A stretch of 39,615 nucleotides of DNA from NCBI GenBank assembly GCA_947453155.1, contig CANGFE010000020.1, positions 1 through 39,615 on the forward strand, read 5' to 3'. The notes below the pieces were generated by a model. The model was not told the origin of the DNA and made no database searches. It saw only the letters and a list, made by a program, of their open reading frames with translations. Source of the DNA: Beijerinckiaceae bacterium (lineage in GTDB: Bacteria; Pseudomonadota; Alphaproteobacteria; Rhizobiales; Beijerinckiaceae). The first letter of the stretch is position 1; every line of letters starts with the position of its first letter. The position numbers were made by a program, and so were the translations under genes. Positions 1 through 39,615 of the stretch are shown piece by piece.

Positions 1-78
1 AACCCCGATGGCTCCGTGACAGTCCCTGACGCCCTGCGTCCCTATATGGGTGGTCTGGAAAAAATCACGAAGGCCTGA
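1..78 (+). CDS. serS: Seryl-tRNA synthetase, C-terminal end (partial)
   Basis: The window opens inside a reading frame whose last 25 residues end in a stop at 76-78. The residues DGSVTVPDALRPYMGG match the C-terminal signature of bacterial seryl-tRNA synthetase (typically DGSV-VPE-LRPYMGG), the class II enzyme that charges tRNA-Ser. Only the tail is present, so catalytic motifs cannot be checked. The surE start follows 6 bp after the stop, suggesting co-transcription; serS-surE-pcm is a common alphaproteobacterial order. Confidence 0.85.
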   Translation, partial: NPDGSVTVPDALRPYMGGLEKITKA

Positions 79-84
79 TCATTC

Positions 85-846
85 ATGCGCATTCTCATCA
101 CCAATGACGACGGTATTCATGCCGAAGGGCTCGATGTGCTGGAGCGCATCGCGCGGCAATTGAGTGATGAGGTTGTGGTCGTTGCGCCCGAGACCGATCA
201 ATCGGGCGTGGCCCATTCGCTCTCATTGAATGATCCTTTGCGCCTGCGCCATGTTGCGCCCAATCGCTATGCGGTGAAGGGCACGCCGACCGATTGCGTC
301 ATCATGGGCGTGCGCCGCATCATGCGCGATGCGCCGCCCGACATTGTTTTGTCGGGCGTCAATTGCGGACATAATCTTGCAGAAGACGTGACTTATTCCG
401 GCACGATTGCAGCTGCCATGGAAGGCACGTTGCTCGGCGTGCGCTCTTTCGCACTGTCACAAGGCTATCCGCCGGGCCAACGCGATAAGGCGCCTTTTGA
501 TTGCGCAGAAGCGCATGGGGCAGGGATCATTCGTCACCTGTTGGACGAGGCTCTGGATCCGGGCATTCTGGTCAATATCAATTTCCCGAGCTGCCGCCCG
601 GAAGATGTGCAGGGCACGTCTGTCACGGTTCAGGGGCGGCGCGATGCGACTTATCTGGAGCTCGATGAGCGCTTTGATGGGCGCCACAATCCTTATTATT
701 GGATCGGCTTTTCGCGCCAGCGCTCGACGCCGCCGCGCGGTACCGATCTGGCGGCTATTGCAGATAGCCGCATTTCCATCACACCCTTGCGGCTCGATCT
801 GACGGATGAAAATTCCTTGACCAGATTGGCCGCTCGTTTCTCCTGA
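85..846 (+). CDS. surE: 5'/3'-nucleotidase SurE
   Basis: A 253-residue protein of normal SurE length. SurE is a metal-dependent nucleoside monophosphate phosphatase linked to stationary-phase survival. The N-terminal ITNDDG motif supplies the metal ligands D8 and D9; S40 (in TDQSGVAHS) and N93 (in SGVNCGHN) complete the usual D-D-S-N site, so it should be active. The start is the ATG just after the serS stop; no strong ribosome site is visible, which fits translational coupling. The pcm gene follows 22 bp downstream, as in many proteobacteria where surE, pcm and nlpD are neighbours. Confidence 0.96.
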   Translation: MRILITNDDGIHAEGLDVLERIARQLSDEVVVVAPETDQSGVAHSLSLNDPLRLRHVAPNRYAVKGTPTDCVIMGVRRIMRDAPPDIVLSGVNCGHNLAEDVTYSGTIAAAMEGTLLGVRSFALSQGYPPGQRDKAPFDCAEAHGAGIIRHLLDEALDPGILVNINFPSCRPEDVQGTSVTVQGRRDATYLELDERFDGRHNPYYWIGFSRQRSTPPRGTDLAAIADSRISITPLRLDLTDENSLTRLAARFS

Positions 847-868
847 CAAATCGGCTGGGGGGCTGAAA

Positions 869-1561
869 GTGACGGAGGATTTGTTCGAATTTGCGGCGCG
901 CCACGCGGCGCCTGAACCTGCGCCCGTGTCTGATCCGGCGCAGGCAACCATGCAATTCCTGCTGTCGCTGCGTGAGCGCGGCATTGCCAATATTGCCGTG
1001 CTGCGCGCCATGGAAACTTTGCCGCGTGAACAATTCGTCCCCCACCGCCATGCTGATCTCGCCTGGCGTGACATTGCCCTGCCGATTGCCTGCGGCCAGA
1101 CCATGCCAGAGCCTTTTCTCGTCGCACGCATGGTGGAGAGCCTCAATCTCTTGGGCGCGCACCGCGTCTTGGAAGTCGGCACAGGCAATGGCTATTCGAC
1201 CGCCATTCTGGCGCGCATCGCCAAAGAGGTCGTCAGCGTCGAGCGCTTTCACAGTCTGGCCGTCGCCGCCGCCACACGTCTGGCAGGCTTGGGCCTTGCC
1301 AATGCGCAAGTGCTGCACGGGGATGGGCTGAACCTGAGCGAAGAGATCGGCTTGTTTGACCGGATCGTTTTGCAAGGTTCGGTCAAGGAATTACCGCCAG
1401 CGCTTTTGTCGCGTCTTTCTGCGGGCGGGGTCATTATCTATGCGCGTCAGGGGGATGATGGCACAAGCCTCATGCGCCTTGCGCACGAAGCGAGTGGTTT
1501 CCGGACCGAGAAGATCGGCGCCTGCCGTTTGCAGCCCTTGATAACGGGTGTTTTGGCCTGA
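869..1561 (+). CDS. pcm: Protein-L-isoaspartate O-methyltransferase
   Basis: A 230-residue class I SAM methyltransferase that repairs isoaspartyl residues in aged proteins. The SAM-binding motif I is seen as LEVGTGNGYS at residues 101-110, and the family motif GQTMPEP at 76-82 corresponds to GQTISQP in the E. coli enzyme. The start is a GTG with a G-rich stretch (ctgggggg) about 7 bases upstream. It lies between surE and an NlpD-like gene, reproducing the E. coli surE-pcm-nlpD order. Confidence 0.94.
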   Translation: MTEDLFEFAARHAAPEPAPVSDPAQATMQFLLSLRERGIANIAVLRAMETLPREQFVPHRHADLAWRDIALPIACGQTMPEPFLVARMVESLNLLGAHRVLEVGTGNGYSTAILARIAKEVVSVERFHSLAVAAATRLAGLGLANAQVLHGDGLNLSEEIGLFDRIVLQGSVKELPPALLSRLSAGGVIIYARQGDDGTSLMRLAHEASGFRTEKIGACRLQPLITGVLA

Positions 1562-1705
1562 GGCCTACGCAAGTTTCGCGCGAGCTTCATCGAATAATGT
1601 CAAAATTGCGCGTAAACCTTTCAAACAGCGTTCATCGTAAACGCAGTTTTAACTCCGACGGCTCATATTCATAGTTACTGACAACGCATGAGTGTGGGTT
1701 GCGTG

Positions 1706-2713
1706 ATGAGTCGTTTCATTCGTTCTGAGCTTGCCCAGACTGTTTCTCGCCTCGTGCTGGTGGCCTCCGCTGCGGCGCTTCTGGTGGGTTGCTCCTCTGA
1801 TATGAGTCGTTTCAATGGCGAGCCCGATGCGGGTCCTTTCCGCACGTCGCAGCGCTTTGATGGCTCGTCCGCGTCTTCGGGTTTTGCCTCGTCTGCTCCA
1901 CAGCAGGTCGCAGCTGCTCCCGTCTCCTCCGTTCAATCCGCGCCTCTGGCCGCGCCTGTGCAATCCGCACCGCTTGCGCCTGCGCAAAGCTACACGCCGC
2001 CAGCTGCACGCAGCGCCGCCGCTCCGGCTCCTGCGCCGATCCAACAGCCAGCACGCGTTGCTTTGGCTCAGCCCGCACCTGCGGCTAAAGCGGCTCCGGC
2101 CCCAGCACAGAAGGTTGCGCCCGTTGCACCCGCTGCGCCTGTTGCTGCCAAGGCTGAAACCAAAGTTGCCCGCACCGAGCCTGCGCAAAAGGCAGCTCCG
2201 GCTGAACAGCCCGTGCGCACTGCTTCTCTCCAGCAGCCGTCTGCCAAATCTGATGCTGCTCCCGTTGCCGCCGCCGCGCCGAAGGAAGCGCCGGTTGCTG
2301 CGCGCGCTGATGTTGCCCCCACTGTGGCTGCGACCGAAGAGGCAACCCCCGAATTTCGTTGGCCCGCTCGCGGCAAGGTTATTCAGGGGTTCAAGCCCGG
2401 TCAGTCAGAAGGCATTTCCATCGCCGTGCCGGAAGGCACTGCTGTAAAGGCGGCTGAAGGTGGCACAGTGGCCTATTCCGGCAGCGAGCTGAAGGGCTAT
2501 GGCAATCTCGTGCTGATCAAGCACCCGAATGGTTTCGTCTCGGCTTATGCGCATAATGGCGAGCTGATGGTGAAGCGCGGTGAAGTGGTCAAGCGCGGCC
2601 AGACAATTGCGAAATCCGGTCAGTCAGGAAATGTCTCTTCGCCGCAGCTGCAGTTCCAGTTGCGCAAGGGCTCGACGCCAGTTGACCCGACAAATTATCT
2701 CGCGGGTCTCTGA
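1706..2713 (+). CDS. NlpD/DipM-type lipoprotein with degenerate M23 domain
   Basis: A 335-residue protein (an ATG at 1688 would add 6 residues). The N-terminus is a lipoprotein signal with lipobox LVGC, Cys29. Residues 40-210 are an Ala/Pro/Gln low-complexity spacer with no recognisable LysM domain. Residues 216-335 form an M23/LytM fold close to E. coli NlpD (GYGNLVLIKH, SAYAHN). The zinc site is ruined: the usual HxxxD is S234/S238 and HxH is Q314/Q316; only H283 remains. Known degenerate LytM proteins (EnvC, NlpD) activate amidases instead of cutting peptidoglycan, so I infer a divisome-associated amidase activator. Position after pcm supports the NlpD link. Confidence 0.85.
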   Translation: MSRFIRSELAQTVSRLVLVASAAALLVGCSSDMSRFNGEPDAGPFRTSQRFDGSSASSGFASSAPQQVAAAPVSSVQSAPLAAPVQSAPLAPAQSYTPPAARSAAAPAPAPIQQPARVALAQPAPAAKAAPAPAQKVAPVAPAAPVAAKAETKVARTEPAQKAAPAEQPVRTASLQQPSAKSDAAPVAAAAPKEAPVAARADVAPTVAATEEATPEFRWPARGKVIQGFKPGQSEGISIAVPEGTAVKAAEGGTVAYSGSELKGYGNLVLIKHPNGFVSAYAHNGELMVKRGEVVKRGQTIAKSGQSGNVSSPQLQFQLRKGSTPVDPTNYLAGL

Positions 2714-2733
2714 CACGCGACAAGGAAAGCTCG

Positions 2734-2760
2734 CCGGTTTCCGCGAGACACGAAAACCGG
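2734..2760 (+). other. Inverted repeat after the nlpD-like gene
   Basis: CCGGTTT at 2734-2740 pairs with AAACCGG at 2754-2760 around a 13-base loop, 21 bp after the stop codon. It has no T-run and precedes the true terminator, so it may be a 3'-end mRNA structure. Confidence 0.4.
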
Positions 2761-2767
2761 TGCAGTC

Positions 2768-2801
2768 AATGGCGGGCCTTTGGGCCCGCCATTTCTTTTT
2801 T
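2768..2801 (+). terminator. Rho-independent terminator of surE-pcm-nlpD
   Basis: A perfect 11-bp stem (AATGGCGGGCC at 2768-2778 with GGCCCGCCATT at 2783-2793), loop TTTG, followed by a T-rich tail (tcttttttc). It closes the plus-strand operon. Its stem and tail are almost identical to the terminator of the cyn operon at 10432-10461. Confidence 0.88.
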
Positions 2802-2894
2802 CAGCCGTCATTGCGAGCGGAGCGAAGCAAACCAGAGGCAACGCGTGAGGTTCCTAGGTTGCCACGTCGGCCTTCGGCCTCATCGCAACGGCTG
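2802..2894. repeat. Dispersed palindromic repeat, copy 1
   Basis: Imperfect palindrome of about 93 bp beginning CAGCCGTCATTGCGAG and ending CATCGCAACGGCTG, with internal GGTTGCCACGTCGGCC and GGCCTTCGGCC blocks shared with copy 3. It lies between a terminator and the tail of the minus-strand ATPase gene. Same family as 6885-6967, 8214-8315, 8396-8478 and 12768-12857. Confidence 0.8.
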
Positions 2895-2896
2895 GC

Positions 2897-3823
2897 TTAA
2901 GAGAGGCGTTGGCCTAGGCGGCCTGCCAGATCTTGGATGTATTGAAAGGCCGTGCGGCCGGAGCGTGCGCCGCGTGTGGCGGCCCATTCAATGGCTTCCG
3001 CGCGGATCGCTTCATCTGAAGCTTTAAGTTTAAAATGCTTCGCATAACCAAATACCATTTCTAGATATTCGTCCTGCGAGCATTTGTGGAAACCGAGCCA
3101 CAAACCGAAGCGATCGGACAGCGAGACCTTTTCTTCAATCGCTTCACCCGGATTGATTGCGGTCGAGCGTTCATTCTCGATCATGTCGCGCGGCATCAGA
3201 TGGCGGCGGTTCGATGTCGCATAGAAAATGACATTATCGGGTCGCCCTTCAATGCCGCCTTCAAGCGCCGCCTTGAGCGATTTGTAACTTGTGTCATCAC
3301 TGTCGAAGGACAGGTCATCGCAGAAGACGATGAAGTGGAAGGGCGCATCGCGCAGCAGCGCAAGCAGGACGGGCAGGCTGTCGATATCCTCGCGATGGAT
3401 TTCGACGAGCTTGAGCGTGGTCTTGTCGGTCAATCGGTTGGTTTCAGCGTGGACCGCCTTGACGAGCGAGGATTTGCCCATGCCGCGCGCGCCCCACAGC
3501 AGCGCATTATTGGCGGGCAGGCCCTTGGCAAAGCGCAGGGTGTTTTCAGCCAGCAGATCGCGCACCCGGTCGATGCCGCGTAGCAAGCCCAGATCAACCC
3601 GGTTCACTTTCGGCACGGGCGAGAGGCGGGCACGTTCGGCCTGCCAGACGAAAGCATCCGCAGCCTCAAAATCGGCTTGCGAGAGGGCCGGTGGGGCGAG
3701 CCGTTCTAACGCTTCCGCGATGCGGGTCAGCAGGGCAGGGTCGAGGGGCATTTCGGGCTTGGACATGGTTTGGCCGGGGGCTGAGAGAGCAGCTTCCGCT
3801 TTAGCCGATTGGGCGGGGTTCAT
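2897..3823 (-). CDS. DUF815 family AAA-type ATPase
   Basis: A 308-residue P-loop protein of the DUF815 family, whose role is not well established. Walker A is GARGMGKS at residues 111-118 and the Walker B region is FIVFCDDLSFD, followed by a sensor-like FYATSNRRHL. The start is chosen at 3823 because GGAGAGG lies 4 bases before that ATG; an internal ATG at 3766 has no clear ribosome site. The gene is divergent from yajC and its stop codon abuts a palindromic repeat. The protein is cytoplasmic, with no signal peptide or membrane segment. Confidence 0.85.
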   Translation of the reverse strand: MNPAQSAKAEAALSAPGQTMSKPEMPLDPALLTRIAEALERLAPPALSQADFEAADAFVWQAERARLSPVPKVNRVDLGLLRGIDRVRDLLAENTLRFAKGLPANNALLWGARGMGKSSLVKAVHAETNRLTDKTTLKLVEIHREDIDSLPVLLALLRDAPFHFIVFCDDLSFDSDDTSYKSLKAALEGGIEGRPDNVIFYATSNRRHLMPRDMIENERSTAINPGEAIEEKVSLSDRFGLWLGFHKCSQDEYLEMVFGYAKHFKLKASDEAIRAEAIEWAATRGARSGRTAFQYIQDLAGRLGQRLS

Positions 3824-3871
3824 AAAGCCTCTCCGGCCCGATCACGGGGTCGTCAAAGGGCGGTCCAGCCA

Positions 3872-3899
3872 TTGCTTTCATGGGCTGCGCCGCTATAGT
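3872..3899 (+). promoter_or_regulatory. Candidate sigma-70-type promoter for yajC-secDF
   Basis: TTGCTT at 3872-3877 and TATAGT at 3894-3899 are separated by 16 bp, on the intergenic side of the divergent yajC gene. Predicted transcription start near 3906, giving a leader of roughly 55 nt. Confidence 0.5.
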
Positions 3900-3912
3900 C
3901 CGGCACCAAGTT

Positions 3913-3938
3913 GGGGGCGGATTCTGCCCCCCTTTTTT
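3913..3938 (+). terminator. Terminator-like hairpin in the yajC leader
   Basis: GGGGGC (3913-3918) pairs with GCCCCC (3926-3931) around a 7-base loop, followed directly by six T residues (3933-3938). It ends 22 bp before the yajC start. No plus-strand gene lies upstream, so it is not an ordinary operon end; it may be an attenuator, a pause signal or the end of a very short RNA. Confidence 0.6.
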
Positions 3939-3960
3939 CCTCTGCGGAGCCTACAGCCCC

Positions 3961-4296
3961 ATGAATTTCATCTCTCCTGCTTATGCTCAGGCCGCCGGTG
4001 CAGCCCCCTCGGGTTCGGAATTTCTGATGCAGATGGCGCCTTTCGCCATCATCCTCGTCATTATGTATTTCCTGATCCTGCGCCCGCAGCAGAAGCGCGC
4101 CAAGGCGCATCAGGACATGATCACCAATGTCCGTCGCGGCGACACGATTGTCACTTCGGGCGGCATTGTCGGCAAAGTGACCAAGGTCACGGATGAGCCG
4201 GAAATCGAAGTCGAGATCGCGCCGAATGTGCGCGTGCGCATTCTGCGCGCCATGATCTCGGATGTCCGCACCAAGGGCCAGCCGGTTACCGAATAA
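3961..4296 (+). CDS. yajC: Preprotein translocase subunit YajC
   Basis: A 111-residue protein with one membrane segment (about residues 20-40, FAIILVIMYFLILRPQQKRAK), the hallmark of YajC: a single helix ending in LRPQQK and then a basic cytoplasmic domain with RRGDTIVTSGGIVGKV. YajC associates with SecDF at the SecYEG translocon. The start is the ATG of MNFISPAYAQ; an upstream in-frame extension would run through the leader hairpin. secD follows 62 bp downstream. Confidence 0.95.
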   Translation: MNFISPAYAQAAGAAPSGSEFLMQMAPFAIILVIMYFLILRPQQKRAKAHQDMITNVRRGDTIVTSGGIVGKVTKVTDEPEIEVEIAPNVRVRILRAMISDVRTKGQPVTE

Positions 4297-4319
4297 TCGG
4301 CTCTTCCCCGTAACCCAGC

Positions 4320-4340
4320 CGGGCCGCTGTCTGCGGCCCG
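4320..4340 (+). other. Intercistronic hairpin between yajC and secD
   Basis: CGGGCCGC (4320-4327) and GCGGCCCG (4333-4340) form a perfect 8-bp stem with loop TGTCT, 18 bases before the secD start. There is no T-run, so it may mark mRNA processing or affect secD translation. Confidence 0.45.
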
Positions 4341-4358
4341 CTCGACACATGGTTTGAC

Positions 4359-5951
4359 ATGCTCCGTTTCGCCCGCTGGAAGGTCGCATCCATTCTGGCC
4401 ATGACTTTGGTCAGTATTTTTCTGATCGTGCCGAGCTTGCTGCCGGCCGATCTGCGCAGCGCCATGCAAAAAGCTCTGCCGAAATGGGTGCCGACACAGG
4501 CCATCGTGCTGGGTCTCGATTTGCAGGGCGGGGCGCATCTGCTGCTAGAAGTGGATTCGTCCGACGTGTTGCGCTCGCAGGTGAACAATCTGCGCGACGA
4601 TGTGCGTCGCATTTTGCGCGAGGAAAATGCGCGCCTTTCGGGCGGTATCGGTATTCAGGGCCGTACGGTCCAGTTCCGCGTGCCGGAGCAGGCTGACCGC
4701 AACCGTGCTTTGCCGAAATTGCGTGCGCTCGCCAATCCGTCGGGCTCGGCGCTCGGAGTGGTCTCCGCGCCGCCTTATGAAATCAACGAGCAGCCTGATG
4801 GTCTCGTCCAGATCGTCGTCACCGATGCGGGCGTGAACGAGCGCGTGCGTCGCGCCGTCGATCAGACCATTGAAGTTTTGCGCCGCCGCGTTGATGCGCT
4901 GGGCACGACCGAGCCGAATATCCAGCGCCAGGGCGCTGACCGCGTGCTCGTGCAAGTGCCGGGTCTGCAAGACACCAACCGCTTGAAAGAAATTTTGGGC
5001 ACAACGGCCAAGCTCGAATTCCGCATGGTGGCCGATGCGGGCGCCAACCCGGGCGATGTCGATCAGCTGGATCAGACCGATCAGCCGGGAAAAATTCCGG
5101 TCGAAAAGCGCGTGATGGTGGAAGGCGAAGACCTCACCGATGCACAGCCGAGCTTTGACCAGCGTTCGGGCGAGCCGGTCGTCAATTTTCGTTTCAACAT
5201 TCGCGGCGGCCAGCGTTTCGGTGAAGCCACCAGCGCCAATGTCGGTCGCCCCTTCGCCATTGTGCTCGACAATAAAGTCATCTCGGCGCCGCGTATTTTG
5301 AGCCCGATCACCGGTGGTTCGGGCCAGATCTCGGGCCGCTTCACGGTCGAGCAGGCGAATAATCTGTCGATCCTGTTGCGCGCGGGCGCCTTGCCGGCGA
5401 AACTTTCCATCGTGGAAGAGCGCACGGTTGGGCCGGGCTTGGGTCAGGACTCGATTGAAGCAGGCAAACGCGCGGCCTACGTCGCGGGTATTCTCGTCTT
5501 CTGCTACATGCTGATCACTTACGGCGTCTTCGGTATTTTCGCCGATCTGGCGCTCGCCATCCATATCATCATGATCTTTGCCGGCCTTGTGCTGTTGCAA
5601 GCGACGCTGACGCTGCCGGGCATTGCGGGCATTGTGCTCACCATCGGCATGGCGGTGGATTCCAACGTGCTCATCTATGAGCGTATTCGTGAAGAAGCGC
5701 GTGCGGGACGCTCCGTGGTGACGGCGCTGGATGCAGGCTTCAACCGAGCTTTCGCCACGATCATTGACTCGCAATCGACCATGTTTGTCGCTGCGGTCAT
5801 TCTCTACTTCTTGGGCTCAGGCCCGGTGCGTGGCTTTGCCGTGTCGCTGGGTCTTGGCATTCTCACCACTGTCGTGACTGCTGTGACCATGACGCGCATG
5901 ATGATTGCGCTCTGGTATCGCTTCGGCCGTCCGCAGAAACTGCCGATTTGA
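4359..5951 (+). CDS. secD: Protein translocase subunit SecD
   Basis: A 530-residue SecD, the larger half of the proton-driven SecDF accessory complex that helps pull proteins across the inner membrane. Visible features are an N-terminal membrane helix (SILAMTLVSIFLIVPSLL), the conserved GLDLQGGAHLLLEV segment, a large periplasmic domain to about residue 350, and five C-terminal helices with GIAGIVLTIGMAVDSNVLIY followed by ERIREE. The length is typical of alphaproteobacterial separate SecD. secF starts 16 bp after its stop. Confidence 0.97.
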   Translation: MLRFARWKVASILAMTLVSIFLIVPSLLPADLRSAMQKALPKWVPTQAIVLGLDLQGGAHLLLEVDSSDVLRSQVNNLRDDVRRILREENARLSGGIGIQGRTVQFRVPEQADRNRALPKLRALANPSGSALGVVSAPPYEINEQPDGLVQIVVTDAGVNERVRRAVDQTIEVLRRRVDALGTTEPNIQRQGADRVLVQVPGLQDTNRLKEILGTTAKLEFRMVADAGANPGDVDQLDQTDQPGKIPVEKRVMVEGEDLTDAQPSFDQRSGEPVVNFRFNIRGGQRFGEATSANVGRPFAIVLDNKVISAPRILSPITGGSGQISGRFTVEQANNLSILLRAGALPAKLSIVEERTVGPGLGQDSIEAGKRAAYVAGILVFCYMLITYGVFGIFADLALAIHIIMIFAGLVLLQATLTLPGIAGIVLTIGMAVDSNVLIYERIREEARAGRSVVTALDAGFNRAFATIIDSQSTMFVAAVILYFLGSGPVRGFAVSLGLGILTTVVTAVTMTRMMIALWYRFGRPQKLPI

Positions 5952-5967
5952 TGGGGCACGCACAATC

Positions 5968-6876
5968 ATGAGAACGTTCCGTCTCGCCCCTGACAATATG
6001 ACCTTCGGCTTCATGCGGTTGCGCCGCGTGAGCTATCCATTCTCGGCGCTCATGTCGATCATCTCCGTGCTGATGTTCCTCGCATGGGGCCTTAATTTCG
6101 GCATCGACTTTGCCGGTGGCACTTTGCTTGAAGTGCGTGCCAAGTCTGGCACTGCTGACCTCACTCAATTGCGCGGTCTGGGTGATCGCTTTGCTCTGGG
6201 CGAAGTCGAAGTGCAGGCTTTTGGCGGCAATGCCGATGCCACCGTGCGCATTCGTTTGCAGCCGGGCGGCGATGCGGCCCAGCAGGCCGCGGTCGAGCGC
6301 GTGCGCGAGGCCATCAATACCGATTATGAATTCCGCCGCATTGAAGTGGTCGGCCCGCGCGTGTCGGGTGAACTCGTCCAATCAGGCACGCTTGGCGTCG
6401 TGTTGTCGATTGTCTCCGTGCTGATCTATCTCTGGTTCCGCTATGAATGGCAGCTGGCTGTCGCCGCAGTTATCGCGACCATGCATGACCTTTTGCTGAC
6501 TGTCGGCTTCTTTGCTGTGACGCGGCTGGAATTCAACATCACCTCGATTGCCGCGATTCTGACCATTGTCGGCCTGTCGCTGAATGAAACGGTCGTTGTG
6601 CTCGACCGTATTCGCGAGATGATGAAAAAATATAAGAAGCTGCCGATCCCGGAGATGATCGATCTGTCGATCAATGCGGTTTTGTCGCGCACGATCATGA
6701 CATCCACGACGACGACGCTGGCTTTGCTCGCGCTGGTGGCGTTTGGCGGCCATGTCATCCAGTCCTTCTCTCTCGCCATGATGTTTGGCGTGATTGTCGC
6801 GACTTATTCCTCGATCTTCATCTGCTCGCCGATCCTGATTTATCTGGGCGTGCGTGATGCGACGGATAAGGGGTGA
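5968..6876 (+). CDS. secF: Protein translocase subunit SecF
   Basis: A 302-residue SecF, partner of SecD. It has an N-terminal membrane helix, the SecF motif GIDFAGGTLLEV, a periplasmic domain, and a C-terminal helix bundle with ILTIVGLSLNETVVVLDRIRE and TMHDLLLTVGFF. The start is the ATG of MRTFRLAPDN; a longer reading frame would overlap the secD end. A palindromic repeat begins 8 bp after the stop, before the NDUFAF3-like gene. Confidence 0.97.
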   Translation: MRTFRLAPDNMTFGFMRLRRVSYPFSALMSIISVLMFLAWGLNFGIDFAGGTLLEVRAKSGTADLTQLRGLGDRFALGEVEVQAFGGNADATVRIRLQPGGDAAQQAAVERVREAINTDYEFRRIEVVGPRVSGELVQSGTLGVVLSIVSVLIYLWFRYEWQLAVAAVIATMHDLLLTVGFFAVTRLEFNITSIAAILTIVGLSLNETVVVLDRIREMMKKYKKLPIPEMIDLSINAVLSRTIMTSTTTTLALLALVAFGGHVIQSFSLAMMFGVIVATYSSIFICSPILIYLGVRDATDKG

Positions 6877-6884
6877 TTGTCTGA

Positions 6885-6967
6885 CGTCGTTGCGAGCGTA
6901 AGCGTAGCAATTCAGACAAGCCACATGTGATGCCTCTGGTTTGCTTCGCCTTCGGCTCGCAATGACG
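6885..6967. repeat. Dispersed palindromic repeat, copy 2
   Basis: 83-bp imperfect palindrome with ends CGTCGTTGCGAG (6885-6896) and CTCGCAATGACG (6956-6967). It separates secF from the Mth938-domain gene and contains an in-frame ATG (6962) that could be mistaken for that gene's start. Confidence 0.85.
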
Positions 6968-6982
6968 GTGAGAGTGCGCACC

Positions 6983-7366
6983 ATGCCGCAAAAATACGAT
7001 GCCTTTGTTCCCGGTAGCCATGAGATAGAAGGCTTTGGCGCGGGTGGCTTTCGCTTTGCGGATATGTCGCATCGTGGCTCTATCCTCGTCTTGCCGTCTG
7101 GCATTTCCGCTTGGGATGTCACCACGCCTACGCAGATCACGCCGCAATCTTTGCAGCCTGTTCTGGATGAGCCCAGAGGCACGATTGAATTGCTGCTTAT
7201 TGGAACGGGTGAGTTTCTCTTGCCCATCCGGCAAGATGTGCGCGCAGCTTTGAAAGAGGCCGGCATTGGCGTTGATCCGATGGCCACCGCTCATGCCATT
7301 GCCACTTACAATATTCTCGTGACCGAGAAGCGCCGTGTCGCGGCAGCCCTTCTGGCTGTGTCATGA
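6983..7366 (+). CDS. Mth938 domain (DUF498, NDUFAF3-like) protein
   Basis: A 127-residue single-domain protein of the Mth938/DUF498 family, which includes the mitochondrial complex I assembly factor NDUFAF3. The motif LLIGTGEFLLPI is the characteristic GTG segment, followed by LKEAGIGVDPMATAHAIATYN and NILVTEKRRVAAALL. The start at 6983 is preceded by GGTGAGAG with 8-base spacing; an ATG at 6962 and a TTG at 6941 lie inside the palindromic repeat and are unlikely. The gene overlaps the next one by ATGA, so the two are translationally coupled. A soluble, cytoplasmic protein; its role in bacterial respiratory complex I is an inference. Confidence 0.88.
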   Translation: MPQKYDAFVPGSHEIEGFGAGGFRFADMSHRGSILVLPSGISAWDVTTPTQITPQSLQPVLDEPRGTIELLLIGTGEFLLPIRQDVRAALKEAGIGVDPMATAHAIATYNILVTEKRRVAAALLAVS

Positions 7367-8211
7367 CTGCGCTGACTGCTGATCAACAAGCCTGCGCTGA
7401 ACTTTTGCAGCGCGACGATCCCGATCGCTATTACGCCTGTCTGTTTGCACCCGAAGACAAGCGCGGCGCTTTATTCGCGCTTTATGCTTTCAGTCTCGAA
7501 TTGGCGCGGATTCGTGAAATCGTTTCAGAGCCCATGCTCGGCGAAATTCGACTTCAGTGGTGGCGTGATGCGCTGGCAGGCGCGGGGCATGGCGAGGTGA
7601 GTGCCAATCCTGTGGCGGCGGCTTTGCTTGAGACGGTGCAAAAATACAATTTGCCTATCCAAGCTCTGCGCGCTCTGATCGAAGGCCGCACTTTTGATCT
7701 CTATGATGATCCCATGCTGACGCGCGTCGATCTTGAAGGTTATTGCGGCGAAACCTGTTCGTCGCTGATCCGCTTGGCGTCTCTTGTGCTGGCTGACGGG
7801 CGTGATCCGGGTGGGGCAGAGGCTTGCGGCCATGCGGGTGTGGCTTTTGCGCTGATAGGTTTGTTGCGCGCTTTGCCATGGCATGCGGCGCGCGGACAAT
7901 TATATCTGCCGGCAGATGTTTTGGCGCAGCATCAGGTGACGCGCGAGCAGATCCTGTCGGGGCAGGTGACGCCCGGCGTGGTGGCGGTGCTTACCGAGTT
8001 GCGCGTTCTCGCACGCCATCATTTTGAACGCGCCATGGCGGGCGCTGGGGAGATGGACGAAAGTGCGCGCGCCGCACTCATGCCGCTTGCTGTCGTGCCG
8101 CTTTATCTGAAGCGCATGGAGGCGGGCGGATATGAACCTTTCCGCACGCTGATCAGCGCACCGCTGTGGCGGCGTTTGCTCGCCATGTGGATTTTCTCGC
8201 GAAAACTCTAG
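7363..8211 (+). CDS. Squalene/phytoene synthase-fold protein, NDUFAF6-like
   Basis: A 282-residue protein with the all-helical trans-isoprenyl synthase fold but without the catalytic aspartate pairs. Where active enzymes read DDxxD it has YAFSLELARIREIV (41-54), and where the second DxxED is expected it has LLRALPWHAARGQLYLP (167-183). GEIRLQWWRDAL (60-71) and the LR-PWH-R-LYLP pattern strongly resemble human NDUFAF6, a complex I assembly factor, more than HpnC/HpnD or CrtB. I therefore read it as a non-catalytic assembly factor, not a carotenoid or hopanoid enzyme. ATGA overlap with the NDUFAF3-like gene supports a joint role. Confidence 0.85.
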   Translation: MTALTADQQACAELLQRDDPDRYYACLFAPEDKRGALFALYAFSLELARIREIVSEPMLGEIRLQWWRDALAGAGHGEVSANPVAAALLETVQKYNLPIQALRALIEGRTFDLYDDPMLTRVDLEGYCGETCSSLIRLASLVLADGRDPGGAEACGHAGVAFALIGLLRALPWHAARGQLYLPADVLAQHQVTREQILSGQVTPGVVAVLTELRVLARHHFERAMAGAGEMDESARAALMPLAVVPLYLKRMEAGGYEPFRTLISAPLWRRLLAMWIFSRKL

Positions 8212-8213
8212 TC

Positions 8214-8315
8214 CGTCATTGCGAGGAGCGAAGCGACGCGGCAATCCATAGCATTCATGCTCTGAGATTGGTGCTATGGATTGCCACGTCGGCCTACGGC
8301 CTCCTCGCAAAGACG
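8214..8315. repeat. Dispersed palindromic repeat, copy 3
   Basis: 102-bp palindrome with ends CGTCATTGCGAG (8214-8225) and CTCGCAAAGACG (8304-8315) and an inner pair GCAATCCATAGCA / TGCTATGGATTGC. It starts 2 bp after the NDUFAF6-like stop codon, so it would fold at the mRNA 3' end. Confidence 0.85.
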
Positions 8316-8395
8316 GGATGAAGAGTGGTGCCTAAGCGGCGCATGATCGCGTTCGCCATTTGCAATGATCAAGCGAAGAGCCACCGCCCCTCCGC

Positions 8396-8478
8396 CGTCA
8401 TTGCGAGGAGCGAGAGTTCCGAAGCAACCAAGGGGCCTTACTTGAGGCACTGGTTTGCTTCGCTTCGCCCGCAATGAC
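8396..8478. repeat. Dispersed palindromic repeat, copy 4
   Basis: 83-bp palindrome with ends CGTCATTGCGAG (8396-8407) and CCGCAATGACG (8468-8478). With copy 3 it forms a tandem pair between two convergent genes; the 80 bp between them (8316-8395) show nothing recognisable. It ends 4 bp from the trmFO stop. Confidence 0.85.
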
Positions 8479-8482
8479 GCCT

Positions 8483-9877
8483 CTAGAGGTTTGCTAGCCA
8501 ATCCGCGTGATCGCGCATGGCGCGCGATGTCATCATTTTCTTTTTGGCAACCGACTTTTCCGGCCCCTTGAGGCGCTTGCCATCCTCAGCGCGCACCGGT
8601 TCGGTGAGCGGCGGGAAGAGACCGAAATTCACATTCATCGGCTGGAATGAACGCGGGCCACCATCAATCACTTCCAAATGACCGCCGGTGATGTGATTGA
8701 GCAAAGCACCCATGGCTGTCGTCACGGGCGGTGCCGTAAAATTGCGCTCCAAACGTTCAGCGGCCGCCATGCGCCCCGCCATCAAGCCGACTGCGGCACT
8801 TTCCACATAGCCTTCGCAACCGGTGATTTGTCCGGCAAAGCGCAAACGCGGTTCGGCTTTGAGACGCAGACGCTCATCCAATACCCGTGGTGAATTGAGA
8901 TAAGTGTTGCGATGCAGACCACCGAGACGTGCAAACTCGGCCTTCTCAAGTCCGGGAATGGTGCGGAAAATCTCTTGCTGCGCGCCATATTTCAGCTTCG
9001 TCTGGAAGCCGACCATATTATAGAGCGTGCCAAGCGCATTATCTTGGCGCAGCTGCACAACCGCATAGGCTTTGACGCTCGGGTTATGTGCATTGGTCAG
9101 GCCCATCGGCTTCATCGGTCCGTGGCGCAACGTTTCTGGTCCGCGCTCCGCCATGACTTCAATCGGCAGACAGCCATCGAAATAGGGCGTGCCTTCCCAT
9201 TCTTTGAAGCTCGTCTTGTCGCCTTTGATGAGCGCATCGATGAAAGCGTAATATTGATCCTTATCGAGCGGGCAATTGATGTAGTCCGCACCCGTGCCGC
9301 CGGGGCCTTGCTTGTCATAGCGCGATTGAAACCACGCCTTGTCCATGTCGATGGAGTCGCGATGCACGATGGGGGCAATCGCATCGAAAAAGGCCAGCGC
9401 ATCTTCGCCGGTCTTTTCGAGAATGGCTTGTGCGAGTGGCGCTGAGGTCAGCGGGCCCGTGGCGATGATCACATTGTCCCAATCGCTCGGTGGCAGGCCG
9501 GTCATTTCTTCGCGCGACAGTGTGATGAGCGGATGCTCATGAATGCGCTGCGTGACTGCTTGCGCAAAGCCATCGCGATCAACCGCCAGTGCGCCGCCAG
9601 CGGGCACTTGATGGGCATCGGCGCAAGACATGATGATCGAATTCATCTGGCGCATTTCGCGATGGATGAGGCCGACCGCATTGGTGGTGGCTTCATCCGA
9701 GCGGAAAGAATTGGAACAGACGAGTTCTGCCAGATGATCGGTCTGGTGTGCATCTGTGCCGCGCACGGGGCGCATTTCGTGGAGGATGACCGGCACGCCT
9801 GATGAGGCGATCTGCCAAGCGGCTTCTGATCCGGCGAGGCCCCCGCCGATCACGTGAATGGTTTTGGACTGTGACAT
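8483..9877 (-). CDS. trmFO: Methylenetetrahydrofolate-tRNA-(uracil-54-C5)-methyltransferase TrmFO
   Basis: A 464-residue FAD- and folate-dependent enzyme that makes 5-methyluridine at position 54 of tRNA. The N-terminal dinucleotide motif is [14 protein letters not shown] (residues 8-21); other family signatures are [40 protein letters not shown] and [10 protein letters not shown]. The ATG at 9877 starts directly with the FAD-binding strand; an ATG at 9913 would add 12 residues of no known function. Upstream, the DUF1127 terminator separates it from that gene, so it probably has its own promoter in 9878-9921, though none is obvious. Confidence 0.95.
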
Positions 9878-9920
9878 GCGCGCGACCATAGGGATGAGGC
9901 TTGGCGCAGGCAACAGCGCT

Positions 9921-10000
9921 CAAAAGAAAACGCCCGCCGGGGGAGGAACCGGCGGGCGTTTCTGAAACAGGGTCAGCAGGGAGGGGGGAGAGCTGACCCC
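9921..10000 (-). ncRNA. Candidate 3'-UTR sRNA with two anti-SD stem-loops (CcsR/cuckoo-like)
   Basis: Immediately after the DUF1127 stop, the minus strand carries two stem-loops. The first (plus 9970-9999) has an 8-bp stem GGGTCAGC/GCTGACCC and a 14-base pyrimidine loop containing CCCCCCUCCC; the second is the terminator with loop UUCCUCCC. Rhodobacter CcsR RNAs and the related cuckoo RNA family are pairs of such hairpins with CCUCC-type loops transcribed with a DUF1127 gene. The arrangement here matches in layout and loop chemistry. Whether a separate small RNA is processed out is inference. Confidence 0.65.
9922..9960 (-). terminator. Terminator of the DUF1127 transcript, with CCUCC loop
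   Basis: On the minus strand a perfect 12-bp stem (AACGCCCGCCGG with CCGGCGGGCGTT, plus positions 9949-9960 and 9929-9940) closes a loop reading UUCCUCCC, followed by a U-rich tail (UUUUCUUUUG). The loop contains CCUCC, complementary to the Shine-Dalgarno core. Confidence 0.85.
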
Positions 10001-10011
10001 TAAATCGGGAC

Positions 10012-10173
10012 TTAGAGGCCAGCCGAGCGGCGGGCGATCTCGTCGATTTCCCAACGAGCGATGCCGAGGTCGGCGAGTTCGCGGTCGTTGAGGCTGTAGA
10101 GTTCCCGCAGCGAAGTGCGGTAACGGCGCCAAGCATTCAGCTTGGCAGAAATGAACTTGATCGTCTGGGTCAT
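10012..10173 (-). CDS. DUF1127 family small basic protein
   Basis: A 53-residue arginine-rich protein: MTQTIKFISAKLNAWRRYR, then TSLRELYSLNDRELADLGIA, then RWEIDEIARRSAGL. The pattern L--L-DRELAD-G- followed by I-RW-ID- defines DUF1127 (YjiS-like) proteins. In Rhodobacter sphaeroides the DUF1127 protein CcaF1 binds RNA and affects maturation of the linked CcsR sRNAs. Here the gene sits between a CCUCC-loop hairpin in its 5' leader and two more in its 3' region, so an RNA-binding role is likely. No strong ribosome site is visible (AAAGAG about 8 bases upstream). Confidence 0.9.
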   Translation of the reverse strand: MTQTIKFISAKLNAWRRYRTSLRELYSLNDRELADLGIARWEIDEIARRSAGL

Positions 10174-10190
10174 CACATGGCTCTTTTGCG

Positions 10191-10210
10191 GGGGCGGGGA
10201 GGAACGCCCC
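10191..10210 (-). promoter_or_regulatory. 5'-leader hairpin with UUCCUCCC loop upstream of DUF1127
   Basis: On the minus strand GGGGCG and CGCCCC (plus 10205-10210 and 10191-10196) form a 6-bp GC stem around the loop UUCCUCCC, the same 8-base loop as the terminator hairpin at 9929-9960. It ends 17 bases before the DUF1127 ATG, so it would lie in the mRNA leader. Confidence 0.55.
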
Positions 10211-10271
10211 TCTGATGCAATGCAACATAGAGAGAGTCGGGCGGCTGAGGCAGGGGCTTAGCTGCACCCCA

Positions 10272-10292
10272 GATATGCAAAATTAGCATATC
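10272..10292. promoter_or_regulatory. Perfect inverted repeat, possible operator
   Basis: GATATGC (10272-10278) and GCATATC (10286-10292) flank the AT-rich spacer AAAATTA, about 100 bp upstream of the DUF1127 start. A dyad of this size in an AT-rich patch is typical of a dimeric regulator site. The regulator is unknown. Confidence 0.4.
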
Positions 10293-10322
10293 AAATAGGT
10301 GATCCAGTTGGGTTCCGCCATA

Positions 10323-10350
10323 ATTGATCACAATTTTGTCACGATTGATC
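10323..10350. promoter_or_regulatory. Direct repeat ATTGATC, 21-bp phased
   Basis: ATTGATC occurs at 10323-10329 and 10344-10350, start to start 21 bp or two helical turns, in the AT-rich gap between the DUF1127 gene and the cyn operon end. The gap 10174-10489 (316 bp) has no convincing gene; besides this it holds the leader hairpin, the inverted repeat at 10272 and the cyn terminator. Confidence 0.3.
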
Positions 10351-10431
10351 CCAAATAGCGCGATTCATGGCGGATCGAGCCTGCAATTTACGCATTGCTA
10401 ACTATTGTCGCAGGGCAAGGGGACGCACCCC

Positions 10432-10461
10432 AAAAGAAATGGCGGGCCAAAGCCCGCCATT
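10432..10461 (-). terminator. Rho-independent terminator of the cyn operon
   Basis: A perfect 10-bp stem AATGGCGGGC (10438-10447) / GCCCGCCATT (10452-10461) with loop CAAA on the plus strand. Read on the minus strand it is followed by UUCUUUUG. It lies about 30 bp after the cynS stop. The stem is the same as in the terminator at 2768-2801. Confidence 0.85.
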
Positions 10462-10489
10462 CTGGTCCTTTTCAGCCGGAGGCCCGGGC

Positions 10490-10978
10490 TTAGTCTTCCT
10501 TGAAGCCGTAATCCGGTATGCCCTGTTCATTGCCGTAATATTTGAACGGCAGGAATTTGCCCGACATGGTGATTTTGACGCGGTCGCCCTTGGGGTTGGC
10601 TTCGCGCTCGAAATCCATATTGAAGTCGATGGCCGACATAATGCCATCGCCATATTCCTCCTCAATGAGCTGCTTCCAAGCGGGGCCGTTGACCAGCACC
10701 AGCTCGTAGAAACGATAGATGAGGGGGTCGGTCGGGGGCATGGTCGTGCCCGCGCCGCGCATCGGCACTTCATTGAGCATGCGCTCCTCGGCTTGCGACA
10801 GCCCAAACAGTTTTGCGGCCTTGGCAGCGAGCGGCTTGACGAGCTTGTGGTTGCCCAGAATGGCGCCGACGATCAGGACGGGGGAGACACCACCGATTTC
10901 GCCGCAAATATAAGACCAGCTCCAGCCCTTCTCGCGCTTAATGTCGAGCAGCTTTTCGGTGAGTTGTTCGCGCTTCAT
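10490..10978 (-). CDS. cynS: Cyanate hydratase (cyanase)
   Basis: A 162-residue cyanase, which converts cyanate and bicarbonate to ammonia and carbon dioxide. The N-terminal half is a helical XRE-like domain; the C-terminal half carries the catalytic triad R89 and E92 (in YRFYELVLV) and S115 (in GDGIMSAIDF), with the spacing of E. coli R96, E99 and S122. The start at 10978 has GAAGGAGAA just upstream. It is the last gene of cynA-B-D-S, 20 bp after the ATPase gene, so the transporter very likely carries cyanate. No carbonic anhydrase gene (cynT) is nearby. Confidence 0.97.
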   Translation of the reverse strand: MKREQLTEKLLDIKREKGWSWSYICGEIGGVSPVLIVGAILGNHKLVKPLAAKAAKLFGLSQAEERMLNEVPMRGAGTTMPPTDPLIYRFYELVLVNGPAWKQLIEEEYGDGIMSAIDFNMDFEREANPKGDRVKITMSGKFLPFKYYGNEQGIPDYGFKED

Positions 10979-10998
10979 ATTCTTCTCCTTCTTGAGTG

Positions 10999-11895
10999 TT
11001 ACGCAGCCGATAAATCGGCTTTGGGGGCGAGGGCCGCTGTGGGACGCACAATCGGCGGATGGCGTTTGGAATAATCAGCCGGGATTTCGTCTTTAAACGA
11101 TTTGGACCGCGAGACCAGAAAATCGATCAGATGATTTCGCAAAGCGTAATAATCGGGCTGCTTGTGCAGATCGATGCGGCCGCGATTGCGGGGCAGGGGA
11201 TTTTCGACCACTTCCGCCACCATGGCGCCCGGACCATTGGTCATGAGCACGATGCGGTCGGCGAGATAAATGGCTTCATCGACATCATGGGTGATCATGA
11301 AAGCGGTTTGTCCGGTCTCCAGACAAATGCGGCGCACTTCATCCTGCAATGTGCCGCGTGTCAGCGCATCGAGCGCCGAGAAGGGCTCATCCATCAAGAG
11401 AATCTTGGGCTCGATGGAGAGCGCGCGCGCAATGCCCACACGCTGTTTCATGCCACCTGAGAGTTCTGCTGGCTTTTTGAGTTCGGACCCTTTCAAGCCC
11501 ACTTTGTCAATAAAGCGCATCGCTTGTTCGCGCACTTGGTCCGCACTCCATTCGGGCCATTTGGATGAAATCGCGAAAGACACATTGCCGAGCACGGTTC
11601 GCCAGGGAAGAAGCGCGTGGCTTTGGAAAATCACCGCGCGATCTAGTGAGGGGCCCTCAATGGCTTTGCCATCAACAACGGCAACACCTTCGTCCGGCAA
11701 TTCGAGGCCGGCCAGAATGTTGAGCACTGTTGTCTTGCCGCAGCCGGAATGGCCGATGATGCAGGAAAATTCGCCGCGGTTCATCGAAAACCAAAGGTCG
11801 TCGAAAATGGTGGTCTCACCACCGCCAGCCTTCGGATAGCGCCTGGCAATGCCTTCAATGGAGATGAAACGGTCTTGATTGTTGTAGAGCGTCAT
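10999..11895 (-). CDS. cynD: Cyanate ABC transporter ATPase (NrtD/CynD/SsuB-like)
   Basis: A 298-residue ATPase of the nitrate/sulfonate/taurine class. Walker A is GHSGCGKT (48-55), signature LSGGMKQ (145-151), Walker B ILLMDE (165-170), switch histidine H203 in MITHDVDE. The start is the ATG of [10 protein letters not shown] at 11895, 5 bp after the permease stop; an upstream in-frame extension would overlap the permease. The family as a whole does not tell nitrate from cyanate, but the linked cynS argues for cyanate. Confidence 0.88.
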
Positions 11896-11900
11896 GGCGA

Positions 11901-12740
11901 TCAATCCGGATAGGTGACAAGACGCGCAACACGCGCGAGGGCTTGGTCGAGCAACATGCCCACAAGTCCGATGACGAGAATGGAAATAATGACATTGACG
12001 ATGGAGAGATTGTTCCATTCGTTCCAGACGAAATAGCCAATGCCTGTGCCGCCCACGAGCATTTCAGCTGCCACGATGACAAGCCAAGCAATGCCAATCG
12101 AAATGCGCATGCCGGTCAGAATGGTTGGCGCTGCAGCCGGCAGAATGACGGTGAAAGCTTTGCGTAAGGGGCGCACTTCCAACGTGCGTGCGACATTGAG
12201 CCATTCTTTGCGCACTGCTGCGACACCAAAGGCCGTGTTGATCATCATCGGCCAGAGCGAGCAGATGAAGATCACGAAGATTGCCGAGATGGAGGAATCT
12301 TTGATCGTGTAGAGCGCGAGCGGCATCCAAGCGAGCGGTGAGATCGGCTTCATCACTTGAATGAAAGGATTGAGCGCCTTGCTCATCAGAGGCGACATGC
12401 CGATGACAAAGCCCGTGGGGATCGCCACGCAAACAGCGATGCAATAGCCCAGCATCACGCGGCCAATGGAGAAAGCGAGCTGAATGCCCAGCCCCTTGTC
12501 ATTGGGGCCGCGATCATAAAAGGGGTTTTTCAGATGTTCCCAGATTTTCGCCGCCACATCGAAGGGGCCGGGCATTGCCGATTTGCCCGTCGTCGCGGTG
12601 AGGCCCATCAGCTTGGCATATTCCGGATCCATGGCAGCGACAGAAGCCGTTTGGCGGGTCGCAATGTGCCAGGCCGCAATGAACAAAGCGAAGATGACAA
12701 AAGAGAGGACGCTGGCGCGCAGCGTCAGATTCGATGACAT
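11901..12740 (-). CDS. cynB: Cyanate ABC transporter permease (NrtB/CynB-like)
   Basis: An inner-membrane permease of 279 residues from the ATG at 12740 (a GTG at 12767 would add 9). An N-terminal helix ([19 protein letters not shown]) is followed by the BPD transporter domain with helices including [19 protein letters not shown]. The EAA loop is seen at [20 protein letters not shown]. It follows cynA after a 90-bp palindromic repeat and precedes cynD by 5 bp. Confidence 0.88.
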
Positions 12741-12767
12741 GTTGGAAGCCCTGTTTTTATTTTTCAC

Positions 12768-12857
12768 CGTCGTTGCGAGGAGGCCGGAGGCCGACGAGGC
12801 AATCCAGAGGCCTCACATGAGGCTTGTCTGGATTGCTTCGCTTTGCTCGCAATGACG
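12768..12857. repeat. Dispersed palindromic repeat, copy 5, inside the cyn operon
   Basis: A 90-bp palindrome: ends CGTCGTTGCGAG (12768-12779) and CTCGCAATGACG (12846-12857), inner arms GCAATCCAGA and TCTGGATTGC, and a central GCCTC/GAGGC. It fills the gap between the cynA stop (12862) and the cynB start, so the polycistronic mRNA would carry a large hairpin here. Confidence 0.9.
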
Positions 12858-12861
12858 AGGA

Positions 12862-14235
12862 TTAGGTCCGCTTGATCGCGAAGGAGGCGATGTAATCGTC
12901 CGGCTTTGTCGGATCGAATGTCTTGCCCATGATCGAGAACGTTTTGGTCGTCGAGGCAGGCGGTGTGAGGCCGACTTCCTTCATGAACTTGGTCGTGTCG
13001 GTTGCCAGATACACCTGCTTGGCGATTTTCTGATAATCGACATCGCCCTTGATCTGACCCCAACGCTTCATCTGCGAGAGAATCCAGACAGCGAAGCTTT
13101 CATAGGGGAAGGGATCGAAATCGATACGATCGGCCGCCTTCACGACATTGCCAAGACCATCCGCAAAAGTCCCCGTCAACACTTGCTCGACGACGGTCAC
13201 TGGCTGGTTGAGATAATTGGCAGGCGCAATGGCTTCTGCAATTTCCTTGCGGTTTTCAGCCTTGGTTGCATAAGCGGTCGCATCAATGATCGCCTTCAGC
13301 AAAGCTGCATAGGAATTCGGATTTGTTTTGACGAATTCTTGGCTAGCAGCAAAGCCGCAGCAGGGATGACGATCCCAGATCTGCTTCGACAGCATGTGGA
13401 TGAAGCCGACGCCATCATAGACCGCACGCTGGTTCACCGGATCGGGTGCCAAGAAGCCATCGATATTATCGGCGCGCAGATTGGCGACCATTTCCGGTGG
13501 CGGCACTGCGCGGATTTGCACATCCGTATCAGGGTCGATGCCGTTTTCAGCCAGATAATAGCGCAAGAGATAATTGTGCATCGAATAATCGAAGGGCACG
13601 GCAAGCTTGAAGCCTTTCCATTGCTTCGGATCGCGCTTGTCCTTGTGCTTCATGGCCAGCGTAATGGCTTGGCCATTGATATTTTCAACGGCCGGCATTG
13701 TGTAGGGAATGGCGGTTGCACCCACACCCATGGTGATGGCGAGCGGCATCGGCGAGAGCATATGCGCTGCATCATATTCTTTGTTAATGGTCTTATCGCG
13801 AATGACCGCCCAACCAGCGGCTTTGTTCACTTCCACATTGAGGCCGTGCTTGGAATAGAAGCCGAGCGGTGCCGCCATAATGATGGGTGTGGCGCACGTG
13901 ATCGGAATAAAGCCGACTTTGAGATCCTTCTTTTCAAGGCTACCGGCTTGCGCAAAAACTTCTGTCGCTGTTGCGAGCGGGAAGAACGAGGAGAGGGCGG
14001 CCGCGGCGGTCGAGGCACCAAGCTTTTGCAGGAAAGCACGACGATGCGCATCGACGGGGAAGATCTGGCGCATCACGGTTTCAGCAACGAGATTTTCGTA
14101 AGTCGCTTCCGTGTTCTTGGCGAGGTCTGCTGATTGCGCGCGCAAGGCCGCATCATGTTCGCCCTGCGATGTATGCTGGCCGCAGGTGCAGCCGCGCGAG
14201 AGCCGATTGCGATAATCGAAAGGATTCTTGAACAT
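12862..14235 (-). CDS. cynA: Cyanate/nitrate-type ABC substrate-binding protein (CmpA/NrtA family)
   Basis: A 457-residue binding protein of the NrtA/CmpA/CynA family; KVGFIPITCATPIIMAAPLG begins the binding domain near residue 106. A twin-arginine signal appears at HRRAFLQKLG (64-73) followed by a hydrophobic stretch and cleavage near AQA (94-96), so export by Tat is likely. Unusually, 62 residues precede it, including a C-x-C-x-x-H motif (C16, C18, H21) in GCTCGQHTSQGEHD. The ATG at 14235 has GGCGGAGG five bases upstream, so the extension is real. A sigma-54 promoter lies 40 bp upstream. Confidence 0.88.
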   Translation of the reverse strand: MFKNPFDYRNRLSRGCTCGQHTSQGEHDAALRAQSADLAKNTEATYENLVAETVMRQIFPVDAHRRAFLQKLGASTAAAALSSFFPLATATEVFAQAGSLEKKDLKVGFIPITCATPIIMAAPLGFYSKHGLNVEVNKAAGWAVIRDKTINKEYDAAHMLSPMPLAITMGVGATAIPYTMPAVENINGQAITLAMKHKDKRDPKQWKGFKLAVPFDYSMHNYLLRYYLAENGIDPDTDVQIRAVPPPEMVANLRADNIDGFLAPDPVNQRAVYDGVGFIHMLSKQIWDRHPCCGFAASQEFVKTNPNSYAALLKAIIDATAYATKAENRKEIAEAIAPANYLNQPVTVVEQVLTGTFADGLGNVVKAADRIDFDPFPYESFAVWILSQMKRWGQIKGDVDYQKIAKQVYLATDTTKFMKEVGLTPPASTTKTFSIMGKTFDPTKPDDYIASFAIKRT

Positions 14236-14274
14236 GGGGCCTCCGCCTCGTTGCGATAAAGACGAAAGTCTGAG

Positions 14275-14291
14275 AGCAACGAGTGTGCCAA
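14275..14291 (-). promoter_or_regulatory. Sigma-54 (RpoN) promoter of the cyn operon
   Basis: The minus strand reads TTGGCACACTCGTTGCT, an exact match to the -24/-12 consensus TGGCAC-N5-TTGCW. The predicted start is near 14264, leaving a leader of about 29 nt with a good ribosome site before cynA. Sigma-54 with NtrC is the usual nitrogen-limitation switch; no clear NtrC site was recognised in 14292-14392. Confidence 0.85.
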
Positions 14292-14392
14292 CCGCCCATC
14301 AGCTTGTGCATCTCTTAGGCAGAGCCCGTGGCTGCGCGCGGAGTGATCATGAATTGGATGCGATTTGGGCGAAGCTGTCGCCTTATGCCGCT

Positions 14393-15454
14393 TTATTGTG
14401 CAAGCTCACGGGCGCGTGAAGCGGGTTTGAGCAGGTTGCCGAGCTTTTCTCCGGCCCTGAGCAGGCGCGCCGGATTGGTTGCCTCGCCATTGATGCGCAA
14501 TTCATAATGGAGATGCGCACCTTTTGTACGCCCACTCGCACCCGACAGTCCGATGCGCTCTTCTGCCGCAACAAGGTCGCCCTCACGCACGAAAATGCGT
14601 GACAGATGCGCATAGCGGGTGACCATGCCATTGCCATGGTCGATGTCGAGCGACAGGCCATAGGCGCCATTCCAGCCAGAGGACGTCACGGTTCCGGCGG
14701 CGGTGGCGAGAACGGCGGCGCCGCTGTCGCTGCGCAGATCCAGCCCGCTATGCCAAGCGGCGCGGCCATGAAAGGGATCGTTGCGTGCGCCAAAGCCGGA
14801 GGACACGTCGATCTTGCCGGCAAAGGGGGCGCGCAGCGGCAGGCTTGGCAGATGCGCTTGCAAGGTCGCATGGCGCTCCAAGAGCGGCGCAGTCTCCTCG
14901 TATTTTTGGGCGAAATGTCCAGAGAGCGCGGCATCGAGGGGAATGAAGGGTCCGCCCATGGCGGGTTCGATTTGCGGGTCATGGGCTAGGTTGATCCCGG
15001 CATCCTTCAGCGCGGCTTCAATCCGCGCAACCTCCTTCTGGCGTGTTCCGGCAAGTTCAGTCAGCTCACGGATTTGGCTGCGCTCGGTTCGCTCCATCGC
15101 CTCTTCGATTGCGCGCAGGCGCAATGTGGCGGGGCGGTGAGGATTGATCTGCGCCAGCAATTGCGATTGCCCCTCTAGGCGGGCGAGGCTTTTTTGTGCC
15201 TCCTGCAAGCGTCCGTTGATGAGCCCAGCACTGACGGCCTGTTGACTGGTGACATGTTCCAATTGGGTCTGGAGGGCTGCAATGCGGTGCTTGGCCTGAT
15301 CGAGCGTTTGTGGATCTGCTGGCGCATCCGGTCGCAGAAGAAAGGTGAGGGCACAAAAAAGGGAAGCGGTCAGCAAGGCAAGCGCGGGCTGCGTCAAGCG
15401 CAGACAGGCAATTTGGTCGCCCCTTTGCAGGGTCAGGAAAATGGCTTTGGTCAT
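14393..15454 (-). CDS. M23 family peptidoglycan endopeptidase, membrane-anchored
   Basis: A 353-residue protein: membrane helix at about 24-41, a helical, probably coiled-coil region (50-150), then an M23/LytM domain (208-335). The zinc and catalytic residues are intact: H235 and D239 (HSGLD), H283 (YAHL), H314 and H316 (HLHYE), so it should cut peptidoglycan cross-links in the periplasm. This contrasts with the dead M23 domain at 1706-2713. The start ATG directly follows the T-run of a terminator; GGCGGGG 6 bases upstream lies in the stem. Gap 14236-14392 upstream of cynA holds only the sigma-54 promoter. Confidence 0.88.
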   Translation of the reverse strand: MTKAIFLTLQRGDQIACLRLTQPALALLTASLFCALTFLLRPDAPADPQTLDQAKHRIAALQTQLEHVTSQQAVSAGLINGRLQEAQKSLARLEGQSQLLAQINPHRPATLRLRAIEEAMERTERSQIRELTELAGTRQKEVARIEAALKDAGINLAHDPQIEPAMGGPFIPLDAALSGHFAQKYEETAPLLERHATLQAHLPSLPLRAPFAGKIDVSSGFGARNDPFHGRAAWHSGLDLRSDSGAAVLATAAGTVTSSGWNGAYGLSLDIDHGNGMVTRYAHLSRIFVREGDLVAAEERIGLSGASGRTKGAHLHYELRINGEATNPARLLRAGEKLGNLLKPASRARELAQ

Positions 15455-15494
15455 AAAAAACCCCGCCCGGCGGCAATGTGAATACCGGGCAGGG
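15455..15494 (-). terminator. Terminator after bcp, abutting the M23 start codon
   Basis: On the minus strand CCCTGCCCGG pairs with CCGGGCGGGG (plus 15485-15494 and 15461-15470; one G-T pair), loop of 14 bases, followed by six T (plus 15455-15460). It is about 40 bp past the bcp stop; the next base on the minus strand is the A of the M23 gene ATG. Confidence 0.75.
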
Positions 15495-15533
15495 TGACGC
15501 TAGGCGAATTATGGTTAGCGAAGCGTTAAAGGC

Positions 15534-16004
15534 TCAGAGGTCTTTTGCCGCTGCCAAAACTTCCTTGGCGTGGCCCGGTACTTTGACCTTGTTCCAGACC
15601 TGCGCAATTTTGCCGGTCTCATCGATCAAGACCGTGGTGCGCTCAACACCCATATATTTGCGGCCATACATGCTCTTCTCGACCCAGACGCCATAGGCTT
15701 CCAGCATGGTCTTGCTCTCGTCCGAGACGAGATCAAAAGCGAGCTCGTGCTTGGCTTTGAACTTGTCGTGGCTCTTCACGGAATCGGGCGAAACACCGAT
15801 GATTACCGTATTGGCCTTTTCAAACTGCTTGCGCAGACCGTTGAAATCGATGGCTTCCTGCGTGCAGCCGGACGTATCGTCCTTGGGGTAGAAATAAAGA
15901 ACGATCTTCTGTCCCTTGAGGGCAGAGAGCTTGATGCGGCCGTCCCCATCGCTGGGCAGGTCAAAAGCAGGGGCCTTTTTGCCGGGTTCGAGCTTGGCAG
16001 TCAT
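15534..16004 (-). CDS. bcp: Thioredoxin-dependent peroxiredoxin, Bcp/PrxQ type
   Basis: A 156-residue thiol peroxidase that reduces hydrogen and organic peroxides. The peroxidatic Cys47 is in DDTSGCTQEAIDF; the resolving Cys that Bcp proteins often have five residues later is absent (I52), and no other Cys is present, so this is a 1-Cys form needing an external thiol. PxxxT/SxxC geometry (P40, T44, C47) is retained. The start at 16004 has AAGGAAGG about 6 bases upstream. Monocistronic, ended by the hairpin at 15455-15494. Confidence 0.95.
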   Translation of the reverse strand: MTAKLEPGKKAPAFDLPSDGDGRIKLSALKGQKIVLYFYPKDDTSGCTQEAIDFNGLRKQFEKANTVIIGVSPDSVKSHDKFKAKHELAFDLVSDESKTMLEAYGVWVEKSMYGRKYMGVERTTVLIDETGKIAQVWNKVKVPGHAKEVLAAAKDL

Positions 16005-16147
16005 GGGAATCGCCTTCCTTTCGTCTCATTAGCCATTCATTTGATTACGCTAAGTCAGGGCAGGCGGATCGCGCCCAAGCCCATGAACTTCTATAGTTCC
16101 GGACGAATCGGAACATATGTTTCCGGCTAAGGCGCGGGACCTCACAT

Positions 16148-19100
16148 TTGAGCGTACAGGGGCAGAATGAGCAGGGGCTCGACGGCCAAAGGCAAACCTC
16201 TCCGCAAGAGGTCTTGCCTGAGCAGCCGCCTGTGCGTTTGCGCCCGACCCGGCATCCTCATCGTCGCGGGCGACTGATCGGCTACGCCGTCGTTATCATC
16301 GCGCTGCTTTGTCTCTCGCCTGTCTTCGTTTCCGCTTATGTCTTCAATCGCCTGAGTGAAGGCCCGATTGAACTCGACATGATCCGCGCACCCTTCGCCG
16401 CGGCGCTCTCTTCGCGCATGGGAGATGGCTATAGCGCCGAGATTGGACCCATGGCGCTGGAAGATAGCGATCACGGCCCGCGCATCGCCATGCAGGGCTT
16501 TTCGCTCAAGGATCCGCAGGGCCGTGTGATCATCGCGTCGCCCAAAGCGGATGTGTCGATCAATCCTTTGTCGCTTCTCTTGGGGCAGATTTCACCACGC
16601 CGCCTTGAATTGATGGAAGTCGAACTGCGCCTCTCTGTCATGCCCAATGGCGCCGTGGCTTTGTCGGCTGGCTCGGAGCCCATTGTTTTGACGGGCGCGC
16701 GCAGCGCGGCCGATGCGCCAATCGCGCCCGAGCCCGTTGTTGATGTGCCCCGTGGCGACGCAATGATTGCTCTGGGCGAGGCTTTGAAGACTCTGCTCGA
16801 CAATGCGATGCGCCAGAATTCTCCGGCTGGCACATTGCGTCGTTTGGGCATTTCGAGCGGCCGCTTGGTGTTTGAAGATCAAATCACTCAGCGTGTGACG
16901 CGCTTTGAAGATTTCGATCTGGATTTTGACCGCGCGGAGGATTCGGCTGCGCTTCTGATTTCTGCGCGCGGCCCCAATGGGCGCTGGCGGGCTGAGGCTT
17001 TGGCCAATGGCCGACCTGGCGACATTCGCACGCTGGATATTTCGGTCAACAATCTGACGCTCGATGAATTGCAATTGGTCGCAGGCATGCGCGACCCCGG
17101 CTTTGAATTGTCGAGCCCGATGTCCGTTCAGGTCAATGTCACTTTGGGAGGCGACAATCTGCTGGCAGCCGCAACAGGTCGCTTTGCCGCTGGCTCAGGT
17201 GTTTTCAAGCTTGATGACAAGGATCACGAACCCGCCCATATCGATCAGATTGAAGGCACGTTTGAGTGGAACGCCACATCGCGCCGTTTCGATCTCAATC
17301 GCACTTTGGTGAAGGCGGGTGAAACACGGTTCGCCATTGCGGGTGCGGTGACACCGCCGCCCTCCGGCAGCAATGCCTGGCAGATTTCTGGTCGTGTGGT
17401 GGATCGTTCTGTCTATGGCGTCGAGCGCCCGAGCAGCCAACCCATATTCATTGATCGCGCCGTTTTGGATGCAAAGCTGATTAGCAGCGAGCGCCGCCTG
17501 ATCATTGATCGGCTCGAACTGGCTGGGCCAGATGTCGCGCTTGCAGGGCAAGCGGATTTACGTCTGACGGATCGGGGGCCTTATCTGCGTTTCACCGGGC
17601 TCGCATCGACCATGCCGGCGACCTCAGTTGTGCGCCTGTGGCCGACGCCGGTTGCGCCGCGCGTGCGCTCTTGGTTCGTGCGCGCGCTGCAAGGTGGCAG
17701 GCTGGAAGAAGGTTCGCTGTGGCTCGATTTTGATCCGCAGACGTTTGATCTTTTGAAAAAAGATTTGCAGCCGCCTGATGACAAATTGCGGATGAATTTT
17801 CGTCTGTCTGGAACGCTGCTAGAAGCTGTGCCCGGTCTGCCGCCTTTGTCGGCTTTGGATGGAACGGGCGTGGTGACTGGCCGCACCGCCAATTTTGTCG
17901 CGACGCGCGCGCAAATGGATGTGTCGGGTCAGAAGCTCAATATTGTTGAAGCATCTTTCAGCGTGCCTGATACGCAAGTTAAGCCTGCGCCGGCCACGAT
18001 CAATATGCGCCTCACAGGTGCGCTCGATGCAGTGGCTGATTTGTTCGAACGCGAGCGACTGAAGCCTTATGCGCAAGTGCCGATTGATGCGGCGACGGTG
18101 AAAGGCCAGATCGATGGACAGATTGTCATCGATATGAAACTGGCTGACGAGGTGAAGCCGGAAGATACGCGCGTGCGGGCCAGCGCAGCGCTGACCAATT
18201 TCTCGGTCGATAAAATGGTCGGTCAGGAAAAGCTGGAAGCCGGCACGCTCAATCTCACGGCAGAGCGCGGCATGTTGCGCGCCTTGGGGCAGGGCCGCTT
18301 GTTTGGTGCGCCGGCGACCATTGAATTGCGCAAGCAGATCGATGCGCCAACGGAAGCGATCATCGGCATGACGCTTGATGATGCGGCGCGCACCAAGCTT
18401 GGTCTGAATTTTGGACAAACGCTGACCGGCCAGATTGGTGCAAAAATGACAGCGGCGCTTGGCCAGCAAGACAAGGCGCGCGCACAAGTCGAGATTGATT
18501 TCACCAAAGCCAACATCGACAATTTACTGCCCGGTTTTGTGAAGCCCGTTGGCAAGCCAGCTAAAGCTTCTTTCACATTGATCAATGATCTGACCGGGCC
18601 GGATCTCGAGAATTTCGTCTTTGACGGCGGCACGGCTTTCGCCAAGGGCTCGATTGAATTGGATCCCGTTGGCGGTATGGAGCGTTTGAAGCTCACACAA
18701 GTGCGCCTCTCGCCGGGCGATGACATGCAGATCATGGCCGAGCAGACCAAAGAGCTGCTCAAATTGTCGATCTCAGGCAAATCAGTGGATGCGAAACCTT
18801 TCTTGCGTCTGTTGACGACAGGTACGGCGCCGCGTGCAGGCTCGGGCCCCTCCAAAGATTTCGACGTCGATCTCAAAGCCAATCTTGTGGCGGGTTATAA
18901 CAATCAGACCGCCTCCAATGTGACTTTGCGCATGGGTCGACGCGCGGGCCAGATCCGTGTCTTCAATCTGAACGGCAAGTTTGGCAAAGATAATGTCGTG
19001 GGTTCGGTTGTGCGCGTGCAGGGCGAGCCGCAGATTAGTTTGGCCACCAATGACGGTGGTGCGCTTTTGAACTTCTTCGATCTCTACAAGCGCATGGAAG

Positions 19101-19738
19101 GCGGCAAACTGCAATTTACTGCGCAGCTCAGTGATACCGAGATTGACGGCACAGTGACCGTGCAAAACTTCATTGTGCGCAATGAACCCGCTCTGCGCCG
19201 TCTCGTCTCCGAAGGCGTGGCGCAGCGAGACCGCTCGGGCCAGATCAAGATTGATACGACGGCTGCGGCCTTCTCTAAAATGCAGGTGAGTTTCACGCGG
19301 GCGCCCGGTCGCATTGATTTGCGCGATGGCGTTATCTATGGCCCCGAAGCGGGCACGACGATTGAAGGCACGCTCGATACAATCAATGATCGCGTGAATA
19401 TGACGGGAACATTTGTGCCAGCTTACGGCCTCAATAATTTCTTCTCGAAGATTCCGCTCTTTGGCGTGTTTTTGGGGGGCGGTGAAAATGAAGGTCTGTT
19501 CGGGGTGAATTTCCGTCTCAGCGGCTCCTCGACGGCACCTGCACTAACCATCAATCCGCTTTCAGCTCTCGCGCCCGGTTTCTTGCGCAAGATTTTCGGC
19601 GCTGGCCAAGGTGCGCCGAGCGAGGCGCCTGCGCCACCCGCCGCTGTGCCGCAAGGCGCACCGCCGGAAGAGGGCGAAAAACAAGGCGGCGCGCCGATGC
19701 AATTTGCACCGACGCGCCGCGTTTCGCCGTTTCGCTAA
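16148..19738 (+). CDS. Large AsmA-like/DUF3971 envelope protein (YhdP/TamB-type)
   Basis: A 1196-residue protein with a basic N-terminus, one membrane helix at about 43-65 (LIGYAVVIIALLCLSPVFVS) and a very long beta-rich periplasmic part. The C-terminus carries the AsmA-like signature GVNFRLSGSSTAPALTINPL, then a Pro/Gln tail. Such proteins (YhdP, TamB, AsmA) are thought to form grooved bridges carrying phospholipids between inner and outer membrane. The start is uncertain: the frame opens with TTG at 16148 and the first in-frame ATG comes only after the membrane helix, so TTG or an early GTG must be used. It converges on tyrS with 6 bp between stops. Confidence 0.87.
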   Translation: MSVQGQNEQGLDGQRQTSPQEVLPEQPPVRLRPTRHPHRRGRLIGYAVVIIALLCLSPVFVSAYVFNRLSEGPIELDMIRAPFAAALSSRMGDGYSAEIGPMALEDSDHGPRIAMQGFSLKDPQGRVIIASPKADVSINPLSLLLGQISPRRLELMEVELRLSVMPNGAVALSAGSEPIVLTGARSAADAPIAPEPVVDVPRGDAMIALGEALKTLLDNAMRQNSPAGTLRRLGISSGRLVFEDQITQRVTRFEDFDLDFDRAEDSAALLISARGPNGRWRAEALANGRPGDIRTLDISVNNLTLDELQLVAGMRDPGFELSSPMSVQVNVTLGGDNLLAAATGRFAAGSGVFKLDDKDHEPAHIDQIEGTFEWNATSRRFDLNRTLVKAGETRFAIAGAVTPPPSGSNAWQISGRVVDRSVYGVERPSSQPIFIDRAVLDAKLISSERRLIIDRLELAGPDVALAGQADLRLTDRGPYLRFTGLASTMPATSVVRLWPTPVAPRVRSWFVRALQGGRLEEGSLWLDFDPQTFDLLKKDLQPPDDKLRMNFRLSGTLLEAVPGLPPLSALDGTGVVTGRTANFVATRAQMDVSGQKLNIVEASFSVPDTQVKPAPATINMRLTGALDAVADLFERERLKPYAQVPIDAATVKGQIDGQIVIDMKLADEVKPEDTRVRASAALTNFSVDKMVGQEKLEAGTLNLTAERGMLRALGQGRLFGAPATIELRKQIDAPTEAIIGMTLDDAARTKLGLNFGQTLTGQIGAKMTAALGQQDKARAQVEIDFTKANIDNLLPGFVKPVGKPAKASFTLINDLTGPDLENFVFDGGTAFAKGSIELDPVGGMERLKLTQVRLSPGDDMQIMAEQTKELLKLSISGKSVDAKPFLRLLTTGTAPRAGSGPSKDFDVDLKANLVAGYNNQTASNVTLRMGRRAGQIRVFNLNGKFGKDNVVGSVVRVQGEPQISLATNDGGALLNFFDLYKRMEGGKLQFTAQLSDTEIDGTVTVQNFIVRNEPALRRLVSEGVAQRDRSGQIKIDTTAAAFSKMQVSFTRAPGRIDLRDGVIYGPEAGTTIEGTLDTINDRVNMTGTFVPAYGLNNFFSKIPLFGVFLGGGENEGLFGVNFRLSGSSTAPALTINPLSALAPGFLRKIFGAGQGAPSEAPAPPAAVPQGAPPEEGEKQGGAPMQFAPTRRVSPFR

Positions 19739-19744
19739 AAGTTT

Positions 19745-21007
19745 TTAGACAGGCTTCAGAAGCACGTGCTTCTTTTTGCCCATCGACAATTTCACCACGC
19801 CTTCACCGGTGAGGTCGGCTGCGCTCAAGGTCGCGCGCTCATCGCTCACCGCAGCATCATTCATGCGCAGACCGCCGCCTTTGATCTGGCGGCGCGCTTC
19901 ACCCGTTGATGCGACGAGGCCTGCTTTGACGAAAGCGGTCAGCACGCCAATGCCGGCCTCAAACTCGCTGCGCGTCACTTCAATTGTCGGAAGGGCTGTC
20001 GAGAGCACACCCTCTTCAAACGTCTTGCGCGCTGTTTCGGCCGCCTCATCTGCGCTTGCCCGACCATGCAGCATGGCGGTCGCTTCATTGGCGAGTATCT
20101 TTTTCGCTTCGTTGATTTCCGCGCCGCCGAGATTTTCGAGGCGACGGATTTCGTCCATCGGCAGTTCGGTGAAGAGACGCAGGAAGCGGCCGACATCGGC
20201 ATCTTCCGTATTGCGCCAGTACTGCCAGTAATCATAGACAGGCAGCATGTCGGAGTTCAGCCAGACGGCACCTGATGCCGTCTTGCCCATTTTTGCGCCC
20301 GACGCTGTGGTGAGCAGTGGCGAGGTCAGGCCATAGAGCTGACCTGTGCCCATGCGGCGGCCCAGATCAATGCCCATGACAATATTGCCCCATTGATCGG
20401 AGCCGCCCATTTGCAGCGTGATTCCGTAGCGCTTGTTCAGCTCGACGAAATCATAGGACTGCAGGCACATATAGTTGAATTCGATGAAGGAGAGTTCCTG
20501 CTCGCGATCAAGACGCATCTTGACCGAGTCCATCGACAACATGCGATTGACCGAGAAGTGACGTCCGACATCGCGTAGGAAGTGAATGTAATTGAGCGCG
20601 GTCAGCCATTCGGCATTGTCGGTCATCACCGCATCGGTCTTGCCGTCACCGAAGGTGAGGAATTTTGTAAAGACTTGGCGGATGCCATTTTTATTGGCGT
20701 CGATCTGATCGAGCGTCAGCAGCTTGCGGCTTTCATCGCGGCCTGAGGGATCACCGACCTGTGTCGTGCCTCCACCCATGAGCGGGATCGGCTTGCCGCC
20801 GGTCTTTTGCAGCCAGCGCAGCATCATGATTTGTAGCAGCGAGCCGATGTGCAGCGAGGAGGCGGTCGCATCAAAGCCGATATAGGCGATGAGTTCTCCC
20901 GCCTTCGCCTTGTCATCCACGCCCGCGAAGTCGGAGCATTGGTGGATGTAGCCGCGCTCTTTCAGAACGGCGAGAAAATCGGACTTCGGCTGAAAATCGG
21001 TCGACAT
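19745..21007 (-). CDS. tyrS: Tyrosyl-tRNA synthetase
   Basis: A 420-residue class Ic synthetase charging tRNA-Tyr. HIGH-like motif HIGS (53-56), KMSKS-like motif KMGKT (239-243), and a C-terminal S4 RNA-binding domain (about 345-415, [18 protein letters not shown]). Length and order are those of the bacterial TyrRS. It is divergent from anmK with 88 bp between starts. Confidence 0.97.
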
Positions 21008-21095
21008 GGCATCCTCGGCTCAATTGCGCCGGGTTTAATCGACAGGGCGCGTCGGCGCAACGTGACAGACGCTCGCTACAAACTATGATCGTCCC

Positions 21096-22199
21096 ATGAG
21101 TCTCTCCCGCGCCATAGGCCTGATGTCCGGCACGTCCCTCGACGGGATCGACATTGCTTTTGTCGAGACGGACGGGAAATCGCAGGTTCGGCTCGGCGGT
21201 TTTGCCACGCGGCCTTATTCAGAGGCGGAGCGGCGGCTGCTCCGGGCGGCGCTGGCCGATGCGCGCAGCCTGACCGATGCCGCCAGCCGTCCCGGCATTT
21301 TGCCCCAAGCCGAAGCCTTCCTCACCCGTGCTCATGCGGAGGCTGTGCAGAGCTTTTGTCGGGAGCAGGAGCTTGATCTCGGCTCCATCGACCTGATCGG
21401 CTTCCACGGCCAGACGGTTTTGCACCGGCCAGAGGTGGGGCTGACGGTTCAGATCGGGAATGGTCAGGAATTAGCAGAGGCGTTAGGCCGTCCGGTGGTC
21501 TTTGATTTCCGCTCCGCCGATGTGGCGGCTGGCGGGCAGGGTGCGCCTTTGGTCCCCGTCTTCCATCGGGCTTTGGCCGCTGGCGCCGATCTGCCCGAGG
21601 ATGTCGCCTTTCTAAACCTTGGCGGGGTGGCCAATGCCACCATTCTCTGTGGTGATGGAGACCCGATTGCCTGCGATACGGGGCCGGCCAATGCGCTGCT
21701 CGATGATTTTGTGCTGGCAAGGACAGGGGCGCCGTTTGATGCGGATGGGGCTCTGGCGGCATCCGGCACACCCGATGAGGCACTTCTGGCGCGCTGGCTC
21801 GGGCAGTCTTTCTTTGATCAGCCGCCGCCCAAAAGCCTCGACCGCAATGCGTTTGACGTGGCAGGTGTCGAAAAACTCTCGGATGCCGATGGCGCGGCGA
21901 CGCTGACAGCCTTTACGGCGCGCTCAGTCGCGCGGCTTTTGCCCCACCTCAAAACCCGGCCCAAGCTCTGGATTGCCTGTGGCGGTGGGGCGCGTAACAA
22001 GACGCTTTTATCTATGCTTGAAAACTGCTTAGGAGCAGGTGTTCATGCAGCAGATGAATTTGGATGGGACGCCGGCGCGATTGAAGCGCAGGCCTTTGCC
22101 TATCTCGCCGTCCGCTCTGCGCGCGGTCTCCCGCTAACTTATCCCGGCACAACGGGCGTGAGCCGCCCGTTGTCCGGTGGTCATTTGGTTCAGCCTTAG
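21096..22199 (+). CDS. anmK: Anhydro-N-acetylmuramic acid kinase
   Basis: A 367-residue sugar kinase of peptidoglycan recycling, which converts anhydro-MurNAc to MurNAc-6-phosphate. Signatures are GLMSGTSLDGIDIA (8-21), LIGFHGQTVLHRP, FDFRSADVAAGGQGAPLVP and NLGGVANAT. The divergent tyrS-anmK arrangement is common in Alphaproteobacteria. Its stop overlaps the stop of the convergent hydrolase by 4 bp. Confidence 0.96.
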   Translation: MSLSRAIGLMSGTSLDGIDIAFVETDGKSQVRLGGFATRPYSEAERRLLRAALADARSLTDAASRPGILPQAEAFLTRAHAEAVQSFCREQELDLGSIDLIGFHGQTVLHRPEVGLTVQIGNGQELAEALGRPVVFDFRSADVAAGGQGAPLVPVFHRALAAGADLPEDVAFLNLGGVANATILCGDGDPIACDTGPANALLDDFVLARTGAPFDADGALAASGTPDEALLARWLGQSFFDQPPPKSLDRNAFDVAGVEKLSDADGAATLTAFTARSVARLLPHLKTRPKLWIACGGGARNKTLLSMLENCLGAGVHAADEFGWDAGAIEAQAFAYLAVRSARGLPLTYPGTTGVSRPLSGGHLVQP

Positions 22200-22885
22200 T
22201 CTTCAGCGCCCTTTTTGGCGCGGGCGGGGGTCGGCAGGCGGACCGGATTGTCGAGGCGGCGGTCGAGATAATTGCCGACTTCGGCAATCAGCTCATCCAC
22301 GCGGTTCTCGAAGAAATGGTTCGCACCCTGCACAACGGCATGTTCGATGATAATGCCGCGCTGGGTTTTGAGCTTTTCAATCAGGCCCATGACTTCCTTG
22401 AGCGGAGCCACACGGTCCTGATCGCCATGAACGAAGAGGCCCGAGGAGGGGCAAGGCGCCAGGAAGGAATAGTCAAAGCGGTTGGCGGGCGGGGCAATCG
22501 AGATGAAGCCCTCGATCTCGGGGCGGCGCATCAACAGCTGCATGCCGATCCACGAGCCGAAGGAGACGCCGGCAATCCAGCAAGCGCGGGCTTCCGGGTT
22601 GATGCCCTGCACCCAATCGAGCGCGGCGGCGGCATCTGACAGCTCGCCCGTGCCGTGATCGAAATTGCCTTGGCTGCGGCCGACGCCGCGAAAGTTGAAG
22701 CGCAGCACGGAGAAGCCGCGTTCAGCGAATGTATAATATAAGTTGTAGACTATCTGATTGTTCATCGTCCCGCCGAATTGCGGGTGGGGATGAAGGATCA
22801 CGGCAATCGGGGCGCCGCGCTGCTTGGAGGGATGAAAACGGCCTTCCAGACGGCCAGCCGGACCCGTGAAAATGACTTCAGGCAT
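22196..22885 (-). CDS. Alpha/beta hydrolase (COG2945-like)
   Basis: A 229-residue cytoplasmic serine hydrolase. Start at the ATG at 22885 with GAGGA six bases upstream; a TTG at 22897 is less likely. The catalytic set is visible: oxyanion region HPHPQFGGTMNN, nucleophile S108 in GVSFGSW, D157 in GDQDRV and H190 in GANHFF. The family (HPHP...GGTM, RFNFRGVGRSQG) is widespread in proteobacteria but the substrate is unknown. Tail-to-tail with anmK (4-bp overlap). Confidence 0.85.
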   Translation of the reverse strand: MPEVIFTGPAGRLEGRFHPSKQRGAPIAVILHPHPQFGGTMNNQIVYNLYYTFAERGFSVLRFNFRGVGRSQGNFDHGTGELSDAAAALDWVQGINPEARACWIAGVSFGSWIGMQLLMRRPEIEGFISIAPPANRFDYSFLAPCPSSGLFVHGDQDRVAPLKEVMGLIEKLKTQRGIIIEHAVVQGANHFFENRVDELIAEVGNYLDRRLDNPVRLPTPARAKKGAED

Positions 22886-22956
22886 CGTGATCCTCAAGCA
22901 AGCGGGCAGCCTTTGGCGGCCCTGACTTCAAATGCGTGTCAGGTCAGCCCCTTCGC

Positions 22957-22986
22957 TTGACTTAGCCAAAGGGCGACCCCTAATAG
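22957..22986 (+). promoter_or_regulatory. Promoter of the suf operon
   Basis: TTGACT (22957-22962) and TAATAG (22981-22986) are separated by 18 bp, a good sigma-70-type match, upstream of the cysteine desulfurase gene. The predicted start (about 22993) lies inside the Irr box. Confidence 0.6.
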
Positions 22987-22988
22987 CT

Positions 22989-23005
22989 GTTAGAATTATT
23001 CTAAC
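22989..23005. promoter_or_regulatory. Iron control element (Irr box) of the suf operon
   Basis: The perfect dyad GTTAGAATTATTCTAAC matches the rhizobial iron control element core TTAGAA-N3-TTCTAA bound by Irr. It begins 2 bp after the -10 box, so a bound regulator would block initiation. A half-site GTTCTAAC occurs about 50 bp downstream. Confidence 0.75.
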
Positions 23006-23108
23006 AACTGAAGGCCTCTCGATAGGCGGGAGGCCGACACGGTCCGGGGCGTTCTAACACGCAGGCACCGTGCAATTGCAAGCATTTTGCGACAAGCAGC
23101 GAAACGTG

Positions 23109-24269
23109 ATGGCGCTAGAGCGGATCTATCTCGACCATAATGCGACGGCCCCGCTGCTTCCCGCAGCGCGCGCGGCCATGGTCGGTGCATTCGATTTGCC
23201 GGGCAATGCCTCCTCCGTCCACGCGGAAGGTCGCGCAGCACGGGCGGCCGTTGAGCAAGCCCGCAGTCAGGTAGCGACCCTTCTGGGCGTGCGTCCGCGG
23301 GACATTACCTTTACATCGGGCGGCACCGAGGCGGCCAATCTCGTTCTCTCGCCCGCCTTGAGCGATGGCGGAAAACCTTTGACTCGCCTGTTGGTGGCGG
23401 CTGGCGAACATGCTTGCGTCTTGCAGGGGCACCGTTTCCAGCCAGATGCCGTCCAGATTGTTCCGCTTAAGGCGGACGGGCAGCTCGATTTGGCCGCGTT
23501 GAAAACTTTGCTGGCGCAAGCCGATGGCGAGCGGGTGCTGCTGGCCCTGCAAGCTGCCAATAATGAGACGGGCGTCATCCAGCCGGTCGCGGAGGCTGCA
23601 GCTCTCGTCCATGAGGCGGGCGGGCTTGTGGTTTGTGATGCGGTTCAGGCGGCGGGGCGCATTGCGCTCCAAGGGCTGGGTGCCGATGCCCTGTTCATTT
23701 CCGCCCATAAGATCGGCGGGCCGAAAGGCATGGGCGCTCTGGCTTTTGCCAATATCCGCCTTCATCTGACGGGTGCCGCTCTGGTGAAGGGTGGCGGTCA
23801 GGAAAAGGGGCTGCGGGCTGGCACAGAGAATGTCGCGGGCATTGTAGGTTTTGGCGTGGCGGCAGGGCAGGCTGTCGGGCAGGGCCATATGGTTGGGCTT
23901 GAGGCCCTGCGGGATAGCCTCGAGGCAGATGTAGCGCGGCGGATGCCTGACGCAATCTTCTTCGGGCAAGGGGCGACGCGCCTGCCGCAGACCTCCTCCT
24001 TCTCGGTACCTGGCATGACGGCCGAGACTTTGCTGATTGCGCTTGATCTGGCGGGGATCGCCGTGTCCTCGGGCTCGGCCTGCTCGTCTGGCAAGGTCCA
24101 GCCCTCCCACGTCCTCTTGGCGATGGGCGTGGAGCCCGATCTGGCCAAGGGCGCTCTGCGGGTCAGTTTGGGTGCCGAAAACACAGACCGCGACATTGAA
24201 GCCTTTTGCGAGGCGCTCGATAAGTCGGTAAGAAACATCAGAGCGCGTTCGGACAAGAGCGCGGCCTGA
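23109..24269 (+). CDS. Cysteine desulfurase, class I (IscS/NifS-like; sufS2 position)
   Basis: A 386-residue PLP enzyme that supplies sulfur from cysteine. The PLP lysine is K201 in SAHKIGGPKG and the catalytic cysteine C325 lies in SSGSACSSGKV, the class I (NifS/IscS) active-site loop. The ATG at 23109 is preferred; a GTG at 23070 would add 13 residues unlike the family. It opens the suf operon, in the place called sufS2 in Agrobacterium, with a second, class II desulfurase (SufS) later. sufB follows 87 bp downstream. Confidence 0.93.
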   Translation: MALERIYLDHNATAPLLPAARAAMVGAFDLPGNASSVHAEGRAARAAVEQARSQVATLLGVRPRDITFTSGGTEAANLVLSPALSDGGKPLTRLLVAAGEHACVLQGHRFQPDAVQIVPLKADGQLDLAALKTLLAQADGERVLLALQAANNETGVIQPVAEAAALVHEAGGLVVCDAVQAAGRIALQGLGADALFISAHKIGGPKGMGALAFANIRLHLTGAALVKGGGQEKGLRAGTENVAGIVGFGVAAGQAVGQGHMVGLEALRDSLEADVARRMPDAIFFGQGATRLPQTSSFSVPGMTAETLLIALDLAGIAVSSGSACSSGKVQPSHVLLAMGVEPDLAKGALRVSLGAENTDRDIEAFCEALDKSVRNIRARSDKSAA

Positions 24270-24356
24270 GAAATTGATCGGGCCGGGTCTCCGGTTCGTA
24301 GATAATAGTGAAGCCAAACCAGCGGTCCTTGAAACCGCCAAGGTGAGGAGAAAAGC

Positions 24357-25826
24357 ATGGCGGCCGTCCAAGAGACTGTCGATCGGGTGAAGTCTGTCGA
24401 TGTCGATGCCTATAAGTATGGCTTCGTCTCCGATATTGAATCGGAGAAGGCGCCAAAGGGCCTCAACGAAGACATTGTTCGTTTCATCTCGGCGAAAAAG
24501 AATGAACCCGCGTGGCTGACCGAATGGCGCCTCGAAGCCTATCGGCTTTGGCTGACCATGCCTGAGCCCGATTGGGCGCGCGTTGATTACCCGAAGATCA
24601 ATTATCAAGATCTCTATTATTATTCCGCGCCGAAAAGCACGCCGGGCCCGAAAAACCTCGACGAGGTCGATCCCGAATTGCTGCGCGTTTATGAAAAGCT
24701 CGGCATTCCGCTGCGCGAGCAGGAAATTCTGGCGGGCGTGCAAGAGCGCAAGGTTGCGGTGGATGCGGTCTTCGATTCCGTGTCTGTCGCCACAACCTTT
24801 AAGGCCGAGCTCGCCAAAGCTGGTGTGATCTTCTGCCCCATCTCGGAAGCGGTTCATACGCATCCGGAACTGGTGAAGAAATATCTCGGCTCCGTGGTGC
24901 CCACGAGCGACAATTATTATGCCACGCTCAATTCGGCTGTCTTCTCGGATGGTTCGTTTGTCTACATCCCGCCGGGCGTGCGTTGCCCGATGGAATTGTC
25001 GACTTATTTCCGCATCAATGAACAGAATACAGGCCAGTTCGAGCGCACGCTGATCATTGCCGACAAGGGCTCTTATGTGAGCTACCTCGAAGGCTGCACC
25101 GCGCCCAAGCGCGATGAGAACCAGCTGCATGCAGCTGTGGTCGAGCTGATCACGCATGATGATGCTGAGATCAAATATTCGACCGTGCAGAATTGGTATC
25201 CGGGCGACGCGGACGGCAAGGGCGGCATTTATAATTTTGTCACCAAGCGCGGCGATTGCCGCGGTGCGCGCTCGAAGATCTCCTGGACGCAGGTTGAGAC
25301 CGGTTCGGCGATCACTTGGAAATATCCGTCCTGCATTTTGCGCGGCGATGAATCACGCGGTGAGTTTTACTCGATCGCTATTTCCAATGGTCGTCAGCAG
25401 GTCGATTCCGGCACCAAGATGATTCATCTGGGCAAGAACACGACGAGCCGCATCATCTCGAAGGGCATTTCGGCGGGTCACTCCAACAACACTTATCGTG
25501 GACAAGTGTTGGCGCAGAAGCGCGCGACCAATGCACGCAATTTCACCAATTGCGATTCATTGCTGATTGGCGAGACCTGCGGCGCGCATACGATCCCCTA
25601 TATCGAGGCGAAAAACGCTAGCGCTGTTTTCGAGCACGAAGCGACGACGTCGAAAATTTCTGAAGATCAGCTGTTCTATTGCATGCAGCGTGGGCTATCT
25701 GCTGAGGAAGCCACGGCGCTCATCGTCAATGGTTTCGTGCGTGACGTGCTGCAACAGCTGCCGATGGAATTTGCGGTTGAAGCACAGAAATTGATTTCTA
25801 TCAGCCTAGAAGGCTCGGTTGGCTGA
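24357..25826 (+). CDS. sufB: Fe-S cluster assembly scaffold protein SufB
   Basis: A 489-residue SufB, core of the SufBC2D scaffold on which Fe-S clusters are built. Typical blocks are [34 protein letters not shown], and [16 protein letters not shown] with the cysteine implicated in cluster assembly. A strong ribosome site (GGTGAGGAG) lies about 6 bases before the ATG. It is followed at 42 bp by sufC. Confidence 0.97.
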
Positions 25827-25868
25827 GGCGTCTGTCGCCTCGTCATCTTTGAAACGGATACAGGAAAC

Positions 25869-26618
25869 ATGATCGAAATTCGCAATCTTCACGCCGAAAT
25901 CGACGGTAAGAAAATCATCAACGGCCTTTCGCTGACGGTGAATGACGGCGAAGTGGCGGCCATTATGGGCCCCAATGGCTCGGGCAAGTCGACGCTTTCT
26001 TATGTCATCTCAGGCCGCGAAGGTTATGACGTGACGGGCGGCGAAGTTTTGCTCAATGGCGAAAACATTCTTGAGATGAATGCAGCCGAGCGCGCCGCCA
26101 AGGGTGTCTTCCTCGCCTTCCAATATCCGCTGGAAATTCCCGGCGTCACCACGATGACCTTTTTGAAGGCCTGCCTCAATGCCCAGCGCAAGTCGCGCGG
26201 GGAAGCGGAACTGTCGACGCCCGACTTTATGAAGCGCGTGAAGGCGGGTGCTGAAAAGCTCGGCGTGCCGCAGGACATGTTGCGTCGCGCTTTGAACGTT
26301 GGGTTCTCGGGCGGCGAAAAGAAGCGCATGGAAGTTTTGCAAATGTCGCTGCTGGAGCCGACCTTTGCCATTCTGGATGAAACAGATTCCGGCCTCGACA
26401 TTGATGCTCTGCGCATTGTGTCGGAAGGCGTGAATGCTTTGCGCGATCCCAAGCGTTCTTTCCTCGTCATTACCCATTATCAGCGCCTGCTTGATTACAT
26501 CGTGCCCGACACAGTGCATGTCATGTCGAAGGGCCAGATTGTGAAGACGGGTTCGAAAGAACTGGCGCTCGAGCTCGAGGCCAATGGTTATCGTGATTAT
26601 GTCGGCGAGGCGGCGTGA
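25869..26618 (+). CDS. sufC: Fe-S cluster assembly ATPase SufC
   Basis: A 249-residue ABC-type ATPase that powers the SufBCD scaffold; not a transporter. Walker A GPNGSGKS (34-41), signature FSGGEKKRMEV, Walker B FAILDETDSGLD, and the switch histidine in VITHY. Its stop overlaps the sufD start by one base (TGATG). Confidence 0.97.
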   Translation: MIEIRNLHAEIDGKKIINGLSLTVNDGEVAAIMGPNGSGKSTLSYVISGREGYDVTGGEVLLNGENILEMNAAERAAKGVFLAFQYPLEIPGVTTMTFLKACLNAQRKSRGEAELSTPDFMKRVKAGAEKLGVPQDMLRRALNVGFSGGEKKRMEVLQMSLLEPTFAILDETDSGLDIDALRIVSEGVNALRDPKRSFLVITHYQRLLDYIVPDTVHVMSKGQIVKTGSKELALELEANGYRDYVGEAA

Positions 26619-27958
26619 TGCCCGGTGACGTGAAAACGGCACAATCAGCAGCGGAAGAAAAGCTCGTCGCGGAATTTGCGCGCGCGCGTGCATCGCTGCC
26701 GGGTACAGAACCTGTTGGCGCCTTGCGTGATGCGGCCTTTGCGACTTTTAAATCCGCAGGACTGCCCACGCGCCGCGTAGAGGCGTGGCATTATACGGAT
26801 TTGCGGATCGCGATGCGCGATGCCCTGCCGCTGGCCTCTGCTCCCAAGCCTGATGCGGCACTCAAGCAAAAGCTTGAAAAGCTGGCGCCGCGCATTGCTG
26901 ATCTGGCAACTGCGCGTCTTGTTTTGGTCGACGGTTATTTTATTGCCGAGCTTTCGGATGCAATGCCCAAGGGCGTGAGCGTGAGCGCTCTGTCTGATGC
27001 GCTCGCCAAGGGCGATGCCACAATTGTCGAAGCATTGTCAGCCCCCGGCATGGGGCAGGGCGATGCTGCTCTCGCGCTGAACACCGCATTCATGCAAGGC
27101 GGCGTGGTGATTGATGTTGCATCGGGCAAGCAGGTTGCGCAGCCGATTGAGATTGTCGCGGTCTCGTCTGAATCATCGCATGCCATTTACGCTCGCTCGC
27201 TGCTTCGTGTCGGTGCAGGCGCGCATCTAACGCTGATCGAGCGGGATGTGAGTGCGGCCGCACAAGCCGAACAGCGCAATAATGCATTGGTTGTCATGGT
27301 CGCGGATGAAGGCCAAGTCGAGCACGTCTTCGTGCCGGCGGTTCTGAACAGCGCATCCACGCATGTCGCATCATTGCTCGCAGTTCTGGGTGCGAAAGCC
27401 TCGTTCAATTCTTTCACTTTGGCGCAAGGCGGCGGGCTTTTGCGCCGCCAGATTCACATGCGCTTTGATGGCGAGCACGCCAAGGGCCAATTGGCTGGTG
27501 CATCTGTGTTGCGTCAAAAAGATCATGCCGATACGACGCTCGTCGTGCAGCATGTGGCAGCGCATTGTCAGAGCCGCGAATATTTCAAAACCGTGCTCGA
27601 TGGTGAGGCGACCGGCGTCTATCAGGGCAAGGTGATTGTGGCGCCGGGCGCGCAAAAGACCGATGGCGCGATGAAGAGCCATGCGATTTTGCTCTCCGAT
27701 AATGCGACGATGAACAATAAGCCTGAGCTTGAAATCTTTGCCGATGACGTTGTCTGCGGACATGGCGCGACAGTCGCCCAGCTCGACGAAGATCAGGTTT
27801 TTTATGCGATGGCGCGTGGCTTGCCAAAGCCTGTGGCGGAATCGATGCTGCTCGAAGCTTTTGTCGATGAAGCGACAGATCGCGTTGAGAGCGAGCCTGT
27901 ACGTGTCTATCTCACGAGTTTGATCGGGCAATGGCTTTCGCAGCGGGGGAGAGCATGA
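26618..27958 (+). CDS. sufD: Fe-S cluster assembly protein SufD
   Basis: A 446-residue SufD, the SufB paralogue in the SufBC2D complex. The C-terminal block ADDVVCGHGATVAQLDEDQV carries the conserved Cys and His near the cluster site, followed by FYAMARGLP. The ATG at 26618 overlaps the sufC stop by one base; a GTG at 26615 is an alternative. Its own stop overlaps the sufS start (ATGA). Confidence 0.95.
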   Translation: MPGDVKTAQSAAEEKLVAEFARARASLPGTEPVGALRDAAFATFKSAGLPTRRVEAWHYTDLRIAMRDALPLASAPKPDAALKQKLEKLAPRIADLATARLVLVDGYFIAELSDAMPKGVSVSALSDALAKGDATIVEALSAPGMGQGDAALALNTAFMQGGVVIDVASGKQVAQPIEIVAVSSESSHAIYARSLLRVGAGAHLTLIERDVSAAAQAEQRNNALVVMVADEGQVEHVFVPAVLNSASTHVASLLAVLGAKASFNSFTLAQGGGLLRRQIHMRFDGEHAKGQLAGASVLRQKDHADTTLVVQHVAAHCQSREYFKTVLDGEATGVYQGKVIVAPGAQKTDGAMKSHAILLSDNATMNNKPELEIFADDVVCGHGATVAQLDEDQVFYAMARGLPKPVAESMLLEAFVDEATDRVESEPVRVYLTSLIGQWLSQRGRA

Positions 27959-29187
27959 ATATGAATGTTCCCTATGATGTCGAAGCGATCCGCCGCGACT
28001 TTCCCATTCTGAATGAGCGCCCTTATGGCAAGCCGCTTGTCTATCTCGACAATGCAGCCTCGGCTCAAAAACCGCGTCAGGTGATTGATCGCATGGTTCA
28101 TGCTTATGAGCATGAATATGCCAATGTCCATCGCGGCCTGCATTATCTCGCCAATGCGGCGACTGAGGCTTTTGAAGGTGCGCGCGAAAAAGTCCGTGGT
28201 TTTCTGAACGCGGGCTCGACTGACGAAATCATCTTCACGCGCTCCGCGACAGAAGCCATCAATATTGTCGCTGGCGCTTTCGGTCAGGCCTATATTCAGG
28301 AAGGTGACGAGATCGTTTTGTCGATCATGGAGCATCATTCCAATATTGTGCCTTGGCATTTCCATCGCGAGCGCAAGGGCGCAGTGTTGAAATGGGTGGG
28401 CGTTGGTGAGGATGGATCTTTCTCGCTCGACGAATTTGAAAAGACGCTGACATCCAAGACCAAGATTGTTGCCATCACGCATATGTCCAATGTTCTTGGC
28501 ACAGTCGTTCCGGTGAAAGATGTCATCCGCATCGCGCATGCACGCGGTATTCCGGTGCTGGTCGATGGCTCGCAAGGCGCCTGCCATCTGGATGTCGATG
28601 TTCGCGATCTTGATGCCGACTTCTATGTCTTCACCGGTCACAAGACCTATGGGCCGACCGGCATTGGCGTGCTCTATGGCAAGCGCGAATGGCTCGAAAA
28701 ATTGCCGCCCTATAATGGTGGTGGCGAGATGATCGAGACGGTCACGATGGACCGCGTGACCTACAACACGCCGCCGCATCGTTTTGAGGCAGGTACGCCG
28801 CCGATTGTGCAGGCCATTGGTCTGGGCGCTGCCATGGATTACATGCTGGCTGTGGGGCGCGATGGTATCCGCGCGCATGAAAATGCGTTGGGTGCCTATG
28901 CGCAGGAGCGTTTGGCGCGGCTGAATTCCATTCGTCTCATTGGCACGGCACCCGGCAAAGGCGCCATTGTCTCCTTCGAGATGAAGGGTGCTCATGCGCA
29001 TGATGTGGCAACCGTGATTGATCGCTCGGGCGTGGCCGTGCGGGCAGGCACCCATTGCGCCATGCCTTTGATGTCGCGCTTTGGTGTGACATCGACGTGC
29101 CGTGCGTCCTTTGCCATGTATAATACGCGAGCTGAGGTGGATGCGCTGGTCGAAGCGCTCGCCAAAGCCGAAGCTCTGTTTGCTTGA
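27955..29187 (+). CDS. sufS: Cysteine desulfurase SufS, class II
   Basis: A 410-residue PLP enzyme. PLP lysine K230 in FTGHKTYGPTG; catalytic C368 in RAGTHCAMPLM, the class II (SufS) loop, unlike the class I enzyme at the operon start. The ATG at 27955 forms an ATGA overlap with sufD, so I prefer it to the longer frame from 27931. No sufE is seen in the window; class II enzymes usually need SufE or SufU, so a partner must be encoded elsewhere. Confidence 0.95.
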   Translation: MNMNVPYDVEAIRRDFPILNERPYGKPLVYLDNAASAQKPRQVIDRMVHAYEHEYANVHRGLHYLANAATEAFEGAREKVRGFLNAGSTDEIIFTRSATEAINIVAGAFGQAYIQEGDEIVLSIMEHHSNIVPWHFHRERKGAVLKWVGVGEDGSFSLDEFEKTLTSKTKIVAITHMSNVLGTVVPVKDVIRIAHARGIPVLVDGSQGACHLDVDVRDLDADFYVFTGHKTYGPTGIGVLYGKREWLEKLPPYNGGGEMIETVTMDRVTYNTPPHRFEAGTPPIVQAIGLGAAMDYMLAVGRDGIRAHENALGAYAQERLARLNSIRLIGTAPGKGAIVSFEMKGAHAHDVATVIDRSGVAVRAGTHCAMPLMSRFGVTSTCRASFAMYNTRAEVDALVEALAKAEALFA

Positions 29188-29200
29188 GGTTGCGGATAAG

Positions 29201-29581
29201 ATGACCGATCTCTCCAACGATACGCAGCCCAACAAGCCCGATCTGGCTTTGCCCAGCGCCTTGCCGCCGGAAGAGCTGGAGCGTTTGACCGACGATATTA
29301 TCGTCGCGCTCAAGACGGTGTTTGATCCGGAAATTCCGGTCGATATTTATGAGCTTGGTCTCATCTATAAAATTGATGTCGATGATTCACGCTTTGTGAA
29401 TATCAACATGACGCTGACAGCGCCGGGCTGCCCGGTCGCTGGTGAAATGCCGCAATGGGTGGAGAATGCTGTCTCCGCTGTGCATGGTGTTTCAGGCGCA
29501 AAGGCGCATATGGTTTTCGATCCACCGTGGGATCAGAGCCGCATGTCGGATGAAGCGCGTGTCGCGCTGGATATGTGGTAA
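29201..29581 (+). CDS. DUF59/MIP18 family Fe-S assembly protein (SufT/sufX position)
   Basis: A 126-residue protein with the DUF59 core FDPEIPVDIYELGLIYKI and a conserved Cys in LTAPGCPVAGEMPQWV. These proteins help deliver or mature Fe-S clusters. The ATG at 29201 is 13 bp after the sufS stop. The order sufS-DUF59-sufA is the standard end of alphaproteobacterial suf operons. Confidence 0.93.
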   Translation: MTDLSNDTQPNKPDLALPSALPPEELERLTDDIIVALKTVFDPEIPVDIYELGLIYKIDVDDSRFVNINMTLTAPGCPVAGEMPQWVENAVSAVHGVSGAKAHMVFDPPWDQSRMSDEARVALDMW

Positions 29582-29634
29582 CATTGGTAAGTAACTCATT
29601 CGTCGGGCCTTGAACCCGGCTGAGGGAGATGGAC

Positions 29635-30000
29635 ATGGTGCAGGCAAGACCGCGACCGCAAGTCGTGAGATTGACAGAAGCAGCGGCCGAGCGCGTTCGC
29701 GAAATCATGGATGCGGCTGAAAAGCCGGTCGTTGGTTTGCGTGTTGGCGTGAAGAATGGCGGCTGCGCCGGCATGTCCTACACGATGGAATGGGCCGAGG
29801 CTGTTGGCCCACATGATGAAGTGGTGGACGACAAGGGCGTGAAAGTTCTCATCGATCCCAAGGCCATTATGTTCCTGCTTGGCACGGAAATGGATTTTAA
29901 AGCGGACAAACTGTCATCAGGTTTTGTGTTCAACAATCCCAATCAGACAGCCGCTTGTGGCTGTGGCGAGAGCGTCTCCATCGAGCCCGCCAAGGCGTGA
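29635..30000 (+). CDS. sufA: A-type Fe-S carrier protein SufA/ErpA-like
   Basis: A 121-residue HesB/IscA protein that carries Fe-S clusters to targets. The three conserved ligands are present: C44 (NGGCAGMSY), C108 and C110 (AACGCGES). The ATG at 29635 is chosen because GAGGGAG lies 6 bases before it; the ATG at 29629 directly abuts that site. It ends the suf operon, although the hydrolase gene 20 bp downstream could be co-transcribed. Confidence 0.95.
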   Translation: MVQARPRPQVVRLTEAAAERVREIMDAAEKPVVGLRVGVKNGGCAGMSYTMEWAEAVGPHDEVVDDKGVKVLIDPKAIMFLLGTEMDFKADKLSSGFVFNNPNQTAACGCGESVSIEPAKA

Positions 30001-30020
30001 AGAACTAAAGGGGGGCGCGT

Positions 30021-30812
30021 ATGCCATATTCAACCGCCAATGGTCTGCGCATTCACTACGAAGACCATGGCGATGGCCCGCCGCTCATCATGGTGCATGC
30101 CAATCCTTACGACCGTCGGTTGTTCACCTTTCAGGTCGCGCATTTTTCCAATTATTATCGCTGCATTGCGATTGATCTGCGTGGCTATGGTCTATCGGAC
30201 AAGCCGACTGATCCCTTCACGTTGGAAGATATGGTGCAGGATGTGCTGGGCGTCTGTGATGACCTTGGCATCATGCAGGCTGTGTTTCTGGGCGTCAGTG
30301 TCGGCTCCGGCATTGCACTGAAGATTGGGCTTGATCATGCCATGCGGGCGCGTGGGCTTGTTCTGGTCGGCGGCTCCAGCCGTCCCGGTGGCAATATTCA
30401 AAAACGCATTGATGCTTTTACGCAGATTGGTCCGGCGAAATATCGGCGCGATTATATGCCTGAGCTTTTTGCCCCCGGTTTCCCTGAGACCACGCTCGGC
30501 CGCTGGGTGATGAACCTGTTTTGCGAAGATGCGCATTTGCTCGATGGGCGCTCCATCGCCCGCATCTTCGAGGCGCGCGGATCGGAGAATATGCTGCCGC
30601 GGCTGCCGGGTCTCGATATGCCCGTGTTGGTCATCAATGGCGAGCATGACAATTCTTTGGGACGGGGGCGGGAGACCGCCCAACACATCCCCGATGCACG
30701 CCATGTTTTGCTGCCGGGCACGGGGCACGCCTGCTGCATCGAGGATCCGGCGGCTTTTGATGCGGCCATGGCTGATTTTCTCAAAGAAAGAGGGCTTTGG
30801 CCGCAAGGCTGA
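30021..30812 (+). CDS. Alpha/beta fold hydrolase
   Basis: A 263-residue hydrolase with S93 (GVSVGSG), D210 (NGEHDNS) and H236 (GTGHACC) as likely triad, and HANPYDRRLF as oxyanion region. The fold resembles lactonases, esterases and haloperoxidase-like enzymes; the substrate cannot be named. AAGGGGGG lies 8 bases before the ATG. It is 20 bp after sufA and 90 bp before the glycosyltransferase gene, so it could belong to either transcript. The 90-bp gap shows only a weak hairpin. Confidence 0.85.
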   Translation: MPYSTANGLRIHYEDHGDGPPLIMVHANPYDRRLFTFQVAHFSNYYRCIAIDLRGYGLSDKPTDPFTLEDMVQDVLGVCDDLGIMQAVFLGVSVGSGIALKIGLDHAMRARGLVLVGGSSRPGGNIQKRIDAFTQIGPAKYRRDYMPELFAPGFPETTLGRWVMNLFCEDAHLLDGRSIARIFEARGSENMLPRLPGLDMPVLVINGEHDNSLGRGRETAQHIPDARHVLLPGTGHACCIEDPAAFDAAMADFLKERGLWPQG

Positions 30813-30902
30813 CGCCCCGTCTGGCTTGCCGCTCTGGGGCTCTGGGCCTAAAAGGCGGGTCTCGGGTTTTTGAGCCCGACTCACCCCTCCGGATGAGGCC
30901 GG

Positions 30903-32612
30903 ATGATCATCGCCCGCATCATTGAACCTGCCGCCGCCGCGCTGGATACGACGCTCGCCTCACACAGGCGCGCAGCGTTTCTGCTCGTGCTTGCCGCGCT
31001 GGCGCTTTTTCTGCCGGGCCTGTTCTCGCTGCAGCCGATGGATCGCGACGAGCCGCGCTTTGCGCAGGCGACGAAGCAGATGATCGAGACCGGCGATTAT
31101 GTTGCCATCCGTTTTCAGGATGAGGCGCGCAACAAAAAGCCTGTCGGCATTTACTGGATGCAAGCGGCTGTTGTCAGTGCGGCAGAGGCGCTGGGCGTGC
31201 CGCAAGCGCGCACGACCATTTGGCTCTATCGCTTGGTCTCGCTTTTTGGTGCGGTCAGTGCGGTTCTGCTGACCTATTGGACGGCGCTTGTCTTCGTGAC
31301 GCGTCGAAATGCGTTTCTTGCCGCACTTCTGTTTGCCTCGACCATTCTGATTGGCGTTGAAGCGAGGCTCGCCAAAACAGATGCCGTTGTGCTCGCGACC
31401 ATTATGGCTGCCATGGGCGCACTGGCGCGCTTTTATCTGCAACCCGAAAAAACACGCGGCTGGAAATTGCCCTTCATCTTCTGGACGGCGATTGGTCTCG
31501 GGCTTTTGGTCAAAGGCCCCATTACGCCGATGGTGCCTTTGTTTGCAGGCCTTGTGCTGGCGTTGAAAGACCGCGGCGCGAAATGGTTTGGGGCCGCGCG
31601 GCCGCTGCCCGGTCTCATCTGGGCTTTGCTGCTTGTCGTGCCGTGGTTCGTGCTGATCATGATTGCAACCAAGGGCGCGTTTCTCGCAGATTCTGTCGGC
31701 AATGACATGCTCGGCAAAGTCGGCTCGGGGCAGGAGAGCCACGGCGCACCGCCCGGTACTTACTTCGTCGCTTTTTGGGCAACAGCTTGGCCAATGGCAC
31801 CCTTTGCTGCCTTAGCAGCAGCTTTTGCATGGACAGCGCGGCGTGAAAAAGCAGTCGCCTTTTTGCTCGCATGGATTGTGCCTTTCTGGCTCGTCTTTGA
31901 AGCTGTGCCGACGAAACTCCCGCATTATGTGCTGCCGGCATTTCCGGCCATTGCCATTTTGATCATGGTGGCATTCGAGCGCGGTGCTTTGGTTGCGCAG
32001 AAAACATGGGCGCGCGCGTTGTTGCGCCTTGTGCCCGTCATCCCGCTTGTTCTGCTTGCGGCTGGTGTTGGCCTGTCTGTCTGGAGCGGGAAATTACCCG
32101 GAGCCTTTGCTTTCGTCGCCCTGCCATTTCTGGTGGGGCTCGCATGGCATCTGTTGCGTGATATTGGCACGGAGAAGATCGAGACGTCGGTGCTCGCAGC
32201 TGTGGCTTTGGCGGTCAGCGCTTATGTCTTCGTGTTCTCCGGCATTATGACGGGCGGCCCGTTTGAAGCCTGGCGCATGTCGCCGCGCCTCGCCGATGCC
32301 GCTCGTCTCGCCATGAGTCATCAGGGACAATGCACGCGCACGTCTGCGGCGACGGTTGGCTTCAACGAGCCCAGTCTTGTCTTCCTCACTGGTACCGATT
32401 TGCTGATGACCGGCGGCGAAGAGGCCGCGCGCTTTGTAAAGGGCGCTCCCTGCCGCATCGCCTTTGTGGATGTGCGCGGCGAGGCGGCTTTCAAGGCCGC
32501 TCTGTCGACATCGTCCAATATTGCGCTCATCTCGCGCGTTGAAGGGCTCAATCTCAATGGCGGCCGCAAGCTGGATATCGGCGTCTATGCGTTGAAAGTT
32601 TCAGCGCCATGA
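30903..32612 (+). CDS. ArnT/PMT-like GT-C glycosyltransferase (GT39/GT83 type)
   Basis: A 569-residue polytopic inner-membrane protein with around 10-12 hydrophobic segments. The first periplasmic loop has DRDEPRFAQATKQM, the acidic motif of ArnT/PMT enzymes, then RFQDEARNKKPVGIYWMQ. These enzymes move a sugar from a polyprenyl phosphate carrier onto lipid A or another periplasmic acceptor. ATGA overlap with the PAP2 gene, and the DPM-like and LABN genes that follow, support a lipid glycosylation cassette. The sugar could be aminoarabinose, galacturonic acid or a hexose. Confidence 0.88.
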   Translation: MIIARIIEPAAAALDTTLASHRRAAFLLVLAALALFLPGLFSLQPMDRDEPRFAQATKQMIETGDYVAIRFQDEARNKKPVGIYWMQAAVVSAAEALGVPQARTTIWLYRLVSLFGAVSAVLLTYWTALVFVTRRNAFLAALLFASTILIGVEARLAKTDAVVLATIMAAMGALARFYLQPEKTRGWKLPFIFWTAIGLGLLVKGPITPMVPLFAGLVLALKDRGAKWFGAARPLPGLIWALLLVVPWFVLIMIATKGAFLADSVGNDMLGKVGSGQESHGAPPGTYFVAFWATAWPMAPFAALAAAFAWTARREKAVAFLLAWIVPFWLVFEAVPTKLPHYVLPAFPAIAILIMVAFERGALVAQKTWARALLRLVPVIPLVLLAAGVGLSVWSGKLPGAFAFVALPFLVGLAWHLLRDIGTEKIETSVLAAVALAVSAYVFVFSGIMTGGPFEAWRMSPRLADAARLAMSHQGQCTRTSAATVGFNEPSLVFLTGTDLLMTGGEEAARFVKGAPCRIAFVDVRGEAAFKAALSTSSNIALISRVEGLNLNGGRKLDIGVYALKVSAP

Positions 32613-33406
32613 TGACTTCGCTCCACATCGCTTCGCGCGATTTCATCAACCGCTGGAAGCGAGCGCATCGTTTTCATGAGCGCAATACGCGTCGCATAGA
32701 GGCTGGCATTGCGCTTGTCTTGTGTCTGACCATTGTTTCCGTCGCTGTTTACGGCGATGAGACCCTTGCCCGCAGTGTTAAATCCGTCACGCCGGCTTTC
32801 TATGATTTCTTCGCGGTGATCACGCGGCTGGGTGAATCCGGTTGGATCTTTGCCACCTGCGCTACCTGCATGATTGGCGCGCTGGCGTTGCGTCATCGCG
32901 GATGGGGCCGGCGCGTCGATGCCATGCTCGGTCTTTTCGCAGGGCGGGCTTTCTTCGTGCTGTCTGTCAATGCGGTTGCTGGTCTGCTCTCGATTGGCCT
33001 TAAAATGTTCTTTGGCCGCGCGCGTCCGCGTTTGCTCGATATGGTCGGGCCCTTCCATTTTGATCTCTTCTCGTGGAAATCCTCAGTCTTGAGCTTTCCG
33101 TCCGGCCATACAGTGACAGCCTTTGCCACAGTGACAGCACTGGCTTTTATGGCGCCGCGTTTGGGTTCTTGGCTTTTTGTACTGGCAGTACTGATTGCCG
33201 CCTCGCGTGTCATCACTGGCGCGCATTACCCTTCCGATGTAATTGCCGGAGCCGCTTTGGGGGCGGCAACCGTTTTTGTCATGCGTCGCGCCTTTGCTGC
33301 GCGGCAGATTGTTTTTCGCTCGCGTGATAGCGGGATTGAGGCGCGCGGCGCGGGCCTCATCTCTACCGCTTTTGCGGGCGTGATTGGACTTGGAGTGAAA
33401 AAATGA
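32609..33406 (+). CDS. PAP2-family membrane phosphatase (possibly LpxE-like)
   Basis: A 265-residue membrane phosphatase with the three PAP2 motifs: K132...R139-P140 (KMFFGRARP), PSGH at 164-167, and SR at 199-200 with H206 and D210 (SRVITGAHYPSD). It has several membrane helices. PAP2 enzymes act on lipid phosphates; given the glycosyltransferases on both sides, removal of a lipid A phosphate (LpxE-like) or of undecaprenyl phosphate groups is likely. Overlaps both neighbours by ATGA. Confidence 0.88.
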   Translation: MMTSLHIASRDFINRWKRAHRFHERNTRRIEAGIALVLCLTIVSVAVYGDETLARSVKSVTPAFYDFFAVITRLGESGWIFATCATCMIGALALRHRGWGRRVDAMLGLFAGRAFFVLSVNAVAGLLSIGLKMFFGRARPRLLDMVGPFHFDLFSWKSSVLSFPSGHTVTAFATVTALAFMAPRLGSWLFVLAVLIAASRVITGAHYPSDVIAGAALGAATVFVMRRAFAARQIVFRSRDSGIEARGAGLISTAFAGVIGLGVKK

Positions 33407-34137
33407 CGACAGCTCCCGTTGTTTCGGTGGTTGTTCCGGTGCGCAATGAGGCCGGCAATGTCGAGCCGCTCATCACCGAGATTGAGCGCGCGCTTACACC
33501 AGAAGGCCCGTTCGAAATCATCTATGTAAACGATGGGTCGACCGACGGCACCAGCGTGGAACTGGCGCGCCTATCGGCGTCGCGTTCGCACTTGCGCGAA
33601 ATTCGCCATGCGGAGAGCTGCGGCCAATCTGCCGCTGTGCGCTCAGGCGTGCGAGCTGCGCATGGTTCCGTCATTATCACGCTGGATGGCGACGGGCAGA
33701 ATGATCCGGCCTTCATGCCGGCTTTTTTGGCCGCTCTGCGCAGTGCTGGTCCGTCCTGCGGATTGGTGCAAGGTCAGCGTGTGGGGCGCAAAGACACGGC
33801 TTTCAAACGTTGGCAATCACGTATTGCCAATCGCGTGCGCTCAAAAGTTTTGAATGACGGCACGCGCGATACAGGATGCGGCTTCAAATGTTTTCCGCGG
33901 GAAGCTTATCTCGCTTTGCCTTACTTCGATGCGCTGCATCGCTTCATGCCGGCGCTCGTGCGCCGGGAGGGTCTGGGCATTGCTTATGTCGATGTGATTG
34001 ATCGTCCGCGTCTGACTGGCGTGTCGAATTATGGTTTCTTTGATCGCCTTTGGGTCGGCATTGTCGATCTCATGGGCGTGCGCTGGCTGTTGAAGCGCCG
34101 CAAGCGCGTGCCGGTCGCTACAGAGGTGTCGCGATGA
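33403..34137 (+). CDS. GT2 glycosyltransferase, dolichyl-phosphate-mannose synthase-like
   Basis: A 244-residue GT-A enzyme with VVSVVVPVRNEAGNVEPLI at the start, IYVNDGSTDGT (40-50), and the metal/nucleotide site LDGDGQNDP (94-102). It lacks C-terminal membrane helices, so it is a short DPM1/RgtE-like synthase loading a sugar on polyprenyl phosphate at the cytoplasmic face, presumably the donor for the GT-C enzyme two genes upstream. ATGA overlaps at both ends. Confidence 0.9.
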   Translation: MTTAPVVSVVVPVRNEAGNVEPLITEIERALTPEGPFEIIYVNDGSTDGTSVELARLSASRSHLREIRHAESCGQSAAVRSGVRAAHGSVIITLDGDGQNDPAFMPAFLAALRSAGPSCGLVQGQRVGRKDTAFKRWQSRIANRVRSKVLNDGTRDTGCGFKCFPREAYLALPYFDALHRFMPALVRREGLGIAYVDVIDRPRLTGVSNYGFFDRLWVGIVDLMGVRWLLKRRKRVPVATEVSR

Positions 34138-34466
34138 TCTATTCTCTTTCGCAAGCGGTCGGCGAATATCTCTACGATGTCTTTGTGACGCGTTTTGATT
34201 TGTGGCTGGTGTTCGGGCTCCTTGCCCAATTGGTGTTCACGGCGCGTTTTCTGGTGCAATGGCTGGCGTCTGAAAAGGCGGGGCGCTCAGTGGTGCCCAT
34301 GGCTTTTTGGTTTTTGTCGATTGCTGGCGGCACGATGACGCTCGTCTATGGCATCCAGCGTCGTGAGCCCGTTATTATTATGGGGCAGGCCTTGTCGATC
34401 TTCATTTACATCCGCAATGTGATGCTGATCTTCAAAAATAAAGCCAATCAAAGCGAGAGCGCCTAA
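34134..34466 (+). CDS. LABN-domain small membrane protein
   Basis: A 110-residue protein of the lipid-A-disaccharide synthase N-terminal-like (LABN) family, with three membrane segments and the motif FTARFLVQWLASEKAGRSVV, then PMAFWFLSIAGGTMTLVYGI. Such small proteins resemble SMR-type transporters and are often linked to GT2/GT-C pairs, suggesting a polyprenyl-sugar flipping role (inference). Its ATG overlaps the GT2 stop; it ends the operon, converging on the small secreted-protein gene 9 bp away. Confidence 0.88.
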   Translation: MIYSLSQAVGEYLYDVFVTRFDLWLVFGLLAQLVFTARFLVQWLASEKAGRSVVPMAFWFLSIAGGTMTLVYGIQRREPVIIMGQALSIFIYIRNVMLIFKNKANQSESA

Positions 34467-34475
34467 GCGACGCTC

Positions 34476-34814
34476 TCATTTTTGCGTGCAGCTATCATTC
34501 ACTTCGCTGCCATTGCCGTAAAAATTTTTGACCAATTGTTTCGAGCCAAAGAAGACCAGAATATCTCCGTGTAATTCTTTGGATTGACCCCAAACCAAGC
34601 CATCGCCTGTTAGTTCGAATTGCGAACGGATGATTTTGTAGATTTGCGTCCCTTCGCTTGTCGTGCGCTTCAGCTCTTTGGCTTCCGTATCATAAGTCAC
34701 TTTGTAGGGCTGGTTGCGGCTGCTCTTGCAGTCGAGCGTGAGCATGTCTGCCTGTGCTGGCGCAGATATCAGGGCGAGGCCCAATCCGAGGGTCAAAAGA
34801 CTGACGCGCATCAT
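34476..34814 (-). CDS. Small secreted protein, unknown function
   Basis: A 112-residue protein I do not recognise. The start at 34814 is chosen because GGGGAGG lies 5 bases upstream. A signal peptide (MMRVSLLTLGLGLALISA, cleavage near AQA) leads to a mature domain of about 90 residues with two cysteines (DCKSS near the start and DSCTQK at the end), which could form a disulfide. It is 20 bp downstream of the MetE-like gene on the same strand, so it may be its co-transcript. Periplasmic location is likely; no function is claimed. Confidence 0.7.
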   Translation of the reverse strand: MMRVSLLTLGLGLALISAPAQADMLTLDCKSSRNQPYKVTYDTEAKELKRTTSEGTQIYKIIRSQFELTGDGLVWGQSKELHGDILVFFGSKQLVKNFYGNGSEVNDSCTQK

Positions 34815-34834
34815 GTAAGCCTCCCCAAATTTTC

Positions 34835-35956
34835 TTAGCCCCAAACTTCATTGGCAAGGGACACGACGAGTTCAAGCTTGGCGCGTTGATCTGCTTCTGT
34901 GAGGGGGTTGCCGGGCACAGAAGAGGCAAAGCCGCATTGGGCCGAGAGCGCCAATTGATCGAGCGGTACAATTTTGGCGGCATCATCGAGACGCTTGCGG
35001 ATATGCGCGCGGTCTTCGAGCTGCGGAACTTTTGAGGAGATGAGACCGAGCACCACCATTTTGTCTGATGGCAAATGACGCAGCGGATCGAATGTGCCCG
35101 CACGCGGGGAATCGAATTCCATCAGATAGGTCTGGATGCGCACTTTCTTGAACAGACGCTCAGCGACCAGATCATAGCCGCCTTCTGCCTGCCAATGGCC
35201 GGCCTGATTGCCGCGGCACAAATGCATGGCGACATGCATGTCTTTTGGTGCGCCATCGACAACGGCATTCATCGCGTCTGTATAGACTTCGACGAGCTCT
35301 CGCCAATCATCACCGCGCGCTTCGAGCGCCTTTTGGATTTTGGGGTCGCCCAATTTGGCGAGCGACGTTTCATCGAGCTGCAAATAGCGGCAGCCCGCAT
35401 CATAGAGCGCCTTCATTTCTGCATGATAGGCTTTGGCCAGATCATTCCAGAAATCGGCGAGATTGGGATAAATATCGCGCGAAATATTGTCGCGACCCGA
35501 GCGGTAGTGAATGTAGCAGGGGCCGGGCAGAGTGATCTTCGGCAAGGCCGTCTTCACATTGGCCTTGAGGAACGTGAAGTCCGGCGCATTTACGGAGGCC
35601 TGCCAGCGCAAGGGCGATGAGACGACCGGCACGCGCGCAGCACGCTTGCCGCCTTGACCGTCCGAATAAGCCCAGTCACCGCCACCCACATGTTCACTGC
35701 GCACGCCTGTGAGGCCTTGCGTGGTGAAATTTTCTGAATAGGTCGAGCGGCGGAACTCGCCATCGGTGGCGACTTTCAGGCCGACACTTTCCTGCATCGC
35801 AATGACTTTGCGGATTTCTTCATCCTCAATGGCGCGCAACTCGGGATGGCTGATGCGGCCTTCATGATGCGCATCACGCGCTGTCTTGATCGCGTCCGGG
35901 CGCAGGAAAGAGCCGACGATTTCAGCGCGGAAAGGCGGGTTGTGAGAGACGCTCAT
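34835..35956 (-). CDS. MetE C-terminal-like (COG0620) zinc methyltransferase
   Basis: A 373-residue protein resembling the C-terminal half of cobalamin-independent methionine synthase. The zinc ligands correspond to H245 and C247 (MHLCRGN), E280 (YLMEFD) and C341 (SAQCGF), so a thiol can be activated. It lacks the N-terminal MetE half, so it is probably not a normal methyl-folate:homocysteine enzyme; related proteins use other methyl donors or thiol acceptors. The first gene of a minus-strand pair, 23 bp after the Bug gene, and possibly co-transcribed with it. Confidence 0.85.
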   Translation of the reverse strand: MSVSHNPPFRAEIVGSFLRPDAIKTARDAHHEGRISHPELRAIEDEEIRKVIAMQESVGLKVATDGEFRRSTYSENFTTQGLTGVRSEHVGGGDWAYSDGQGGKRAARVPVVSSPLRWQASVNAPDFTFLKANVKTALPKITLPGPCYIHYRSGRDNISRDIYPNLADFWNDLAKAYHAEMKALYDAGCRYLQLDETSLAKLGDPKIQKALEARGDDWRELVEVYTDAMNAVVDGAPKDMHVAMHLCRGNQAGHWQAEGGYDLVAERLFKKVRIQTYLMEFDSPRAGTFDPLRHLPSDKMVVLGLISSKVPQLEDRAHIRKRLDDAAKIVPLDQLALSAQCGFASSVPGNPLTEADQRAKLELVVSLANEVWG

Positions 35957-35979
35957 GGGGTGTCCTTTTCTTATTTTTC

Positions 35980-37026
35980 TTATTTGGAACCAATGGCCGC
36001 ACGCGCCGCTTCAATGGCGCTTTGCGGCAAATCGTAAATGCGATTGACGACTTGCGCCATTTCCGCACCCGTAATCGGGGAAATGTCGAGCTTCAAGCGT
36101 TCGGCTTCTGACTTCAGATCAGCATCGGCCATGCTCTTCATGAAGGCCGCACGCAAAGCTTCCACGCGCTCCGTAGGCACTTCTGCGGCGGCAATGAAGG
36201 GGCGACCAAATGTGAGCGGCTCATAATGCACCTGCATCACTTGCTGCTGCTCTTTCGTTTTGGCGTAAGAATAAGCCAGCGGCACGCCTTCTTTGTCGAG
36301 CTGGGGTTCCGAGCGCATGCCTTCCTGCGCCACGATGCGGATGAATTTGTCTTTGACCCATTGTGACTTCTGGACCGAGATGGTGGACCAGCCAACGCCG
36401 CAGGTGCCTTGCACTTCGCCTTTTTCAATGGCGAGCAGAATTTCAGTCGAGCCCGGATAGCCGGAGACGATTTTGAAATTGGCGTTGAAGACGCTGTTCA
36501 AGAGCAGCGGGAAGTCACGTGTCGAACCGCCGGCCGCGCTGGCGCCAATCAGCACATTGCCTTTGAGAAAATCGTCGAAAGTTTTTTGCGGCGCATCGGC
36601 GCGAATGATGCAGACATAGAGTTCATTATTCGCGCTGCCGATCATGGAGAGTTTGCGGGCGTCATATTTGACCTTGCCCTTGTCGCCGATCAGCGGCTCC
36701 ATCAAGGCGCCGGGGAAAATGGCGCCCATGACTGAGCCGTCTTTGGGGGCGGCAATGGCAATATGCTGGGTGGCGACAATCGATCCAGCACCGGCCATAT
36801 TGCTGACCACGACGGTCGGATTGCCGGGGATATATTTGCCGATCGCGCGCGCGACGAGGCGTCCATAGAGATCATAGCCACCGCCTGCTGACGAGCCGAC
36901 GATCATCTGGACGTTTTTGCCCCGATAGAAATTGGCGACCTCTTCTTGCGCCTGCGCGCCACCCGCCACGGACATCAAGCCCATGAACAAAGTCGCCAAG
37001 GCGAGGCCTGTGCCTCGATTGGTCAT
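35980..37026 (-). CDS. Bug-type tripartite tricarboxylate transporter solute-binding protein
   Basis: A 348-residue periplasmic binding protein with a signal peptide (TGLALATLFMGLMSVAGG, cut near AQA) and the TctC/Bug pattern GGGYDLYGRLVARAIGKYIP followed by NPTVVVSNM. These proteins catch carboxylated small molecules for TctAB-type carriers. No tctA or tctB gene is in the window. A close paralogue begins at 39361. Followed at 23 bp by the MetE-like gene; divergent from the oxidoreductase across 151 bp, which holds a possible TTGACA box at 37116-37121. Confidence 0.9.
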   Translation of the reverse strand: MTNRGTGLALATLFMGLMSVAGGAQAQEEVANFYRGKNVQMIVGSSAGGGYDLYGRLVARAIGKYIPGNPTVVVSNMAGAGSIVATQHIAIAAPKDGSVMGAIFPGALMEPLIGDKGKVKYDARKLSMIGSANNELYVCIIRADAPQKTFDDFLKGNVLIGASAAGGSTRDFPLLLNSVFNANFKIVSGYPGSTEILLAIEKGEVQGTCGVGWSTISVQKSQWVKDKFIRIVAQEGMRSEPQLDKEGVPLAYSYAKTKEQQQVMQVHYEPLTFGRPFIAAAEVPTERVEALRAAFMKSMADADLKSEAERLKLDISPITGAEMAQVVNRIYDLPQSAIEAARAAIGSK

Positions 37027-37177
37027 GAAGTCCTCCCAAGAATCTCTTTGGCCCCCTGTGGGGTCTTAAAGGCAACATGCCACACGGGTAGGGCAGGTCA
37101 ACCTTGGAGCCCGCCTTGACAGGCCCCCGCGCCACCTGTTCCATGGCAAAAAACAAGAGAGAAAAGGGCGGGGTGAT

Positions 37178-38173
37178 ATGCAGGTAGGCGTCTTCGATCA
37201 TCTCGATAATGCTTTCCTGCCCATGGCGCAGTTTCTCGAGGAGCGTTTGACGCTGATCGAGGCTTATGACCGGGCAGGGTTTTACGCCTATCATCTGGCA
37301 GAACATCACGGCACCGAATTGGGCATGGCGCCATCGCCCAATGTATTTCTGGCAGCTGTCGCCCAACGCACCAAGAAGCTCCGCTACGGCCCCATGGTCT
37401 ATGCGCTGCCGCTCTATCATCCGCTGCGTCTGGCGCAAGAAATCTGCATGCTCGACCAGCTCGGCAACGGGCGCTTGATTGTTGGTTTTGGCCGCGGCTC
37501 ATCGCCGGCTGAATTGCGTTTTTACGGCATTGAACCCACCGAGGCTGAGGCGATTTTCCGTGAGCGTCTGCCGCTTGTTTTTGAGGCTTTGCAAACGGGC
37601 GTCTACCGCGAGCCCGGACGCGCCGCGCCTTTGGACGAAATTGAGCTGAAAGTCAGCGTGTTGCAAAAGCCGATGCCGCCTGTCTGGTATGGCGTCCATT
37701 CGCCTGAGAGCGCGACGCGCGCGGCTAATAATCGCTGGCAGACGGTTTCACTTGATGCAGCCGATGAAGCGCGTGAGTGCAGCCAGGCCTATCGCGCGGC
37801 TTTGCCCAAGGGTGAGGGCGAAGATCTGCTCCTCGGTCTCGGGCGTTTCATTGTCGTCGCGGAGACAGATGCCAAGGGAGAAGAGATTGCGCGCCGCGCC
37901 TATCCCTATTGGCACAAGGCCTTCACGCATCTGGCGCGCAAACTCGGATCAACCGCACGCCATCCGCGGCCTGATACATGGGATGCTTTGCACGGGCAGG
38001 GCAAGGGTGTTGCGGGATCACCTGCAACCGTCGCTACCTTCTTGCGCGACCAGCTCGATGTGTCGCAATGCAATTATCTCGTCGGGCAATTTGCTTTTGG
38101 TGATCAATCGCTCAGCGAATTGACGACATCGCTTGAATTGTTCCGCACAGAAGTCTGGCCGAAGCTCATGTAA
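37178..38173 (+). CDS. LLM-class flavin-dependent oxidoreductase
   Basis: A 331-residue protein of the bacterial luciferase-like family. Visible blocks are IEAYDRAGFYAYHLAEHHGT near the N-terminus, then VYALPLYHPLRLAQEICMLD and QLGNGRLIVGFGRGSSPAEL, the usual flavin-binding barrel. Such enzymes are flavin monooxygenases or F420/FMN reductases; the substrate is unknown. GGGCGGGG lies about 5 bases before the ATG. It ends in a bidirectional terminator and sits between two Bug proteins and a decarboxylase-like gene, which suggests catabolism of a carboxylated compound. Confidence 0.9.
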   Translation: MQVGVFDHLDNAFLPMAQFLEERLTLIEAYDRAGFYAYHLAEHHGTELGMAPSPNVFLAAVAQRTKKLRYGPMVYALPLYHPLRLAQEICMLDQLGNGRLIVGFGRGSSPAELRFYGIEPTEAEAIFRERLPLVFEALQTGVYREPGRAAPLDEIELKVSVLQKPMPPVWYGVHSPESATRAANNRWQTVSLDAADEARECSQAYRAALPKGEGEDLLLGLGRFIVVAETDAKGEEIARRAYPYWHKAFTHLARKLGSTARHPRPDTWDALHGQGKGVAGSPATVATFLRDQLDVSQCNYLVGQFAFGDQSLSELTTSLELFRTEVWPKLM

Positions 38174-38174
38174 A

Positions 38175-38198
38175 AAGAGCGCCCGGAAGGGCGCTCTT
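38175..38198. terminator. Bidirectional terminator between convergent genes
   Basis: A perfect 10-bp stem AAGAGCGCCC / GGGCGCTCTT with tetraloop GGAA, T-rich on the plus side (cttgtttctt) and with a run of A on the left serving as U-run for the minus strand. It serves both the oxidoreductase gene and the decarboxylase-like gene. Confidence 0.88.
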
Positions 38199-38206
38199 CT
38201 TGTTTC

Positions 38207-39193
38207 TTAGACGCGGAACGTACCGCGCTTGCGGCCTTGTTCGACATTCAAGAAGAGCTGATCAAGGCTCATCTTGTTTTTCATCAAGCCCTGTTCATAG
38301 GAATAGCCCACAAGCGTCTCCAGATTGTGGATGTTCTTGTCGGTCATGCCATATTCCCAGGGGTCTTTGCCGAGCAATTCTTCCTGCTCTTCCCAAGCCT
38401 CGCGATACCAGACGACGGGGGCAATGCGCGGGTTTTCCATACGCTTCATGCCGATCCGCTTGGCCTCATTGAAGGCTTTGTAGAGTTCCACCGGGACCCA
38501 CGGATATTTTTCGACAATGGAATCGCGAATGCCCATCACATGCATGATCGGAAAAATCTGCGTCTTTTTATAATAGGCGATTTCATCATTCTTATAATCG
38601 GGGAAGAGGCGCGCCACATTCGGATTGCCTTCGAGGAAGGGATCAATCAGATCGGGATGCAGCACAGCATCGAGCTCGCCTGAGACCAGCATTTTCTCGA
38701 CATATTTGTCATCGGGCAGGCGGGTCAGTTTCAGATCATCCGGCGGCACGAATTCGACATCTTCGTCGATTTCCGAAAACCATTCGCAGCTCTTATGCGG
38801 CACGCCATATTCATGTTCCAAAATGCCGCGCAGCCAGAGGATCGCCGAGACCTGATAGGATTTCACGCCGATCTTTTTGCCGATGAGATCTTTGGGCGAT
38901 TTAATGCCCTTCTTCGTATTGATGAAGATGAAACCGTGGCGGAAGCGACGGTGTAGGAAGACCGGCAGAGAATTGATCGGAAAACCCTGATCGCGCGCGA
39001 TCAGATAAGAGGAGGAGGAGAGTTCCGCCACATCGAATTCGCCATTGCGCAGAAAACGCCAATGGCGTGTGGATGAATCCTGCTTGGTCACCATGGTGAG
39101 CTGAATGCCATCGGGCTTGACCGCGCCCTCTTTGATCGCGCGCACGATTTCATAATCGCCGCAGGCCAGTGTGAGATGGATATCGCTCGCCAT
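38207..39193 (-). CDS. 4,5-dihydroxyphthalate decarboxylase-like / NMT1-like protein
   Basis: A 328-residue protein from the ATG of MASDIHLTLACGDYEIVRAI (39193); a longer frame to 39292 is not needed. It has the two-lobe binding-protein fold pattern of the Pht5 family (GIKSPKDLIGKKIGVKSYQV, then a FPIMHVMGIRDSIVEKYPWV block). There is no signal peptide, so a cytoplasmic enzyme is more likely than a periplasmic binding protein. Pht5 removes a carboxyl group from 4,5-dihydroxyphthalate; the exact substrate here is unknown. Neighbouring Bug and LLM genes fit aromatic-acid use. Confidence 0.78.
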   Translation of the reverse strand: MASDIHLTLACGDYEIVRAIKEGAVKPDGIQLTMVTKQDSSTRHWRFLRNGEFDVAELSSSSYLIARDQGFPINSLPVFLHRRFRHGFIFINTKKGIKSPKDLIGKKIGVKSYQVSAILWLRGILEHEYGVPHKSCEWFSEIDEDVEFVPPDDLKLTRLPDDKYVEKMLVSGELDAVLHPDLIDPFLEGNPNVARLFPDYKNDEIAYYKKTQIFPIMHVMGIRDSIVEKYPWVPVELYKAFNEAKRIGMKRMENPRIAPVVWYREAWEEQEELLGKDPWEYGMTDKNIHNLETLVGYSYEQGLMKNKMSLDQLFLNVEQGRKRGTFRV

Positions 39194-39360
39194 TTTGGGC
39201 CGTCTCCTCGTTCTTGCTGCCCGGTTCTTGATCGCATCTCTGGCCGGGCTGGATAGGGGGCGAATGTATCCTTTCCACCTGAGCCCTTGCAAGCGCCGCT
39301 CCCATGCCTAAACTCATAATCAGACCCAAAAAAGGGCATATTGAGCGAGGGAGAAACAGC

Positions 39361-39615
39361 ATGTTGCGACATGCCGGGTTGGCTTTGGCCGCCCTGATCG
39401 GATTTTCAGCACAAGCAGGGGCGCAAGATTCGCTCGCTTCTTTCTACAAGGGTCGCAATGTGTCGATCATCATCGGCTCGTCGCCAGGTGGCGGCTATGA
39501 TCTTTATGGCCGTTTGATCTCGCGATTCATCAATCGCCACATTCCCGGCAATCCGACGATCGTCGCCTCGAACATGCCGGGTGCGGCCTCCAATATTGCC
39601 GCCTCGCATGTCTAT
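39361..39615 (+). CDS. Bug-type solute-binding protein, N-terminal part (cut by window end)
   Basis: An open frame of 85 residues running off the window. A signal peptide (MLRHAGLALAALIGFSAQAG, cut near AQA) is followed by FYKGRNVSIIIGSSPGGGYD and LYGRLISRFINRHIPGNPT, a close paralogue of the Bug protein at 35980-37026. The ribosome site GAGGGAGA lies 7 bases before the ATG. A possible promoter TTGCAA (39287-39292), 16 bp, TAAACT (39309-39314) precedes it. Confidence 0.85.
   Translation, partial: MLRHAGLALAALIGFSAQAGAQDSLASFYKGRNVSIIIGSSPGGGYDLYGRLISRFINRHIPGNPTIVASNMPGAASNIAASHVY

Follow-up and report, generated by a model that had tools for sequence, protein, structure and literature searches.

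The minus strand of the window, by which we mean the whole stretch of 39,615 nucleotides that was analysed, holds at positions 10216 to 9921 what we read, with a probability of roughly 0.55, as a dual-function transcript of the DUF1127-cuckoo kind that has a LysR-type promoter, receptor mRNAs as its targets and, in its leader, a third seed acting in trans. According to this reading, one short transcript made from an LsrB/VtlR-like promoter would encode a small arginine-rich DUF1127 protein and would end in a 3' UTR containing an RNA of the cuckoo/ar14 type with two hairpins, which RNase E probably cuts free, as happens with CcsR; by pairing with the Shine-Dalgarno sequences of other mRNAs, the C-rich loops would lower their translation, the genes likeliest to be silenced being those for the receptors of tripartite and ABC transporters. 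In the ancestor of the clade, the hairpin at the 5' end would have gained the same loop and would now provide a third seed on the full-length mRNA, giving a message that resembles the three-hairpin RNA NfeR1 with an open reading frame set between seeds one and two. The anatomy of the locus, its conservation and covariation, the match of its promoter and its complementarity to ribosome sites can be read from the genomes themselves, and it is from these that we infer the transcript, its processing, the binding of LsrB, the silencing of targets and the action of the leader loop in trans, this last being the least secure step.

The centre of the locus is an open reading frame of 53 codons plus stop at 10012-10173 on the minus strand (ATG at 10173, TAA at 10014-10012), which matches PF06568 with 43.6 bits against a Pfam cut-off of 23.3 and thereby bears out the DUF1127 gene of the original prediction. 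Ahead of it stands a leader hairpin of 6 bp at 10191-10210, whose arms GGGGCG and CGCCCC close the loop UUCCUCCC (10204-10197); behind it, on the same strand, come hairpin b at 9970-9999, with the loop UCUCCCCCCUCCCU, and hairpin c at 9927-9962, an intrinsic terminator whose stem (9962-9927) is followed by UUUUCUUUU, with a U-tail at about 9930-9921, and whose loop is once more UUCCUCCC, identical to that of the leader as had been claimed. A fold of the minus strand of 9915-10215 returned all three hairpins with a z-score of -5.5, none of 100 shuffles being equally stable, and for the predicted transcript (10216-9921) the ensemble gave the three loops a mean probability of 1.00 of being unpaired, so that the predicted leader hairpin and two 3' hairpins, with their C-rich segments in loops and not in pairs, withstood the check. 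The encoded proteins of the window's genome (G000) and of its relative G032 are identical, and since the seven codon changes that separate the two genes are all synonymous, with no non-synonymous change, the protein is, as far as codons can tell, still under selection. No second DUF1127 match was found in the window's genome, the assembly of which is 83.6% complete.

DUF1127 was found in 44 of 51 genomes of the genus, and the survey of the genus covers 38 loci in full and four added later, the partial matches in G160, which is a split DUF1127 locus, and in G017 being excluded from the leader count. TrmFO lies downstream of DUF1127 in 35 of the 38 loci, no match having been obtained in L016, L029 and L031; in L068 (G167) the TrmFO match starts 921 nt past the DUF1127 stop, compared with 126-295 nt in the other 34, a distance from which it seems that sequence was inserted there behind the terminator. 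The cyanate operon that lies upstream in the window (10490-14235, minus; cyanase, ABC ATPase, permease and NMT1_2 receptor) was rejected as a part of the unit, cynS being matched in just four of the 38 loci, although these span at most 1.5 kb upstream and some of them less. Two further features of the neighbourhood may be recorded, namely an inverted repeat with 20-nt arms at 8234-8291, between a squalene/phytoene synthase gene (7363-8211, plus) and trmFO, that looks like a palindromic repeat element, and the string AUGUGAUG at 10171-10178 (minus), a start-stop AUG-UGA that in G000 and G032 overlaps the start codon of DUF1127, is absent from the other clade leaders compared and may be due to chance.

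That the 3' half of the locus is of a known kind, with the DUF1127-cuckoo (CIN1) layout, is close to certain. The cuckoo RNA family and the CIN1 locus reportedly go back to Reinkensmeier and Giegerich in 2015. In the accessible parts of the published accounts, cuckoo/CIN1 consists of two to four hairpins, variable in the stem but conserved in the loop, that adjoin a short DUF1127 gene (PMC4504443, PMC3927594, PMC10253847). The locus agrees with this in having two 3' hairpins with C-rich loops on variable stems and a short DUF1127 gene directly upstream; among the genus loci stem b is hypervariable around its C-rich loop and stem c is nearly constant, and a hypervariable stem b around a C-rich loop is, in its sequence pattern, the cuckoo signature. 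It differs in its loops, which depart from CCUCCUCCC by being shortened or altered, and in the extra copy in the 5' leader: the exact 9-mer CCUCCUCCC occurs in none of the three loops, those on the 3' side reading UCUCCCCCCUCCCU and UUCCUCCC.

The position of the locus among the families of Rfam is less straightforward. At the gathering threshold Rfam returned nothing in the window, and in a permissive scan the nearest family was ar14 (RF02344, NfeR1), whose full model matches 9925-10031 on the minus strand with 57.4 bits (E 6e-10) and misses the gathering cut-off of 58.8 by 1.4 bits. Hairpins b and c align with hairpins 2 and 3 of the model, the first hairpin of which has here just a short stand-in without a C-rich loop; instead of the three adjacent anti-Shine-Dalgarno hairpins that characterize ar14, the locus carries its third loop in the leader, before the reading frame. 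CcsR1 (RF02791; 22.6 bits against a cut-off of 65.3), the 6C RNA (RF01066; 34.7 against 47) and ar7 were all rejected on score. The proposal of a CcsR/cuckoo layout therefore stands as regards the two 3' hairpins that follow DUF1127, whereas by covariance the relationship is closest to ar14, without any family reaching its cut-off, and not to CcsR1. The locus shares with NfeR1 of Sinorhizobium the C-rich anti-Shine-Dalgarno loops, the variable stems, the terminator as last hairpin, an LsrB-type palindrome at about -72 to -57 and receptor genes as targets (here predicted ones), but NfeR1 is a free three-hairpin sRNA and here hairpins b and c follow an open reading frame and the first loop sits in the mRNA leader. 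With CcsR1-4 and ccaF1 of Rhodobacter sphaeroides it has in common that a DUF1127 gene and, downstream of it, RNAs with C-rich loops share one transcript, CcaF1 having 71 residues compared with 53 here. CcsR is under RpoHI/RpoHII control.

The same 3' architecture recurs throughout the genus and, more loosely, beyond it. Matches to ar14 at E 0.01 were obtained in 44 of the 51 genus genomes, that of G019 not lying at a DUF1127 gene, and exceeded the cut-off in none of the 51; both 3' hairpins are found in all 38 loci when one mismatch is allowed and in three of the four added later when none is. In 99 genomes of the family there were 15 ar14 matches at 1e-4, none over the cut-off, and in 199 genomes of the order 33 at 1e-7, 28 of them over it; at 22 of the 29 best-per-genome order loci listed a DUF1127 match lies on the same strand, and at seven there is none. 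A strict finder applied to 27 wider loci, i.e. the 26 best-scoring family loci (73 of the 99 genomes having a match) and that of Aureimonas, returned two C-rich 3' hairpins in 11 and at least one in 16, and in Aureimonas leprariae an exact 24-base match to the terminator lies, likewise, behind a DUF1127 gene with C-rich hairpins. A free-standing NfeR1 was also sought in the genus, where six ar14 matches away from DUF1127 (second-place matches in G026, G158, G126, G157 and G162, and the sole match in G019) all lack the promoter palindrome and element described below. In two of the six, CCTCCTCCC occurs exactly but not within any hairpin detected, in two more there is a terminator whose loop is C-rich, that of G157 has three possible C-rich hairpins and one has none of these; because five of them hold either a C-rich hairpin loop or the exact CCTCCTCCC, it is possible that these are scattered cuckoo-like pieces. 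Some of the weak matches off DUF1127 (L105, L106, L107, L108, L110) lie just past a stop codon, and a Pfam query of one guessed reading frame in L125 gave no match.

The new part of the locus is the leader hairpin, which we regard as a clade-specific third seed and not as a general feature of such loci. Within a clade of 11 species (G000, G032, G012, G126, G167, G025, G002, G027, G026, G157 and G014) a leader hairpin with a C-rich loop is present in ten members and missing in G014, and outside it a qualifying hairpin (at least five pairs and a loop containing CUCCC or CCUCC) was found in one of the 31 other genus loci, a weak case with G-U pairs in G001 that is the sole one among the 27 first examined, the four later loci adding none. 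It is found in none of the 27 family-plus-Aureimonas loci and in none of 32 ar14 loci at which DUF1127 was matched, two sets that overlap in part. The conservation of the loops that had been expected in close relatives is thus real for ten of 11 clade members, but the third copy is not general and has been lost even from G014. That such a copy is new had likewise been surmised, and in the accessible portions of the literature, the 2015 cuckoo and 2021 CcaF1 papers aside, no description was found of a leader copy at DUF1127-cuckoo loci; nor, the 2021 CcaF1 paper aside, was any mention of one found for the CcsR/ccaF1 locus in the parts of the literature available.

Within the clade the stems read GGGGCG/CGCCCC, GGGACG/CGUCCC, GGGAUG/CGUCCC and GCGCCG/CGGCGC, with compensatory changes from G-C to C-G at pair 2 and from G-C to A-U and C-G at pair 4; all 59 scored stem pairs are standard, the count being based on arms delimited manually in the folds, because the MAFFT alignment had misplaced the 3' arms. 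Dinucleotide shuffles of the 43-nt leader of the window yield a qualifying hairpin in 2.0% of cases, and those of each of the ten carrier leaders in 0.4-9%, so that one leader alone is weak evidence and it is the conservation that counts. In a TrmFO tree of 35 rows the 11 clade members fall together with support 98/98 and the leader label needs two changes, a history readable as one gain and one loss (in G014); since the gain occurred once in one clade, the spread of the leader does not amount to independent, repeated evidence.

These shuffle frequencies also bear on the view that the leader hairpin is merely a 5'-terminal stabiliser against decay and that the sequence of its loop is accidental or just reflects a C-rich composition, a view with which it agrees, too, that about 6 nt would separate the predicted 5' end from the hairpin and that at many other genus loci the leader likewise forms a hairpin, with a loop of unrelated sequence. 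We consider it improbable in the face of a CUCCC C-rich loop that has been kept in ten of 11 members through replacement of the stem, as against one weak case in 31 elsewhere in the genus. An attenuator was rejected as well, there being no U-run after the leader hairpin. The retention of the loop while the stems change would equally suit a different role, close to the idea of the original prediction, in which the leader hairpin is bound by the DUF1127 protein or another reader of C-rich loops and exerts feedback by mimicry, the leader copying the loop of the 3' RNA that the protein helps to process. The identity of the leader and terminator loops in the window speaks for such mimicry, as does the finding, in the available text on Rhodobacter, that CcaF1 binds RNA and helps to mature CcsR from its own transcript (PMC10253847). 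The published evidence on RNA binding by DUF1127 proteins is mixed, however, and the portion of that record at hand includes a Salmonella protein, YjiS, with no RNA binding and Agrobacterium DUF1127 proteins that act on PhoR by protein contact (PMC12501420); moreover, no leader copy is present at the DUF1127-cuckoo loci that were examined outside the clade, bar one weak case, which means that it is no general requirement. On balance we take mimicry, too, to be unlikely, and prefer to see in the leader loop a third seed that would act in trans.

A leader loop with anti-Shine-Dalgarno sequence could in principle be directed at the message that carries it. The hairpin, its loop and the ribosome site of DUF1127 are so placed, in a stretch of about 40 nt, that an H-type pseudoknot could form, and in G026 and G157 an AGGA site is kept whose pairing with the 16S tail amounts to -5.5 and -5.8 kcal/mol. 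In the other nine of the 11 clade members this energy is just -2.1 to -3.3 kcal/mol, and among the 27 other genus loci three (G006, G007, G020) stand at -3.5 kcal/mol or weaker and the rest at -3.8 to -9.8, the start codon being a few bases off in six loci; because a search for the exact 16S 3'-end pattern was negative in all of seven genomes, the energies were computed with what we take to be the common tail. Since nine of 11 members have almost no Shine-Dalgarno sequence to mask, repression of DUF1127 in cis fits poorly and strikes us as very improbable; the loop is, besides, unpaired in the ensemble, although pseudoknots cannot appear in an ensemble of that type. The weakened sites look more like an avoidance of self-pairing, with which a weak Shine-Dalgarno sequence in eight of the ten leader carriers would fit, as a single event in one clade. 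We also entertain, tentatively and at less than even odds, a more specific form of the trans-acting reading, namely that of a split regulatory RNA, a single LsrB-type transcript whose silencing seeds flank the coding region, three being present on the intact mRNA and two on the 3' fragment, with TctC messages as main targets; a weak Shine-Dalgarno sequence of its own, as in nine of 11 members, would then keep the leader seed free for other messages and would uncouple the output of protein from that of RNA.

The promoter region connects the locus with a known regulon. A conserved element TATGTTGCATTGCA occupies 10216-10229 on the minus strand, with a likely -10 box TATGTT at 10229-10224, a TTGCATTGCA-type element at 10225-10216 and the predicted start at A10216; from -73 to -59 relative to this start (10275-10289, minus) lies an LsrB/VtlR-like palindrome, ATGC-N7-GCAT, of the LysR T-N11-A type. 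The core palindrome TGC-N7-GCA is present in 35 of the 38 genus loci, as compared with 2.1 of 38 in mononucleotide shuffles, and the element T[TA]GC[AG]NTGCA also in 35, as compared with 0.11 of 38. The palindrome precedes the TTGCATTGCA element by 62-64 nt in 27 loci (0.0 in shuffles) and by 43-44 nt in five, so that 31 have either spacing and seven neither; the spacing of 43 in L026, L029, L030 and L031 is about two helical turns off that of 62-64 nt. Among 26 family loci the palindrome is present in 15, the element in seven and the pair in just three. A second TGC-N7-GCA palindrome was noted at 10382-10394 (minus), some 106 nt upstream of the first and similarly placed in 14 of the 38 genus loci, including eight from the clade.

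The accessible text on NfeR1 of Sinorhizobium gives an LsrB site TGCA-N6-GCAT at -72 to -57, with binding demonstrated by gel shift (PMC10746234). The site of the window, TGCT-N6-GCAT, is one base off this published form, which is present exactly in several relatives, and because the palindrome matches the LsrB site of NfeR1 in both sequence and spacing, there is likely to be a LysR-type promoter whose start lies about 6 nt upstream of the leader hairpin; LsrB or a relative of it would, we infer, act at 10275-10289. NfeR1 and AbcR1 are both activated by LsrB according to the passages available (PMC10746234, PMC8844928), and in Brucella, where LsrB is called VtlR, three DUF1127 genes are under the control of this regulator, as stated in the accessible part of that source (PMC12595884). 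The locus resembles this LsrB/VtlR regulon of AbcR, NfeR1 and DUF1127 genes in the sequence and spacing of its putative site, but the two kinds of member, a DUF1127 gene and an anti-Shine-Dalgarno RNA, are here joined in one unit. A C-rich element in a DUF1127 leader is known, too, from duf1127_1 of Sinorhizobium meliloti, the leader of which, in the available portion of the report, is 279 nt long, has a translated uORF and is subject to Rho-type attenuation (PMC12218461); the leader predicted here, of about 43 nt, is too short for a comparable uORF.

As for the messages that the loops might reach, the pattern GGGAGGAA-N3-11-ATG occurs at 26 sites in the window's genome, compared with three for the reversed pattern, and at 17-48 sites compared with 0-7 in the ten other clade genomes. 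After removal of one antisense match to the leader hairpin, one duplicate and three reading frames of 22 codons or fewer, the 26 sites correspond to 21 genes, among which there are seven TctC matches and three further transport genes (one receptor-like protein, one TctA and one NMT1-type receptor). The 27 sites of G157 comprise 25 proteins of more than 60 residues, of which 12 match a TctC HMM built from 26 TctC proteins of the window's genome. This genome (2.79 Mb, incomplete) contains 65 TctC matches at E 0.001, 56 of them over the Pfam cut-off, and a GGGAGG Shine-Dalgarno sequence complementary to the loops precedes 34 of the 65 as against nine of 107 other reading frames (p 2e-10), the latter being a rough background in which, as in the TctC set, the start was chosen by best Shine-Dalgarno and which includes the TctC gene of the window itself. 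The share of sites beginning with G among NGGAGG sites is not higher in TctC (34/46 versus 9/16, p 0.22), so that the enrichment may just mean that Shine-Dalgarno sequences are strong there, and the comparison gives no support for TctC sites favouring the loop above the ribosome (p 0.22).

The available passages on NfeR1 and AbcR describe the known targets of the former and several of the latter as receptor genes silenced through anti-Shine-Dalgarno seeds (PMC8844928, PMC10746234), and on complementarity it is the mRNAs of transporter receptors that are the likeliest targets of the loops. The suggestion that the loops mask the ribosome sites of other mRNAs thus agrees with the action of NfeR1 and AbcR, as far as the accessible text of those two reports extends, and with the Shine-Dalgarno sequences of the TctC genes here.

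What the locus brings together are three things that the accessible literature treats apart or in pairs, i.e. DUF1127 proteins, hairpin RNAs with anti-Shine-Dalgarno loops and the LsrB/VtlR regulator. Should the leader loop prove active in trans, the mRNA would exert regulation from two places, its 5' end and its 3' UTR, and how many seeds there are would be determined by the proportion of full-length to processed RNA. The TctC receptors provide a concrete, testable set of targets in bacteria that possess many such genes, in which the locus, to judge from its sequence, may help to switch off genes for nutrient uptake.
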